64,000 nt of DNA. It comes from an uncultured Saprospiraceae bacterium (GTDB taxonomy: Bacteria > Bacteroidota > Bacteroidia > Chitinophagales > Saprospiraceae). Made by a program: the position numbers and the translations under genes. The notes under the pieces are model-generated. The model was not told where the DNA came from. It searched no databases and worked only from the letters and a program-made list of their open reading frames with translations. The DNA is taken from contig CALFUU010000021.1 in assembly GCA_937929835.1 (NCBI GenBank), forward strand, positions 1-64,000, given 5' to 3'. Shown here one piece after another: positions 1-64,000 of this stretch. Each line of letters opens with the position of its first letter. Position 1 is the stretch's first letter.

Positions 1-26
1 GTTCACATAACTATAATACTGCCTTT

Positions 27-494
27 ATGACTGAAATTTTGGATAGGACTTGTGCAAATGGAAGATATAGAGTTCTTCAATTACCTCCTAAAAGTGAAAC
101 GCCATCAAATTTATTTACAAATGATCTTATACACTTAAAAAATATTTTAGCTACAGTTGCGGAAAGCGATTCTAATTCTCAAGTTCTTTTTAAGCAAGAA
201 GAAATTAAGATAAAGGCCGAAAATCCATTAGTGATGTGTGGCGGATTGGCTTCGTTAGCGTACTGGGGTTTAGTATATAAGCCTCAAGAGAAAATGAGTT
301 CTAGAGAGGTACTTTTAGGTATCCACGATTATCTCGATGAGTTGACTGCTAAGAAGTGGTTGGAGGCGCAATGCTATGTGAGCTTTTCAGCTTGGTCACC
401 TTGGTTCATTGGTGTAGGATTTGATTATACTTATATTATAGTGTTGAAAGATTTTAGTAAGTGCTATTTGATTTGTTTGACTGATACAGATTGA
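27..494 (+). CDS. hypothetical protein
   Basis: 155-aa ORF with ATG start; no recognised family. Confidence 0.5.
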   Translation: MTEILDRTCANGRYRVLQLPPKSETPSNLFTNDLIHLKNILATVAESDSNSQVLFKQEEIKIKAENPLVMCGGLASLAYWGLVYKPQEKMSSREVLLGIHDYLDELTAKKWLEAQCYVSFSAWSPWFIGVGFDYTYIIVLKDFSKCYLICLTDTD

Positions 495-514
495 TATTTA
501 GTTAAAATGTATAA

Positions 515-550
515 GCGCATACACCTGAGCTAATGCGTGGTTGTATGCGC
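515..550. terminator. hairpin / possible terminator
   Basis: Inverted repeat GCGCATACA (515-523) / TGTATGCGC (542-550) just after the 27..494 ORF; weak T-tract. Confidence 0.4.
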
Positions 551-636
551 CTTTCTATTCTGATGTGATTTGTACAAAAGAAGTAGAGTAGGGCTTTGGC
601 TTGGGGTAATTTTGATTTATTCGTGAGCATATGGAA

Positions 637-655
637 TCGAGGTCGCAGACCTCGA
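637..655. repeat. short perfect palindromic hairpin TCGAGGTC-gca-GACCTCGA
   Basis: 8-bp perfect stem with 3-nt loop in an intergenic region. Confidence 0.5.
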
Positions 656-892
656 CTATTTGGTTGCACTTTGTGTTCAGATGTATTTGCTGAAGAGTTA
701 ACGTTATTACTGCACAAATCCTCAGGTTTGTTTTCATTATAGCGTTGCTGTTACGTGCGATGCACCTAATTGCTACTGGATCTGTGGTGGTAGGATAGTA
801 GCCATTTTGTAGCTCTTAACTTTCTCATAACCCTATCCTAATTTGTGCTCTCGTCATAGCTGTACATTTCCTAACTATAAAAATATCATACT

Positions 893-1582
893 ATGAAAAA
901 GTGGATAACAACAGCAGCTTTCATTACGAGTCTAATGACGATGAGCCAAGCACAGACAACAATCACAGGTATGATAGGAGCGCACGCGAGTACCACCTCA
1001 GCTAATCTTTCCTTGGGTGAAGGTTCTGCACTAAACCTTAAGCCCATCACTACATTTACTGGAGGCGTGACTGTAGACCAAGCGCTGGATAGTAGACTAA
1101 GTTTTACGAGTGGTTTGCATTTAAGGAGAAAAGGCTTTGAGGTATTGGAAGGTACGAGTGTAGGCGTCTTGGGACTAGATCTTGGTGTAGGTGTCAAAGC
1201 TACCACAGAAATCAACTACATAGAAGTACCTTTTATGCTCAAGGCTAGGATAATTGACAATGGCCGAGTACAGCCTTATGTCGGGGCAGGGCCTAGTGTC
1301 TCTTATGGGATAAATGGCACATTGCGTACCGCTGCAACAGCCATCTTCGATTTTAACCTGACCCAGACTGATATAGATCTATCGAGCAACAATTATAATA
1401 GATGGCAGCTAGGAGGGCAAGCAGTAGCAGGAGCGCTCTTCCCTTATGGCCAAGGTCATTGGATGACGGAGGTAGGATACTCTACTTCATTTACAGACTT
1501 AGTAAGCGAGGATTTCCTTGTAGATTCAGGAGGAAGACATAGAGGGTGGATATTTTCAGTGGGATATGGAATGCGATTCTAA
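893..1582 (+). CDS. outer membrane beta-barrel protein (PorT-like)
   Basis: Signal peptide MKKWITTAAFITSLMTMSQAQ; alternating beta-strand pattern; C-terminal aromatic (GYGMRF). Confidence 0.75.
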   Translation: MKKWITTAAFITSLMTMSQAQTTITGMIGAHASTTSANLSLGEGSALNLKPITTFTGGVTVDQALDSRLSFTSGLHLRRKGFEVLEGTSVGVLGLDLGVGVKATTEINYIEVPFMLKARIIDNGRVQPYVGAGPSVSYGINGTLRTAATAIFDFNLTQTDIDLSSNNYNRWQLGGQAVAGALFPYGQGHWMTEVGYSTSFTDLVSEDFLVDSGGRHRGWIFSVGYGMRF

Positions 1583-1836
1583 AAATATAGAAGTTGAATA
1601 GTTGACGTGTGGGCTTAGGCCATTGCAGCGGGTTGAAGTTTTTCAGCCCGCTGCTTTTTGTTCAAACTATTTGAATCGTAATCTGTTTTATTTGCAGATG
1701 CTTATTGTTAAAAAGATGAGCTTACAGCCTTTATAAAATGTTATTTTGATTTATTGTTAGTTTTGAATTTTTAGCTATAAGAAACGTGTTGCCAGATTTT
1801 TTAAGATTCGGCATTATGTGAAAGCATTATAATTAT

Positions 1837-2928
1837 ATGACTTCAAAAGAAGTGGGGAAGAATAAGCAAACTTTGCTGACCAAAAAGAGAAGACCAATTG
1901 TCATTGGAGGGCCTTGCAGTGCTGAGACAGAGAAGCAAGTTCTAGAAACAGGCAGACGTATCGCGGCTACTGGTAAGGTAGATATCTTCCGGGCAGGGAT
2001 ATGGAAACCCCGTACACGTCCAGGGAGTTTTGAGGGGGTAGGAGAGAAAGGCCTACCTTGGTGTCAAAAGGTCAAAGAATCGACAGGGCTGCCCATAACG
2101 GTAGAGGTCGCCAAGACTGCACACATAGAAGCTTGCCTCAAGCACGATATTGATATCTTGTGGATAGGGGCTAGGACAACAGTCAATCCCTTTGTAGTCC
2201 AAGAATTGGCAGATGCCCTTCGTGGGGTAGACATACCTGTTCTGGTTAAGAATCCTATCAATCCAGACCTCGCGCTGTGGTTAGGTGCTGTAGAGCGGTT
2301 TCAGAAAGCAGGGATCCAAGAGCTCGGTGTTATCCATAGAGGCTTCTCCAATCTAAGTGAGAAATATTATAGAAATAGACCACAGTGGCAGATTCCTCTA
2401 GAGTTTATGCGAAGAATGCCAGACATCCCTATGATTAATGATCCAAGTCATATTTGTGGACGACGCGATATCCTGCAAGAGGTAGCACAGAAGGCTCTTG
2501 ATCTTGGTTTTGATGGGTTGATGATTGAGTCCCATATCGATCCAGATCAAGCACTCTCTGATGCACAACAACAGATCACACCTGAGGTCTTGGGGCAGCT
2601 GATAACTGATCTAGTCCTAAGAGAAGACTATGAAGATGAACCACTTAAGCAAAGTAAAATAGAGAGCCTCCGTCAAGAAATTAACAATATCGATGAAGAG
2701 CTCATCAATCTCTTGTCCAATAGGATGAAGGTCGCTAGAGAAATAGGGCGCTACAAGAAAAAGAATAATATGACCATACTGCAGCAGCGCCGATGGAATG
2801 AGATCATAGAAAGAAGTAAGCTGCAAGCTGCCCGCTCTGGCTTGAGTGAAGCTTTTATTTTGAATTTTATCAGTGCTATCCACGACGAGAGCATAGATCA
2901 ACAGGAGCAGGTGTATAAGGATGTATAG
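1837..2928 (+). CDS. bifunctional 3-deoxy-7-phosphoheptulonate synthase / chorismate mutase
   Basis: DAHPS motifs GGPCSAE, RAGIWKPRTRPGSFEG, NDPSHICGRRD; C-terminal CM helix IDEELINLLSNRMKVAREIGRYKK. Confidence 0.93.
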   Translation: MTSKEVGKNKQTLLTKKRRPIVIGGPCSAETEKQVLETGRRIAATGKVDIFRAGIWKPRTRPGSFEGVGEKGLPWCQKVKESTGLPITVEVAKTAHIEACLKHDIDILWIGARTTVNPFVVQELADALRGVDIPVLVKNPINPDLALWLGAVERFQKAGIQELGVIHRGFSNLSEKYYRNRPQWQIPLEFMRRMPDIPMINDPSHICGRRDILQEVAQKALDLGFDGLMIESHIDPDQALSDAQQQITPEVLGQLITDLVLREDYEDEPLKQSKIESLRQEINNIDEELINLLSNRMKVAREIGRYKKKNNMTILQQRRWNEIIERSKLQAARSGLSEAFILNFISAIHDESIDQQEQVYKDV

Positions 2929-3074
2929 TGCATTTCTATCCTTAATTACCAATCACATATAAAGAGAAAAGTCTATCACGTTACAGCCATTAACTAGGAT
3001 TCTTAAGTCTATATAAGAAAGAATATTCCAATTAATACTATATTCATCTAGTACTATCAAAACTAGATGTCTGT

Positions 3075-6000
3075 ATGAAATTCCAACTATCCTTACTGTT
3101 TATACTTTGCTTAAGCTACGGCTATTCACAACAAGCTACTACCTCCAGCTCTCCACAACACGAAGAAATGTACAGCTCGGTAGAGTGGAGACATATCGGC
3201 CCCTTTAGAGGAGGAAGGTCCTGTGCGGTTACAGGTGTGCCAGGCAAGCCACAGCTTTATTATTTTGGATCGACTGGTGGCGGTGTATGGAAGACAGAGA
3301 ATGGAGGGCAGTCCTGGTCTAATATTTCTGACGGCTTCTTTGGGGGTTCTATAGGAGCTGTGTCGGTATCTACATCAGATAATAATGTGATTTATGCAGG
3401 TGGTGGAGAGAAGACAGTGAGGGGAAATGTCTCCTATGGCTATGGTGTGTGGCGCTCAGAAGATGCGGGAAAGACGTGGGAATCAAGAGGCCTTAAAAAA
3501 TCTAGACACATCTCTAGATTGCGGATAGACCCTAATAATCCTAATATCGTCTACGCTGCAGTGATGGGTAACTTGTTTGCGGATACAGATGAGCGAGGTG
3601 TCTATAAATCAGTGGATGGCGGCAAGAACTGGAAGAAGGTCCTCTTTGCGAATGAGAAGTCAGGAGCAGTGGATTTAATTATTGATCCCAATAATTCTAG
3701 AATCTTGTATGCCACAACTTGGACGATAAGGCGGACACCTTATTCTTTGTCTAGTGGTGGAGAGGGATCGGCTTTGTGGAAGAGCACAGATAGCGGCGAG
3801 ACTTGGACCGATATAAGTGCCAACAAAGGCTTGCCCTCAGGTGTGTGGGGTATTAGTGGCGTGACTGTTTCGCCACAAAATTCTGATCGCGTCTGGGCTA
3901 TCATCGAAAACAAAAGTGGTGGCGTCTACAGATCTGATGACGCGGGTAAGACTTGGCAAAAACTCAATAGTGAAAGATCCCTACGTCAGCGGGCTTGGTA
4001 CTACACTAGGATATATGCAGACACGCAGGATGAAGATGTTGTCTATGTCGTCAATGTCAATTATCACAAGTCCAAGGATGGTGGCAAGACATTTAAGTCG
4101 GCAAGAGCACCTCACGGAGATCATCATGATATGTGGATAGATCCCGATGATGGAGATAGAATGATTATGGGTGATGATGGTGGTGCACAGGTAAGTTACG
4201 ATGGTGGAGGTACTTGGTCTACGTATCACAACCAACCGACGGCACAGTTTTATCGTGTGACGACGGACAATCATTTTCCTTATCGCATCTATGTGGCGCA
4301 GCAAGATAACAGCACACTCAGGATTCCACACAGGACGATGGGATCTAGCATCACCGAGAGCGACTGGGAGCGCACGGCTGGCGGCGAGTCTGCACATATT
4401 GCTGTAGATCCGACGGATAACGATATCGTATATGGGGGCAGCTATGATGGTTTTTTGACAAGAATGGATCATAAGACCGATCAGACTAGAGCCATCAATG
4501 TTTGGCCAGATAATCCTATGGGGCATGGCGCAGAAGGTATGAAGTATCGTTTTCAATGGAACTTCCCGATTTTCTTTTCTAAGCACGATCCTCAAGTCTT
4601 ATATACAGCCTCTAACCATTTGCACCGAACGACAGATGAGGGGCAGACCTGGGAGATTATCAGTCCAGATCTGACACGTAACGATCCAGAAAAATTAAAA
4701 TCTTCGGGTGGCCCTATCACGCAAGACAATACCAGTGTCGAGTATTACTGTACCATTTTTGCAGCTCAGGAGTCTCCCCTCAAGGAGGGCCTTATCTGGG
4801 TAGGCTCAGATGATGGGCTCGTCCACTTAACAAAAGATGGCGGAGAAAACTGGACAAACATCACACCTACGGGTATGCCAAAATGGTTGATGATCAACTG
4901 TATAGAACCCGATCCGCATAATGAAGCTGGCTGCTACTTGGCGGGTACATTATATAAAGATGGAGACTTCCAACCTTACCTCTACAAGACAAGTAACTAC
5001 GGCGTCACTTGGAATAAGATGACGACGGGTATAGATAAAGAACATTTTACAAGAGTGATACGGGCTGATCCTGAGCAAGAGGGTTATCTCTATGCCGGTA
5101 CTGAGAGTGGAATGTATATTTCTGAAGATGATGGACGATCTTGGAAGACTTTTCAATTGAACTTGCCTATTGTTCCTATAACTGATTTGGTGATAAAAAA
5201 TGATAACCTGATAGCCGCTACACAAGGAAGAAGTATCTGGATGATCGATGATCTCAGTACTGTAAGGAGTGCGATGGCTCTATCCAAAGTGGAGGATCAT
5301 TTATTTAAGCCAGCGGATGCCTATAGGATGAGAGGAGGACAGAACAAAAAAGCGAAAGGTGTCGGTATGAATCATCCTGGAGGGGTCAATGTGCATTATT
5401 ATCTCAAGGATTATGACGCTAAGGAAGACAGTATTACACTTACATTCCGTAATGCAGAGGGTGAGGTTGTAAGAACGTATAACAGCAAGGCCAAAGAGAA
5501 AGTTGACTCACTAGCAGTGGAGTTGGGTGCCAATAATTTCAATTGGAATATGCAGCTACCTGCGGCAAAGAAATTTAAAGGAATGGTGTTTTGGTGGGGA
5601 TCATTGGCGGGACCTAAGGTGGTGCCAGGAAAGTATACTGTAGAGTTGTCTGTTAATGAAACTGTACAGACTCAGGAGTTTGAAATTCTAAAGGATCCTA
5701 GAGTGCCTTATAACCAAGAGGAGTTACAGCAACAGTATGATTTTATATCTAGTATCAACGCCAAGGTGACGGAAGCCCACGAGGATATCATAGAAATGCG
5801 AAAGCTCAAAAAGCAGATGAAGGATTTCCTTAAACAACACGAAAGTCCTAAGGTCAAGCAGAAGATTGAGGTATTGGATTCTACCTTATCGGTAATCGAA
5901 AAGACTTTATATCAAACCCAAAATAGGAGCCGTCAAGATCCTCTTAATTTCCCTATCAGGTTGACCAATAAGTTGGCACATCTCAATTCCTTGTCTCAGA

Positions 6001-6182
6001 TGAGTGATGGTCCACCCACAGCTTCTATGTTGGCTGTCCAAGCGGAATTAACTGAGCAAATAGATCAAGAGCTGGCCGCTTATAGAGCTTTAAAATCCAA
6101 AGAGGTGCAAGCGCTTAATGATTTGATACGATCAGAAATAACGGACTTTATCAAGTTGAAAGCACCAGCGCAGGAGCCTTAA
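3075..6182 (+). CDS. VPS10/sortilin-type BNR-repeat glycosyl hydrolase-like exported protein
   Basis: Signal peptide; many 'S.DGG.TW' (Asp-box/BNR) motifs such as SVDGGKNWKKV, TKDGGENWTNI. Confidence 0.85.
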   Translation: MKFQLSLLFILCLSYGYSQQATTSSSPQHEEMYSSVEWRHIGPFRGGRSCAVTGVPGKPQLYYFGSTGGGVWKTENGGQSWSNISDGFFGGSIGAVSVSTSDNNVIYAGGGEKTVRGNVSYGYGVWRSEDAGKTWESRGLKKSRHISRLRIDPNNPNIVYAAVMGNLFADTDERGVYKSVDGGKNWKKVLFANEKSGAVDLIIDPNNSRILYATTWTIRRTPYSLSSGGEGSALWKSTDSGETWTDISANKGLPSGVWGISGVTVSPQNSDRVWAIIENKSGGVYRSDDAGKTWQKLNSERSLRQRAWYYTRIYADTQDEDVVYVVNVNYHKSKDGGKTFKSARAPHGDHHDMWIDPDDGDRMIMGDDGGAQVSYDGGGTWSTYHNQPTAQFYRVTTDNHFPYRIYVAQQDNSTLRIPHRTMGSSITESDWERTAGGESAHIAVDPTDNDIVYGGSYDGFLTRMDHKTDQTRAINVWPDNPMGHGAEGMKYRFQWNFPIFFSKHDPQVLYTASNHLHRTTDEGQTWEIISPDLTRNDPEKLKSSGGPITQDNTSVEYYCTIFAAQESPLKEGLIWVGSDDGLVHLTKDGGENWTNITPTGMPKWLMINCIEPDPHNEAGCYLAGTLYKDGDFQPYLYKTSNYGVTWNKMTTGIDKEHFTRVIRADPEQEGYLYAGTESGMYISEDDGRSWKTFQLNLPIVPITDLVIKNDNLIAATQGRSIWMIDDLSTVRSAMALSKVEDHLFKPADAYRMRGGQNKKAKGVGMNHPGGVNVHYYLKDYDAKEDSITLTFRNAEGEVVRTYNSKAKEKVDSLAVELGANNFNWNMQLPAAKKFKGMVFWWGSLAGPKVVPGKYTVELSVNETVQTQEFEILKDPRVPYNQEELQQQYDFISSINAKVTEAHEDIIEMRKLKKQMKDFLKQHESPKVKQKIEVLDSTLSVIEKTLYQTQNRSRQDPLNFPIRLTNKLAHLNSLSQMSDGPPTASMLAVQAELTEQIDQELAAYRALKSKEVQALNDLIRSEITDFIKLKAPAQEP

Positions 6183-6237
6183 GGTCTCTATGCGCATTAA
6201 ATTGTTGAGATAAGAACAAAATGCTTATCCTAGCAAC

Positions 6238-6798
6238 TTAGTCTATTATCCAAGGATCATCTCCTATGAATTTTTTAGTTTTTTTGGTCGAACAGATGCC
6301 TAGCGTTAGGCCAAAAGCCAGTTGGCTACCGCCAAGCAAGAGTAGTTCGGTCTTGTTTTCTTTGACAAAGAGCGCACTAAATGCGGTGGACAATCCCATA
6401 ATCGAAATAACCCCACCTACTATTGCTAGAGCATCTCTTCTCTTAAATGATTTTTCTGATTTATAGTCTTCAATAAATAGGAGATCCTTCTTGGCTATTG
6501 TCTTGTATGGATTGTAATCAAATAGGGTTTTATCTAATTCTGACTTCTCAAGAGCCAATTCTTTTGTTACTACAGATTTAGAAAAATTAAATCGTACACT
6601 ATCTTGTGATAGGGAAAGGAAGTGCCCTGAAAATTTTAAGAAGTCGCAGCAACCTTGTTCTTTTGTAGCCTTTGCACCTACTTTTAGGAATCGTGATTTT
6701 GTTATTTCTACCCTATTCTCTCCATTTCTTAAAATGAGATTCTGAGACAGACAGCTACTGTATAATGCTAAGAATAGAACCGTTGCAATGATTTTCAT
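6238..6798 (-). CDS. hypothetical exported protein
   Basis: 186-aa ORF with signal peptide and two hydrophobic helices. Confidence 0.6.
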   Translation of the reverse strand: MKIIATVLFLALYSSCLSQNLILRNGENRVEITKSRFLKVGAKATKEQGCCDFLKFSGHFLSLSQDSVRFNFSKSVVTKELALEKSELDKTLFDYNPYKTIAKKDLLFIEDYKSEKSFKRRDALAIVGGVISIMGLSTAFSALFVKENKTELLLLGGSQLAFGLTLGICSTKKTKKFIGDDPWIID

Positions 6799-6867
6799 AT
6801 ATTTTGATAGTTGGTGGATCCGACAAAAATAGAAAGTTTCTGGATTAACTAAATAATCTATGTGTTG

Positions 6868-7446
6868 TTAGGTGCTGAATAGCTCTGGGTATAGCAAATA
6901 GGCTTTCATTACAAAAGAAACAGAATCACCCACCCACAGTTCTCCTTCCATAATCATACGGATTACCTCTTGTGGAGGTTTGGTCAAGACTTCTATATCT
7001 TCTGTGATATCTAAATCTTGGATTGCATTAAAAGTTAAGCCTGTCGCTAAGTATCCATAGGTCTTGTGGGTGGCCTTGGTGGGAATGTTGGAGATGACAC
7101 CTAGGGGTATAAGTTGATCTTCTATTGCGGAGATACCCGTCTCCTCGCGCAGTTCTGCGATAGCGGATTGGATAGGTGTTTTCCCAGCTTGCACAAAGCC
7201 CGCTGGCAATTCTAAGATATGTTTTCTTTGACCGTGTTTGTATTGATTGACGAGGACTATATGACCAGTATCCTTTAAGAACGGCACCACCATAGCTGCG
7301 TCTGCCATTGTTGTGATATAATAATCGTCGACTATAGTATGATCGGGTAACTTTACCTTGTGCTTTTTGATGGGAAACCAAGGGCTAGGTGAGACATCTG
7401 TTTCTTCCAGTATCTCCCAGACGGCTTCGTTTTTGTCTGTGCTCAT
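6868..7446 (-). CDS. NUDIX hydrolase (ADP-ribose pyrophosphatase-like)
   Basis: Nudix box ELPAGFVQAGKTPIQSAIAELREETG. Confidence 0.9.
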   Translation of the reverse strand: MSTDKNEAVWEILEETDVSPSPWFPIKKHKVKLPDHTIVDDYYITTMADAAMVVPFLKDTGHIVLVNQYKHGQRKHILELPAGFVQAGKTPIQSAIAELREETGISAIEDQLIPLGVISNIPTKATHKTYGYLATGLTFNAIQDLDITEDIEVLTKPPQEVIRMIMEGELWVGDSVSFVMKAYLLYPELFST

Positions 7447-7561
7447 AGGATTGCAAGGTATGCTGAAAGCTTCAAAGTCAGTTTAAATTTTTGAAGATGA
7501 TTAATTTAAATGTTTAGTTATAGTCATTAAAGAGTCCTTCCCACAATCTAGGAAATTTATT

Positions 7562-8593
7562 CTATTCTAGCTCCACACACCCCCACAGCATAAACAAATC
7601 CAACATCGGCTCCTGCTTCAGTAAGTAATACTTTTTTCCAAAAAGATTAATTGGCGCCGCTAGCATATTCATAACAGCCCAAGTGATTTTGCTTTGTGGA
7701 TTACCGAGGCTTGCTTGCGTTTTGATATTCATAATCGTGGCTGAAGCACCATAACCCAACACTACTGGACCAGAGTCAATATCCATTTCGTTGGAACCAT
7801 CTTCATTTTCTTTGACGAGCTGTATGCCCAGAAAATCAGTAACCAAGAGATCTTGGAATTGGTGATTGTAAAGAAGAATCTTTTCGTACCCGAACTCACT
7901 TAAGCAATAAGTTATCATCGCACTGGACGAGCCTCTAACTAGATTCCGATCACTGTCTGTGTGATGGATTAATCCTGTGGGATGATTTGTAGATCTTAGG
8001 ATGCTAGTTGCCCAACGCTGTTGCAACGCTGTATCTGATAATGAAATTAGCCCTATAAGATTATCTGCAGGCCATCGTTCCTTTGTGTACGTGTCCAATA
8101 GTCTTAAGCTGTCAGAAAGTGTCGCGGCTAGCCTTTCTTCTATTATAGTTGATTGATTTTTTACTTCATCTTGGTGTGTGGATTGCGCAAAGAGGGGACT
8201 CTTTTTATATCTGCTGTAGACAAAGTTGGCCCAGCCATTGTAGAACATTCCATACTGAGGTGTTAGCGTGGGATCAAACGTCTCCAGTGCTTTATTTGAT
8301 TGGATTCTGTGGATGCAATCGTCTACAATTTTTACATACCGTTCTGTTGTTATCCTATTGTTGTCGCAGTAATCTATAATGGAGAGGGCAAGGAGGGCAT
8401 TGCTAAAGAGCTTCCCTTCGGGAAACCGTTGTTGCAACTTGTCGTCATATCCCTTTGATAATATATCAGAGAGATAGGTTATTTGATTTCTTGCTGATCT
8501 GTTTCTTAGCGTTTTATTGAATGGCGTTACTAGATTTGATAGGGGATAAATAAGAAGTATCAGTCCTAAATATTTGAAGATCTTCTTTTTCAT
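7562..8593 (-). CDS. hypothetical membrane/exported protein
   Basis: 343-aa ORF with N-terminal hydrophobic segment. Confidence 0.6.
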   Translation of the reverse strand: MKKKIFKYLGLILLIYPLSNLVTPFNKTLRNRSARNQITYLSDILSKGYDDKLQQRFPEGKLFSNALLALSIIDYCDNNRITTERYVKIVDDCIHRIQSNKALETFDPTLTPQYGMFYNGWANFVYSRYKKSPLFAQSTHQDEVKNQSTIIEERLAATLSDSLRLLDTYTKERWPADNLIGLISLSDTALQQRWATSILRSTNHPTGLIHHTDSDRNLVRGSSSAMITYCLSEFGYEKILLYNHQFQDLLVTDFLGIQLVKENEDGSNEMDIDSGPVVLGYGASATIMNIKTQASLGNPQSKITWAVMNMLAAPINLFGKKYYLLKQEPMLDLFMLWGCVELE

Positions 8594-8667
8594 AACGCCT
8601 GGGTCTTCGTCGCCCTTATAGCAACGAAAATCGGGGAAGTTTCATTGTTAATTTGGAGAATGCAACT

Positions 8668-9147
8668 CTAGAACTCCTCTATGAAGTTGCCCCAGACCCA
8701 TCCTTCTGTGCCCGCATATTTGATTTTGCACCACTTGCCGGCTTTGCCTTCAAGGAAGAAGGTCTCGGTATCGTAGTACATTACTTCGACTTCGGAGTTG
8801 GCTGGTATGCGCATGACGATCTCAGATATCAGGGAAGGCTTAGAGCGCATATTCATCGTCTCGCTATCGATGATAACCATACCTCTCTTGAATTTCGTAG
8901 TGCCTTCGCAATCGGCTAGTTTAGTTTCCAATGCAGTAATGAGAGAATCTTTCTGAATGATGAGCAACTCCTGATTCTTGGTAACGGGATTGGGTAACTT
9001 AGAGAAAAATGAAGAGAGCACATTGGTAGGGCTCTGCTGTGTGATGATAGATATGAGTAACCATATGGTCACGAGACCAAATAGAATCATATATCCCCAC
9101 TTTAGAAGAGGATTGGAACGCTTTTGTCCGTATCGAGGTTTTGCCAT
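8668..9147 (-). CDS. SH3 domain-containing membrane protein
   Basis: N-terminal TM; bacterial SH3-like C-terminus MNMRSKPSLISEIVMRIPANSEVEV...GKWCKIKYAGTEGWVWGNFIEEF. Confidence 0.75.
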   Translation of the reverse strand: MAKPRYGQKRSNPLLKWGYMILFGLVTIWLLISIITQQSPTNVLSSFFSKLPNPVTKNQELLIIQKDSLITALETKLADCEGTTKFKRGMVIIDSETMNMRSKPSLISEIVMRIPANSEVEVMYYDTETFFLEGKAGKWCKIKYAGTEGWVWGNFIEEF

Positions 9148-9249
9148 TATAAATCGGGGTCTGTCGGTTATTCAGACAGACCATTAACTATTGCTTGTCG
9201 AAAATAGCAAGATTACAAGCATTATCAAGTCTTATGGCTGCCTATTTTT

Positions 9250-10092
9250 TTATTCCCAGATAGTAGTGAATGAGAATCCTAGCCCGAGAGTTCTAGGCTG
9301 GTTGATGCCGTATACTATATATGTTGCTCCAAAATTGAGAACATATCTATCATATAGCTCAAAGATAATCCCCCCTATTCCATATAATCCAGCCTCCCAC
9401 AGGCCATCTATCTCTGTAGTGTAGTACCCACCGCCACCAACGAGCTGTACACCATCCGCAAGAAAATAGGAGCCAACCTCAGCAGCGATATTGTAGGTTG
9501 TTCCTGTCTGGCGAGTCGTAATAATCTGATCAGGCATAGAGGGAAATGGAGATGGAATAATTCTCGTCTCAAAAGCATCTCTAAAGTAATCCGTCATCTG
9601 AATGTTAACATCTATAGAGGTGATCGTATCAATATCATAAGAGGCTATTAGGCCTACAGAAAAGTTAGATACGTCATCTATGCTGGGATTAGAGTGAGCA
9701 TACGTTCTATTGCCCAGCGGCACACCGAGGCCAGCCATTACCCCCAACTTAAATAAGTCCCCATCCTTGACCTGGGCTTTGAAATCAAAATTGCCAAAGG
9801 CAACATCTGACTGATAGTTCATCCCTAGTTCTACTTTGTCACTCAGTCCATAAGTGATTCTCCATGATAAATTGGAAGCGATAGCGATGGTATCTTCTCC
9901 CATAAATCCGCTGTCATTCCAAAAACCACTGCTTCTACTGACATTGTATGTCGGTTCGAATTCTGTTGTTTTATTTGGCAGAGGAACAGTATTAAATGTA
10001 ACAAGTTTTGTGCCTGCAATCCCCGATATCTGAGCCATACATACATCTGAAATCAGACAGATAATGAAGCAAAAGCAAATTCTAGACAACAT
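9250..10092 (-). CDS. putative outer-membrane beta-barrel protein
   Basis: Signal peptide; barrel-like strand pattern; downstream of the metal ABC genes. Confidence 0.6.
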   Translation of the reverse strand: MLSRICFCFIICLISDVCMAQISGIAGTKLVTFNTVPLPNKTTEFEPTYNVSRSSGFWNDSGFMGEDTIAIASNLSWRITYGLSDKVELGMNYQSDVAFGNFDFKAQVKDGDLFKLGVMAGLGVPLGNRTYAHSNPSIDDVSNFSVGLIASYDIDTITSIDVNIQMTDYFRDAFETRIIPSPFPSMPDQIITTRQTGTTYNIAAEVGSYFLADGVQLVGGGGYYTTEIDGLWEAGLYGIGGIIFELYDRYVLNFGATYIVYGINQPRTLGLGFSFTTIWE

Positions 10093-10128
10093 ATAAAACT
10101 GAGTGTTTGGAAGTTATGAATAGCAGTT

Positions 10129-10881
10129 TCAAATGAGACCTGTTTTGTGGAGTATAGTCAGTTGCGGACCATAAGCCTTGGCTATATTGGCTTGCGTAAA
10201 AGTTGTTTCAGTATCACCATAGACAATCAATCTCTGATTGAGTAATATGACTTTATCGAAATAGGATTTCACTGTAGAAAGATCGTGATGCACAACTAAA
10301 ATGGTTTTGCCAGCTTTGGCCAATTCTTTTAGAATACTGATGATCTTTTCTTCAGTCGTAATATCTACACCTACAAAGGGCTCATCAAGAAAAAATATAT
10401 CTGCTTGCTGGCACAGCGCTCTTGCAATAAATACACGTTGCTGCTGTCCTCCAGAGAGCTTCCCGATTTGCCGATTTGCGAGATCAAGGATGCCAATTTT
10501 TTTCATAGCATCATCGGCAATGGCATTGTCCTCTTTTGATAATCTTTGGAGTAGTTTTTTGTAAGGATATCGGCCCATCAAGACGATGTCTCGCACCGTT
10601 GCTGGAAACTGCCAATCCACTTCATCCTTCTGCGGGACATAGGCGATTTGCTTTCTGACATCATCTATCTCATCGCCTAGGACTTCTATATCTCCTGCAT
10701 TATAATCTATCAGCCCAAGTATGGATTTAAATAGAGTAGACTTTCCAGCACCATTAGGGCCTATCACACCATATACATTGCCCGCCCTGATGTCAAGGTG
10801 TATATTGGTCAGAACTCTCTTGGTTCCATAGTTGACGGAGAGTCCTCTGACTTTGATATGGGTATTAGGTGTAGGGCGCAC
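10129..10881 (-). CDS. metal ABC transporter ATP-binding protein (Mn/Zn type)
   Basis: Walker A GPNGAGKST, signature LSGGQQQRV, Walker B IFFLDEP. Confidence 0.9.
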   Translation of the reverse strand: MRPTPNTHIKVRGLSVNYGTKRVLTNIHLDIRAGNVYGVIGPNGAGKSTLFKSILGLIDYNAGDIEVLGDEIDDVRKQIAYVPQKDEVDWQFPATVRDIVLMGRYPYKKLLQRLSKEDNAIADDAMKKIGILDLANRQIGKLSGGQQQRVFIARALCQQADIFFLDEPFVGVDITTEEKIISILKELAKAGKTILVVHHDLSTVKSYFDKVILLNQRLIVYGDTETTFTQANIAKAYGPQLTILHKTGLI

Positions 10882-11879
10882 TACTTATTCATCTTTGTGA
10901 TAAAGAAAATCAATCCGAGCAACATAAGACCGCCTAGGATGAGATACATCTTCACACCACCAGATCCACCTGTCTGGGTATGGGCAGTTGCCGTATTATG
11001 ATTGCCGCTTAGTGCATCGACAATAACATCCGTGTTGGATTTCATCATCTGTAGATAAGTGCTTCCGCTGCTCCCTTTTTCACCTATAGAATCTGCGTAT
11101 AGGGAGCCACCTATAGCGACACCGTTGTCAGTAGCAATTTGCTTGATAAGTTTGGGATTGATAGTACTCTCGACAAATATAGCTGGCACTCCAGAGGATT
11201 TTATTGAGTTTGAAATTCTAATGATGTCACTGGTTTGGGCTTCAGACTCTGTAGAGATACCGATTATGCCTTGCACGTCAAGTCCATAACGTTGGCCATA
11301 ATATGAGAAGGCATCGTGTGAGGTGACGATGAGTCTTTTTTCTTCTGGTATTTCCAGAATACGTTTCGAGATATACGCATCTAGTTCTTTCAGCTCCTGA
11401 GCGTATTTTTTATAGTTTTCTTCGTAAAACTTTTTGTTGTCTGGATCTACGTCGATGAGGCCTTGGAGTATGTTTGATATATAAGTCTGCGCTCTATTGA
11501 GATCCATCCAAGCGTGTGGGTCGTAGGCATTTTTGTATTGTGAGCTGGCGATAGGTGTGAGACCGTCTGTGACGGTTATGGTTTTGCCTTGCGTGCCAGA
11601 ATTTTCTATCAGTTCTGTTATCCACCCTTCAAAGGTGAGCCCATTGATAAAAATAAGATCCGAGGACGCTACCTTCTGAGCATCTTTAGGTGTAGGGCTG
11701 TATGTGTGGGGATCACTGCCGATGGGGACGATCAATCTATTCTCTATTTTGTCACCGGCAATATTGTCGACCATATCCCATATCATAGAGGCTGAGGAGA
11801 TGACGACTTTCTGTTGTGCGAGACTCGTATTGTGGATGACTATAGACAGTAAGGCGATTAGTGACAGACGTATAATCAT
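10881..11879 (-). CDS. metal ABC transporter substrate-binding protein (ZnuA/TroA family) with C-terminal TM anchor
   Basis: Cluster A-I pattern (PIGSDPHTYSPTPKD, DPHAWMDLNRA, VTSHDAFSYYGQRYGL); C-terminal hydrophobic helix MYLILGGLMLLGLIFFITKMNK. Confidence 0.9.
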   Translation of the reverse strand: MIIRLSLIALLSIVIHNTSLAQQKVVISSASMIWDMVDNIAGDKIENRLIVPIGSDPHTYSPTPKDAQKVASSDLIFINGLTFEGWITELIENSGTQGKTITVTDGLTPIASSQYKNAYDPHAWMDLNRAQTYISNILQGLIDVDPDNKKFYEENYKKYAQELKELDAYISKRILEIPEEKRLIVTSHDAFSYYGQRYGLDVQGIIGISTESEAQTSDIIRISNSIKSSGVPAIFVESTINPKLIKQIATDNGVAIGGSLYADSIGEKGSSGSTYLQMMKSNTDVIVDALSGNHNTATAHTQTGGSGGVKMYLILGGLMLLGLIFFITKMNK

Positions 11880-11881
11880 TC

Positions 11882-12547
11882 TTAGAGAGTGGTTTTTTTG
11901 ATAAATAAATTGGAGCAGGCCTTGTGGGATAGCACAAGCTCTACAGCGTCATCGACAAGAACCTTCATAGAGTGATCATAATCTATCTGTGAAAGGACTT
12001 GCATCTTGGTACCCAACTTGATGTTGAAGTGATTGAGGTATTGTAGAAAAGGGGTGTCATTTTCTCTGACACCTACGACTGTACCTTTTTCGTTTTTCTC
12101 TAGGCTCTGTAGCGTCACTTGATTTCTGAGCGTAAATTTCCCTTCCGCATTAGGAATAGGGTCGCCATGTGGATCATACTTAGGGTGACCGAGATAACTA
12201 TCTAATTTGATAATGAGCTCGTCAGAATCAACGTGCTCCAGTTGTTCTGCGATATCATGTACTTGATCCCACGAGAAACCTAGTTTGTCAACTAAGAATA
12301 CCTCCCATAATCTATGCTTACGGATCAGCTGGGTCGCCATTTCTATGCCCTTCGAAGTGAGGTAGACTCCTTTGTACTTTTCGTAGTGAAAGTAATCTTT
12401 GCTAGAGAGGCGCTTGAGCATATCTGTAACAGAGGCTGGAGAAGTGGAGAGGTGGGCAGCTATAGCATTGGTATTGGCCGCACCTTGATTTTTCTCTGTA
12501 ATCTTAAAGATGGCTTTTATGTAATTTTCTTCTGTTTCGCTGGCCAT
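11882..12547 (-). CDS. DtxR/MntR-family metal-dependent transcriptional regulator
   Basis: N-terminal wHTH SETEENYIKAIFKI...STSPASVTDMLKRL; metal/dimer region HRLWEVFLVDKLGFSWDQVHDIAEQLEH; FeoA-like C-terminus. Confidence 0.92.
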   Translation of the reverse strand: MASETEENYIKAIFKITEKNQGAANTNAIAAHLSTSPASVTDMLKRLSSKDYFHYEKYKGVYLTSKGIEMATQLIRKHRLWEVFLVDKLGFSWDQVHDIAEQLEHVDSDELIIKLDSYLGHPKYDPHGDPIPNAEGKFTLRNQVTLQSLEKNEKGTVVGVRENDTPFLQYLNHFNIKLGTKMQVLSQIDYDHSMKVLVDDAVELVLSHKACSNLFIKKTTL

Positions 12548-12563
12548 AGTTGTATTGGTACTA

Positions 12564-12571
12564 TAAAGGTA
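12564..12571 (-). promoter_or_regulatory. candidate -7 box (TACCTTTA, near TAnnTTTG)
   Basis: Between the dtxR start codon and the 26-bp palindrome. Confidence 0.35.
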
Positions 12572-12573
12572 TG

Positions 12574-12599
12574 AAATTTTTAGAGTACTCTAAAAATTT
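12574..12599. promoter_or_regulatory. perfect 26-bp palindrome AAATTTTTAGAGTACTCTAAAAATTT; candidate DtxR-family operator
   Basis: Exact self-reverse-complement, 27 bp upstream of the dtxR ATG. Confidence 0.7.
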
Positions 12600-12878
12600 A
12601 TTTTAGCAACATTAAATTACAAAGATTTGGTCTTAAGATAAAAAAGTTCACTATTGTTCTTTAAAATGCTCCGATAATGGATTTTATGACCACATAATTA
12701 TAGGTGGCTGGCAGACTATTTACCAAATGAGGTTGGCCGCTTGCACCTAAAGTGCTCATTATCAATTTGTTGCGTATAATTTCCAAGATTTTATCACCAG
12801 TGTGATTTATTGGTCAGGTCTATATTTCAATGTACCTTTGCTTGCTATTTATACGATAACCAAAACTACTTTTTACAA

Positions 12879-15086
12879 ATGGGATTAAATATCATTTACA
12901 TCTTGCCTGCATTCGGAGTGCTGGCTTTGATTTTCACCTTCATCAAGTCTGGATGGGTAGGAAGACAAGAGATAGGTTCAGAAAAGATGGAACGTATTGC
13001 GACCAACATTGCAGACGGTGCTATGGCTTTCCTCAAGGCCGAATATAAAGTGCTATCCATTTTTGTTGTGATTGTCGCTGTACTGATGGCATGGGGTGGT
13101 TCTGTAACTTCAGGCTCTGCGCCTATAGTTGCTTTGTCATTTATATTAGGAGCTATCTGTTCTGCACTCGCAGGCTTCATAGGGATGAAAGTCGCAACCA
13201 AGGCCAATGTAAGAACGACCAATGCCGCAAGGACGGGCTTAGCTAAGGCTCTAGAAGTCGCCTTCGGTGGAGGTGCTGTTATGGGTATGGGAGTTGTTGG
13301 ACTGGGTGTATTGGGTCTGAGTTTATTATTCATATTGTACTCACAGATGTTTGGTATTAGTACAGCTATGGAAGTTTCTAAAGTTGTAACTGTCTTGACA
13401 GGATTTTCTTTCGGTGCATCTTCTATTGCGCTTTTTGCAAGAGTAGGTGGAGGTATCTATACCAAGGCTGCCGATGTAGGAGCCGACCTCGTAGGAAAGG
13501 TAGAAGCCGGTATCCCAGAAGATCACCCACTTAATCCTGCGACGATTGCAGATAATGTAGGTGATAACGTTGGAGATGTGGCTGGTATGGGTGCTGATTT
13601 ATTTGAGTCTTATGTAGGTTCTATTATAGGTACGATGGTATTAGGAGCAGCATTTATGGCCACTGCGACAGTGGGCGGTGTTGGATGGTCAGATGGTTTT
13701 GGCGGTCTCTCTGCAGTTTTATTACCATTAGTGCTTGCCAGCGTTGGGATCGTGACTTCCATTATCGGTACATTATTCGTCAAGGTAAAAGAAGGAGGAG
13801 ATCCACAGAAAGCTTTGAATAGGGGAGAATTTATCTCTGCCATTTTGATGTTAGCGGCGACCTTTGCTTTAGCTAAGTATATGCTACCAGCTGAGTGGAG
13901 CTATGATGGTATAGTCTACAATAGTATGGGTGTTGTCTATGCTGTTATTTTTGGATTGGCCTCAGGACTATTAATCGGAATCGTAACGGAGCACTACACA
14001 GGTACTGGTACTAAGCCAGTACAGTCGATAGTCGATCAGTCATTGACAGGAGCTGCAACCAATATTATTGCGGGATTAGGTGTGGGGATGATCTCTACAG
14101 CTATTCCTATTATCATCTTAGCTATATCTATTATAGGAGCGCATCACTTTGCAGGTTTATATGGTATCGCCATAGCAGCAGTAGGGATGTTGTCCAATAC
14201 GGGAATACAATTGGCAGTTGATGCTTACGGTCCTATCGCAGATAATGCTGGTGGTATCGCAGAGATGGCTGAGTTACCTAAGGAAGTAAGACAAAGAACA
14301 GATAAGTTGGATGCAGTAGGAAATACAACGGCAGCTATCGGAAAAGGATTTGCTATCGGTTCTGCAGCATTGACAACGTTGGCTTTATTTGCGGCATTTA
14401 TAACGGCCTATAATGTAGCTAACCCAGAAGCTACCCTGAGTGGTATCAATATTATGAATCCAAAGGTAATGGCGTCACTTCTAGTAGGGGGTATGTTGCC
14501 TTTCCTTTTCTCTGCTCTATCGATGAATGCAGTAGGAAGAGCAGCGATGGATATGATACAGGAAGTAAGAAGACAATTTAAAACGATTCCAGAATTGAAT
14601 GCTGCACTTGCGGTAATGAAGAAGAATGATGGAATAGAAATGAAAGATTGGTCACAGGCAGACATCTCTACTTTTGAAGCAGCTGACGGAAAAGCAGAGT
14701 ACGACAAGTGTGTAGATATATCCACTAAGGCATCGATCAGAGAAATGGTCCTTCCTGGTGTTATTGCAGTAGTGACTCCTGTCTTAGTTGGTTTCTTAGG
14801 TGGTGCAGAGATGTTGGGTGGCTTGTTAGCTGGTGTTACGGTTTGTGGTGTATTGATGGCCATCTTCCAGTCTAATGCCGGTGGAGCTTGGGATAACGCC
14901 AAGAAAATGTTTGAAGAAGGTGTAGAGATCAAAGGAAAGATGTATTACAAAGGTTCTGATGCACACAAAGCAACAGTAGTAGGGGATACAGTAGGTGATC
15001 CATTTAAAGATACTTCTGGTCCTTCATTGAATATCTTACTGAAATTAATGTCAGTGGTGGCATTGGTCATAGCACCGTTTATCTAA
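12879..15086 (+). CDS. hppA: membrane-bound (Na+/H+-translocating) inorganic pyrophosphatase
   Basis: Motifs [47 protein letters not shown] and [16 protein letters not shown]; many TM helices. ORF opens at 12810; ATG at 12879 gives the better start. Confidence 0.95.
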
Positions 15087-15113
15087 GAGAAAGCTAGTTA
15101 AAAAACTATAAAT

Positions 15114-15148
15114 CAAAGGCTCAGTCGTATTGACTGGGCCTTTTTTGT
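15114..15148 (+). terminator. rho-independent terminator after hppA
   Basis: GGCTCAGTC-gtatt-GACTGGGCC followed by TTTTTT. Confidence 0.85.
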
Positions 15149-15457
15149 TGATGATAGGTTATTGCGAGCCTATTAGCCGCTGACAGATAAAATTAATGGC
15201 GCGCTTGCATTTAATTGCTTTACTGGTCACTAGAACTACTAGAGGCGACTACGCGTTCGTGATAAAAAATATTTCTAACTATTTGATATTCAGCAGTATA
15301 GTGTTGGCCTACAACTTCGGTAGCACTTCTATTACTTATCCTTCGACAATTTAGTTGGGGCGATGTAGTGGAGGTGTAGGTGATAAGGAGGCCAAATTTT
15401 GAGACAAAACACATTTTAATCTGCAGCAATCGTTTTTGTTTTCATAAATCCATACTG

Positions 15458-16273
15458 ATGAAAAGAATTTTTGCCTTCGGTTTGATCATCTCCAATATTT
15501 TTTTGTCATCAGATCTATTTGCGCAAGATTATTCTGACCCTATATTTTCTCCATTTGAGGGAAAGATGTACAAACTTCCCTTAATAAAACAAAAGACTAA
15601 GCACGGAACCAAGGTAAGTGTACAAGAATACTTTAGTGATACCGTATTCAGCTATAGAGTCTTAGAGGAGGAAGTGGAGTTTGAGACGTTCCTTGTTGCA
15701 GAGCAGGATAGTAGGGATGGTTTTCCGGGCTATGAGCAGTATAAAACCAAATTTGGGTTTGTCTTAGAGTCGTCAGTAACTATCAAGGCAACCGCTTGCT
15801 TCGAATTATCCTTAAATTCTGACGATGGATCTCGATTATGGATAGATGATGCGCTCGTTGTAAATAATGATGGGAGTCACGGAATGAAAGTAAAAAAAGA
15901 TTCTATCGTTCTTAATCAAGGTACTTATGGTGCACAGTTGTGGTATTTTCAGGGTTATCCTGTAAAAATGGGATTCATTTTCGACGCCAGAGCGGTGGGA
16001 CCTCCCTCTGCTTGCCCTGTAGAAGATGAAATAACAGCTTTGAAAAGTCTTGTACTTGAGAGCAATTTCTTTTTTGAAGTCAACGAAAGTGCATTAAGAC
16101 CAGAAGCAGAAAAGGAAATTGAACAAATTATTTTAGGGTTTGGAGGAAAAAATCCTAAAACAATTTCTGTAATCGGACACACAGATGCAAAGGGGAGCGC
16201 CGACCACAACCAAAAATTATCCTTGCTCAGAGCAAATAATATCATCGACTTACTCCGTACACAAGAGGCTTGA
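15458..16273 (+). CDS. PA14-like + OmpA-family protein, truncated by an in-frame TGA
   Basis: Signal peptide MKRIFAFGLIISNIFLSSDLFAQ; PA14-like LNSDDGSRLWIDDALVVNNDGSHG; OmpA VIGHTDAKGSADHNQKLSLLRANNI; same frame continues to 16387. Confidence 0.75.
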   Translation: MKRIFAFGLIISNIFLSSDLFAQDYSDPIFSPFEGKMYKLPLIKQKTKHGTKVSVQEYFSDTVFSYRVLEEEVEFETFLVAEQDSRDGFPGYEQYKTKFGFVLESSVTIKATACFELSLNSDDGSRLWIDDALVVNNDGSHGMKVKKDSIVLNQGTYGAQLWYFQGYPVKMGFIFDARAVGPPSACPVEDEITALKSLVLESNFFFEVNESALRPEAEKEIEQIILGFGGKNPKTISVIGHTDAKGSADHNQKLSLLRANNIIDLLRTQEA

Positions 16274-16387
16274 TCACAAACGACCTTTAAGGCTCAGGGA
16301 AAAGGCGCAACTGTACCAATTGCAGATAATACGACAGTATATGGACGTCAACAGAACCATAGAGTCGAATTGATTGTAGAATTTTAA
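16274..16387 (+). pseudogene. in-frame C-terminal remainder of the OmpA domain after TGA
   Basis: Reads SQTTFKAQGKGATVPIADNTTVYGRQQNHRVELIVEF* in the same frame as 15458..16273; 'NHRVELIVEF' matches the usual OmpA C-terminal end. Confidence 0.7.
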
Positions 16388-16692
16388 AAGAATTTCTCAT
16401 CGAATCTTCTCGATTACACACCTAAAATTTATTAATCGTTGGAAACAATCGATTCAAATTTTCAAAGAGACTTACTTGTGGAACATTTTTTGAAAAGGAG
16501 TAAAAAGCAATTTGAAGAAAACAATTTCTTGCTATTTGCACTTTTATATTTAGCAAGTGAAAAATGTAACTTTTATTGACAATAAGTTCTATTTTTGCAT
16601 TTTTAAATATAAAAATATTTTTCCGTATCAATCTTCTCTAATTTTTCACAAACCCACTCACTCAGAGGAGATCTACAAATTCGATAATTATT

Positions 16693-17997
16693 ATGAAAAG
16701 GAAGGTAACTAAAACTTCTGCTGCTGCTAAGAAAAAGGCTGCTGCAAAAAAGAAAGCTGCGGCTGAGAAAAAAGCAGCAATGGCTGCTAGAAAAAAAGCT
16801 GCTGCTGCAAAACGTAAAGAAGCCGCTGCTAAGAAAAAGGCAGCTGCCGCTAAAAAGCGTGCTGCCGCTGCTGCAAAGCGTAAAGCTGCTGCTGCTAAGA
16901 AAAAAGCTGCCGCTGCTAAGAAGCGTGCTGCTGCCGCTGCTGCTAGAAAAAAAGCTGCTGCTGCTAAGAAAAAAGAGGTTGCTGCTAGAAAGAAGGCTGC
17001 TGCTGCAGAAAGAAAAGCTGCTGCTAAAGCTAAAAAGGCTGCTACTGCCGCAAAGCGTAAAGCTGCTGCTGCTGCCAAGCGTAAAGCTGCCGCAGAAAAG
17101 AAAAGAGAGGCTGCTGCTAGGAAAAAAGAAGCTGTAAAGGCAAGAAAAGCTGCTGCTGCTGCTAGAAAGAAAGCCGCTGCTGCTAAAAAGAGAGAAGCTG
17201 CTAGGGAGAGAAAAGCTGCTGCCGCTGCTAAGAAGAGAGAAGCTGCTGCTAAGCGTAAAGCTGCTGCTGCCAAGCGTAAGGCTGCTGCTGCTAAGAAAAA
17301 AGCTGCGACAACTGCTGCTAGAAAGAAAGCTGCTGCTGCTAAGAAGAAAGCTGCTGCTGCTAAGAAAAAAGAGACAGCTGCTAGAAAAAGAGAGGCTGCT
17401 GCTGCCAAGAAAGCTGCTGCTAGAGTAAGAAAAGCTGCTGCAACTGCTAAGAAAAGAGAAGCTGCAAAGGCTAGAAAAGCTGCTGCAACTGAGAAGAAGA
17501 GAGCAACTGCTGCAAGAAAAAGAGCTGCTGCTGCTGCTAAGAAGAAGGCGACTGCCGCTAGGAGAAAAGAGGCTACTGCTAAGAAAAGAGCTGCTGCTAA
17601 AGAAAGAAAGGCTGCTTCTGCTGCCAAGAAAAGAGAAACAGCTAGAGCAAGAAAAGCTGCTGCAGCTGCCAAGAAAAAAGAAACTGCTGCTAGGAAAAGA
17701 GCTGCTGCCGCTGCCAAAAAAGCTGCTGCAAGAGAAAAGAAAGCTGCTGCTACTGCTAAGAAGAGAGCTGCTGCTGCTAAGAAAAGAGAAGCTGCTGCAA
17801 AAGCTAGAAAAAGAGCTGCTGCAGAAAGAAAGAGAGCTGCTGCTGCCAAGAAAAGAGAAGTTGCTGCTAGAAAGAAGGCGGCTGCTGCTGCAAAAAAGGC
17901 TAAGAAAGCTGCTAAAAAGAAACCAGCTAAGAAAAAAGCTGCGAAGAAGATTACAGCAAAGAAAAAGTCTGCTAAGAAGAGAAAATCTAGAAGATAG
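16693..17997 (+). CDS. Lys/Ala-rich histone H1-like (HC2/AlgP-like) low-complexity protein
   Basis: 434 aa almost entirely K/A/R/E (KKAAAAKKRAAAAAKRK...); followed by a strong terminator. Confidence 0.8.
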   Translation: MKRKVTKTSAAAKKKAAAKKKAAAEKKAAMAARKKAAAAKRKEAAAKKKAAAAKKRAAAAAKRKAAAAKKKAAAAKKRAAAAAARKKAAAAKKKEVAARKKAAAAERKAAAKAKKAATAAKRKAAAAAKRKAAAEKKREAAARKKEAVKARKAAAAARKKAAAAKKREAARERKAAAAAKKREAAAKRKAAAAKRKAAAAKKKAATTAARKKAAAAKKKAAAAKKKETAARKREAAAAKKAAARVRKAAATAKKREAAKARKAAATEKKRATAARKRAAAAAKKKATAARRKEATAKKRAAAKERKAASAAKKRETARARKAAAAAKKKETAARKRAAAAAKKAAAREKKAAATAKKRAAAAKKREAAAKARKRAAAERKRAAAAKKREVAARKKAAAAAKKAKKAAKKKPAKKKAAKKITAKKKSAKKRKSRR

Positions 17998-18018
17998 ACT
18001 TCAAGATTTAAGATTAGG

Positions 18019-18049
18019 AGGACTGAGTATTATACTCAGTCCTTTTTTT
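18019..18049 (+). terminator. rho-independent terminator after the H1-like gene
   Basis: GGACTGAGTA...TACTCAGTCC perfect stem followed by TTTTTTT. Confidence 0.88.
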
Positions 18050-18100
18050 ATGCCCAGTCCTCAATGATTATGTAGTTATTTGTACAAGACCAACCTTTAT

Positions 18101-19480
18101 ATGATGCGATTTACTATCACCATTACACTAGTATTAACGACTCTGGTGCTTCACGCTCAGACGATAAAGGGAAAGTGGACAGGCCGGATACAGTCTAGTC
18201 TGAGGCTAAATGTCACCATAGATTCTAGTCTGAAAGTCTTAGTGCCTAGTGCCAATAATCTCCCAGCGACTATCAAGGAATATAATCTCGAAGCTGACGC
18301 CATCAGTGCAAGACTTAGCCTTGATGGCACGACGACTGCAGATCTGGAACTTGTTTATGATGCATCTAACCACACACTTAATGGCATATGGACTCAAGCA
18401 CGTATCAAGCGAGCAATAACCTTAACAAAAGTGGACAGCTTTGTAACTCCTAAGAGAATACAGACGCCTACAACGCCTTATCCCTACACTGTGTCCAGCC
18501 TTAGCGTCTATCAGAGTTTGGAAGATTTTTGGTTAAGCGGGACGCTGACCACACCCTATGCTGATCCTGACTCGCTAGTCGTGATTCTAATAAGTGGTTC
18601 TGGGATGCAAAACAGGAATTCTGAATTGCTTGGACACAAACCCTTTCTCGTTTTATCTGATTATCTCACGCGACAAGGTATATCTGTCTTCCGTTATGAT
18701 GAGCGCGGGGTAGGCGAGTCATCAGGTGCTTTTTTTAACGCCACTTCTGAAGATTTTCTGAATGATGTCTTGGCTTGTGTGGATAAGTTAGATAGTCTTG
18801 GATATAGAAAAATAGGACTCATAGGACATAGTGAAGGGGGACTCATCGCCAATATGGCTTGTGCCCATGATGATAGGCTAGTGGCAATGGTTTCTTTGGC
18901 GGGTGTAGGCTTACCGGCAGATCAATTGTTGAGTATACAGAATAGAAATATCCTTCTAGAGCAAGGAGTAGCAGAGCCAGAGGTGGCAGAGTATGTTGCT
19001 TTTATAGAGAAGGCTTACGACCTCATAGATATTGAATCTCCTAAGGATTCTCTCTACGATCCCCTGAAAGAATTATGTTTTGACTTTTATGAAAGCCGCG
19101 ATTCGACTTATCAGCAAATGTATGGTCCATCCTCTTTGGGCTTTTATATGGGGATAGCGGGAGGTTATCTTTCGCCTTGGCTCAGATATTTTATCAATCA
19201 CGATCCAGGGGAGTATATTCCTCAAATAAGTTGTCCTGTCCTTGTATTGAATGGGACTATGGATATACAAGTCTCCGCTGAAGAGAATCTTACGAGTTAT
19301 GAAAAGCATTTGTTGGCCAGCCAAGCGCCTTTCTATGATGTTATCCAATTAGATTCTATCAATCATCTCTTCCAGAAAGTCGACAGTTGGAATACCAATG
19401 AGTATTATGAATCTACAGAAACCTTCAATGAGGAGGTCATGCAGTTGATAAGTGAATGGCTTATAACGTCGATGTTTTGA
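18101..19480 (+). CDS. alpha/beta hydrolase (exported)
   Basis: Internal ATG of ORF 18080..19480 before a signal-like peptide; nucleophile elbow GLIGHSEGG; C-terminal DSINHLFQ. Confidence 0.82.
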   Translation: MMRFTITITLVLTTLVLHAQTIKGKWTGRIQSSLRLNVTIDSSLKVLVPSANNLPATIKEYNLEADAISARLSLDGTTTADLELVYDASNHTLNGIWTQARIKRAITLTKVDSFVTPKRIQTPTTPYPYTVSSLSVYQSLEDFWLSGTLTTPYADPDSLVVILISGSGMQNRNSELLGHKPFLVLSDYLTRQGISVFRYDERGVGESSGAFFNATSEDFLNDVLACVDKLDSLGYRKIGLIGHSEGGLIANMACAHDDRLVAMVSLAGVGLPADQLLSIQNRNILLEQGVAEPEVAEYVAFIEKAYDLIDIESPKDSLYDPLKELCFDFYESRDSTYQQMYGPSSLGFYMGIAGGYLSPWLRYFINHDPGEYIPQISCPVLVLNGTMDIQVSAEENLTSYEKHLLASQAPFYDVIQLDSINHLFQKVDSWNTNEYYESTETFNEEVMQLISEWLITSMF

Positions 19481-19972
19481 AATTCTGCCACCTGCTGAAT
19501 TAGCAATTCGTATATGCTAAATAGCTACAGATCGAAAAATACAGGTGTAGAAGTTGAGAAAGGTGATTTTAATTGAGAATCCTATAATAGTCTAAAAAAA
19601 TCAGATAATCTCAGATGAAGATTCAACAAGCTCAAGGTGCTATGCGAGACGCTTCATTTGAGTGGCGGTTCGGGTGTGTGGGTGTCTGGTATAATTTGGG
19701 TAATAGTAGGAGCTACAGCCATTAATGCAATTTACCAAAGAAATTTTATGGTGTTTTTCTTTAGCGGGATGCTCATTCATCCGTTGTCTGTTGACTTAGA
19801 AGTTTGACTCTAATTGGTATGGATTTTTTGGGATTAACTCAAGTCAACCATTTACACCTTTGGCACTATAGCTGGCGCAGTACAGTTGATTTTTTCGATT
19901 TTGACAATTCGTAGAACTAAGGACACGGCTATTTAAAAGATAATTGAAACGTGAACAAAGCGGTATAAAATG

Positions 19973-20008
19973 AGAAGAGGCCATCCCTCTTTTGGGACAG
20001 CCTCTTGC
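19973..20008 (-). terminator. terminator of the giant HYR gene
   Basis: Minus strand AAGAGGCTGTCCC-aaaaga-GGGATGGCCTCTT then T-rich. Confidence 0.7.
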
Positions 20009-20037
20009 TCGACACTATCTATGTTGTTTTCTGATCA

Positions 20038-23000
20038 CTAATTCATAATGATCACTTTCTCTGTATCTGTACGGCCATCATTTCTCAAGATTCTGATGAT
20101 ATACATACCTCCATTGAGATCTGATACATCCGTTCTTGATCGTTCCTCTATCTCAATATTTCGCAGCTTTTGACCTGATTGGCTGTATAAGCTGATTTGC
20201 GTTACTTCAGAAACATCATTTATTTCAAGATTCATCACTTGCGATACTGGGTTAGGATAGATCCTTACTTCCAGAGGCGATGCGTCTTGAGTAGTTTCAG
20301 TTTCTATTGTCTCTAGTTCTGTTGTTGCTAGAATTTCTGTAGTCACAATTACTGGCTCTACTTCTTCTGTATGACTTGTAACAAGTGCTGTGAGTTCGAT
20401 TGGATCATTGATGACCAAGGCAGACTTGGTATCTGTGTCTTCTGGCTTCAATGTGCCATTGACAACATTGATACAGTAGTCTTCTGTCTCACCATATAGA
20501 TATGTTCCACAAGGACTCGTTGCATAACCACCTAATTTGGTTATCACTCTCATTGCACAAGTGCCATTAGGTATACCTGCTGGAATTGTAATGCCTCCAG
20601 TAATAGTCCCAGCTCCAGCGCCATAAGCGACAAACTCTAGGTTGTCCTCGAAGTCCCCATCTTGGTTGAAATCTATCCAACAAGTCCAGTACATCGTATG
20701 ACTCTTTCCGCCACCAAAACCAGGATGGAATTCTATCGGTACAAACAGTCCAGGTTCTATTTCTGTACATATCGAGCTGTAGTTTCCGTAGCCACCATCA
20801 TTACCAGAAGTATTGTTGATATCACCAAAGACACATTGGTCTATGTAACCGAAAGTAGAAATCAGGCCTGATGATGCACATGGTGCAGTATTACAAGCAC
20901 CTACTGTGATGTCGAAGCTACAAGTCTCAGTTGACCCGCAAGGATCATTAACTGTGTAGGTCACGGTGTATGTTCCCTCTGGATTAACGCTTCCTGGTGC
21001 TGGGCCTGCAGTCTGCGTGATCGTTGTACAAGGTATCTCCAAGATGTACTCAAGTGAGTAGTGATTGTATTGATCGTTCCATTCTCCTGTGCTCAACATC
21101 TCCACATAGTCTTGACTATTATTGAAGTTGTTAGGCTGACCAGGGAACCAGTTTGTATAATCTACTGGATCTTCATTGCACCATTCATACTGTCCTTCAG
21201 CATTCACATCTGTCAGACCTATCCACGCTGATGATATAGAGAGTTGGTCCGCAATGAATTCATTTTCCTCAAAGCTGTTAACGTCCGCGAGGAAACCACC
21301 ATTCGCCTCACACACAGTCTTAGCTACTGGCCAAGTTGCCGGTGCAGTAGAGCAGTAGTAATGAGAACCATTAAAGTTACCCATATAGATAAATCCTGTG
21401 ATCGGACTACCTACAGTACATGTTGTACACGCCGTCGTATATGTCGGTGGTGTCCAATTAGCTGGCTCACCACACGCTACAGTTATATTCGATGGACAGT
21501 TATTGAATCCGGAATTACCTGCCGTACAATCCACTTGTATATCGAAGCTACATTCTGCTGCAGTGCCACAAGCATCCGTAAGCGTATAAGTGACAGTTGT
21601 TAATCCACAAGGGAAAGTGTCGCCACTATTATGTGTACTCGTCAATGTTGCAGTACCACAAGCATCTGTGATATTCGGTGCAGTCCACGTAACTGGTGTG
21701 TTGTCTCCGATAACAGTTACGTCTGCTGGACAAGCTCCGAGTGTAGGTACTACATTTTCTATAGTTATAATCTGTGTACAGCTGTCTTGATATCCTATAC
21801 CTTCTTGCAAGTCTACTAAGAATGATCTCTCTATAGTTGCCTCTCCAGTACAAGTACCTGTTGCAATTAGAGAATCTGTATGTGTCACCACGATGTCGAT
21901 ACATAGTGGGAAGGCTATGAAGGTGGCGTCTCCTGTCGTGGCTGGTGTGATATCACTTCCGATACACACTGTCACATCATCAGGACATACGGCTATAGGC
22001 GCTATGTCACAAACATCGCTACAAGAGACGATGATGTCAAAGCTGCACGTTGCTGTGTTGCCACAGTTATCTGTTGCTGTGTAAGTTACTGTAGTCGTCC
22101 CTTCGTCAAAGATATCTCCTGAGGCTACCAAGTTGCCATTTTGATCAGTAGCAACGAGTGTCGTTGTACTACAATCATCTGAAACAGTTGGTATTTCCCA
22201 AGTCGCTACCGCTGAGCAAATAGTACCTTGTCCAGTTCCTCCTCCCGGAGTACCAGAACCCGTACCAGAACCCGTACCTCCACCAGTGCCTGTCATATCA
22301 GATCCTAAGAGGATTAAGCCGATCGGACAGTTTGCAATCTCTGGAGCTGCTGTATCTACTAATTCTATTGTCTGTACACAACTGACTGTCAAGAGTGCAT
22401 CTTGAGGATCAGTTGCTGTAAATGTTCTTTCTATTACTTGTTCATTGATGCAAGGTCCTGTAGATACGACTACATCTGCAAAAGTCAATACTGGCGTAGC
22501 ACAAGCCGTTTCGCCTGCAACAACTATTGGCAGTCCTGTTACAGTTGTATCTGGTACTGTGCCATCTGGACAATCAACAAAGTTATCTGGACAAGTGATC
22601 AGTGGAGCAGCGCCACATACCTCACACTCTACAGTAACAGTAAAGCTTGCTGTACTTTGGTTGCCACAATCATCAGTCGCTGTACAAGTTACGGTCGTTG
22701 CACCTTGTCCAAAGGCTGTACCACTAGGGAAGTCGCACGTATAAGTGGCCGAACCACAATTGTCTGTAGTTGTCGGCGCTGACCAAGTCGCAATAGCCGT
22801 ACAATTAGGTCCTGAACCAGAGATCGTTAAATCCGCTGGGACATTGCTGATTGTTGGTGGCGTAGTATCTTCTAAGGTTATCGTTTGTACACAACTAGCA
22901 TTCAATCCTGAAGAAGGGTCAGTTGCTGTCCAGACTCTATCGATTTCAGTTGCCCCAGCACAAGGTCCTGTACTGTTCACTATGTCGAAGTGACTGATAG

Positions 23001-26000
23001 TTGGGTTAGCATTACAACCTGCTCCTGTATTATTTCCTACGGCCAACCCTGTGACTGAAGGCTGGGTAGAACCAGTAGGGCAGGCCACATAGTCCGCAGG
23101 ACAAGTGATTGTAGGTGTCGTATTACATCCAGCGCACAGCACGGTGATTGTAAAGCTAGCATTAGTAGAGTTTCCACAGTTATCAGTAGCGGTGTATATA
23201 GCGGTATATACCCCTTCGCTAAAGACACTACCATTTACATACTGACAGCCAGAGGATAAAATAGTACAGTTATCTGTTGCTGTTGGCTCTAACCAAGTTA
23301 CTGGAACATTACAGCCAGCAGCGACTCCAGTTACTGTAATGTCAGCTGGGACATTGGTCAATACTGGTGGGGTGTTATCGATAAGCGAGATAGTCTGTAC
23401 ACAAGTAGAATTGAGTCCAGAGTTGATATCTGTCGCCGTCCACGTTCTGCTTATTGTTTGGGCTCCAGCGCAGTTTCCTGTAGCAATCACTTGATCACTG
23501 TAAGTAACTGTCGGTGTTGCGCTACAGTTGGCTCCATTGTTATAGGCCGTTGCATATCCTGTTAGCGTAGGAGATGTACTAGCTGCTGGGCAAGCTGTGT
23601 AGTTTGGTGGACAAGCGACAACCGGTGGTGTATTACAACCTATACATTGTACCGTAACAATAAATGTAGAAGATGATTGATTGCCACAAGCATCTGTCGC
23701 TGTGTAAGTTACTGTCGTCTGACCTTGATTAAATATTGACCCTACAGAATAACTAGATGTCAATGTTACGGAACTACAGTTATCAAAAGCGGTAGGCGCA
23801 CTCCAGGTTACGGGAACCTGACAATTGGATCCTGTGCCTGTGACTATAATATTGTTAGGCATATTTGATATTGTCGGCGGAGTATTATCTCCCAGTGAGA
23901 TCACTTGGACACAACTATTTGTCAATCCTGAAGAAGGATCAGTTGCTGTCCACGTTCTTTCTATTTCCTTAGAGCCAAAGCAAGGACCTGTACTGACGAT
24001 AAGGTCAGTGAAATTGAGATTCGGGGTGCTGCTACAGTTAGCTCCTGTATTGGAAGCCCAAGCAAAACCTGTAACCGATGGACTACTAACTGTGTTAGCA
24101 CACGCTACATAGTTGGTAGGACAATTGATTGTCGGTGCAGTGTTACAACCAGCACATTGTACAGTTACTGTAAATGAACCGATAGCTGTATTGCCACAAG
24201 CATCTGTAGCGGTATAGGTTACTGTAGTTGTGCCTTCTGCAAATGCATATCCACTAGGATAGCTAGATGTCATCGTCGGTGTACCACAATTATCACTTGC
24301 AGTAGGTATGGTCCAGTTGGCTATTACTTGACATCCTGATCCATTGCCAGCTAGTGTTAGGTTGGCAGGTAGATTATGTATGACAGGATTGACATTGTCT
24401 CCTAGAGTAATCGTCTGGACACAACTTGTAGTTAAGTTACTATTTGTATCATAGGCAACCCACGTTCTTTCTGTCACTGAAGCTCCTGCACATGGGCCAG
24501 ACGTAATCTGATTATCTGTAAAAGTTATAGATGGCATTCCAGAACAATTAGCTCCTGGTGCACCTGTTGCTACACCTGCGAAAGAAGGACTCGTATTGGA
24601 ACCTACACAAGCTGTATAATTAGCAGGACACGTCACTGATGGAGGTGCTGTACATTCTTCACAGTTTACCGTAACAGTAAATGAGGTCGTAGCAGAGTTT
24701 CCACAAAGGTCGAATGCAGTGTAAGTAACTGTTGTCGTGCCTTCTGAGAAGCTAGAACCATTTGTGCTGCTAGAAGTAACAAAATCAATACCGCAATTAT
24801 CGCTAGCTACTGGTGCATTCCAAGTGACTGGAACTTGACATCCTGTACCGATTCCAGTTACAATAATATTTCCTGGCACACTTGAGAATACAGGTAAGCT
24901 GTTGTCTTCGAGTGTAATGGTCTGTGTGCAATTTGCTGCAAGATTATTAGTCGGATCAGTAGCCATCCACAATCTTTGGATAACTTGTCCTCCAGCACAA
25001 GGGCCTGTAGAGACAATGTTATCTACGTGAGAGATAAATGGTGCACCACTACAATTTGGTCCTGATATGGCTCCAGTGGCTGTGCCTGCATTGATAGGTG
25101 CTATGTTACCATTGATGCAAGTCGTATAGCTTGCGGGACAGTTTATAGTTGGTGGAGTATTACAACCTTCACATTGTACAGTAATGGTGAATGAAGCTGT
25201 TGCAATATTGCCACAGTTATCAACTGCTGTATAGACAATTGTCGTCGTACCAGAAGAGAAAGTAATTCCACTTCCTATATTACTACTCAATGAAGCCAGG
25301 CCACAATCGTCTGTGGCAGTAGGCTCAGCCCAAGACACAGGTTCTTGACAACCAAAGCCAGAACCTGTCACCACAATATTATTCGGAATATTAGAAATAA
25401 CTGGAAGAGAATTATCCTCTAAGGTAATTAGTTGTACACAACTACTTTGCAATTTATTATCTGGATCAGTAGTGATCCACGTTCTTTCTATGACTTGTGC
25501 ACCTGCACAAGATCCAGTATGCACAACGACATCAGAGAAAGTTGTGTATGGAGTCCCTGAACAGTTGTCACCGTTTATAATACCAAAGGCAAAACCTGTC
25601 TCTAGAAAACTAGGTACCGTGCCATCAGCACAAGCTGTATAGTTTTCTGGACAAGAAATTGACGGTGGTGTTGTACAAGTTGTATTGATACAGTTTACAG
25701 TTACCGTAAATGATCCAGTAGCCACTTGACCGCAATTGTCTATTGCCGTATAAGTCACCGTCGTTGTTCCTTGGTCAAAGGTAGCTCCGGATGCAAAGTT
25801 GGATGTTAGAGAAGCTATGCCACAATCATCTGTTGCTGCAGGAGCTGTCCAGGTTGCCACAGCTTGACAGTTACTACCAGAAACTTCTAAGTTGATATTA
25901 CTTGGTAGATTATTGATTACAGGAATTGCATTATCCTGTAAGGTAATGGTCTGTATACACGAAGCAGATAAGTTGGCATTGTTCGGATCGTTGGCAATCC

Positions 26001-29000
26001 AAGTTCTATTGTATGTGCCCGCTCCAGTACACGTACTACTTCCATTGACCAATAAGTCAGAGAAAGTTAGTAGAGGCGTGCTACAGTTAGCATCACCAGG
26101 CATTGCAATGGCCAGACCTGTTATAGATGGATCTATTGCACCAGCTCCAGGACAAGCACTATAGTTGGCTGGACAAGAAATCGTTGGTGGCACAGAGCAC
26201 GTTGCGGCTACGCATTGTACAGTTACGGTAAATGACACTGTAGTCGTATTGTTACAATTATCCGTTGCTGTATAAGTTATCGTCGTCGTACCTTGAGGTA
26301 ATATATCTCCAGAATTAAAATTAGATACTACTGTATTGATACCGCAGTCGTCAGTCGCTGTAGGTGCTTCCCAAGTTGCAGCAGCAGTACAATTAGTTCC
26401 TGTTCCATTAAGTGTAAGATTGCCTGGTACATTTGAAAATACAGGCGCATTATTGTCTCCTAGTTCTATCACTTGTATACAAGTAGATATCTGTGCCGAG
26501 GTCAAATCAAAAGCTGTCCACGTTCTTTCAACTGTGTATGCACCATTGCAAGAACCGAATCCAGTAATCATATCACTGTAGAATACAAAGGGTGCACCGC
26601 AACCAGTTGCTCCTGGTGCAGAACTCGCAACACCTGAGACAGATGGAGAAGGTATCGATCCTCCTGCGCAACTGGCAAAGCTGTTAGGACAACTGATGAT
26701 AGGCGGCGTATTACATCCTTCAGCACAGAGTACTGTTACGTTAAAGCTGGCATTGGTGGTGTTGCCACACGCATCTGTTGCCGTATAAGTCACGCTCGTC
26801 GTTCCTTCAGAAAAATTATCTCCTGACTGTGCACTTGATGTAAGACTAGCTACGCCGCAACCATCTGTCGCTACAGGTTCCGTCCATTTTACCAAGACAT
26901 TGCAATTGTTTCCTGAGCCGTGTACTGTAAGATCTGTCGGAATATTAGTTAGTGTCGGTGCCGCTCCATCATCTTGTAGTGTCAGTGTTTGGACACAACT
27001 AGAAGTTAATCCTGATCCTGCATCTGTTGCAGTCCATGTTCTTTGTATAGTCTGTTCACCAGTACAGTTTCCAGTAGAAATAACTTGATCACTAAAGCTT
27101 ACTGTAGGCGTTCCACAATTTGTATCTGTGGCTATAGCGGTAGCACTTCCTGCGACTGAGGGATCTATCGATCCAGGGCAAGCGTTATAATTCGAAGGAC
27201 AAGTAATTGCTGGAGCTGCGTTACATGCGCAGTCTACTGTGACAGTAAAGCTCACAGTAGAAGTCTGCCCACAAGCATCTGCCGCAGTATAAGTTATTGT
27301 TGTCGTTCCTTGTGCAAAGAGAGAGCCACTAGGTTGTGTAGATACTAAAGTTATCACACCACAATTATCTGTAGCTACTGGTTCTGTCCAAGTCACATTT
27401 GCAGAACAAGAAGAACCTGATCCTAGTACTGTAATATTTTGAGGCACATTGCTGATGACAGGTGCCACAGTGTCATTTAGATTTATCGTTTGTACACAGC
27501 TACTGGTCAGTCCATTATTGTTCGGATCTGTCGCAGTCCATGTCCTTGTTATAGCCATAGCGCCTGTACAATTTCCAACAGGCGTAGCATTGACATCTGT
27601 AAAAGTTACTGCAGGTGTGCTACAGTTAGGGTCAGTTGTAGTAGCAGTTGCCACACCAGTTGTCGATGGGTCTGTATTGCCACCAAGACAAGCATTGATA
27701 TTGGCAGGACATACAATCTGTGGAACAGTGTTGCAGGCACAACCTACTGTCACTGTAAAGCTTACTGCAGTTGTATTGCCACAAGCATCAGAAGCTGTGT
27801 AAGTTACGGTCGTCGTTCCTTCAGCAAATAGAGATCCGCTAGATTGTGTAGATACTAGTGTCGCCACACCACAATTGTCAGTCGCTGATGGTTCTGACCA
27901 AGTCACCGTTGCAGAGCATCCTGATCCATTGCCGAGCACATTTATATTTTGAGGAACATTGGTGATGACGGGTGCAGAGGTGTCGTTGACATTAATTGTC
28001 TGTACACAACTGGTCAATAAACTATTGTTATTGGTTACGGTAGCGGACCACGTTCTCGTGATGATAGTCGCTCCTGTGCAACTTCCTGCGGGTGTAGACA
28101 CGACATCTGTAAAATTGATGGCCGGTGTACCACACGATGGATCTCCAGCGACAGCAGTTGCTAATCCAGTAAATGAAGGTGTCGTATTACTGCCGAGGCA
28201 CAAGTCCACATTTGCAGGACAAGTGATCACTGGTGGTGTACTGCAGATACAAGTCACTGTAACATTAAAAGCAAAAGTTGCCACATTGCCACAGTCATCC
28301 ACGGCTGTATAAGTGACTACTGTCATCCCTTCTGGAAATGAAGTTCCACTGGTATGTGTAGAGGTAACCGTTACGTTACAGTTGTCATTGACCGTTGGCT
28401 CTATCCAAGTTGCTATTGCGGTACAACTACTTCCTGTAGCGGATAACTGTATGGCACCAGGACCATTTGTGATTAGAGGATTACTTGTATCCGTAGAGGT
28501 AATCTGTTGTGTACAAGCAGCTGAGCCAGTTGGCACTGTTGCGTTCCAAGTTCTTTGTATGACAAATGCTCCTGTACAAGGACCAGTAGATATGGTTGCA
28601 TCTGTAAAGGTTACCGTCGGTGCAGGACAAGTACTACTTGCCATTGTCGCCGCTGCGGTACCAGTTGTCGCTGGACTAAAATCACCTCCTGGGCAAACGG
28701 TAGCCGCCTGCGGGCAGGTAATATTTGGTGCGGTACAACAACTTCCTGTGACTGTCACACTAAATGCGCAAGTGCGCTCATTTCCACATTGATCAGAGGC
28801 AGTATAGACAACTGGCGTTGTGCCACTTGTAAATGTAGCACCACTAAAATGTGTCGTTATAAAAAATTGAATGCCGCAATCGTCTTCGGCTGTAGGGACT
28901 GTCCAGATAGCGGTGCTGTCACAACTTACAGACAGGTCAAGGGTCAAGTCACTAGGACAGTTGATTATCGTAGGTGCTACATTGTCCTCTAAGAAAAGTG

Positions 29001-29388
29001 TCTGCTGACAAGTCGAATGTAGCTTAATACTGGCAGATCCTGGAGGGTAACTCGCCTCCCAAGTCCTGTGGACTATTTTGAGACAAGAAGTATTGCTGAC
29101 GATCTGATCAGTGAAGCTCACGACGGGTGTCGGGCAACTTGGGTCGCCAGGCATTGCTGTAGGAAATCCTGTATTGGTCGGATTTATATCATCTGAAGGG
29201 CAGCCCAGATAAGTGGGCGGACAGAATAATACCGGAGCAGTAAGGCACATGACAGAAAGGTCCATTTGAGCCTCTGGCACATCTGCATCAAAACAGAAAT
29301 TTTCATTTCCGCTGTCTGCTTTAGCTCCATAACTACAGAGGAGCAGCAAGCTCATGCAGAAGAAGATGTGGTAAATGTTTTTCATCAT
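20038..29388 (-). CDS. giant HYR-repeat cell-surface protein with C-type lectin and GEVED domains and T9SS type A sorting domain
   Basis: 3116 aa; signal peptide; about 15 repeats of 'C..PP.I.CP.NY.AC...TWSAPTATDNCG...GTTTVTYTATDACGN..SFTVTV'; lectin-like WIGLTDVNAEGQYEWCNEDPVDYTNWFPGQPNN; GEVED-like WIDFNQDGDFED; C-terminal IYPNPVSQVMNLEI...GMYIIRI...EKVIIMN. Confidence 0.93.
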   Translation of the reverse strand: MMKNIYHIFFCMSLLLLCSYGAKADSGNENFCFDADVPEAQMDLSVMCLTAPVLFCPPTYLGCPSDDINPTNTGFPTAMPGDPSCPTPVVSFTDQIVSNTSCLKIVHRTWEASYPPGSASIKLHSTCQQTLFLEDNVAPTIINCPSDLTLDLSVSCDSTAIWTVPTAEDDCGIQFFITTHFSGATFTSGTTPVVYTASDQCGNERTCAFSVTVTGSCCTAPNITCPQAATVCPGGDFSPATTGTAAATMASSTCPAPTVTFTDATISTGPCTGAFVIQRTWNATVPTGSAACTQQITSTDTSNPLITNGPGAIQLSATGSSCTAIATWIEPTVNDNCNVTVTSTHTSGTSFPEGMTVVTYTAVDDCGNVATFAFNVTVTCICSTPPVITCPANVDLCLGSNTTPSFTGLATAVAGDPSCGTPAINFTDVVSTPAGSCTGATIITRTWSATVTNNNSLLTSCVQTINVNDTSAPVITNVPQNINVLGNGSGCSATVTWSEPSATDNCGVATLVSTQSSGSLFAEGTTTVTYTASDACGNTTAVSFTVTVGCACNTVPQIVCPANINACLGGNTDPSTTGVATATTTDPNCSTPAVTFTDVNATPVGNCTGAMAITRTWTATDPNNNGLTSSCVQTINLNDTVAPVISNVPQNITVLGSGSSCSANVTWTEPVATDNCGVITLVSTQPSGSLFAQGTTTITYTAADACGQTSTVSFTVTVDCACNAAPAITCPSNYNACPGSIDPSVAGSATAIATDTNCGTPTVSFSDQVISTGNCTGEQTIQRTWTATDAGSGLTSSCVQTLTLQDDGAAPTLTNIPTDLTVHGSGNNCNVLVKWTEPVATDGCGVASLTSSAQSGDNFSEGTTSVTYTATDACGNTTNASFNVTVLCAEGCNTPPIISCPNSFASCAGGSIPSPSVSGVASSAPGATGCGAPFVFYSDMITGFGSCNGAYTVERTWTAFDLTSAQISTCIQVIELGDNNAPVFSNVPGNLTLNGTGTNCTAAATWEAPTATDDCGINTVVSNFNSGDILPQGTTTITYTATDNCNNTTTVSFTVTVQCVAATCSVPPTISCPANYSACPGAGAIDPSITGLAIAMPGDANCSTPLLTFSDLLVNGSSTCTGAGTYNRTWIANDPNNANLSASCIQTITLQDNAIPVINNLPSNINLEVSGSNCQAVATWTAPAATDDCGIASLTSNFASGATFDQGTTTVTYTAIDNCGQVATGSFTVTVNCINTTCTTPPSISCPENYTACADGTVPSFLETGFAFGIINGDNCSGTPYTTFSDVVVHTGSCAGAQVIERTWITTDPDNKLQSSCVQLITLEDNSLPVISNIPNNIVVTGSGFGCQEPVSWAEPTATDDCGLASLSSNIGSGITFSSGTTTIVYTAVDNCGNIATASFTITVQCEGCNTPPTINCPASYTTCINGNIAPINAGTATGAISGPNCSGAPFISHVDNIVSTGPCAGGQVIQRLWMATDPTNNLAANCTQTITLEDNSLPVFSSVPGNIIVTGIGTGCQVPVTWNAPVASDNCGIDFVTSSSTNGSSFSEGTTTVTYTAFDLCGNSATTSFTVTVNCEECTAPPSVTCPANYTACVGSNTSPSFAGVATGAPGANCSGMPSITFTDNQITSGPCAGASVTERTWVAYDTNSNLTTSCVQTITLGDNVNPVIHNLPANLTLAGNGSGCQVIANWTIPTASDNCGTPTMTSSYPSGYAFAEGTTTVTYTATDACGNTAIGSFTVTVQCAGCNTAPTINCPTNYVACANTVSSPSVTGFAWASNTGANCSSTPNLNFTDLIVSTGPCFGSKEIERTWTATDPSSGLTNSCVQVISLGDNTPPTISNMPNNIIVTGTGSNCQVPVTWSAPTAFDNCSSVTLTSSYSVGSIFNQGQTTVTYTATDACGNQSSSTFIVTVQCIGCNTPPVVACPPNYTACPAASTSPTLTGYATAYNNGANCSATPTVTYSDQVIATGNCAGAQTISRTWTATDINSGLNSTCVQTISLIDNTPPVLTNVPADITVTGVAAGCNVPVTWLEPTATDNCTILSSGCQYVNGSVFSEGVYTAIYTATDNCGNSTNASFTITVLCAGCNTTPTITCPADYVACPTGSTQPSVTGLAVGNNTGAGCNANPTISHFDIVNSTGPCAGATEIDRVWTATDPSSGLNASCVQTITLEDTTPPTISNVPADLTISGSGPNCTAIATWSAPTTTDNCGSATYTCDFPSGTAFGQGATTVTCTATDDCGNQSTASFTVTVECEVCGAAPLITCPDNFVDCPDGTVPDTTVTGLPIVVAGETACATPVLTFADVVVSTGPCINEQVIERTFTATDPQDALLTVSCVQTIELVDTAAPEIANCPIGLILLGSDMTGTGGGTGSGTGSGTPGGGTGQGTICSAVATWEIPTVSDDCSTTTLVATDQNGNLVASGDIFDEGTTTVTYTATDNCGNTATCSFDIIVSCSDVCDIAPIAVCPDDVTVCIGSDITPATTGDATFIAFPLCIDIVVTHTDSLIATGTCTGEATIERSFLVDLQEGIGYQDSCTQIITIENVVPTLGACPADVTVIGDNTPVTWTAPNITDACGTATLTSTHNSGDTFPCGLTTVTYTLTDACGTAAECSFDIQVDCTAGNSGFNNCPSNITVACGEPANWTPPTYTTACTTCTVGSPITGFIYMGNFNGSHYYCSTAPATWPVAKTVCEANGGFLADVNSFEENEFIADQLSISSAWIGLTDVNAEGQYEWCNEDPVDYTNWFPGQPNNFNNSQDYVEMLSTGEWNDQYNHYSLEYILEIPCTTITQTAGPAPGSVNPEGTYTVTYTVNDPCGSTETCSFDITVGACNTAPCASSGLISTFGYIDQCVFGDINNTSGNDGGYGNYSSICTEIEPGLFVPIEFHPGFGGGKSHTMYWTCWIDFNQDGDFEDNLEFVAYGAGAGTITGGITIPAGIPNGTCAMRVITKLGGYATSPCGTYLYGETEDYCINVVNGTLKPEDTDTKSALVINDPIELTALVTSHTEEVEPVIVTTEILATTELETIETETTQDASPLEVRIYPNPVSQVMNLEINDVSEVTQISLYSQSGQKLRNIEIEERSRTDVSDLNGGMYIIRILRNDGRTDTEKVIIMN
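21890..29260 (-). repeat. about 15 tandem ~165-aa (~500-bp) HYR-containing units
   Basis: Unit starts such as CNTPPTINCPASYTTC, CTAPPSVTCPANYTAC, CNTAPTINCPTNYVAC recur through the protein. Confidence 0.88.
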
Positions 29389-29838
29389 CGAGATTTTAAT
29401 AAGTGTTGTTTGTCTAGGTTGTTGATTGACCTGTATTGTTGGTCTATCATATTAACATGGCCTATACGTCACCACACTTTAGATAGCGTCCTAACCCGCT
29501 GCTCTAGGGCTGTTAAAAAATGCTTATGTATCCTTAATGAAACTTGAAATTGGTCAATATGGAGTACTCAATTAAAGTCGTAAGTAGCTGAATATCAATC
29601 CATTACAGGGTGTTTCTAGTTCTCATTCTATCTGAGACTAGTTGACATATTTTTTTTGCGAAATATGAGACAACAGATAAAAGTGGTCGCTGACTTTGGA
29701 GCCTTTAAAATTGCGCTGCCTTCACAGAAGAATTTTTTTTGAAATCTTCAATTAGACTTGATAATCAGGTAGTTGTGTATTTTAGCAGGCTTAACATCGG
29801 TGTGAAGATTATTTTCAATTCAACAGAAATACACAAGC

Positions 29839-31509
29839 GTGGCTGACAACAAAATTATATTCGCGATGGAGGGCGTATCCAAGACGTATCCTCCTAAAAA
29901 GAAAGTGCTTAACAACATATGGTTGTCCTTTTACTATGGCGCTAAGATCGGCGTCCTCGGTCTGAATGGCTCGGGGAAGTCTAGTCTCCTTAAAATAATA
30001 GCTGGTCTAGACACCAATTACGAAGGCAAGGTCACCTTTGATAAAGAATATAAAATAGGTTATCTCGCTCAAGAGCCAGAATTAGATGAGACGAAGACGG
30101 TAAAGGAAGTCGTCCAAGAAGGAATGCAGTCGATCGTCGATATTGTAACAGAGTACAATGCGGTCAATGAGAAGTTTATGGAGCCCATGAGCGATGATGA
30201 GATGAATAAGTTGCTTGAGAAGCAAGGAGAGCTGGCCGAAAAGATGGACTTGTATAACGCCTGGGAGCTCGATCATACACTAGAGGTAGCGATGGAGAAT
30301 CTCCGGCTACCCCCTGATGATCAGCTGATCAGCGTCTTGTCAGGCGGGGAGAGAAGACGGGTTGCTTTATGCCGACTCTTATTGACTAAGCCAGATATAC
30401 TCTTACTCGATGAGCCGACCAACCACCTCGATGCGGAGTCTGTACATTGGTTAGAGCAGTTTCTTAAGAGCTTTCCTGGAACTGTTATCGCAGTAACCCA
30501 CGATAGATACTTCTTAGACAATGTAGCGGGTTGGATACTGGAGCTGGATAGAGGAGAGGGCATACCATGGGAAGGCAATTACTCTTCTTGGCTCGAGCAG
30601 AAATCTGATAGGCTGGCAAGAGAAGAGAAGCAGGAATCTAAGCGAAAAGCAGCGCTCAGGCGAGAGCTAGAATGGACGAGGCTTAATCCCAAAGCCAAGC
30701 AGGCTAAGGGTAAGGCTAGACTTAATGCTTACGAAAAGTTAGCCGGAGAAGAGGCTAGAGAAAAAGAATTTAATCTGGAGCTGTACATCCCGCCAGGGGA
30801 GAGACTCGGCGATCAGGTCATAGATATTAACGGCATCACCAAATCTTACGATGGGCGGGTGTTGATGGAGGATTTGAGTTTTTCTATTCCTAAAAATGCT
30901 ATCGTCGGTATTATAGGTGCCAATGGAGTCGGAAAGTCTACCTTATTTAGAATGATAATGGGGGAGGAACAGCCAGACTCTGGAGAAATTAAGATCGGAA
31001 AGACGGTGGACCTCAGCTATGTGGACCAATCTCACAAAGATTTGCTACCAGAGAAATCTGTATTTGAAATAGTGGGTGGTGGTAATGATCTTGTACAGGT
31101 CGGTAATAAAGAGCTTAATGTAAGGGCCTATCTGAGTAAGTTCAACTTTACTGGTGGGGATCAGCAGAAGAAACTAGATGTGCTATCTGGTGGAGAGCGC
31201 AATAGAGTCCATCTCGCCATAACTCTCAAGGAAGGTGGGAATGTCCTACTCCTTGATGAGCCGACCAACGATATAGATGTCAATACGCTGAGGGCACTAG
31301 AGGAGGCCTTAGAGAATTTTGCGGGTTGTATACTTGTCATATCTCACGATAGATGGTTTATCGATAGACTGGCGACGCATATATTATCCTTTGAAGATGA
31401 GGGGAAGGTTCGATTCTTTGAAGGTAATTTCTCAGCATATGAAGCTAAGAAAAGAGAGGAGGTTGGGGAGTTCAAGCCTAAGCGTCCTCGATTTAAGCAC
31501 TTGATGTAG
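29839..31509 (+). CDS. ettA: energy-dependent translational throttle protein EttA (ABC-F ATPase)
   Basis: GTG start; two ABC domains (GLNGSGKSS, LSGGERRRV, LLLDEPTNHLD; GANGVGKST, LSGGERNRV, LLLDEPTNDID); arm region LNPKAKQAKGKARLNAYEKL. Confidence 0.95.
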   Translation: MADNKIIFAMEGVSKTYPPKKKVLNNIWLSFYYGAKIGVLGLNGSGKSSLLKIIAGLDTNYEGKVTFDKEYKIGYLAQEPELDETKTVKEVVQEGMQSIVDIVTEYNAVNEKFMEPMSDDEMNKLLEKQGELAEKMDLYNAWELDHTLEVAMENLRLPPDDQLISVLSGGERRRVALCRLLLTKPDILLLDEPTNHLDAESVHWLEQFLKSFPGTVIAVTHDRYFLDNVAGWILELDRGEGIPWEGNYSSWLEQKSDRLAREEKQESKRKAALRRELEWTRLNPKAKQAKGKARLNAYEKLAGEEAREKEFNLELYIPPGERLGDQVIDINGITKSYDGRVLMEDLSFSIPKNAIVGIIGANGVGKSTLFRMIMGEEQPDSGEIKIGKTVDLSYVDQSHKDLLPEKSVFEIVGGGNDLVQVGNKELNVRAYLSKFNFTGGDQQKKLDVLSGGERNRVHLAITLKEGGNVLLLDEPTNDIDVNTLRALEEALENFAGCILVISHDRWFIDRLATHILSFEDEGKVRFFEGNFSAYEAKKREEVGEFKPKRPRFKHLM

Positions 31510-31514
31510 GGATT

Positions 31515-32201
31515 CTACGATTTCTTCTTTGCTTTTTTCTTCTTTGCTTTCTTCTTGAGGTACCTTATAAGTGTCTCGATCTCATGGTTAGAAGTAGATG
31601 AATTAAGTTGCTTTTTCAGCTTCTTAATCTTTTTCTTTTGCTCTGCGACTTGCTTTGTGAGCAGGGTCAATTCTTCTTCTTGCAGTTGAGACATTTTACT
31701 TCCAAAGAGTGGGAGGGGGCCCTTTGTTTTTTTCAGTTCAGCCTCTTTTTCTTTAAGGAGTTGATCTTTCTGGGCCAATTGAGCTCTGAGTGTGCTTACG
31801 ATTTTGGATTCAGAACCTCCTGATTTTGAACTGCTTATCAGTTTGGCTTCTAGTTCTTTAGCTTGTTGCTTCCACTTTCTTATTTCATCACTGGTGTTGC
31901 CATTTGAGCGGATGCGTTTGTGCTCATCTAGCTTTTTCTTCAGGAGGGAGATCTCGGCGTCTTTGGTGTGGACCTTGGCTTTGGCATCCATTCTGAAATC
32001 ACTAAAGTCTTTGAGAAGGGTGGCATTGGCATTTTTCTCTCTTGTGAGAGCGTCTTCGGTTTCTTGGAATTTGCTTTTGTTGCCAAATAGCAGCCAACTT
32101 AAGACAGCACCGCCTAAGCAGGCCAATATGTAATATAAAAGGCAAGTCCAATCCATCGGGTGTAGGTTAGAGGATGAATGTAAACAGAAAAGGGCAATCA
32201 C
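31515..32201 (-). CDS. TM-anchored coiled-coil protein with Lys-rich tail
   Basis: N-terminal TM (LLYYILACLGGAVLSWLLFG), long coiled coil, C-terminal KKKAKKKKAKKKS. Start may be the internal Met at MDWTCLL. Confidence 0.7.
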   Translation of the reverse strand: MIALFCLHSSSNLHPMDWTCLLYYILACLGGAVLSWLLFGNKSKFQETEDALTREKNANATLLKDFSDFRMDAKAKVHTKDAEISLLKKKLDEHKRIRSNGNTSDEIRKWKQQAKELEAKLISSSKSGGSESKIVSTLRAQLAQKDQLLKEKEAELKKTKGPLPLFGSKMSQLQEEELTLLTKQVAEQKKKIKKLKKQLNSSTSNHEIETLIRYLKKKAKKKKAKKKS

Positions 32202-32223
32202 TTAAGTGACTGCCCTTTTTTAA
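32189..32223 (-). terminator. terminator of the 32246..33679 gene
   Basis: Minus strand AAAAAGGGCAGTCACTTAAGTGATTGCCCTTTT. Confidence 0.8.
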
Positions 32224-32245
32224 TACTTAATTGTAAAGCTCTTGG

Positions 32246-33679
32246 CTATTTGCCGCCATCAAGCTCATCCTGCAATTTCTTGAGTTTGTCCCATTGCCCT
32301 TTTGCAGCCAATCCTGATTGCTTAGGCCAAGTGGTTGGATCATGCATCTGGTAACGAGAACCTGCTGCAACCAAAATTTTCTTTAGTGTGCTGAAGTTTG
32401 ATTTAGCTAAATCTTCGAAGGTATGGATGCCGTCAGCATTCAAGAGTCCAGCTATTTTAGGACCAATACCTTCTATTTTAGTTAGATCATCTTTAGAGCC
32501 ACCTTTTTTGGTCGTCCCTTTCTTAGCAGATGCTTTCTTAGTGCTCACCTTCGCTTTAGACGTTGTCACTTTTCCGCCGGAAGACTTTTCAGAAGACTTA
32601 GTCGTTGTACTTCCAGTAAGGATAGACTTGCCTGTAATCTTGGTGCCACCACCAGAAGTGATTTCTCTTCTGTCGACTATCTTAGCTTCACCACTAGTTG
32701 TTGTTGTACCTACTACTTTTCTAGAAGATTCGACGGTTGTCATACTTCCAAGTAACTTTTCAAAGTTGCTCATATCAAAAGTCTTAACAACTTCGACTTC
32801 TTTGATCACTTCTACAGGTACCTCTTTGATGACTTCTACCTCCTTGATGACCTCTCTGATGTTATTGATTTCCTTAATCACTTCGACAGGTACTTTCTCT
32901 AAGACTTTGACCTCTTTGATGACTTGCTCTTCTACGATTACAGGTACTTCTTTGATTATCTCGAGATTGACTTTCTCGATCTTTGTCTTGTAGACTGGAG
33001 TAGGTTCCTTTTTGATGACTTCTTTGATAATCTCTACTTCCTTGATCACTTCTACAGGCACTTCTTTGATGACCTCTACTTTTTTGACCTTCTCCTTTAC
33101 AACAGCAACATTGACCTTTTGCTTGATAGTTTTAAGCTTGATTTTTTCTGCCGTTTGGATAACTGGCACCTCTACTCTGATTTCTTTGATAACCTCTTTG
33201 ATCACAGGTACAGGCACTTTGATTTCCTTGATTACCTCTTTGATGACAGGCACAGGTACTTTAACTTTGATTTCTTTGACTTTGATCACTTCTTGCTTCT
33301 GGATCACAGGTATTTCCTTGATGACTTCTTTGATCACTTCTTTGATCTGGATGACAGGAACTTCTTTGATGACTTCTACAATCTTGATCTTCTGTTCTCT
33401 CTTGTAGACAGGTACGTTGTTCTTAACGGTTACTTTAACCAGTTTTTCAACAGTCTTAATGACAGGTACACTTTTAGTTTTTGTAAGCTTAACAGTTTTG
33501 ATCTTCGGCTTACTCGCTACCTTGACAGCTACTTGCTTAGTGGTTACACCTCCCTTTAGTTTATGCTTTCTGAAGGTTGGTGATTGTTTAAGTATGCAAT
33601 CGTAGGCGATTGTTGCTTTCTCAATTGAAATCTTGCATTTTTTTGCAACTTCATTGATAAGCTTGGATTTTTCGATCAT
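32246..33679 (-). CDS. HU-like N-terminus + VPVIKEVIKEI repeat protein + C-terminal helix-hairpin-helix domain
   Basis: N-term MIEKSKLINEVAKKCKISIEKATIAYDCILKQ; repeats VPVPVIKEVIKEIKVPVPVIKEVIKEIRVEV; C-term [31 protein letters not shown]...[12 protein letters not shown]. Confidence 0.8.
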   Translation of the reverse strand: MIEKSKLINEVAKKCKISIEKATIAYDCILKQSPTFRKHKLKGGVTTKQVAVKVASKPKIKTVKLTKTKSVPVIKTVEKLVKVTVKNNVPVYKREQKIKIVEVIKEVPVIQIKEVIKEVIKEIPVIQKQEVIKVKEIKVKVPVPVIKEVIKEIKVPVPVIKEVIKEIRVEVPVIQTAEKIKLKTIKQKVNVAVVKEKVKKVEVIKEVPVEVIKEVEIIKEVIKKEPTPVYKTKIEKVNLEIIKEVPVIVEEQVIKEVKVLEKVPVEVIKEINNIREVIKEVEVIKEVPVEVIKEVEVVKTFDMSNFEKLLGSMTTVESSRKVVGTTTTSGEAKIVDRREITSGGGTKITGKSILTGSTTTKSSEKSSGGKVTTSKAKVSTKKASAKKGTTKKGGSKDDLTKIEGIGPKIAGLLNADGIHTFEDLAKSNFSTLKKILVAAGSRYQMHDPTTWPKQSGLAAKGQWDKLKKLQDELDGGK

Positions 33680-33792
33680 TATCTGATTTTGTATTTAGAC
33701 GGTATAAAAAAATATAGGAATTATAACATGAAAATATAGAAAATACTAAAGTAGTCCATCTTAATGGACTTAGATATTTCATTTATTGAGAT

Positions 33793-33829
33793 AAAAAAAT
33801 GGCGGATACACAGTTGCATATCCACCATC
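33793..33829 (-). terminator. terminator of the 33857..35893 gene
   Basis: Minus strand GGTGGATATGCAACTGTGTATCCGCCATTTTTTT. Confidence 0.75.
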
Positions 33830-33856
33830 CTTATTACATGAAAATAAGTTAGGGGA

Positions 33857-35893
33857 CTATTTTCCTCCGTCTAACTCATCCTGAAGTTTTTTAAGCTTGT
33901 CCCATTTTCCAGCTGCTGCTAGTTTAGACTGCTTTGGCCATGAGCCTGGGTTATGCATTCTGAATCTAGGTCCTGCATCTTCGAGAAGGCCTTGTAAGGT
34001 TTTTACTTTTGCTTTACCCAATTCCTCGAAGGTATGTATCCCACCTTTGTTCATTATCTGAGCAATCTTTGGTCCGATACCTTCGATCTTGGTCAGGTCA
34101 TCTTTCTTGCTCTTAGCGGTAGTTTTCTTGCCAGTAGTACTTTTAGCTGCGGTTTTCTTGCCAGTAGATTGTTTAGCTGCAGTCTTCTTTGTAGCAGTTT
34201 TTTTACTACCTGAAGCCTTTTGTGTTACCGACGTTGTTTTTTTCGCTTTTGTTTTTTCACTTGACGCGGCCCCACCTGTTTTGGTGATCGCTTTGTCTTG
34301 TCTAGCGATGGTCTTAGCTTCTCCCTTCTTTGTCGTGGTGCCAACTACTGTCCTAGAACTCTCAGTGGCCATTTGCGCCATCATTACCTGAAGTGCTTCG
34401 AAGTCTAATGTTCTAGTTACTTCTACTTCCTTTATGATTTCAATAGGCACTTCCTTGATGACCTCTATTTCTTTGATCACCTCGACTTCCTTGATGACTT
34501 CTACCTCTTTGATGACCTCGACAGGCTTCTCAACAATTTTCTCTACTTCTACCTCTTTGATCACCTCGACTTCTTTGATCACTTCTACTTCTTTGATGAC
34601 CTCGACAGGCTTCTCAACGATTTTCTCTACTTCTACCTCTTTGATCACCTCTACTTCCTTGATCACTTCTACCTCTTTGATCACCTCGACAGGCTTCTCA
34701 ACGATTTTCTCTACTTCTACCTCTTTGATCACCTCGACTTCCTTAATCACCTCTACTTCTTTGATTACCTCTACTTCTTTGATGACCTCGACAGGCTTCT
34801 CAACGATTTTCTCTACTTCTACCTCTTTAATTACCTCGACTTCCTTGATCACCTCTACTTCTTTGATGACCTCGACAGGCTTCTCAACGATTTTCTCTAC
34901 TTCTACCTCTTTGATTACCTCCACTTCTTTAATGACCTCGACAGGCTTCTCAACAATTTTCTCTACTTCTACCTCTTTGATTACCTCCACTTCCTTGATG
35001 ACTTCGACTTCCTTGATCACTTCTACCTCTTTGATCACCTCGACAGGCTTCTCTACTATTTTTTCTACCTCTACTTCTTTAATGACTTCGACAGGCTTCT
35101 CAACTATTTTCTCTACTTCGACTTCTTTGATCACTTCGACTTCCTTGATCACCTCCACTTCTTTGATCACTTCTACCTCTTTGATCACTTCGACAGGCTT
35201 CTCTACTATTTTCTCTACTTCCTTGATGACCTCCACCTCTTTGATGACTTCGACAGGCTTCTCAACTATTTTCTCTACTTCCTTGATCACTTCAACCTCC
35301 TTGATGACCTCCACAGGCTTCTCGACTATCTTTTCTACAATTTTCTCTACCTCTATCTCTTTGACAACTTCCACTTCTTTGACGACTTCTACCTCCTTGA
35401 TGACCTCGACTTCTTTGATGACCTCGACTTCCTTGATGACCTCGACTTCCTTGACAACTTCCACTTCTTTGACGACCTCTATTTCACGTAGTTGACTACT
35501 CGCCGCATTTGCAGAGGACAATTGAGAAGTCCAAGAGCTTTTGTCAGACTCATACTTTGAGGAGAGGGATTGATATTTTGTTTCTAAGTCAGAGTGCTTC
35601 TTTTTCCAGAGGCTTAAGTCTCCGCTGCCAGCGCCTGCTGCACCTGCTGCTGCACCTCCTTTTGATTTAAGAAGCTTTTGATATTTAAGGTCTAGAGCGC
35701 CATATTTATTTTTCCAGTCGCCTCCAGTGCCACCACCTAGTGCGCCAAATTTTTCTCTAAATCTATTCCATCCAAATGCCCAGCCCAAGAACCATGCACC
35801 TAGCATTAGTAATAAAGGTAGAAGTATACAAATCGGCCACCCAAATAGTAGCCCAAATCCGAACACTTTTCCAAAGCAGATAAATAATGTCAT
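33857..35893 (-). CDS. membrane-anchored (VIKEVE)n repeat protein with C-terminal helix-hairpin-helix domain
   Basis: N-terminal hydrophobic segment LLFGWPICILLPLLLMLGAWFLGWAFGW; coiled-coil; about 11 EKIVEKPVEVIKEVE blocks; C-term [28 protein letters not shown]...[12 protein letters not shown]. Confidence 0.85.
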   Translation of the reverse strand: MTLFICFGKVFGFGLLFGWPICILLPLLLMLGAWFLGWAFGWNRFREKFGALGGGTGGDWKNKYGALDLKYQKLLKSKGGAAAGAAGAGSGDLSLWKKKHSDLETKYQSLSSKYESDKSSWTSQLSSANAASSQLREIEVVKEVEVVKEVEVIKEVEVIKEVEVIKEVEVVKEVEVVKEIEVEKIVEKIVEKPVEVIKEVEVIKEVEKIVEKPVEVIKEVEVIKEVEKIVEKPVEVIKEVEVIKEVEVIKEVEVIKEVEVEKIVEKPVEVIKEVEVEKIVEKPVEVIKEVEVIKEVEVIKEVEVIKEVEVEKIVEKPVEVIKEVEVIKEVEVEKIVEKPVEVIKEVEVIKEVEVIKEVEVEKIVEKPVEVIKEVEVIKEVEVIKEVEVIKEVEVEKIVEKPVEVIKEVEVIKEVEVIKEVEVEKIVEKPVEVIKEVEVIKEVEVIKEVEVEKIVEKPVEVIKEVEVIKEVEVIKEIEVIKEVPIEIIKEVEVTRTLDFEALQVMMAQMATESSRTVVGTTTKKGEAKTIARQDKAITKTGGAASSEKTKAKKTTSVTQKASGSKKTATKKTAAKQSTGKKTAAKSTTGKKTTAKSKKDDLTKIEGIGPKIAQIMNKGGIHTFEELGKAKVKTLQGLLEDAGPRFRMHNPGSWPKQSKLAAAGKWDKLKKLQDELDGGK
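34425..35495 (-). repeat. in-frame tandem repeat array (18-bp VIKEVE units with IVEKPVE spacers)
   Basis: Near-identical 'cacctcgacttctttgat' units and 'gacctcgacaggcttctcaacgattttctctacttc' spacers on the + strand. Confidence 0.9.
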
Positions 35894-35927
35894 TATCGTA
35901 GTATTTTAAGTATTGTTTTTTAATTAG

Positions 35928-36782
35928 TTATTTCAAGATGACTTCCACCCTTCTGTTGAGTGCCATATTCTCTGGCGTATCATTAGGGTTTTTAGGTTGA
36001 TTAGGACCATAACCAACGGCATCCATTCTAGAGATGGGTAGTCCTCCGTGTGTCTGAATGTAATTTCTGATATCTTGAGCTCTACTCTGAGAGAGGGTCA
36101 TATTACTGGCCAGTTCACCTGTATTGTCAGTGTGTCCACCTACTTCTATTCTTGCACTCGGAACATTGTCTAGGTAATAAAACAAATCTCTAAATGCGCT
36201 TCTCTGACTGTCAGATATCTGAGGTGTATCTGATCCAGTTGCAAAGTATAAACTTATAGGAGCCGTAGACAAGCTGTTTTTTATAGTTGCTAGTCGATTG
36301 TTGTCCTTCTTAAGATCACTAAAGCTAACTATCGCTCCTTGTCTGAGCGTATCATTTCTATAACAAGAAGAATCTATTTTAGAAGCAGTCGCAATTTGAC
36401 TTGCTGATGCGCCTAAGCTGGTCATCCATCTCTTGATATCTTGTGCTCTTGCTAGACCTAGATTCATGAGCGGATTACTATTTGTTTCGTTATCGGTATA
36501 GTAGCCCGTAATCAAGGCACTTCTATCTGTATTTTTTTTCAGGTGATTGACGATTGTCTCGACACCTTTTGTAGCTGAAGGTATATCAGTAAGGTGGGCC
36601 GAACTATTTCTTCTGAAGTGGACATAATTGCCAGCTTCGTAGTCTAGTCTATTTCCGTCTTCTATCTCCCAAGTGGAGCACGCATCGGCAACTACTACTG
36701 GACAAACGAACAGACTCCATAGCCACCAGCCAAATATGAGCCAGAGTAAAAGAAAAAATAGCCATAACAGAGGATTTCTCAT
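35928..36782 (-). CDS. OmpA-family protein with N-terminal TM and two OmpA-like modules
   Basis: N-terminal WLFFLLLWLIFGWWLWSLF; C-terminal GGHTDNTGELASNMTLSQSRAQDIRNYI...ENMALNRRVEVILK; earlier degenerate module LITGYYTDNETNSNPLMNLGLARAQDIKRWM. Confidence 0.88.
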   Translation of the reverse strand: MRNPLLWLFFLLLWLIFGWWLWSLFVCPVVVADACSTWEIEDGNRLDYEAGNYVHFRRNSSAHLTDIPSATKGVETIVNHLKKNTDRSALITGYYTDNETNSNPLMNLGLARAQDIKRWMTSLGASASQIATASKIDSSCYRNDTLRQGAIVSFSDLKKDNNRLATIKNSLSTAPISLYFATGSDTPQISDSQRSAFRDLFYYLDNVPSARIEVGGHTDNTGELASNMTLSQSRAQDIRNYIQTHGGLPISRMDAVGYGPNQPKNPNDTPENMALNRRVEVILK

Positions 36783-36836
36783 TCTTGAGTTGGTTTGGTT
36801 AGTTATATTTTAAAAAATGGATTTTCTTAAGAATCG

Positions 36837-36926
36837 TTAGAGCACGTGAAAAACAAATTTTGCTAGCAAAACGATTACTACAATTAGGTAGATGAATAGA
36901 ATCAGTAACCACCACTTAGATTTCAT
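36837..36926 (-). CDS. putative 29-aa single-TM microprotein MKSKWWLLILFIYLIVVIVLLAKFVFHVL
   Basis: ATG..TAA read on the minus strand immediately upstream of, and co-directional with, the OmpA gene; not in the ORF track because of its size. Confidence 0.45.
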   Translation of the reverse strand: MKSKWWLLILFIYLIVVIVLLAKFVFHVL

Positions 36927-37239
36927 AATTATTGAATTAATAAATTTTTATAGAGAGAAAGATCAGCTGGAAAGGCCGTGTCAGCTCCACAATTTAACGA
37001 AATGACTTTTTTTAGCAAAACTATTGATGATAAAATACTAGAACCTTCTAATGCCGAAAACGATCAATCTTGGATTGTAAATCAAGGGTAGTGAGATAGT
37101 ATTACTTCTTTCTAACACGCCAATTCACTCTAGATCAATGGTCTTTTCGTTATTTGTTTACTGTATGTTAGACGTAGAATCTCTTCAAAAGTCAGCTTTT
37201 GAATTGATCTTTGTTCGTTAGTTCGTATATTTTATCCTT

Positions 37240-38463
37240 ATGTCGAATCGTAGATCCTTTATAAAAGGCCTTTCCGTCACCTTTGCGGGCTTGCCTCTAA
37301 GTAGTCAACTCACCAGATTGCAAAGCACTGACTGGTCAGACTGGAGCGACATCAGCACACTCTATCCACAGGATACCGCTGGCCGACTCAACTTTAATTG
37401 TGGGAGTGCCGGGGTACAGCCGACTGTAGTATTGGAGTCTATGGGTGCTCATCAGAGAGCCTTGTCTGCCTTTGCGCCTTATGAAATCTATGAGCAGCAC
37501 AAGGATACGATAGATAAGAGTAAACTGCGATTAGCTGAACTGATCAATGTCAACAAGGAGCAAGTTGCCTTAGTCAGGAACACAACCGCAGCCATCAATG
37601 ATGTGCTCTACGGCATACAATGGCGTGATGGTGATGAAGTAGTTATCTCTACAGCAGATTATCCTTCCGTGTGGAATACCCTGAAAACACTCCAACAACG
37701 ATACGGCATACGCATCAATACAGTCCGCTTAGATCTCAATCAGGACTCAGAGGAAGCCATAGTCAATGGATATAGAACAAAGATCAGCGATAAGACTCGC
37801 TTGATCATAGCCACGCATGTCACACATCGCGAAGGTCAGCTTATGCCCGTTGCTCTAATTTCGGCCCTCGGCAAAGCACAGGGTATAGACGTATTGATTG
37901 ATGGAGCACATGCCGTTGGACATGTTGAGGTTGATGTACAGCAGATCGGCTGTCAGTATTATGCGACCAGTCTTCACAAGTGGCTCTCTGCGCCTCTAGG
38001 ATGCGGTTTGCTCTACGTGCAGAAGGATAAGTTAGCCTCCTTGTATCCTCCAACCTCATATGCTGCAAGCCAGCAAGATCTTATGGATAAATTTACTTGG
38101 ATAGGGACTTTCGCGTTCGAAAAGTGGATGACCCTCGATACAGTGCTTGATTTTCAAGATTCCATAGGATTGCAGAACAAAAGCACTAGGCTAAAGGCTA
38201 TGAGTACTCGCTTTCGAGAGGGTCTCGCTGGGATTCCAGGACTTATAATTGCTGGAAATCAAAAGGATTATGGCGGCATTACGGCTTTAAGAGTAGAGGG
38301 CATAAATAATAGTAAGCTGCATAACCAACTGATGGAGGACTACGGATTCCATGTGAAGAAAGTGGGTATCCAGAAAGTACTCTATAACAGGGCTTCCTTC
38401 AACCTTCATCTCACAGATAGTCAAGTTGATGACCTTATTGCTGCCATATCAGATATGGTCTGA
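37240..38463 (+). CDS. PLP-dependent aminotransferase class V (isopenicillin-N epimerase-like) with Tat-like leader
   Basis: Leader MSNRRSFIKGLSVTFAG; DGAHAVGHVEVDVQQIGCQYYATSLHKWLSAPLGCGLLYV (PLP Lys region). Confidence 0.87.
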   Translation: MSNRRSFIKGLSVTFAGLPLSSQLTRLQSTDWSDWSDISTLYPQDTAGRLNFNCGSAGVQPTVVLESMGAHQRALSAFAPYEIYEQHKDTIDKSKLRLAELINVNKEQVALVRNTTAAINDVLYGIQWRDGDEVVISTADYPSVWNTLKTLQQRYGIRINTVRLDLNQDSEEAIVNGYRTKISDKTRLIIATHVTHREGQLMPVALISALGKAQGIDVLIDGAHAVGHVEVDVQQIGCQYYATSLHKWLSAPLGCGLLYVQKDKLASLYPPTSYAASQQDLMDKFTWIGTFAFEKWMTLDTVLDFQDSIGLQNKSTRLKAMSTRFREGLAGIPGLIIAGNQKDYGGITALRVEGINNSKLHNQLMEDYGFHVKKVGIQKVLYNRASFNLHLTDSQVDDLIAAISDMV

Positions 38464-38480
38464 TACTATCACATCTAACA

Positions 38481-39302
38481 ATGGGGACAGAGAATAGAAG
38501 TAAGAGGGTTCTGATGTGGCTAAGTATAATGTCTTTCTACCTAGCAACTGTATTGCTGCATGTCAAAGTGGGTAGATTCATCAATGGTTTATTTGATTCA
38601 CTAAGTCGGGGTACCTATAATAATATCGTTACTGCGGCTGTACTCGTCACCTTGATTGCCTTGGGTATAGCTATATATCGAAATACCAGCAGCAGGACTT
38701 TACCAAAAGGAGTATGGCTTATCATCAGCTATTCTGCCCTCTCTATCTTCCTTAGTTTCTCGATCTTTTTTGTCATCCACATAGAAGCAGTACATTTTAT
38801 ACAGTACGGAGTGCTGGCATTTTTGCTCAGGAAAGTACTGCCCAGTTACCTTACTGTGGCTATACTGGCTACACTGTTAGGAGCTTATGATGAGTTGTAT
38901 CAGTATCTCGTTCTCGACACTAGAGCCCAGTATTATGACTTCAATGATATCTTTTTGGATACGACTGGAGCGGGGTTAGGTTTATTAGGGCATTGGTTCT
39001 TTGGAGAATCTGCGGGAGGTGGAGCTATAAGAAAGTGGTGGCAACGCCTAGAGCTAATACTCTTAATTGTTACAGTTTCGCTGCTGATCATTATGGCAAT
39101 GATGGGAGAGTTTACAGTGAATCCTAAGGGTGGGGAGCCTGCTTTATTTACTTTGTTCAAATTTGCTCCAGAGGGTTTTTGGCATTATCCGGGTGGCCCA
39201 TATGCCCGATTCCATATCCTGAGACCAATACCAGGTCTTTTGTTGATCACGATTTCGATTTATATCTATGGATTTTTAGATAAAGCGCCTATTGAGAGGT
39301 AG
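38481..39302 (+). CDS. VanZ-family membrane protein
   Basis: Multi-TM; VHFIQYGVLAFLLRK...LGAYDELYQYLVLDTRAQYYDFNDIFLDTTGAGLG. Confidence 0.78.
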   Translation: MGTENRSKRVLMWLSIMSFYLATVLLHVKVGRFINGLFDSLSRGTYNNIVTAAVLVTLIALGIAIYRNTSSRTLPKGVWLIISYSALSIFLSFSIFFVIHIEAVHFIQYGVLAFLLRKVLPSYLTVAILATLLGAYDELYQYLVLDTRAQYYDFNDIFLDTTGAGLGLLGHWFFGESAGGGAIRKWWQRLELILLIVTVSLLIIMAMMGEFTVNPKGGEPALFTLFKFAPEGFWHYPGGPYARFHILRPIPGLLLITISIYIYGFLDKAPIER

Positions 39303-39362
39303 TTATATATTGTACATATTTGCAATGTGTTATTTATTAAATAATCTAAAATCAAATATGTT

Positions 39363-39572
39363 ATGGCTGTAATGAAGGTAATTGAAATCTTAGCTAACTC
39401 TCCTAAGAGCTGGGAAGATGCAACCAAAGTTGCTATTTCTAAGGCTTCTAAATCTGTCAAGAATATTAAGTCCGCTTATGTTCAGAGTCAGAGTGTTGTT
39501 GTCAACAAAGGAAAAGTAAAAGAATTTAGAGTTAATCTAAAAGTAACATTTCAAGTAGGTAGTGACGCTTAA
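39363..39572 (+). CDS. dodecin family protein
   Basis: 69 aa; VIEILANSPKSWEDATKVAISKASKSVKNIKSAYVQSQSVVV...VNLKVTFQV. Confidence 0.9.
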   Translation: MAVMKVIEILANSPKSWEDATKVAISKASKSVKNIKSAYVQSQSVVVNKGKVKEFRVNLKVTFQVGSDA

Positions 39573-39590
39573 GCGCAATAACAAGAATAA

Positions 39591-39629
39591 GAAAAACGGC
39601 ATGCTGAATCAGGATGCCGTTTTTTTTTG
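39591..39629. terminator. bidirectional terminator between convergent genes
   Basis: AAAAACGGCATgctgaatcaggATGCCGTTTTTTTTT. Confidence 0.85.
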
Positions 39630-39630
39630 C

Positions 39631-40542
39631 CTATTGATTAAGAAAGGCGGCTATTCTCTTCTCTATCCAGTAGTAGCGCTCTCCTCGCACCACGAAGCCT
39701 ACGTGGCCACCATAGCGTGGGGTCATCATTTGTAATCGGGGATTGGCCTTGGCCTCCGTGTATGGATAACAGGCCTCTGGCAGGAAGGGGTCGTCAAGCG
39801 CATTGATGATTAAGGTGTCACGGTCTATATCTCTCAGAAACTGTAGGCTGCTGCACTGGGCATAATAATCTTGAGCATCCTTGTAGCCGTGAAGGGGACC
39901 AGTGTAAAAATCATCGAAATCATACAGGGTCTTTATCTTTTTGAGCAACTGTAGATCTATGTCATCAGGAAACTGCTTGTGCTTTTCTCTAATCTTTCTT
40001 GTCAGTGACTTGAGGAAGTTGTTTTGATATAGAAAGTTAGATTTCTTGCTGATGTTTAGTGAGCCTGCTAGGAGATCAACGGGTACCGAGACAGCAACTA
40101 TTTGTCTTATTCTATCATCTAACTGACTGGCTCTTTCTCCACTATACTTGAGTACTAGATTTCCACCTAAGCTGAAGCCCACAAGCGCAAGCTGCTCGTA
40201 ATTGTCTATATAATGCTGGATCACTGTATCGAGATCATAAGTAGCCCCGCTGTGATACATCCGTTTCTGCTTATTGATTCTTCCAGAGCAAGAGCGATAA
40301 TTGACACATACGACATCCCAGCCACGGTGACTAAGCAGGTCTGCTGTAGCCATAATATATTGAGACTGACTGCTGCCTTCTAGTCCATGACATAGGACGG
40401 CCAGCTTACTATTGTCGAGGAGTAGCGTGTCGACATCTAAGAAATCGTCGTCATCAGTTGTTAGCTCCTCTCTATGGTAGTTAGGGACGGCTTGCTTTCT
40501 GAAGAGGCTAGGGTATATCGTATTAAGATGCCCATTCCTCAA
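39631..40542 (-). CDS. YheT-family alpha/beta hydrolase
   Basis: LCHGLEGSSQSQYI, VNYRSCSGRIN, LVGFSLGGNLVLKY, YGGHVGF. Confidence 0.87.
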   Translation of the reverse strand: MRNGHLNTIYPSLFRKQAVPNYHREELTTDDDDFLDVDTLLLDNSKLAVLCHGLEGSSQSQYIMATADLLSHRGWDVVCVNYRSCSGRINKQKRMYHSGATYDLDTVIQHYIDNYEQLALVGFSLGGNLVLKYSGERASQLDDRIRQIVAVSVPVDLLAGSLNISKKSNFLYQNNFLKSLTRKIREKHKQFPDDIDLQLLKKIKTLYDFDDFYTGPLHGYKDAQDYYAQCSSLQFLRDIDRDTLIINALDDPFLPEACYPYTEAKANPRLQMMTPRYGGHVGFVVRGERYYWIEKRIAAFLNQ

Positions 40543-40584
40543 AAGGAAGCCTGGGAGATATGATGTGTCGTTGATGCGCTTTCC

Positions 40585-41085
40585 TTAAAAGTCGTTGATC
40601 GTTACATCAAAGATCAGTATAGAATTGGCAGGTATACCAGGGGGCGGAAATCCTCCATAACCCATATAAGAAGGTATTATTATCGTACCCTTGCCTCCGC
40701 GGCCAAAGAGTTGTATGCCTTCGCCCCATCCTTTGATAACATTATTTAAGCCGAAAGTGATGCCATCATTTTGGTCAAATACTTCTCCATCCATAAAGTA
40801 GCCTGTGTAATCCACATTGACTTCATCACAGAGACTGGGTCTAAGTGTACCTGTGCCGGGCTCTTCTATAATGTAATGCAACCCTGAGGCTGTGACATTT
40901 GCTGTTAGGTTGTTTTGCTCGATATAACTATCAATCTGAGCTAACTCATTGTTGTAAATATCCGAGTTGCTTGGATCTGGAAGATTGAGCTGTAAGTCGC
41001 ACTCTCCGCCTCCACAAGACATAAAAATGATAGTGAAGAGGGCAAGACCTATAGTCTTCAGGTTATTGGGTGTCAAATAATTCAT
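40585..41085 (-). CDS. FKBP-type peptidyl-prolyl cis-trans isomerase lipoprotein
   Basis: Lipobox-like FMSCGGG; FKBP VNVDYTGYFMDGEVFDQN...VIKGWGEGIQLFGRGGKGTIIIPSYMGYG. Confidence 0.9.
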   Translation of the reverse strand: MNYLTPNNLKTIGLALFTIIFMSCGGGECDLQLNLPDPSNSDIYNNELAQIDSYIEQNNLTANVTASGLHYIIEEPGTGTLRPSLCDEVNVDYTGYFMDGEVFDQNDGITFGLNNVIKGWGEGIQLFGRGGKGTIIIPSYMGYGGFPPPGIPANSILIFDVTINDF

Positions 41086-41548
41086 CTAGAAAAAATTCTC
41101 TGTTTTCGTCAGTTAATTCAAAATCGGGACATAATTGAGTGGTACTGTGCATAATACTCACACAGTTGTTGTCTTCGTCTCTTGCGTCTAGATGTCCCCT
41201 TTCTAGAAAGCAATGTCCTAATTCGTGAAAAATAAGAAATTGCCTCTTCGCTTCATTGGCTTCTTCCCATGTTTCTCTGTCAATGACAACTTTTCTTGGT
41301 CTTTCGACATTTCTGAAGCATTGTCCTAGCACCTGGGACTCCTCTATATCCTGGATCAGCCCTTCTATTCGCTCAGCTTCATAATCCACTACTATACCTC
41401 TAATGGCCGCTTCCTCTGCAAAAATCTCAAAGTAGGGTATTAACTCTGCATCAGTCTCAAGAATGTCTTCTTCAGAACAGCTTATTGCTATCACCACAAA
41501 CGCTAGTGAGAGCACGAATAGTAGTCTTAATGTGATACCTGATTTCAT
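41063..41548 (-). CDS. putative zinc metallopeptidase lipoprotein
   Basis: Lipobox-like VIAISCSEED; FHELGHCFLERGH and downstream CVSIMHS. Confidence 0.7.
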   Translation of the reverse strand: MKSGITLRLLFVLSLAFVVIAISCSEEDILETDAELIPYFEIFAEEAAIRGIVVDYEAERIEGLIQDIEESQVLGQCFRNVERPRKVVIDRETWEEANEAKRQFLIFHELGHCFLERGHLDARDEDNNCVSIMHSTTQLCPDFELTDENREFFLDELFDTQ

Positions 41549-41665
41549 AAACTTGTAGTTTTTAGCTTATTTATAAAATTAAATACTTTATGTCCAATAA
41601 ACTATACTTGTAATGTTTCTGAGGCAAATAGGTTGTCTGAAGCTTTTTCATTAACATTCAATTCA

Positions 41666-42244
41666 ATGCAATACACGACAAAAAACCTCTTAATCTTCAC
41701 TTTTATTTTGCTAGGAACATACTTTGTTAATGGCCAAGACAAGATTTCAAATATTTCTCAGCAGCGAGAATTGGGCCTCCGATTTTCTGGATTTGATGAC
41801 TTTAATCTTTTCTATAAGCGCCATATAGCCAGCGGTAAGGTGCGACGACACCGCTTTTTGTCTACCCAACTAGCGTTTAATTCCATCAATACCAACTTCG
41901 ATCTAGCGGCCGGCTATGCTTTTGGAGTAGAGCGATATAGCCCTATAACCGAGGAGCTTTCCTTCTATAGGGGATTGGAGTACAGCCTTTTTTTGGATTA
42001 TGACATTGTAGACAGTTCTATTCCTGGTAGAAGCAATAACCTTAGAGCAGCTCCTGCGATAGGCTATATTATAGGATTTCAGTATGCGGTGTCTAGTCGA
42101 TTTGCCTTGTCTCTAGAGGTTATTCCCTCTCTTATAGGCAGTTTCAATTATAGAGATGGAGGTATCGAAAACTACCAAGTCAATTTTTCGCTCAACAGTA
42201 ACAGTACGGCCCTCTCTCTGATGTATAGATTTACAACAAACTAG
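41666..42244 (+). CDS. outer-membrane beta-barrel-like protein
   Basis: Signal peptide MQYTTKNLLIFTFILLGTYFVNGQ; barrel-like strands. Confidence 0.6.
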   Translation: MQYTTKNLLIFTFILLGTYFVNGQDKISNISQQRELGLRFSGFDDFNLFYKRHIASGKVRRHRFLSTQLAFNSINTNFDLAAGYAFGVERYSPITEELSFYRGLEYSLFLDYDIVDSSIPGRSNNLRAAPAIGYIIGFQYAVSSRFALSLEVIPSLIGSFNYRDGGIENYQVNFSLNSNSTALSLMYRFTTN

Positions 42245-42360
42245 GGGCTTGGCCGTAAAGATTTTCGATCCATTTATATCAAGTCAGTTGGTTCGATGAT
42301 TGATTTGATATTAATACCCAACACGGAGTATCTTTACCTCAATTAAGAAAAAACCCTGTT

Positions 42361-42783
42361 TTGTCTAAAACTTCAGCAGCATATAAGGTTATTCGGCAGC
42401 TTCCCAATACTTCTGCTGCCCACATTATGGTATCAAGGCTGCGTGCTGAAGACATAGATGTACGCATACGCAATAACAACAGCTCTAGCATCTACCCCCT
42501 TATGGGCATAGGTATGGAAATCGAAGTCCTTTATGATCACTTTGAGACAGCTGAAAAGCTGATTGAGCAGATGGAAGCAGATGCTTTGCATCCCAATCCT
42601 GATATTGACTTCCGGGAAGCAGACCACGGGGACATCCAGTTCGAGAAAGAAATAAATGAACACGACCAAAAAATGTCTCGGACAAAACCTCTAAATCTTA
42701 TTTATCTCTTAATCTTTATAATCCTAGCTATCCTTTTATCCTGGTTCTCGTTTCAATTCCACACCGAGCTCAATGCTCAATAA
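42361..42783 (+). CDS. DUF2007-like signal-transducing protein
   Basis: TTG start; LPNTSAAHIMVSRLRAEDIDVRIRNNNSSSIYPLMGIGMEIEVLYDHFETAEKLI; C-terminal TM. Confidence 0.72.
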   Translation: MSKTSAAYKVIRQLPNTSAAHIMVSRLRAEDIDVRIRNNNSSSIYPLMGIGMEIEVLYDHFETAEKLIEQMEADALHPNPDIDFREADHGDIQFEKEINEHDQKMSRTKPLNLIYLLIFIILAILLSWFSFQFHTELNAQ

Positions 42784-42794
42784 AATAAGGGCCT

Positions 42795-43328
42795 ATGTTT
42801 AGATTAATGATATCAATGCTTCTCCTTTTTGGTTATAACAGCCTTGCTGCGCAGACCTCAGTAGAGACGACACAAGAAGATAGACAGCAACGCCGGGTGG
42901 CCTACTTACTTAAGGAAATTAATGCTATCAGAACCAAAGGTTGTCGATGTGGCAAAAAGCGTATGCCTAAAGTTGCTCCCTTGATCTGGAGTGATAAGCT
43001 AGAGTACAGCGCCTACCTACACGCTAAGGAAATGAGTGAGTACGATTACTTTGGACATAAGTCTAGGAGTGGTGAAGATGTGGGAGATAGAGCGGATAAG
43101 ATCGGCTACAAGTGGCAGAATATCGGTGAGAATCTTGCTGTCGGTCAGACAGACTTTAAGCAAGCACTCCGCGACTGGCTAGCTAGTGACAGCCATTGTA
43201 GGATGATTATGGATGCTAAGATGACAGAGATGGGCCTTGCCAGAGTTGGCAAATATTGGGTACATCATTTTGGAACAGTAATGCCTCCTCAGACCAAGCG
43301 GGTAAGCACAACATACCGAGAGGGTTAA
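42795..43328 (+). CDS. CAP (SCP/PR-1) domain protein
   Basis: LIWSDKLEYSAYLHAKEMSEYDYFGHKSRSGEDVGDRADKIGYKWQNIGENLAVGQTDFKQALRDWLASDSHCRMIM. Confidence 0.9.
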   Translation: MFRLMISMLLLFGYNSLAAQTSVETTQEDRQQRRVAYLLKEINAIRTKGCRCGKKRMPKVAPLIWSDKLEYSAYLHAKEMSEYDYFGHKSRSGEDVGDRADKIGYKWQNIGENLAVGQTDFKQALRDWLASDSHCRMIMDAKMTEMGLARVGKYWVHHFGTVMPPQTKRVSTTYREG

Positions 43329-43335
43329 TCCAATC

Positions 43336-45324
43336 GTGCATCGACTTATCCATATCAAAATAGTGCTTTGTTGTCTGTGTATGCAGTTGTCTACTGCAAT
43401 AATCAGTGCACAGGATAAGCCAAGCCCACAACCAGGAGAGGAGAATGAACAAAAAGAATCCTCAATTGTCAAAGTCAAAAATTCTGACAGCTTCATTTTT
43501 GAAAGAGTCGATGACGAGGATGTCACTTATTACTCAGGCAATGTCAAAGCCTTTCAAGACAGCATATTTATGTTTGCTGATTCCGCCAAGGTATTGGGAA
43601 TAGAGATGACTGCCGTCGGCGAGGTTGTCATCATTCAAGACACGACCAATGTGTTTACAGATTCTCTCTATTATAACTCGGATTCCAAGGTAGCACAGCT
43701 CCATGATAATGTTGTTGTAGAGACCAAGGGCAAGTCGCTTTTTACTGATAGACTAGACTACAATCTTGACACCAAATACGGAACGTTTAGGGATACAGCT
43801 ATTTTACAGAGGGAGACAATGGTCCTATCCAGTATCAGAGGTTATTATGATGTACAGAGGAGTAAGGCCCAGTTTGTAGATCAGGTCGTGATCAGAGATA
43901 CAGATTTCAATCTGACTGCCGATTCTCTAGATTATGATACCGATGTCGACAGAGCCTATTTTCTGGGTCCCACTTATATAATGCAAGGCAAGAAGCAGAT
44001 TTACTGTGAGTCAGGTTATTACGATATCGTCACCAAACAAGCTTTTTTCAGTAAAGATGCAGTGATCGTCGAGGGTTCCAAAGTGGCTTTTGCTGAGGAT
44101 ATATTTGTTTCTGAGGTAGACAGCACCGTAATTTTTAAGGGCAATGCAGAAGTCAGAGACTCCGTCAGTGTAGCCAAAGGTGATCTCATAGTCTTCAATG
44201 AATTGGCAGATGAGGTAGAGCTCGAGGGCGCCGCTTCTTATCAGAAAGAAGATCAGCTTATCGAAGGGGATTACATTTATTACAATACAGATACGGAAAG
44301 CTTTCTGTCCTATGGTGGAACCTCAGTCAGTGGAGAGCAGGGCGTGCTAAATGCAGATACGATCTCTTATGATAAGCTGGCAGATTTCGGAGTAGCGCAG
44401 GGGAATGCTATGTGGACAGATACTGTAGAGAATAGGGTTATCGTCGCCGATGAAATGCATTATCGAGATAGCAGTACCTATGTAAAGGCTATAGTGAAAG
44501 CCCAGCGGCCGCTTTTCTATCAGGTTGTAGAGGAGGACACTTTGTATGTAGCTGCGGATACACTATTGAGTGCTGAGCCCAATGACAGTCTGACTTATCT
44601 CAAAGCCATAGACGCTGTACAGATTTACAAACGTGACTTGCAGGCGGTTTGTGACTCAATGTACTACGGGAGCATTGATTCGACTTTTACGCTGTTTAGA
44701 TCTCCGGTATGTTGGTCCGATACGACGCAGTTCAGTGGAGATACTATAGATATAGTACTTAAGGAGGATAAAGTCAGCCAAATCGTAGCCAAGAAAAACG
44801 CTTTTATCATCACCAAGCACGCAACGGGGTACAGTGACCAGATAAAGGGTCGGTTTCTGCAGTCATTTTTGGACAGCAATCAGCTCAAGAAAATGAATGT
44901 GGTCGGCAATGCTGAGTCCCTTTATTTTATTAAAGATGAGGAACAGGCTTATGTCGGTAGCAACAAGACCCTGTGCAGCAAGATGACCTTTTACTTTACA
45001 GGGGAGGATTTGGATCATATCAAATTCTATACAGAACCGGAGTCGACAATGACACCGATGGACTTAATGACTACTGCTGACGAAAGACTAGATGGATACA
45101 ATTGGCAGATAAGTCGACGACCACTAGGTTTGTACCAGCTCCGACAACGAAGCCAGCTGGAGAGCCCTAGTCAAAAACAACAAGAAGGCCCTTCGGATAT
45201 CTTTGAAGAAGATGTGCTCAAAGCGCTAAGCACACCGCTGGACACAGATAAGTCTCAAGACCTCCCTAAGACAGAGGCAGCTTCCCCAGAAAATAGCATA
45301 ACTAAGCCACCCACTGGTGGTTAA
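43336..45324 (+). CDS. OstA/LptA-like protein
   Basis: Repeated beta-jellyroll-type motifs (FIFERVDDEDVTYYSGNVKAFQDS, YNSDSKVAQLHDNVVVETKGKSLFTDRLDYNLDT). Confidence 0.8.
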   Translation: MHRLIHIKIVLCCLCMQLSTAIISAQDKPSPQPGEENEQKESSIVKVKNSDSFIFERVDDEDVTYYSGNVKAFQDSIFMFADSAKVLGIEMTAVGEVVIIQDTTNVFTDSLYYNSDSKVAQLHDNVVVETKGKSLFTDRLDYNLDTKYGTFRDTAILQRETMVLSSIRGYYDVQRSKAQFVDQVVIRDTDFNLTADSLDYDTDVDRAYFLGPTYIMQGKKQIYCESGYYDIVTKQAFFSKDAVIVEGSKVAFAEDIFVSEVDSTVIFKGNAEVRDSVSVAKGDLIVFNELADEVELEGAASYQKEDQLIEGDYIYYNTDTESFLSYGGTSVSGEQGVLNADTISYDKLADFGVAQGNAMWTDTVENRVIVADEMHYRDSSTYVKAIVKAQRPLFYQVVEEDTLYVAADTLLSAEPNDSLTYLKAIDAVQIYKRDLQAVCDSMYYGSIDSTFTLFRSPVCWSDTTQFSGDTIDIVLKEDKVSQIVAKKNAFIITKHATGYSDQIKGRFLQSFLDSNQLKKMNVVGNAESLYFIKDEEQAYVGSNKTLCSKMTFYFTGEDLDHIKFYTEPESTMTPMDLMTTADERLDGYNWQISRRPLGLYQLRQRSQLESPSQKQQEGPSDIFEEDVLKALSTPLDTDKSQDLPKTEAASPENSITKPPTGG

Positions 45325-45385
45325 GGCGTTTCTTACTGTTGACCCTAAGTTTGTAAGTTCGTGCCATCTTAATATTTTTGAAGTT

Positions 45386-46132
45386 ATGATGCGGGTTATA
45401 TTGTTATTGGTCTTTTTATTAAGTGCTTTCTGTAGTACAGGGCAGGAGAACACTACCTTCCAGGCAGCCAATAAAGCCTACAATGAAGGCAACTATACTG
45501 TAGCTATAACTACTTATAAGCAATTACTGACTGGAGGCGAGTCTTCTGAGTTGCATTATAATCTAGGTAATGCCTATTATAAAAACCAACAGCTAGGCGA
45601 AGCCATCCTCCATTTTGAAAAAGCCCTTAAGCTCAATCCTGGCGATAACAACATTATAGAAAATCTTGCCATTGCCAAGGAGGCAGTTGAGTTGGAAGTA
45701 CTCCAAGTGCCTACATTTTTTGTGTTGCGGATGTGGAGAGGTTTTCACGGGTTACTGTCATCAAGTGCTTGGGTCATTCTACAGATGCTATGGATAATAG
45801 GGCTATTGTATGGCCTTTACTTATGGACCCTATCTAGAGACGCGTCTACCAGAGTCCGAGGTCTAAAACTCATAGCCGTACTCTTACCTTTATTGCTCTT
45901 GAGTTACTTTGCGGGTCGTTCTGCGCATTATGGTGAGACAGCAGAGGACGATGGGGTAGTGTTGCGCAGTGCTCCGCTGGTCAACGAACCCTTGGATAAA
46001 TCAGAAACTTTAGAAGAATTAACACCAGGTGTAAAGGTTGAAATACTGGATCAGCTAGATGCTTGGTATAAAGTCAGCCTCGCTAATAAGGCTCAGGGCT
46101 GGGTCAAAAAGGATGCAGTCGGTATCATCTAG
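45386..46132 (+). CDS. TPR + SH3 domain membrane protein (BatE-like)
   Basis: TPR YNEGNYTVAITTYKQLL...ELHYNLGNAYYKNQQLGEAILHFEKALKLNP; two TMs; SH3-like C-terminus. ORF opens at 45317; ATG at 45386 precedes the signal peptide. Confidence 0.78.
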   Translation: MMRVILLLVFLLSAFCSTGQENTTFQAANKAYNEGNYTVAITTYKQLLTGGESSELHYNLGNAYYKNQQLGEAILHFEKALKLNPGDNNIIENLAIAKEAVELEVLQVPTFFVLRMWRGFHGLLSSSAWVILQMLWIIGLLYGLYLWTLSRDASTRVRGLKLIAVLLPLLLLSYFAGRSAHYGETAEDDGVVLRSAPLVNEPLDKSETLEELTPGVKVEILDQLDAWYKVSLANKAQGWVKKDAVGII

Positions 46133-46183
46133 AGACTAACTAGCACTTATAAAAAAAGGTGAAGTGCTCTTCTGAGTAGAGGG

Positions 46184-46222
46184 CAAAAAGAAAAGGGCCA
46201 CCGTGTAGGTAGCCCTTCTTGA
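46184..46222 (-). terminator. terminator of the rplU-rpmA operon
   Basis: Minus strand AGAAGGGCTACC-tacac-GGTGGCCCTTTTCTTTTT. Confidence 0.7.
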
Positions 46223-46242
46223 TATGTTGAATTTTGTCTTGA

Positions 46243-47013
46243 CTATTCTTCTTCGCCCTTGTTGACAACTTTTCCGCCGTCTAGCTCGTCTTGCAACTTT
46301 TCTAATTCATCCCATTTGCCATCGGCAGCCAATTGTGCTTGCTGTGGCCAAGTGGCTGGGCTGTGCATTTTGAATCTAGGACCAGCTGCCGTCAAGATTT
46401 CTTGAAGCTTGTCCGTAGAAGTTGCTGCTAATCCTGCAAAGGTTGTGATTCCTGCTGCATTTAAGTGCTCAGCGATCTTTGGACCTATGCCTTCTATTTT
46501 GTTGAGTTTGTCAGGCTTGCCGCCTGTCTTTGCAGCTCCAGCTCCTGCCGCAGCTCCAGCAGCGCTTGCTTTTTCTGCAGCTTCTTTAGCCTTCATAGCC
46601 TCATACTCTTCCATAGACATTCTGTGTACAGTCGTCTTAGTTGTTGTTTCTGTAGAAGATGAAGTTGCTGCTGACGGACTAGCCGCTGCAGCCTTAGCTT
46701 TAGGTTTTGCTTCTGATTTTCTTGCCTTAGGAGACTTGACTGCTGCACCTCCATCAGAATCCAATGGAATGATGTGTACAAAAGTCTTTCCGCCTCTTCT
46801 CTTAGTGAAGCTCACGGTCCCTTCTATTTTGGCATGCAGGGTATGGTCCCTACCCATATATACATTTTCGCCAGGGTGGTATTTTGTACCACGCTGTCTA
46901 ACGATAATATTTCCTGCTTTGGCGTATTGACTTCCGAAGAGTTTTACACCGAGGTATTTCGGATTTGAATCACGGCCATTATCCGTACTACCTACACCTT
47001 TTTTGTGTGCCAT
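46243..47013 (-). CDS. rpmA: 50S ribosomal protein L27 with ~170-aa C-terminal extension ending in a helix-hairpin-helix domain
   Basis: L27 core [69 protein letters not shown]; Ala/Lys linker; [32 protein letters not shown]...[20 protein letters not shown]. Confidence 0.95.
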
Positions 47014-47046
47014 TTTAGTTTACTTTCTGGGTGAATGTAAGACAGC

Positions 47047-47352
47047 TTATGCTATGCTGTCGATTTTGATTTTAGAGAAAGACTGTCTGTGTCCATTTTT
47101 GACTCTGTAGCCTTTTCTTCTCTTTTTCTTAAAGACAATTACTTTGTCTCCTTTGAGGTGAGAGAGGACTGTAGCTTTTACACTACCCGCAACAGTAGGT
47201 GTCCCTACAGTGGCAGAACCGCCTCCTCCAGTCATAAGCACTTTGTCGAAGCTTACAGAAGCTCCTTCGTCAGCATCGAGTCTATGAACAAAGATCTCTT
47301 GCCCTTGCTCTACTTTGAACTGCTGACCTGCTATTTCTACTATCGCGAACAT
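47047..47352 (-). CDS. rplU: 50S ribosomal protein L21
   Basis: MFAIVEIAGQQFKVEQGQEIFVHRL...KVIVFKKKRRKGYRVKNGHRQSFSKIKI; upstream of L27. Confidence 0.96.
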   Translation of the reverse strand: MFAIVEIAGQQFKVEQGQEIFVHRLDADEGASVSFDKVLMTGGGGSATVGTPTVAGSVKATVLSHLKGDKVIVFKKKRRKGYRVKNGHRQSFSKIKIDSIA

Positions 47353-47383
47353 GTTTCTTATTTAGTTTTCTCCAAAAGGATTG

Positions 47384-47391
47384 CAAAGATA
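47384..47391 (-). promoter_or_regulatory. Bacteroidota -7 box TATCTTTG upstream of rplU
   Basis: Exact TAnnTTTG on the minus strand 32 bp upstream of the rplU start. Confidence 0.5.
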
Positions 47392-47472
47392 TGTTTTTTG
47401 AAAGGTATTTCCAATACTTACGACCTCCTAGATAAAACTACTTAAACAATTGATATTCAATAGATTATGTAG

Positions 47473-48723
47473 TTAGGGGCTTAGGTAATCCTTTAATTTT
47501 ATCTTTTTGACAAGTTTTTTACCGTCTCTAGTGACCACTATTCTCACTTTTTTACCCACCCTTTTACTGAGTTTATCCCCTAGTGAGCTCATACTCAGCT
47601 GATTGGCCCCCCAGATGCCTATACGCTCGATGATATCCCCTTTTTGGAATCCAGCTTCCTTGGCTGGACTCCTCTCAAATACTGCATTAACTACAAATTC
47701 TCTCAAATTTCGCCCCGAAGCAAAAATCTGTAATCCACTCAGGTCGTGCGGCCAGTCGTCGTCAAACCGCTCATTGGTTTTGAGGTAGGCGACACAGTTG
47801 AGATAATCGATTATGACATCAAATCTACTCAGTAGCGGGTTGCCTATCAGTCCTAGACGCTCTGCATAGATGTCTGGATCTAGATCTTCTTCGATGTCTT
47901 GAAAGTAAGCCACCATATTGTTGAAGAAAAAGACTTCACTCAATTCTACTTTGGGTAATCTGCCGATATAGCCCATAATGTCACCACCTATCCCTTTGCC
48001 TAGAGCCGCTCTAATATGGGCAGGCGGTAGGTTAAGTGTACTATCCGCATGCGAAAAGAGGAGTAGTCCTAGCGCCGAGCCTGTATCCATTAAAACTTTA
48101 AGATCAATCGCTTTTTCATTATGATCTCGATAGGTCAAGTAGATATAGGGTTTGTGGTTCTCAAGCGTTACGGGATAGCTTTGATAGTTGAGATCGTGGG
48201 CAAATTGAGGTGCTGATTTTGATTTATAGATCGTCAACTCTTCTTTGATATAGTCTATCTCTATCGTTTGTCCCCAAAAAGCCCGCCCGCCCAGTATACC
48301 ATCTATAGGTAGCCCGGTCAATTGATCGAGAGCAAGGATATCCTCTTTGAGCACGATAAGATCATTGGAAAAAGCAACACCTTTCTCTAGTTTTACCTTA
48401 TTAGATCTACAGATGGAGGCCTCTACAACTTGTTCTAGATCACTGCCTACCAGCTTAATGTCTTTAGATACAGTAAGGTCGTATTTGTCTATCGCAGAGT
48501 ACTTAAATAGTATGATGTTTTCTGCACCGGTGTCGAGGATAAGATTTAGTTGGTCTTTTCCATTTAGCGTGACCTCTAGGATAATAAAGCCTTGCTTGTA
48601 CTCGAAAGGAACGGTGATCTGGTCTTCCTTTCCGATAAAGTTAAATTGATAGTTAGACTCTTGCGCAGTGGCAGAAAAGTAGAACAATGATAAAATGGCT
48701 ATGATCAACGGTCGCATCATCAA
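47473..48723 (-). CDS. retropepsin-like aspartyl protease with C-terminal PDZ domain
   Basis: LILDTGAENIILF and VLMDTGSALGLLLF; PDZ VFERSPAKEAGFQKGDIIERIG. Confidence 0.85.
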   Translation of the reverse strand: MMMRPLIIAILSLFYFSATAQESNYQFNFIGKEDQITVPFEYKQGFIILEVTLNGKDQLNLILDTGAENIILFKYSAIDKYDLTVSKDIKLVGSDLEQVVEASICRSNKVKLEKGVAFSNDLIVLKEDILALDQLTGLPIDGILGGRAFWGQTIEIDYIKEELTIYKSKSAPQFAHDLNYQSYPVTLENHKPYIYLTYRDHNEKAIDLKVLMDTGSALGLLLFSHADSTLNLPPAHIRAALGKGIGGDIMGYIGRLPKVELSEVFFFNNMVAYFQDIEEDLDPDIYAERLGLIGNPLLSRFDVIIDYLNCVAYLKTNERFDDDWPHDLSGLQIFASGRNLREFVVNAVFERSPAKEAGFQKGDIIERIGIWGANQLSMSSLGDKLSKRVGKKVRIVVTRDGKKLVKKIKLKDYLSP

Positions 48724-49078
48724 GTAGTCAATTTAGTAAATTCTATACTGAATCGCTAGCGAACTATCATAACATAGGTATGTGGCCGACAGGGATTCAT
48801 TTTCCTTTGGTGAGTTAGAAGGTAGCGGAGCCAGCAGATAGTATCATTTGACAGCGGACACCCCCTTTAATCCCGCCCATTCAATCCCATGAAGGGGAAT
48901 CCGCCCGCGATGGCATTCAATAACCTTGGAAATTTAATGCGGGCAGCGGTTCTTTACATTCGACTCTTTTTTGTTAAGCTCAGTGTAGGCCTTATAAGTT
49001 TAGGACTTTCTAAAAGGGAGCTATATAAAAAAATGGTTACGGTAGTGGCAAGGAGCCAGATCTAGCATTCTAAGTTTT

Positions 49079-49687
49079 CTACTCCACAAAGACTTCGTAA
49101 AGTGCTACAATCAACCCAGGCACTGCGTGGGCTGCGACACTATCTTCTTTGGTGTAGGTCTGTATGCGTTGGTACTTTCCATTCACTAGGACAAACTGTT
49201 CTAGCAATTCCTCTCGTGGCATAACCACCCAATACTCTTGCACGCCAGCCTCTTCGTAGATGTCATACTTGAGTTGGATGTCTTTTTTGCGGGTGTGGGG
49301 TGAGAGGATTTCCACAACTAGAGTGGGTGGGCCAAAGGCGGCTTGTTCTTTTATGATTCCTAAGTCACAGATCACACAAATGTCAGGCTGTACGACCGTA
49401 TGCTCTTTTCCGTTGTTTCTGTTTTCGATGGGCAGTACTATATCTGTTGGAGCCACAAAAACTTTGCAAGATGTTTTCTTCAAGTCAAATGTCAATAGAG
49501 AAGACAAGTTGTTGGATACGCTTTGATGTCTCATACTCGGCGCGGGTGTCATCTTAAAGATCTTCCCTCTGATGAGCTCCACCATATAATCAAAGTCAAA
49601 CTTGAGGTAGTCTGAGTAGGTATAGACTTTATCGTAAGTTGCTGTGGGTTCCTTGACCTCTTTCATATTTATAAAGATACGAAACAA
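49079..49687 (-). CDS. Uma2 family (DUF820) endonuclease-like protein
   Basis: YMVELIRGKIFKMTPAPSMRHQSVSNNL...VQPDICVICD...PPTLVVEILSPHTRKKDIQLKYDIYEEAGVQEYWVV. Confidence 0.88.
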   Translation of the reverse strand: MFRIFINMKEVKEPTATYDKVYTYSDYLKFDFDYMVELIRGKIFKMTPAPSMRHQSVSNNLSSLLTFDLKKTSCKVFVAPTDIVLPIENRNNGKEHTVVQPDICVICDLGIIKEQAAFGPPTLVVEILSPHTRKKDIQLKYDIYEEAGVQEYWVVMPREELLEQFVLVNGKYQRIQTYTKEDSVAAHAVPGLIVALYEVFVE

Positions 49688-49765
49688 ATGACATTCTTAT
49701 AGACTATGAGGACAAGAGCGGGACAGTTGCCAAGTGAAAATTATAATAACAAACTAGCCTGAATG

Positions 49766-49803
49766 AAAAAAGAGGCTACCTCTTACGAGACAGCCCCTCT
49801 TTG
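49766..49803 (-). terminator. terminator of the 49825..51309 gene
   Basis: Minus strand AAAGAGGGGCTGTCTCGTAAGAGGTAGCCTCTTTTTTC. Confidence 0.7.
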
Positions 49804-49824
49804 AATTTTTCTGGTCTAAGAAAA

Positions 49825-51309
49825 TTATTTCATTATAACCATTTCTATTCTTCTGTTTTGTGCTCTTCCTTCAGCACTGCCGTTATCAGCAACTGGGTTA
49901 GCAGCTCCAAAACCTTTAGTGTTCACTCTTGCAGCATCAATGCCTTTAGCCATTAGTCTCGCTTTTACAGCATTCGCTCTTGCTTGAGATAACTGTACGT
50001 TAGCATCTGCATTTCCTGTGTTATCTGTGTAGCCTTCTACATTTACTTTTACACCAGGATAGGCTTTAAGGATTGCCGCCATATTATCAACTTCTACAGC
50101 AGTAGCACCATCAATGTTGGCAGATCCTGTAGCGAAAGTTAAGTTCTTAAAAGTAAATCTTCCGTCTCCTTTGAACCCTCCATCGATAAATTTCATCATT
50201 TCTGATCCAGCAGATCCAGCACCAAACTTGATTTTATCTAGAGCGCCTTTTGCAGCCTCATCGATTTTACCAAACATACCACCGACAGCACCTGCAGCAC
50301 CTTTCATAGCATCTCCAGCGGCACCTGCAGCATCTCCTGCCATATCAGCAGCACCCTTGGCAGCATCTCCTGCCATGTCAGCAGCACCTTTAGCAGCATC
50401 TCCTGCCATGTCAGCAGTTTTAGCAACAGCGCCTTTAGCAGCATCTGCAGCACCACCTAGACCTGGACCTATTCCAAACCACCCAGCAACACCTATAAGG
50501 ATTGCAAGAGGAATTAACCATCTCAATATAGAGCCGCCTGTCTTGACAGCAGCTCCACCTACATCGCCAGCCATATTAGCAGCACTTCCGGCTACATTGC
50601 CTACACCTCCGACAAGCTTCTTGCCAGCGTCAGCAGCTCCACCTACAACTTTTCCAGCTGCATCTGTAGCTCCACCTACAACTTTTCCAGCAGCACCAGT
50701 CGCACCACCTACAATTTTCTTACCTGCATCCATACCATCGCTAGCTAGACCAGAAACGGCACTTGCGCCTTTTCCTAAGAACCCTGCTCCTAGAGAAGAA
50801 AGCAATCCTTGTGGCATAGAAGATTTGATATGACCCTTCTGCTCACCTAAGAATTTTCCAAAGCCAACTGCATCAAGCGCTTTGTTTTTGATCTGTCTTC
50901 CGACCATAGACATCAAGAATGGCGCAGCCATCTTAATTAATGATGAAGCAGCAGATCCTTTAAGACCACTGAAGCCTGCAATCTTGTCTATAAGGCCTCC
51001 CGTAGAGTTGCCTAATAATAGATTAAGAACTCCAGAACCGCCATTCATTATCTTAGCGACATTTCCTGCTCCACCTCCGAAGAGACCACCTATGTCATCA
51101 AGAATGCTAGCATCCTGGCCTTTAGCCATGTCAAATAGCTTACCTAGACCATTACTGTCCTCAGCAGTATCCGCCATTTTACCTAGTAGAACTGGAAAAA
51201 TTCCGTCTAGTGCTTTTCCCACGCTAGACTCAGATTCTCCTAGAAACTTCGCTGCTTGAGAGCCTAAGGAGCCAGTTACCTGGTCCTTAACCATATCCAA
51301 TAAATTCAT
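49825..51309 (-). CDS. DUF937-like N-terminus + Ala/Gly LEA-like repeats + TM + OmpA C-terminal domain
   Basis: MNLLDMVKDQVTGSLGSQAAKFLGESESSVGKALDGIFPVLLGKM; AADMAGDAAKG x3; TM LRWLIPLAILIGVAGWFGIG; OmpA VNVEGYTDNTGNADANVQLSQARANAVKARL...AQNRRIEMVIMK. Confidence 0.9.
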   Translation of the reverse strand: MNLLDMVKDQVTGSLGSQAAKFLGESESSVGKALDGIFPVLLGKMADTAEDSNGLGKLFDMAKGQDASILDDIGGLFGGGAGNVAKIMNGGSGVLNLLLGNSTGGLIDKIAGFSGLKGSAASSLIKMAAPFLMSMVGRQIKNKALDAVGFGKFLGEQKGHIKSSMPQGLLSSLGAGFLGKGASAVSGLASDGMDAGKKIVGGATGAAGKVVGGATDAAGKVVGGAADAGKKLVGGVGNVAGSAANMAGDVGGAAVKTGGSILRWLIPLAILIGVAGWFGIGPGLGGAADAAKGAVAKTADMAGDAAKGAADMAGDAAKGAADMAGDAAGAAGDAMKGAAGAVGGMFGKIDEAAKGALDKIKFGAGSAGSEMMKFIDGGFKGDGRFTFKNLTFATGSANIDGATAVEVDNMAAILKAYPGVKVNVEGYTDNTGNADANVQLSQARANAVKARLMAKGIDAARVNTKGFGAANPVADNGSAEGRAQNRRIEMVIMK

Positions 51310-51416
51310 TTTAAGTTATTTAGATTAGAAATTAGATTCAATTTAGTTCCATAAAAAAGGAATGATAGAAATCAGTTTGGGGGTGCTAATCTGTGCTTTG
51401 GGAGAAATAACTGTGC

Positions 51417-51424
51417 CAAAGATA
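51417..51424 (-). promoter_or_regulatory. Bacteroidota -7 box TATCTTTG upstream of the 49825..51309 gene
   Basis: Exact TAnnTTTG on the minus strand in the intergenic gap. Confidence 0.45.
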
Positions 51425-51522
51425 CTTTTTTCTCGCCCAAACTAGTACAATCTAACTAAGGTGTTAGAGACTGTTAATAGTTCAATTAACTTCAATTATT
51501 ATTTCATAACAGACATAATTTT

Positions 51523-54500
51523 ATGACAGAAGGACCAACATACTTTGAGTTACTCGAGCGCCAAATGACAAGACTGTCTAAGGCTGAGGCCTTGGGTATC
51601 AAGGAGTTGGATCAGACATTTATGCTGTTCTCCTTGATGTATGAGCACCTGACAGAAAGTGAAACGATAGGCTTTACAACCTTATTTAGTAGGATAGCTT
51701 TTGCTGGCGTGCGCTTTGATTTCCCGAGTAGATTAATTTTTGAGAACCACTATTTTAGAAGACAAGTCGAGAAAAGAGCCTATTCGGAGCAAGAAATAAC
51801 TCAGCTCATAGAATTTGGATTATATCTGATGCAATCAGTGATAAGACACACCTCAGAGTATGCGTGGCAATCAGAATACCCACGTCCCAAGTTTGTGATC
51901 GAACAGACTCAAAGATCTCGCTCCGATTACAAAAGGGTGTTTAAAGCGCTCTTGCTGGGCATTGATAGCCAAGGTGTCTTATCGATCATAGATGAAGAGA
52001 GAGCTGATGTCACCTACAAGTGCACAGTTAGCACAGAATCTTTTAACGAGCAAATAAAGAATCTCGCAAACTATATAGACTTGCCAATAGGCATTAATCT
52101 TATAGATGTTAATTTTATTGGTGATGAGGAATGTATAGCTGCTGGCCTTGTTCTGCGGCCAGATTTTCTTTTTGGGGTTACTTCTGTTTCAGAATGCTTT
52201 TCAGCGGATGGGACTACGGCACTCAATTATTTTGGAAGGAAACTGATTCCCTCAGAAGGTACAGTCCATATGCTCATCGGTAATATCGTCAATCAATACC
52301 TCGACGAGCTTATCCATAATCCAGAGCTCGAGTTTAAGGATGTAATGCAGAGCACCTTCAAGATAGGTCCTGAGATGTTCTCTCTTATGGAAGATAGGAC
52401 AGTGAAGGAAACGATAAACAAGGTTAAGCGGCATTTTTCTAATCTTAAGAAAGTAGTCAAGACTGAACTGTCTGACGCAGGGATTACAAAAGATAAAACT
52501 TATCTCGAGCCCAGTTTTTATTCTAACGAGTTTGGATTGCAAGGGAGACTTGATCTCTATCACTATGATGAGGAGACACGTAAGTCAGATATCGTCGAGC
52601 TCAAAAGTGGCAAGGTCTACAAGGCCCACGCTTATGGACTTAATCAAAATCATTATGTACAGACGCTTTTGTATGACTTACTGATAGAGTCTGTATACGA
52701 TAACAGGGTCAAGTCGACAAGTTATATTCTGTATTCAGGTGATGATCACAAGCGACTGCGCTTTGCGGCAAAGGTGCGACAAAAGCAAATGGAAGCCTTG
52801 CGTCTGCGCAATAGTATAGTCATACTCGAGGAAGTATTGACTAAGCTAGATAAGCCACCTTTTGATAAGTTCTTAAGTAAGCTTAATCCTGAGACTATCT
52901 CAGAGAAGTATCGATTCTTACGTAGAGATGCCAAAAAATTCTGGGAGTTTTTCTCTAAAGCTACCGATGTCGAAAAGAAATATTATAGAAGCTTTGTTGC
53001 CTTTATAAGTCGGGAGTTTCAGTTGTCTAAGATTGGGAGACATGGCGTCCATAAATCCAATGGGCTCGCTTCTTTGTGGTTGGATCCACTGTTAGAAAAA
53101 ATAGACAGATTCAGTATCCTTTCATTTCTCAAAATAATAAAAAATGACACTGAAAAAGAAGTGCCTTTACTTAGTCTAGGATTTACTTCTAGATCCAATA
53201 CGCTATCAAAATTTAGGGTGGGTGATGTGACGGTGCTTTATCCAGAAAATGCAGATGGCCCTTCTCCTTTGTCTAGTCAGATATTTAAGTGCACGATTAT
53301 CGAGATCAATACGGATAAGGTAATTGTACGCTTGAGGGCACGACAAAAAAACTTTGAATTATTTAGAAAGTTTGATTATTGGAATCTTGAGTCTGATGTA
53401 CTGGATTCAGGTTTCAATCATCAATTCTATGGTCTTTTTGATTTTATCAGTGCGCATCAAGGGTATAAGAATAGATTGCTTGGCATCGATGCCCCTGCGC
53501 CTCCTGATGCGCTTGCCGATTATGAAAATGCGGATATGACCAGTGAGCAAGTATCTGTTATGCGTAATGCAATTTCTGCTAAGGATTATTTTCTGATGTG
53601 GGGTCCACCTGGTACTGGGAAGACAAGTGTGATGATAAAGAATCTAGTAGCCTATTATATCACCCACACCACTTCTGATATTTTACTACTGGCCTATACC
53701 AATAGAGCCGTGGATGAAATATGTTCTGCGATTCACGATTTTCTCGATGGGCATTATCTACGTATAGGCTCCAGGCACTCCACAGGTAAGAAGTATGTCA
53801 AGCAACTTCTTTCCACCAGAACGGAAAACATTAAGACAAGGCAAGAGATTTTAAATCTGTTTCGTAATTCAAGAGTGATCGTCTCCACGGTATCTTCTTA
53901 TCAGGGCAAACGAGAGATGAAGCAGTTGAAACAATTTGATGTGGCTATAATTGATGAAGCCTCGCAACTACTGGAGCCTATGCTGGTGGGTCTGCTCCGG
54001 CAGTTTAAAAAATCGATATTGATAGGAGACCATAAACAGCTACCCGCTGTCGTTACACAGGCTCCCCATGAAAGTATCATTACAGATGCCACTTTAGGTG
54101 CACTCGCAATTAAGGATAGGAGAATTTCGCTCTTCGAAAGATTGTATCATAATGCGGTTAAGAAAAAGTGGACTTGGTCTTATGGAGCGCTTAGCCATCA
54201 AGGTAGGATGCACAAAGATATTCTGGGCTTTATAAGCCCAGAGTTCTATGAATCTAAACTTATGGTATTGCCAGGAGTAGATCGCTTGGTCAGAGTTCCC
54301 CAATTGCAGTGTGCAACACAAGCGCAGGAGTGGCTGGTTCATAATAGGATGATCTTTATTGATATTCCTGTAGATCCTAGCCTCACGAGTAAGACAAATG
54401 CTCTTGAAGCGCAGCTGGTGTCTAAGCTTGCCCAGCAGTGGGTTGACATTTATGCGCATAATGGTCTAGAAATTAGATCAGATAGTATAGGCGTTATAAC

Positions 54501-54822
54501 CCCTTTTCGGTCTCAGATCGCTATGATAAAGTCACAACAATTTTTTAAGACTGAAAATAATATTACGATAGATACAGTAGAACGTTATCAAGGTGGTTCT
54601 AGAAATCAAATCATCATATCGCTTGCAATAAATGAGCATAATTTATTGAAAAGCATTATGAATATATCGGAAGAGGGTATAGATAGAAAACTAAATGTAG
54701 CTTTAACGAGGGCAAAGGAAAATATAATTATACTTGGTAATAAGGAAATTTTGGAACGCGATGACTGCTACAGCAGATTAATAAGATATTGTAAATGTCT
54801 GGAATATTCACAATTTTCATAA
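51523..54822 (+). CDS. Dna2-like protein: PD-(D/E)XK nuclease + UPF1/SF1B helicase
   Basis: Nuclease-like GRLDLYHYDEETRKSDIVELKSGK; Walker A WGPPGTGKTS; AIIDEASQLLEP; GDHKQLPAVV; C-terminal TVERYQGGSRNQIIISLA...LNVALTRAKENIIILG. Confidence 0.9.
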   Translation: MTEGPTYFELLERQMTRLSKAEALGIKELDQTFMLFSLMYEHLTESETIGFTTLFSRIAFAGVRFDFPSRLIFENHYFRRQVEKRAYSEQEITQLIEFGLYLMQSVIRHTSEYAWQSEYPRPKFVIEQTQRSRSDYKRVFKALLLGIDSQGVLSIIDEERADVTYKCTVSTESFNEQIKNLANYIDLPIGINLIDVNFIGDEECIAAGLVLRPDFLFGVTSVSECFSADGTTALNYFGRKLIPSEGTVHMLIGNIVNQYLDELIHNPELEFKDVMQSTFKIGPEMFSLMEDRTVKETINKVKRHFSNLKKVVKTELSDAGITKDKTYLEPSFYSNEFGLQGRLDLYHYDEETRKSDIVELKSGKVYKAHAYGLNQNHYVQTLLYDLLIESVYDNRVKSTSYILYSGDDHKRLRFAAKVRQKQMEALRLRNSIVILEEVLTKLDKPPFDKFLSKLNPETISEKYRFLRRDAKKFWEFFSKATDVEKKYYRSFVAFISREFQLSKIGRHGVHKSNGLASLWLDPLLEKIDRFSILSFLKIIKNDTEKEVPLLSLGFTSRSNTLSKFRVGDVTVLYPENADGPSPLSSQIFKCTIIEINTDKVIVRLRARQKNFELFRKFDYWNLESDVLDSGFNHQFYGLFDFISAHQGYKNRLLGIDAPAPPDALADYENADMTSEQVSVMRNAISAKDYFLMWGPPGTGKTSVMIKNLVAYYITHTTSDILLLAYTNRAVDEICSAIHDFLDGHYLRIGSRHSTGKKYVKQLLSTRTENIKTRQEILNLFRNSRVIVSTVSSYQGKREMKQLKQFDVAIIDEASQLLEPMLVGLLRQFKKSILIGDHKQLPAVVTQAPHESIITDATLGALAIKDRRISLFERLYHNAVKKKWTWSYGALSHQGRMHKDILGFISPEFYESKLMVLPGVDRLVRVPQLQCATQAQEWLVHNRMIFIDIPVDPSLTSKTNALEAQLVSKLAQQWVDIYAHNGLEIRSDSIGVITPFRSQIAMIKSQQFFKTENNITIDTVERYQGGSRNQIIISLAINEHNLLKSIMNISEEGIDRKLNVALTRAKENIIILGNKEILERDDCYSRLIRYCKCLEYSQFS

Positions 54823-54906
54823 TTTAAGTTAATTGTTTGAGCTGGCTTCTATGTATTATTTATTTTTGGATGGTTCCTCATTGTAGCAATAATAAAATTC
54901 CAAGGT

Positions 54907-55356
54907 TTGAAGATTATGATGGTGTGTCTTGGTAACATTTGTAGGTCACCAATAGCACATGGAATATTACAAGACAAAATTGAAAAATTGCAATTGCCTT
55001 GGGCTGTAGATAGCTGTGGTACTTCTTCGTGGCATACAGGTGAGCGACCTGATTCCAGATCCATAGAAGTTGCTCTTAAGAATGATATCAATATAGCAGA
55101 TCAACGAGCTCAAAATTTTGACATCACGATGTTTGAGGAATATGACCATATCCTCGTTATGGACAGCAACAATCATAAAGACTTAATGAAGTTGGCTAAG
55201 AGTGAGGCAGCTAAGCGCAAAGTATCTTTGCTTATGAATTATGCTTTTCCTGAGCAAAATAGACAAGTGCCTGATCCTTACTATGAAGGTGGTTTTGATG
55301 TGGTTTTTGAGATGATAGAGCAAGCCATCAATGAATTTATCGCCACACACACGTAG
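54907..55356 (+). CDS. low molecular weight protein-tyrosine phosphatase
   Basis: CLGNICRSPIAHGIL (CX5R); DPYYEGGFDVVFEMIEQA. TTG start. Confidence 0.93.
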   Translation: MKIMMVCLGNICRSPIAHGILQDKIEKLQLPWAVDSCGTSSWHTGERPDSRSIEVALKNDINIADQRAQNFDITMFEEYDHILVMDSNNHKDLMKLAKSEAAKRKVSLLMNYAFPEQNRQVPDPYYEGGFDVVFEMIEQAINEFIATHT

Positions 55357-55359
55357 CCT

Positions 55360-55629
55360 GTGAACAGTTTTGACATAAAAGTTGTCGGTAGAGTACAAGG
55401 TGTTGGATTTAGGTATTATACCAAGCGCAAAGCGGATGACCTAGGTCTAGTAGGAACTGTTAAGAATGTTCAAGATGGAAGTGTCCATATAACGGTAGTA
55501 GGAGAAGCGCCCATCTTGCTCGAGTTTATTACTTGGTGTCATACAGGTCCTGCCACGGCACTTGTTGAGTCATTAATTTATGAGGCAATCCCACCTCAAG
55601 ATTATGAAGGTTTCGAAATATTGAGGTAA
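55360..55629 (+). CDS. acyP: acylphosphatase
   Basis: VVGRVQGVGFRYYTKRKADDLGLVGTVKNVQDGSVHITVVGE. GTG start. Confidence 0.93.
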   Translation: MNSFDIKVVGRVQGVGFRYYTKRKADDLGLVGTVKNVQDGSVHITVVGEAPILLEFITWCHTGPATALVESLIYEAIPPQDYEGFEILR

Positions 55630-55638
55630 TTTCGGTTA

Positions 55639-56028
55639 GTGATAAATCCAATAAATCGTAAAGCACAAACTGAAAGACTGACAACAGTCATGTTTTTGCT
55701 TTTTGCAATCATAGGCTCTATTTTGTTTTACATTTTTCGATTTGAGCTTCTAGGTGGCTTAGGCGTGGGCTGTTCTTTGTTTGGTTTAGTGTCTTGGTTC
55801 CATTTTAGAAAACGTAGCCTTTCTACTCATAAGGCAGATCAATCTGTAGAATCTAGAATGACTTGGTTTTTACTTGGCTTGACAGTCATCGGGATCATTA
55901 TCGTTTTGTTGAATGTCCAGCAGAAAGGACCTGATTTTTATTCTGGTATTGCAGCGGGACTAGCATTTACTTGTGCGGTCGCCTATGTATGCGAACTACT
56001 ACACAACTGGTTTGCAAGCTTTAGGTAG
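55639..56028 (+). CDS. hypothetical membrane protein
   Basis: About four hydrophobic helices; GTG start. Confidence 0.6.
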   Translation: MINPINRKAQTERLTTVMFLLFAIIGSILFYIFRFELLGGLGVGCSLFGLVSWFHFRKRSLSTHKADQSVESRMTWFLLGLTVIGIIIVLLNVQQKGPDFYSGIAAGLAFTCAVAYVCELLHNWFASFR

Positions 56029-56566
56029 GCTTTGGGCTATGGTATAACCTGAGCAAGGCTTCGAGTCCTAGCTTATTGAGTTTCTTGATGTTTTCAGTAG
56101 GTATATGATCTGTGTTAGGATGTGCTTTTATAGCCTCAGCCATCTCCTCTACTTTTAGGAAATGTATAATTGGGTAGGGACTTCTATTGGTATAGTTTTG
56201 TAAGGCTTCCGAATCGACCCCTTCAAAGGTGTATAGAGGATGAAAACTCGCCAATTGTATTTCCTCATGCAGCCCTTGTCCTTTAATGGCTTCCTCTAGC
56301 GCATACAAAGTATCTAAGTAAAGATTAAAGTCTTCAAGACCCTCAGAAATAATAAGTAGAGTCGTTGTCGCTGTAGTGGCTGGATTCAGTAAGTCTTCAA
56401 TGATTTTGTTCGTGTTATCAAGTAGCGCCTGATCTGTGTAAGCCATCTCTTCTAGGCTCAGCTTTTTCTGCGTATAGACCTTATGAGCGAATGGACATAA
56501 GTTGAGACCTATAACTATTTCAGTAAGCCAAGTTGTTGTCTCTTGTATAGCGATGCTTTTTGTCAT
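56021..56566 (-). CDS. DUF1415 family protein
   Basis: TTTWLTEIVIGLNLCPFAHKVYTQKKL...LASFHPLYTFEGVDSEALQNYTNRSPYPIIHFLKVEEM. Confidence 0.83.
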   Translation of the reverse strand: MTKSIAIQETTTWLTEIVIGLNLCPFAHKVYTQKKLSLEEMAYTDQALLDNTNKIIEDLLNPATTATTTLLIISEGLEDFNLYLDTLYALEEAIKGQGLHEEIQLASFHPLYTFEGVDSEALQNYTNRSPYPIIHFLKVEEMAEAIKAHPNTDHIPTENIKKLNKLGLEALLRLYHSPKPT

Positions 56567-56573
56567 TTTTTAT

Positions 56574-57026
56574 TCAGTAACTTACTAAGAGTGCCGTTCG
56601 TTTAGCGTGCATTCTGAAATCCCTAAAAGTATCATTGAGGTTCAAGATCATAATATTAGAATGCCCTGCAACTCCTGTTAAGAAACTATTAGAAATTTCT
56701 AGAGTAGTTATGGAATCTTGTAATGGGATACGGCAGGTCGCTTGATAATGCTCTCCGCTAGTGTTCAAGTCCGATACAAGAATTTTATAGTCGTCTGATG
56801 CATTGATGCGCCAAACAGTTGTCTCATCAAGATATTGAGCCAGTTTGGTGCTCGTCACCTGTTCTTCTGTCAACGCTAGCGCGGTCTGGTAATCTTCTAT
56901 GTCGAAACTGAGATCAATATGTAATTGCTTATCTACTTGCGAGACTCGGAATACGGCCATCCTTGCATCGTGACTAGGTGCTAAGCCACTAAGGATAATG
57001 GACCAAAGGAAGCATACTTTAATCAT
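56574..57026 (-). CDS. hypothetical exported protein
   Basis: 150 aa; ATGA overlap with the upstream sulfatase gene suggests co-translation. Confidence 0.6.
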   Translation of the reverse strand: MIKVCFLWSIILSGLAPSHDARMAVFRVSQVDKQLHIDLSFDIEDYQTALALTEEQVTSTKLAQYLDETTVWRINASDDYKILVSDLNTSGEHYQATCRIPLQDSITTLEISNSFLTGVAGHSNIMILNLNDTFRDFRMHAKRTALLVSY

Positions 57027-59596
57027 TGTACAACGATTTTGATTGTACCGAGTAACTGACCATTGTGATAGGCATTTAAGATATATGTACCGAGACTCAA
57101 GTCACTAAATAGTGCCCTCCTTGATTGGGTTTCTTCTGCAATCAGTTGTCCTGAGATGCTAGTCAATTTAAGATTGTAAGTGCCAGGGCTCGGCAACTCC
57201 ACCCAAAACTCTCCTGAATTAGGGTTGGGATGTATGACAAAACCTTGATTAGAAAGATCTAGGGTAGTGGTCAGAAATCCATCGCAGTTCTCATCGATAT
57301 CATTATCCAGAATTTCTTCAGCTAGCGGGTTGATACTAGGATCCGTATCATCGCAATCATAAGTGTCAATAAAACCATCCATATCTAAATCCTCACCCTC
57401 AAGGCTAGGGGCAGTATTGGTAAAGTCTTCGCTAAATTCTCCCACCATACAACGTGAGAACTGCGGGTAGTCGGAGGTCACCACATAATAATACTCAAAA
57501 GTCTCTTGACCCAGAGCGGTAGTTAAGGTAACAGGTAGATTGATCCCATTGCATTGATCTAGATCTCCTTTGCCACAGATATATTCGTAATCTGCAGAGT
57601 ACTTGCCAGAGTAAGCGCCACAGGGTGCAGAAATGCCGTCCCCAGGTCGCAGGCCAGATCTCAATTGGAAGCTAGGATGTAGTTCTCTCAGGTTGCCCTC
57701 TTGGTCAGGGCCAAATCTATAGAGTATAGGAAAGCCATCCGAAGCCCAACCCACTTGTAGTGGAGCAATAGGGACTTCAGCAGTTGTTGAAATGCCTGAA
57801 CGCAACTGCTCTACATACTCAAACATATTACCGTGGTAATGATACCCATTTGAGTTGGTATGGGCGCTAGCACAATCGAGAGATACAAGTTCCGAGCCAC
57901 TGCCTTGATTGACTGTCGGTTCGTACACCCAATCCCAGTTGTACTCTCCCGTAGTCGTGTTTTCAAAGACAAAAGGCAATGCAGGAGTTGGCATCATAAA
58001 TATTCCATTGAGCGCGACACCAAAAAAGTTGGCGGGTCTGCCGTTTTCTCTAGTGACAGAAGTGAGTTCACCAGTTACTCTTGGCTCAAGCGGTAGCCTG
58101 TACAGTTTGTAGTTGGGTTCTGGCATCTGATTGTTATAGCAGAAATCGTGACTCGGATAGGTATTGGTATAGAGCATACGCCGGCCGCCCTCTTCATATT
58201 CGTAGAAGACACTAGGAGCGGTAGGAGACTCACAACAACCAATATTTTCTGTACTTAGTACATCAACTTCAGCACAGTCACTGTCACAATCATCTATGGC
58301 AGATTCGTCGCCATTTTGGATGCCGTCGTTGCAGGACCATCCACTTCTTATAGTCTGGGCTTCTGCTGCCAGCCTTTCTCTTACTGCTTGCTGATCAGTT
58401 GTCAGGTCATTAATAAGATTATTTTCTTCTAGGATATCATCGACTACATCATAAAATTCTTGATTGCCCTCTGCGTCTTCAATGAGCTTGTACCGCTCAG
58501 TACGTGTAGCCCACAGCAAAGTGTTGCCATCATTATAATCACTATAGATAATTTCTCTGAGTACTTGTTCTTCGCACGTGAGCTGCGATTTGATACTCAG
58601 ACTGTTGTCTATGCCACCAGGCAAGGCCACACCTGCAAGTTCTAAAATTGTTGCGTGAAGGTCTGCCGCTTGTACGAGACCATCTTCGGTTTCTCCAGGA
58701 CGGTCTACCAGCTTTCCGCTTGCGATAAGTGGTACGCGGAGGCCACCCTCATAGATAGAACCTTTGACGTGACGTCGGGGATAAAAGGTACTGCCTGTAG
58801 CCGTCGTCCCATTGTCGCCGACAAATAGGATGATGGTATTCTCTCGCGTCTCTTGGTCCATACTATCTAGCAGTCTGCCGATCTCGTGATCCATTGCTTC
58901 TATCATCGAAAAATATATTGACCTATCATCTGTCGGCTCAGTTGTGTACAAGCCATCAGGCGGGATTTGTAACGGGCTGTGGGGTGCATTGTGGGCAAGC
59001 CATAGAAACCAGGGCTTATCTTGCTCCGCTATCCAGTCGATAGATGCGTCAGTGAGATGCGAGGTCGCATATTCTGTCACACGTGATGATACCCCATTTG
59101 TAATTTTGGTCCAGTCATAATAATCGGCAACTGCTCCACCGAGTGTTCCTTCAAAGTAATCAACGCCAGACTCTGCTGGATGATTGAGATTGTTGTTGCC
59201 ACCTATATGCCATTTACCTATAGCTGCAACTTGATAATCATAAGGGCTTAATTCCTTGATTCTTGTAAATACAGAAGTGTGGCTGGGATCTAGTGGTCCA
59301 GGTGGGCGCATGACGCCTGTCTTGATTCCATATTTCCCACTGATTATAGCGGCACGTGTCGGCGAGCATTGCGGTGTCGCCCAGCAGTTGGAAAATAGGA
59401 CTCCCGACTCTCTGAGCTGATCAAGCTGGGGTGTAATCGGTTTGTCACCTTCAAAGCCAAATCCATTGGTCACATCACTCCCCATATCGTCTGCAATGAT
59501 CAAGAGGATATTTGGAGCTGCCTGTTGACAGATAAGTTGATAAGGAAGCGTGATTACTAGAATACACTGAACTAAAAATCTGAAAATCGAGGGCAT
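57023..59596 (-). CDS. sulfatase + YHYH domain + MopE-like metal-binding motif + T9SS sorting domain
   Basis: NILLIIADDMGSD; CSPTRAAIISGKYG; SNGYHYHGNMFEYVEQL; DLDMDGFIDTYDCDDTDPSINPLAEEILDNDIDENCDG; VIHPNPNSGEFWVEL...GTYILNAYHNGQLLGTIKIVVQ. Confidence 0.9.
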   Translation of the reverse strand: MPSIFRFLVQCILVITLPYQLICQQAAPNILLIIADDMGSDVTNGFGFEGDKPITPQLDQLRESGVLFSNCWATPQCSPTRAAIISGKYGIKTGVMRPPGPLDPSHTSVFTRIKELSPYDYQVAAIGKWHIGGNNNLNHPAESGVDYFEGTLGGAVADYYDWTKITNGVSSRVTEYATSHLTDASIDWIAEQDKPWFLWLAHNAPHSPLQIPPDGLYTTEPTDDRSIYFSMIEAMDHEIGRLLDSMDQETRENTIILFVGDNGTTATGSTFYPRRHVKGSIYEGGLRVPLIASGKLVDRPGETEDGLVQAADLHATILELAGVALPGGIDNSLSIKSQLTCEEQVLREIIYSDYNDGNTLLWATRTERYKLIEDAEGNQEFYDVVDDILEENNLINDLTTDQQAVRERLAAEAQTIRSGWSCNDGIQNGDESAIDDCDSDCAEVDVLSTENIGCCESPTAPSVFYEYEEGGRRMLYTNTYPSHDFCYNNQMPEPNYKLYRLPLEPRVTGELTSVTRENGRPANFFGVALNGIFMMPTPALPFVFENTTTGEYNWDWVYEPTVNQGSGSELVSLDCASAHTNSNGYHYHGNMFEYVEQLRSGISTTAEVPIAPLQVGWASDGFPILYRFGPDQEGNLRELHPSFQLRSGLRPGDGISAPCGAYSGKYSADYEYICGKGDLDQCNGINLPVTLTTALGQETFEYYYVVTSDYPQFSRCMVGEFSEDFTNTAPSLEGEDLDMDGFIDTYDCDDTDPSINPLAEEILDNDIDENCDGFLTTTLDLSNQGFVIHPNPNSGEFWVELPSPGTYNLKLTSISGQLIAEETQSRRALFSDLSLGTYILNAYHNGQLLGTIKIVVQ

Positions 59597-59616
59597 AATG
59601 GATGTCTGTTGTCGAG

Positions 59617-59624
59617 CAAAGATA
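59617..59624 (-). promoter_or_regulatory. Bacteroidota -7 box TATCTTTG upstream of the sulfatase gene
   Basis: Exact TAnnTTTG on the minus strand about 20 bp from the start codon. Confidence 0.45.
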
Positions 59625-59710
59625 TTCCATACAAGATACCATAGCTAAAGGAATCTGAGAATGTTAATATATTTGAGCTCAACACTGACTAACATTAATC
59701 TTAGACTCAA

Positions 59711-60298
59711 ATGAAATTCTTAAAAGGTCTCCTGTCCATAATTCTCATACTAGTAGTGCTCTTTATATTGGTAGGGGTGCTTAAACCAGAGGTACGATAT
59801 GGACATTCCATACAGACCAATAAGCCAGTAAAGGAAGCTTGGGCAGTGACTCAGGATGCTTCCAAGTACAAGCAATGGCTCAAAGGATTTAAGAGTATGG
59901 AGTTGCTCTCGGGAGAGGAAGGTGCGGTCGGCAGTACATATAAAGTTATAGTAGAGCCAGGCGAGGGCCAACCTGATTTCGAAATGATCGAGACGGTAAC
60001 GGCTATCAGAGAATTTGAAGAAGTTGATTTACATTTTGATAGTGATATGATGGTGTTTGATCAGAAAATCCAGTTCGCTGAGAATGAATCAGGCACCAAG
60101 ATCACGACCATCTCTACAGTCATGGGCGAGGGCTTGATGATGAAGTCTATGTTTGCTTTGATGGAAATGTTTACCAATTCCTTTCAGAAACAAGAAGAAG
60201 AGAACATAGAAGCACTAAAAGAGCTTGTCAATAGCAATACGACGGATTACTATGCCGTACCAGCTAGCGAAAAAGTTGACGAAAGCCCTCTTCAATAA
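59711..60298 (+). CDS. SRPBCC family protein
   Basis: N-terminal TM; TNKPVKEAWAVTQDASKYKQWLKGFKSMELLSGEEGAVGSTYKVI. Confidence 0.8.
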   Translation: MKFLKGLLSIILILVVLFILVGVLKPEVRYGHSIQTNKPVKEAWAVTQDASKYKQWLKGFKSMELLSGEEGAVGSTYKVIVEPGEGQPDFEMIETVTAIREFEEVDLHFDSDMMVFDQKIQFAENESGTKITTISTVMGEGLMMKSMFALMEMFTNSFQKQEEENIEALKELVNSNTTDYYAVPASEKVDESPLQ

Positions 60299-60321
60299 GA
60301 CCTTGGGCAGTTAGCTAAGTT

Positions 60322-61458
60322 CTATTTTACTTCTCCGTAAATACCTTTTACAAAAGGCCCATTGAGAAACGAATGGGTGTCTATCATACTTTGGAACACA
60401 GGCCCAGAGTACTCTCCAGTAAGCAATAGTCTAGCTGCCTCACAAAGAGGCCCAGCTGTTGTTGTTTGTATCGCTCTGAGTGTGTGCTTGCCTACTTGAG
60501 AGGGATAGATATGGAAGGTGGCTTCTTCTGCTCTCAATGCACCTTTGCTGTCTTGGCCCTTTACAGAAGCGTGGACGATGACCACATCATCCTCTACTGC
60601 AGGTATCTTACTGAGCATCGTTTCATTGAGATGCTCTACTTTATCTTTTCCAGCTGGTGTATTGGTGATAATGTTTTTAGCCCAAGCATAGTGCCCCGGA
60701 AATCTTAGTGTCTTGTAGCTCAGATCTTTTACTTTTCCCGCAAGGGCTTTGGGGAGGTCGGCAGCTCCTCCAGAGGTGAAGTCATCTTCGTAAGTCTTAC
60801 CATCTAAGATAATCGTATCTGTCTGAGATAAGGAAGGGATCATTTCTGTTTTGTAGTTCTTCACAACTATGGCGTCTTTGACATATTCTGTGGCGACGCC
60901 TATAGGACTCCAGGTATAGGCATAGAAATAAGGTGCTTTGGCGTTTTGAGATAGAGCGCCTACCCGCATATCTATAGCCTCAACTTTTTCTACACTGTGC
61001 TTGTCACAGAATCTTTTGTAAAGGTGATGCGCTACTACATTGATATAACCAGGAGCGAGGCCTGTCTGGAGTATGAAGCCCTTATCTGATCCTTGTGCGA
61101 TTTCAGTGACTTCGTCTGTCTCCTTGACATACTCTGTAAGGTTGGCATAGTGGCAGCCATAGTCTCTGGCATAGGTAGCCATTCGTGGCGCCTGACTACC
61201 TGGAAGACAGTCTAGTATGATATCAGCAGATTTCAGAGCGGCTTCTAGTTCCGGCGATAAGCCTGAGGCAGGCATTTCTAAAGGGCTAGCGCCATTGCCA
61301 TCGGTTCCATCATTGATGTAGTCGGCTGCATTCTGCGCTGCGCTCATATATCTATCCGCCATAATGACTTCTGTATCTAATTCTGCGGATGCTTGTAGGA
61401 TGAGACCTGCTGCTGAACCGATTCCTCCAGAACCAGCGATAAGTATTTTATGACGCAT
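60322..61458 (-). CDS. saccharopine dehydrogenase family protein
   Basis: N-terminal Rossmann ILIAGSGGIGSAAGLIL; DIILDCLPGSQAPRMATYARDYGCHYANLTEYVKET; LQTGLAPGYINVVAHHLY. Confidence 0.85.
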   Translation of the reverse strand: MRHKILIAGSGGIGSAAGLILQASAELDTEVIMADRYMSAAQNAADYINDGTDGNGASPLEMPASGLSPELEAALKSADIILDCLPGSQAPRMATYARDYGCHYANLTEYVKETDEVTEIAQGSDKGFILQTGLAPGYINVVAHHLYKRFCDKHSVEKVEAIDMRVGALSQNAKAPYFYAYTWSPIGVATEYVKDAIVVKNYKTEMIPSLSQTDTIILDGKTYEDDFTSGGAADLPKALAGKVKDLSYKTLRFPGHYAWAKNIITNTPAGKDKVEHLNETMLSKIPAVEDDVVIVHASVKGQDSKGALRAEEATFHIYPSQVGKHTLRAIQTTTAGPLCEAARLLLTGEYSGPVFQSMIDTHSFLNGPFVKGIYGEVK

Positions 61459-61478
61459 ACTGTATTAATTATGAGCCG

Positions 61479-61486
61479 CAAATGTA
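61479..61486 (-). promoter_or_regulatory. candidate -7 box TACATTTG upstream of the saccharopine dehydrogenase-like gene
   Basis: Exact TAnnTTTG on the minus strand. Confidence 0.4.
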
Positions 61487-61746
61487 GATATACCCTTGTC
61501 TATTTTCCCTAATGAGTAACTCCTTTGTATACAGTTAAACGTTAAGGGGGCCAGTGGCTGAACAATTTTGACTCTTGTCTAGGTGTTTTCCCTTAATTCA
61601 AAGGTCTTGAAAATCAAAGAGTTACAGTTAAGAGCTATTACTATATATCTATAAATCAGCATTTTATATGTTACATATTTTCATCATATGAAGATTTAAC
61701 ATACATTTGACAAGCCTAACAGATTTACCTAACCGATTTACTCATA

Positions 61747-64000
61747 ATGGCAAAAAGGACAAAGAAGAAGTCCACTAGAAGGAAGAAGTCTAGTGGTAAG
61801 AAGTTTAATTTTAGAGATGAACGTATAACCAAAATCATTGGTGTCATTTGTCTTTTCATTGCTATCTACTTGACGATAGCTTTCATCTCCTATTTTTTCA
61901 CGTGGAAATTTGACCAAGATAAGGTACTGTCACTCTCAGGAGGGATTCTTTTTGATGGTGAAGTTAGTGTACAGAATTGGTTGGGTAGGCTAGGCGCCTT
62001 CACCTCTCATTTCTTCTTTTATTGGGGATTTGGTCTGAGTTCATTTCTTTTCGTCTTGCTGTTTGCCAAGCTAGGCATAGCTCTATTTAGAAAGACACCC
62101 CTCAACGAATACTTCAATTTTGCCCTACATACTTTTTTATTGATTTGCTTTTTCTCTGTATTTATGGAGTTCATCACAAGAGATTCTGCATTTTGCTGGG
62201 GTGGCTTGATGGGCTATTCTATCTGCAATTACTTGATCAATTTTGTAGGCCAAGTAGGGTTGGTGTTACTCCTTATACTGCTTGTCTTCGCTACATTTAT
62301 CTGGGTGGTAAACCCTCTGATGCAGATCCAAGGTGTTAATCTCGCTGGACTGACAGATCGGATTTCTATTCCTAAGATGGATTTCATAAGCGAAAGTCTA
62401 TCTGCATTCTTGCCAGAAAAGAAAGCCTTTGATGACACAGAAGTAGAAGCGGAGAATGATACTGATCAACCTAAGACACTGAGGCCTAAAGACTTAAGTA
62501 AGGACAAAGGTGAAAGTGCACCCGAAGAAGGATTGGAACTCGATATAGAGGTCGGTAGTGGAGCGCCTGAGGAAGAAGCTAAGCCTTCTATCTCTGCTAA
62601 GGCAGCTAGTATTATGGCTGCATCTGCACTCTCAGCTAAGCTCGCCGCTAAAGAAGAACCGACACCACAAGGTGATGATTTGGAATTAGAATTAGCTGAT
62701 CCTGAGACACCACTTGTCGACGAAGATGGACCGACCAAGGGTCCAGATATGGATAGCACTAAGCTATATGTAGAAGAGGAAAATAGACCCTCGGATGTAG
62801 AGCCTTATGATCCTACCAAGGAATTATCTAAGTATAAGTTTCCGACGACTGACCTCCTAGAAAATTATTCTGAGCATCAAGTCACCATAGATAGACAAGA
62901 GCTCGAAGAGAATAAGAATCAGATTATCAAGACGTTGCTCAATTATAAAATTGAGATCACAAAGATCAAGGCGACTATAGGTCCGACTGTGACACTCTAT
63001 GAGATTGTCCCTGCACCTGGCGTGAAGATCAGTAAGATTAAGAGTCTTGAAAATGATATCGCCTTGAGTCTAGCAGCGCTAGGTATCAGGATCATCGCAC
63101 CGATGCCCGGAAAAGGTACGGTAGGTATAGAGGTGCCGAATAAGAAAAAACAAATTGTCTCATTTAGAGAGGTTGTCAATTCTGATAAATTTCAGAATGC
63201 TAAAATGGACCTGCCTATCGTATTGGGTAAGACAATAAGCAATGAAGTGTTTGTCGCTGATCTGGCTAAGATGCCCCACTTACTCGTTGCCGGTGCTACT
63301 GGACAAGGTAAGTCGGTAGGGATCAATACGATCTTGATGTCTCTACTATATAAGAAGCACCCCTCTCAGGTCAAGCTGGTGATGGTCGATCCTAAGAAGG
63401 TAGAACTTTTCCCTTACTCTTCACTGGATAAGCACTATCTCGGCTTCTTACCTAGCGAAGATGATGAGCCGATAATCACAGACACCAAGAAGGTTATCCA
63501 TACACTCAACTCTCTGACGATAGAAATGGATGAGAGATATGACCTACTCAAAAAAGGGAAGGCGAGAAATATTAAGGATTACAACAAAAAGTTTGTTGGC
63601 AGAAAATTGAACCCTAATGATGGGCACAGATTCTTGCCATATATCATCTTGGTTATTGATGAGTTTGCAGACTTGATTATGACGGCTGGTAAGGAAATAG
63701 AAATGCCTATTGCGCGACTAGCACAGTTGGCAAGAGCGATAGGTATCCACTTGATCATAGCTACGCAGAGGCCTTCTGTAAAGATTATTACAGGTATGAT
63801 AAAAGCCAATTTCCCTGCAAGGATCTCCTTTAAGGTGACTTCTCTTCAGGACTCTAGAACGATCTTGGATTCTAAAGGAGCGGAGCAGCTGATAGGGAAA
63901 GGGGATATGTTACTCAATGTTGGCAGTGATTTAGTAAGACTCCAGTGTGCCTTTGTGGATACACCAGAGGTAGAGAGAGTCATAGAGCACATCAGTGAGC
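61747..64000 (+). CDS. ftsK: DNA translocase FtsK/SpoIIIE (3'-truncated by window end)
   Basis: Open frame from ATG 61747 to the window end (MAKRTKKKSTRRKKSSGKKFNFRDERITKIIGV...); TM region; VAGATGQGKSVGINTILMSLLY; VMVDPKKVELFPYSSL; ILVIDEFADLIM; ATQRPSVKIITGMIKANFPARISF. Missing from the ORF track because it lacks a stop. Confidence 0.95.
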   Translation, partial: MAKRTKKKSTRRKKSSGKKFNFRDERITKIIGVICLFIAIYLTIAFISYFFTWKFDQDKVLSLSGGILFDGEVSVQNWLGRLGAFTSHFFFYWGFGLSSFLFVLLFAKLGIALFRKTPLNEYFNFALHTFLLICFFSVFMEFITRDSAFCWGGLMGYSICNYLINFVGQVGLVLLLILLVFATFIWVVNPLMQIQGVNLAGLTDRISIPKMDFISESLSAFLPEKKAFDDTEVEAENDTDQPKTLRPKDLSKDKGESAPEEGLELDIEVGSGAPEEEAKPSISAKAASIMAASALSAKLAAKEEPTPQGDDLELELADPETPLVDEDGPTKGPDMDSTKLYVEEENRPSDVEPYDPTKELSKYKFPTTDLLENYSEHQVTIDRQELEENKNQIIKTLLNYKIEITKIKATIGPTVTLYEIVPAPGVKISKIKSLENDIALSLAALGIRIIAPMPGKGTVGIEVPNKKKQIVSFREVVNSDKFQNAKMDLPIVLGKTISNEVFVADLAKMPHLLVAGATGQGKSVGINTILMSLLYKKHPSQVKLVMVDPKKVELFPYSSLDKHYLGFLPSEDDEPIITDTKKVIHTLNSLTIEMDERYDLLKKGKARNIKDYNKKFVGRKLNPNDGHRFLPYIILVIDEFADLIMTAGKEIEMPIARLAQLARAIGIHLIIATQRPSVKIITGMIKANFPARISFKVTSLQDSRTILDSKGAEQLIGKGDMLLNVGSDLVRLQCAFVDTPEVERVIEHISE

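Follow-up and report, generated by a model that had tools for sequence, protein, structure and literature searches.

In the window analysed here, the whole 64,000-nucleotide stretch from an uncultured Saprospiraceae bacterium, the gene designated P0001 joins an N-terminal transmembrane (TM) segment, a rod built from five amino acids and a C-terminal HhH tag. The architecture of the gene, the conservation of its operon, selection on the rod, the exchangeability of the rod and the sharing of the tag with other proteins are established by computation. The reading preferred here, with a probability of roughly 0.45, is that P0001 is an inner-membrane tether in which the rod serves as a spacer and the HhH tag retains a ligand, be it nucleic acid, ribosomes or other complexes bearing the tag.

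P0001 (33857..35893, minus strand, as are its parts) encodes 678 residues, as indicated by the ORF call and by orthologues. The membrane anchor proposed in the preliminary description is predicted by hydropathy and by an AlphaFold helix at residues about 15–42 (35768..35851), with one flanking charge before and three after. A helical linker follows at residues 43–136 (35486..35767; AlphaFold helices 21–84 and 91–136). The rod spans residues 137–492 (34418..35485) and is delimited by its composition and by a strict two-residue register of E and K. Residues 493–532 (34298..34417) hold the conserved motif D(M/F)xxLxxMM...S(R/K)xVVG, which is also present in the paralogue P0002 and in a coiled-coil orthologue. 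Charge counts define a basic K/T/A-rich linker at residues 533–596 (34106..34297), and the 90 residues preceding the HhH domain have a net charge of +20 and a histone-H1-like composition. The C-terminal HhH noted previously (residues 597–678; 33860..34105) is confirmed by a match to PF14520 (E=4e-07; 30.9 bits against a cut-off of 27) and by an AlphaFold model with pLDDT 93–97 over most of the domain. Elsewhere, the window encodes a 434-residue histone H1-like protein consisting almost entirely of Ala, Lys and Arg, with no Pfam match (16693–17997).

The rod had been described as about 350 residues, nearly all V, I, K, E and P, with about 11 EKPVEV blocks, and counting agrees: its 356 residues use these five letters exclusively (E 32.0%, V 32.0%, K 17.7%, I 14.9%, P 3.4%) and include 11 EKPVEV, 12 EKIVE and 33 VIKEVE words. 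Repeat identity is strongest at a lag of 6 (0.69), with 0.60 at a lag of 12 and nearly as high values at 16 and 22; the period is 6, with 10-residue inserts. Strict alternation of hydrophobic and charged residues, also proposed, does not hold, since only 229 of 355 steps alternate; it is the charge register that is strict. All 114 E fall on one phase of a two-residue register (with 48 I, 12 P and 4 V) and all 63 K on the opposite phase (with 110 V and 5 I), so that acid and base never share a phase. In orthologous membrane rods with differing unit words, acids and bases occupy opposite phases at 0.90–1.00, against 0.53–0.58 in shuffles, a test that overstates significance because the tract is repetitive; P0002-type rods score 0.75–0.94. 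Because a repeated unit of even length passes such a test trivially, distinct K..K words were counted instead: in 18 proteins, 130 of 145 (lengths 2 to 18) have even spacing, compared with 57–69% in coiled-coil and S1 control sequences. Such spacing fits selection for an extended two-faced chain, although it falls short of proof. In the full-length AlphaFold model, the rod comes out unstructured at very low confidence (pLDDT 23–31), as neither helix nor strand. The repeat matches no sequence in the PDB, and an HMM comparison for alveolin or articulin membership found no Pfam family matching the rod at E-values up to 10, where HMMER filters may hide low-complexity matches. An exact DNA pattern for EVIKEVEVIKEV occurs in 2 of 296 genomes of the phylum, including the source genome, and is too strict to describe distribution.

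The rod is exchangeable between orthologues: the five-letter tract shrinks or becomes a coiled coil while the neighbouring genes stay. In four loci (L020, L065, L074 and L094), the rod is mostly or wholly coiled coil and the operon is unchanged; three of these (L065, L074 and L094) and a paralogue (L025) have no EVKIP tract. In another family, the orthologue (G037) has 1017 residues, and a coiled-coil repeat replaces most of the tract. Even this coiled-coil orthologue retains, ahead of the DMxxLxxMM motif, a short stub of the EVIKEVPVEIIKEVEV type, which suggests that the five-letter tract arose by expansion of a conserved element.

P0001 lies in the one-strand gene order P0004, P0001, P0002, P0003. 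The upstream partner P0004 (35928..36782, minus strand) has an N-terminal TM segment and an OmpA domain (PF00691, E=8.1e-26; HTDNTG and LSQSRA), and the PF00691 match together with the D and R of the peptidoglycan-binding type assigns it to the OmpA family. An OmpA-domain gene is found 19–75 bp upstream in 26 of the 27 TM-rod-HhH loci of the source and other genomes, the exception (L025) having a TM protein without a Pfam match. Both canonical stretches, TD..G and LS..RA, are present in 18 of 27 partner proteins. Another OmpA-domain protein, with a Gly/Ala-rich repeat middle, is encoded at 49825–51309 of the window, and a similar gene occurs in L016, L079 and L081. A 3116-residue secreted protein with many similar repeats, HYR-like by eye, and a C-terminal sorting-type end lies at 20038–29388.

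Downstream, P0002 (32246..33679, minus strand) consists of an HU-like helical hairpin, a rod, the P0001 motif and an HhH tag, and a gene of this HU-like, rod and HhH layout often follows the TM-rod-HhH gene. The first 30 residues of P0002 match HU-alpha at E=0.02, with HU chains in the top nine places; Pfam Bac_DNA_binding is detected in 4 of 13 such N-termini (best E 0.0071), and AlphaFold predicts two helices with the beta arms absent. This type of N-terminus was found in 19 of 120 Saprospiraceae genomes. P0003 (31515..32156, minus strand) encodes a TM segment and a basic coiled coil, has orthologues in L018 and L019 and, judged against orthologues, probably starts at an internal ATG. In genomes of the same genus, the cluster recurs with an ABC-F gene on one side and an aminotransferase-like gene on the other. 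A proprotein convertase P-domain gene with an HhH tag is inserted in the operon in L018 (6806–7792), L019 (6450–7445), L035, L042 and L062, and is absent from the window. Pairing of the P0001 and P0002 rods by opposite net charge was considered and rejected as a general rule: it holds in the window (−49 and +9), L018 and L019 and fails in L026, L040, L051 and L071.

The HhH tag extends far beyond the operon. The source genome has eight copies, in P0001, P0002, ribosomal proteins L27, S1, S6 and S16 and two further membrane proteins, and the tag is present in 110 of 120 Saprospiraceae genomes. Within the window, a separate locus (46243..47013, minus strand) encodes L27 with the tag (PF01016 and PF14520; 61% tag identity). 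The tagged L27, S1, S6 and S16 genes lie at window 46243–47013, L022 2760–5102 and 8560–9228, and L023 8042–9055; in L054, L27 carries three copies of the tag. Other genomes add S2, L15, L17, ActC, ActD and CBM48-like and P-domain proteins, and the alternative complex III subunits (NrfD/ActC-type and ActD) are tagged in L083, L084 and L092. The tag is present in 110 genomes and a P0002-type gene in 19 of the same 120; therefore, tagged ribosomes do not need P0002. Sequence comparison relates the tag to RadA, among others, and its closest solved relatives are subunits of a reaction centre and of complex I. Foldseek returns RadA, NusA C-terminal repeats and DNA polymerases, weakly and with no E below 0.001. 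Literature searches for this HhH tag, whether on ribosomal proteins, on NuoE or in Saprospiraceae, found no account of it.

If P0001 is a tether, the N-terminal segment would anchor it with the remainder in the cytoplasm. In nearly all orthologues, positive charges lie predominantly on the C-terminal side of the TM segment; this bias, together with the same tag on ribosomal S1, S2, S6, S16, L15, L17 and L27, points to a cytoplasmic tag. The E/V/K/I/P tract would act as a long spacer with an extended, even-register, beta-strand-like conformation, and binding of nucleic acid, ribosomes or other HhH-bearing complexes would fall to the basic linker and HhH tag. P0004 would share this membrane and extend its OmpA domain into the periplasm, onto peptidoglycan, possibly in physical contact with P0001. 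P0002, likewise built with the rod and the tag but beginning with an HU-like hairpin, would be the soluble counterpart. The tether is favoured by the OmpA-TM gene upstream in 26 of 27 loci, by the +20 basic linker, by the exchangeable rod, by purifying selection on the rod, by the conserved register and by HhH relatives in sequence and fold (RadA, NusA C-terminal repeats and DNA polymerases). Against it stand the weak Foldseek matches, the P0002-type gene in just 19 of 120 genomes and the partners that lack canonical peptidoglycan-binding residues. A broader version seems doubtful, in which the operon would link envelope to interior across Saprospiraceae, from an OmpA partner on peptidoglycan through the inner membrane and a two-faced beta rod to a family-wide HhH tag docking ribosomes or nucleoid; the acid and base faces of the rods may then pair between P0001 and P0002.

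The evidence on the tag also bears on two other readings. HhH domains could self-associate or bind other tags, in which case the membrane rods would be a protein scaffold that gathers ribosomes and alternative complex III near the membrane and binds no nucleic acid. The range of unrelated machines that bear the tag (ribosomal proteins, ActC, ActD, CBM48-like and P-domain proteins) points this way, and its nearest solved relatives, the reaction-centre and complex I subunits, belong to membrane complexes; with ActC and ActD, they count against the tether, as they also fit a protein–protein role. NusA C-terminal repeats, which act by protein contacts, are likewise among the relatives. Conversely, HhH proteins that bind nucleic acid have the same GxGPK hairpin and basic linkers, and the scaffold is possible but on the improbable side. 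That P0001 is a ComEA-like DNA receptor, with its HhH outside the cytoplasm, would agree with a membrane-anchored HhH protein. However, the charges flanking the TM segment predict an inside C-terminus (a prediction only), the same tag is carried by ribosomal proteins and no competence genes were recognised among the ORFs of the window, making a receptor very unlikely.

As for the rod, computation shows that it is under purifying selection rather than a product of neutral slippage. VIKEVE-like units within it give pS 0.80 and pN 0.025, the latter biased low because units were picked by protein sequence. Against a genome of the same genus (G011), dN is 0.016 with dS saturated in a less biased comparison, in which the high dS may partly reflect aligned non-orthologous units; the TM region and OmpA neighbour give dS near 0.7 and dN 0.04. 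When neutral change was simulated at 0.93 substitutions per site, the EVKIP share fell to about 34%, compared with 100% observed. A functionless, neutral low-complexity expansion could account for the wide variation in repeat copy number between orthologues and for an in-frame TAA in the G011 orthologue repeat (L016, about 19700), which lies near a contig end and may be an assembly error or the sign of a broken gene. Such an expansion is scarcely credible given the five-letter alphabet kept despite synonymous saturation and the register preserved among orthologues. The neutral expansion, and absence from orthologues, that would have reduced the repeat to chance were not found: it occurs in orthologues and is kept by selection. 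The charge-register rule is concrete and testable, and random low complexity would not be expected to follow it. Selection on a V/I/E/K-rich tract without A, G or L, in a two-faced register, would also suit a membrane skeleton in which the P0001 and P0002 rods polymerise via beta-strands into a submembrane filament or sheet, an analogue of alveolins and articulins such as the preliminary description proposed. The rod is common to two proteins of one operon, P0002 as a whole has 12 VPV modules (20–21 in some orthologues), set against an articulin subclass criterion of more than three per domain, and articulin-like proteins reported in Caulobacter offer a bacterial precedent (PMC6212826). Nevertheless, P0001 has no VPV and a period of 6, AlphaFold leaves the rod without structure and no solved structure resembles it, and some orthologues whose operon is the same lack the tract or have a coiled coil instead. 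A filament as core function is disfavoured because the operon is kept with the repeat shortened or coiled coil and because of the tether features, namely HhH on ribosomal proteins and an OmpA partner of the peptidoglycan-binding type; a skeleton is unlikely.

If the tether reading is true, P0001 provides a simple setting for testing the V/E/K/I low-complexity tracts of protist membrane skeletons and some bacteria, and a lineage-wide C-terminal tag may bring ribosomes and respiratory complexes to the membrane. The envelope-to-interior linkage, if true, would amount to a novel kind of cytoskeletal or tethering polymer in bacteria, together with a genome-wide tag system. V/E/K-rich tracts in bacteria are not new, because the Caulobacter articulin-like proteins had already been noted (PMC6212826); the operon, register rule and shared tag were not found described in the literature searched.

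Among known systems, P0004 resembles OmpA-family peptidoglycan-binding proteins in PF00691 and in its HTDNTG and LSQSRA residues and differs in its N-terminal TM anchor and its pairing with a rod-HhH protein. The tag shares PF14520, a GIGPK hairpin and weak fold matches with HhH_5-type domains (RadA N-terminal domain, NusA C-terminal repeats and DNA polymerase HhH), but it is longer by about 40 residues, with conserved W and P among them, and is C-terminal on many unrelated proteins. The C-terminal HhH extensions of L21, S2 and NuoE (NCBIfam PRK12278, PRK12311 and PRK12373) match weakly, far below equivalog cut-offs, and, unlike P0001, have neither TM anchor nor rod. With epiplastins (alveolins and articulins) and the Caulobacter articulin-like proteins, P0001 shares a V/I/E/K-rich low-complexity middle domain in which V/I flank acid–base dyads and A, G and L are nearly absent, a net negative charge and a distinct head and tail. 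The epiplastin domain is predicted to be strand and coil with no helix, and the AlphaFold model of the rod shows neither helix nor strand, at pLDDT 23–31. Epiplastin means are E 16±5%, V+I 33±7% and charged residues 35±6% (PMC6212826), and the P0001 rod (E 32%, V+I 47%, charged 50%, no R) lies 2–3 SD above them. The composition of the alveolin- and articulin-like repeat noted in the preliminary description points in the epiplastin direction; kinship to alveolins or articulins is not supported (no VPV, period 6, no Pfam match). P0001 further departs from epiplastins in its TM anchor, its HhH tail, a period of 6 in place of their 12-residue periodicity (PMC4303705), the lack of detectable sequence homology and a tract that a coiled coil can replace in orthologues. 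By published criteria (PMC6212826; PMC4303705), P0001 is not an articulin and its kinship with alveolins is undetectable by sequence; by analogy, it may nonetheless work in a manner similar to alveolins.
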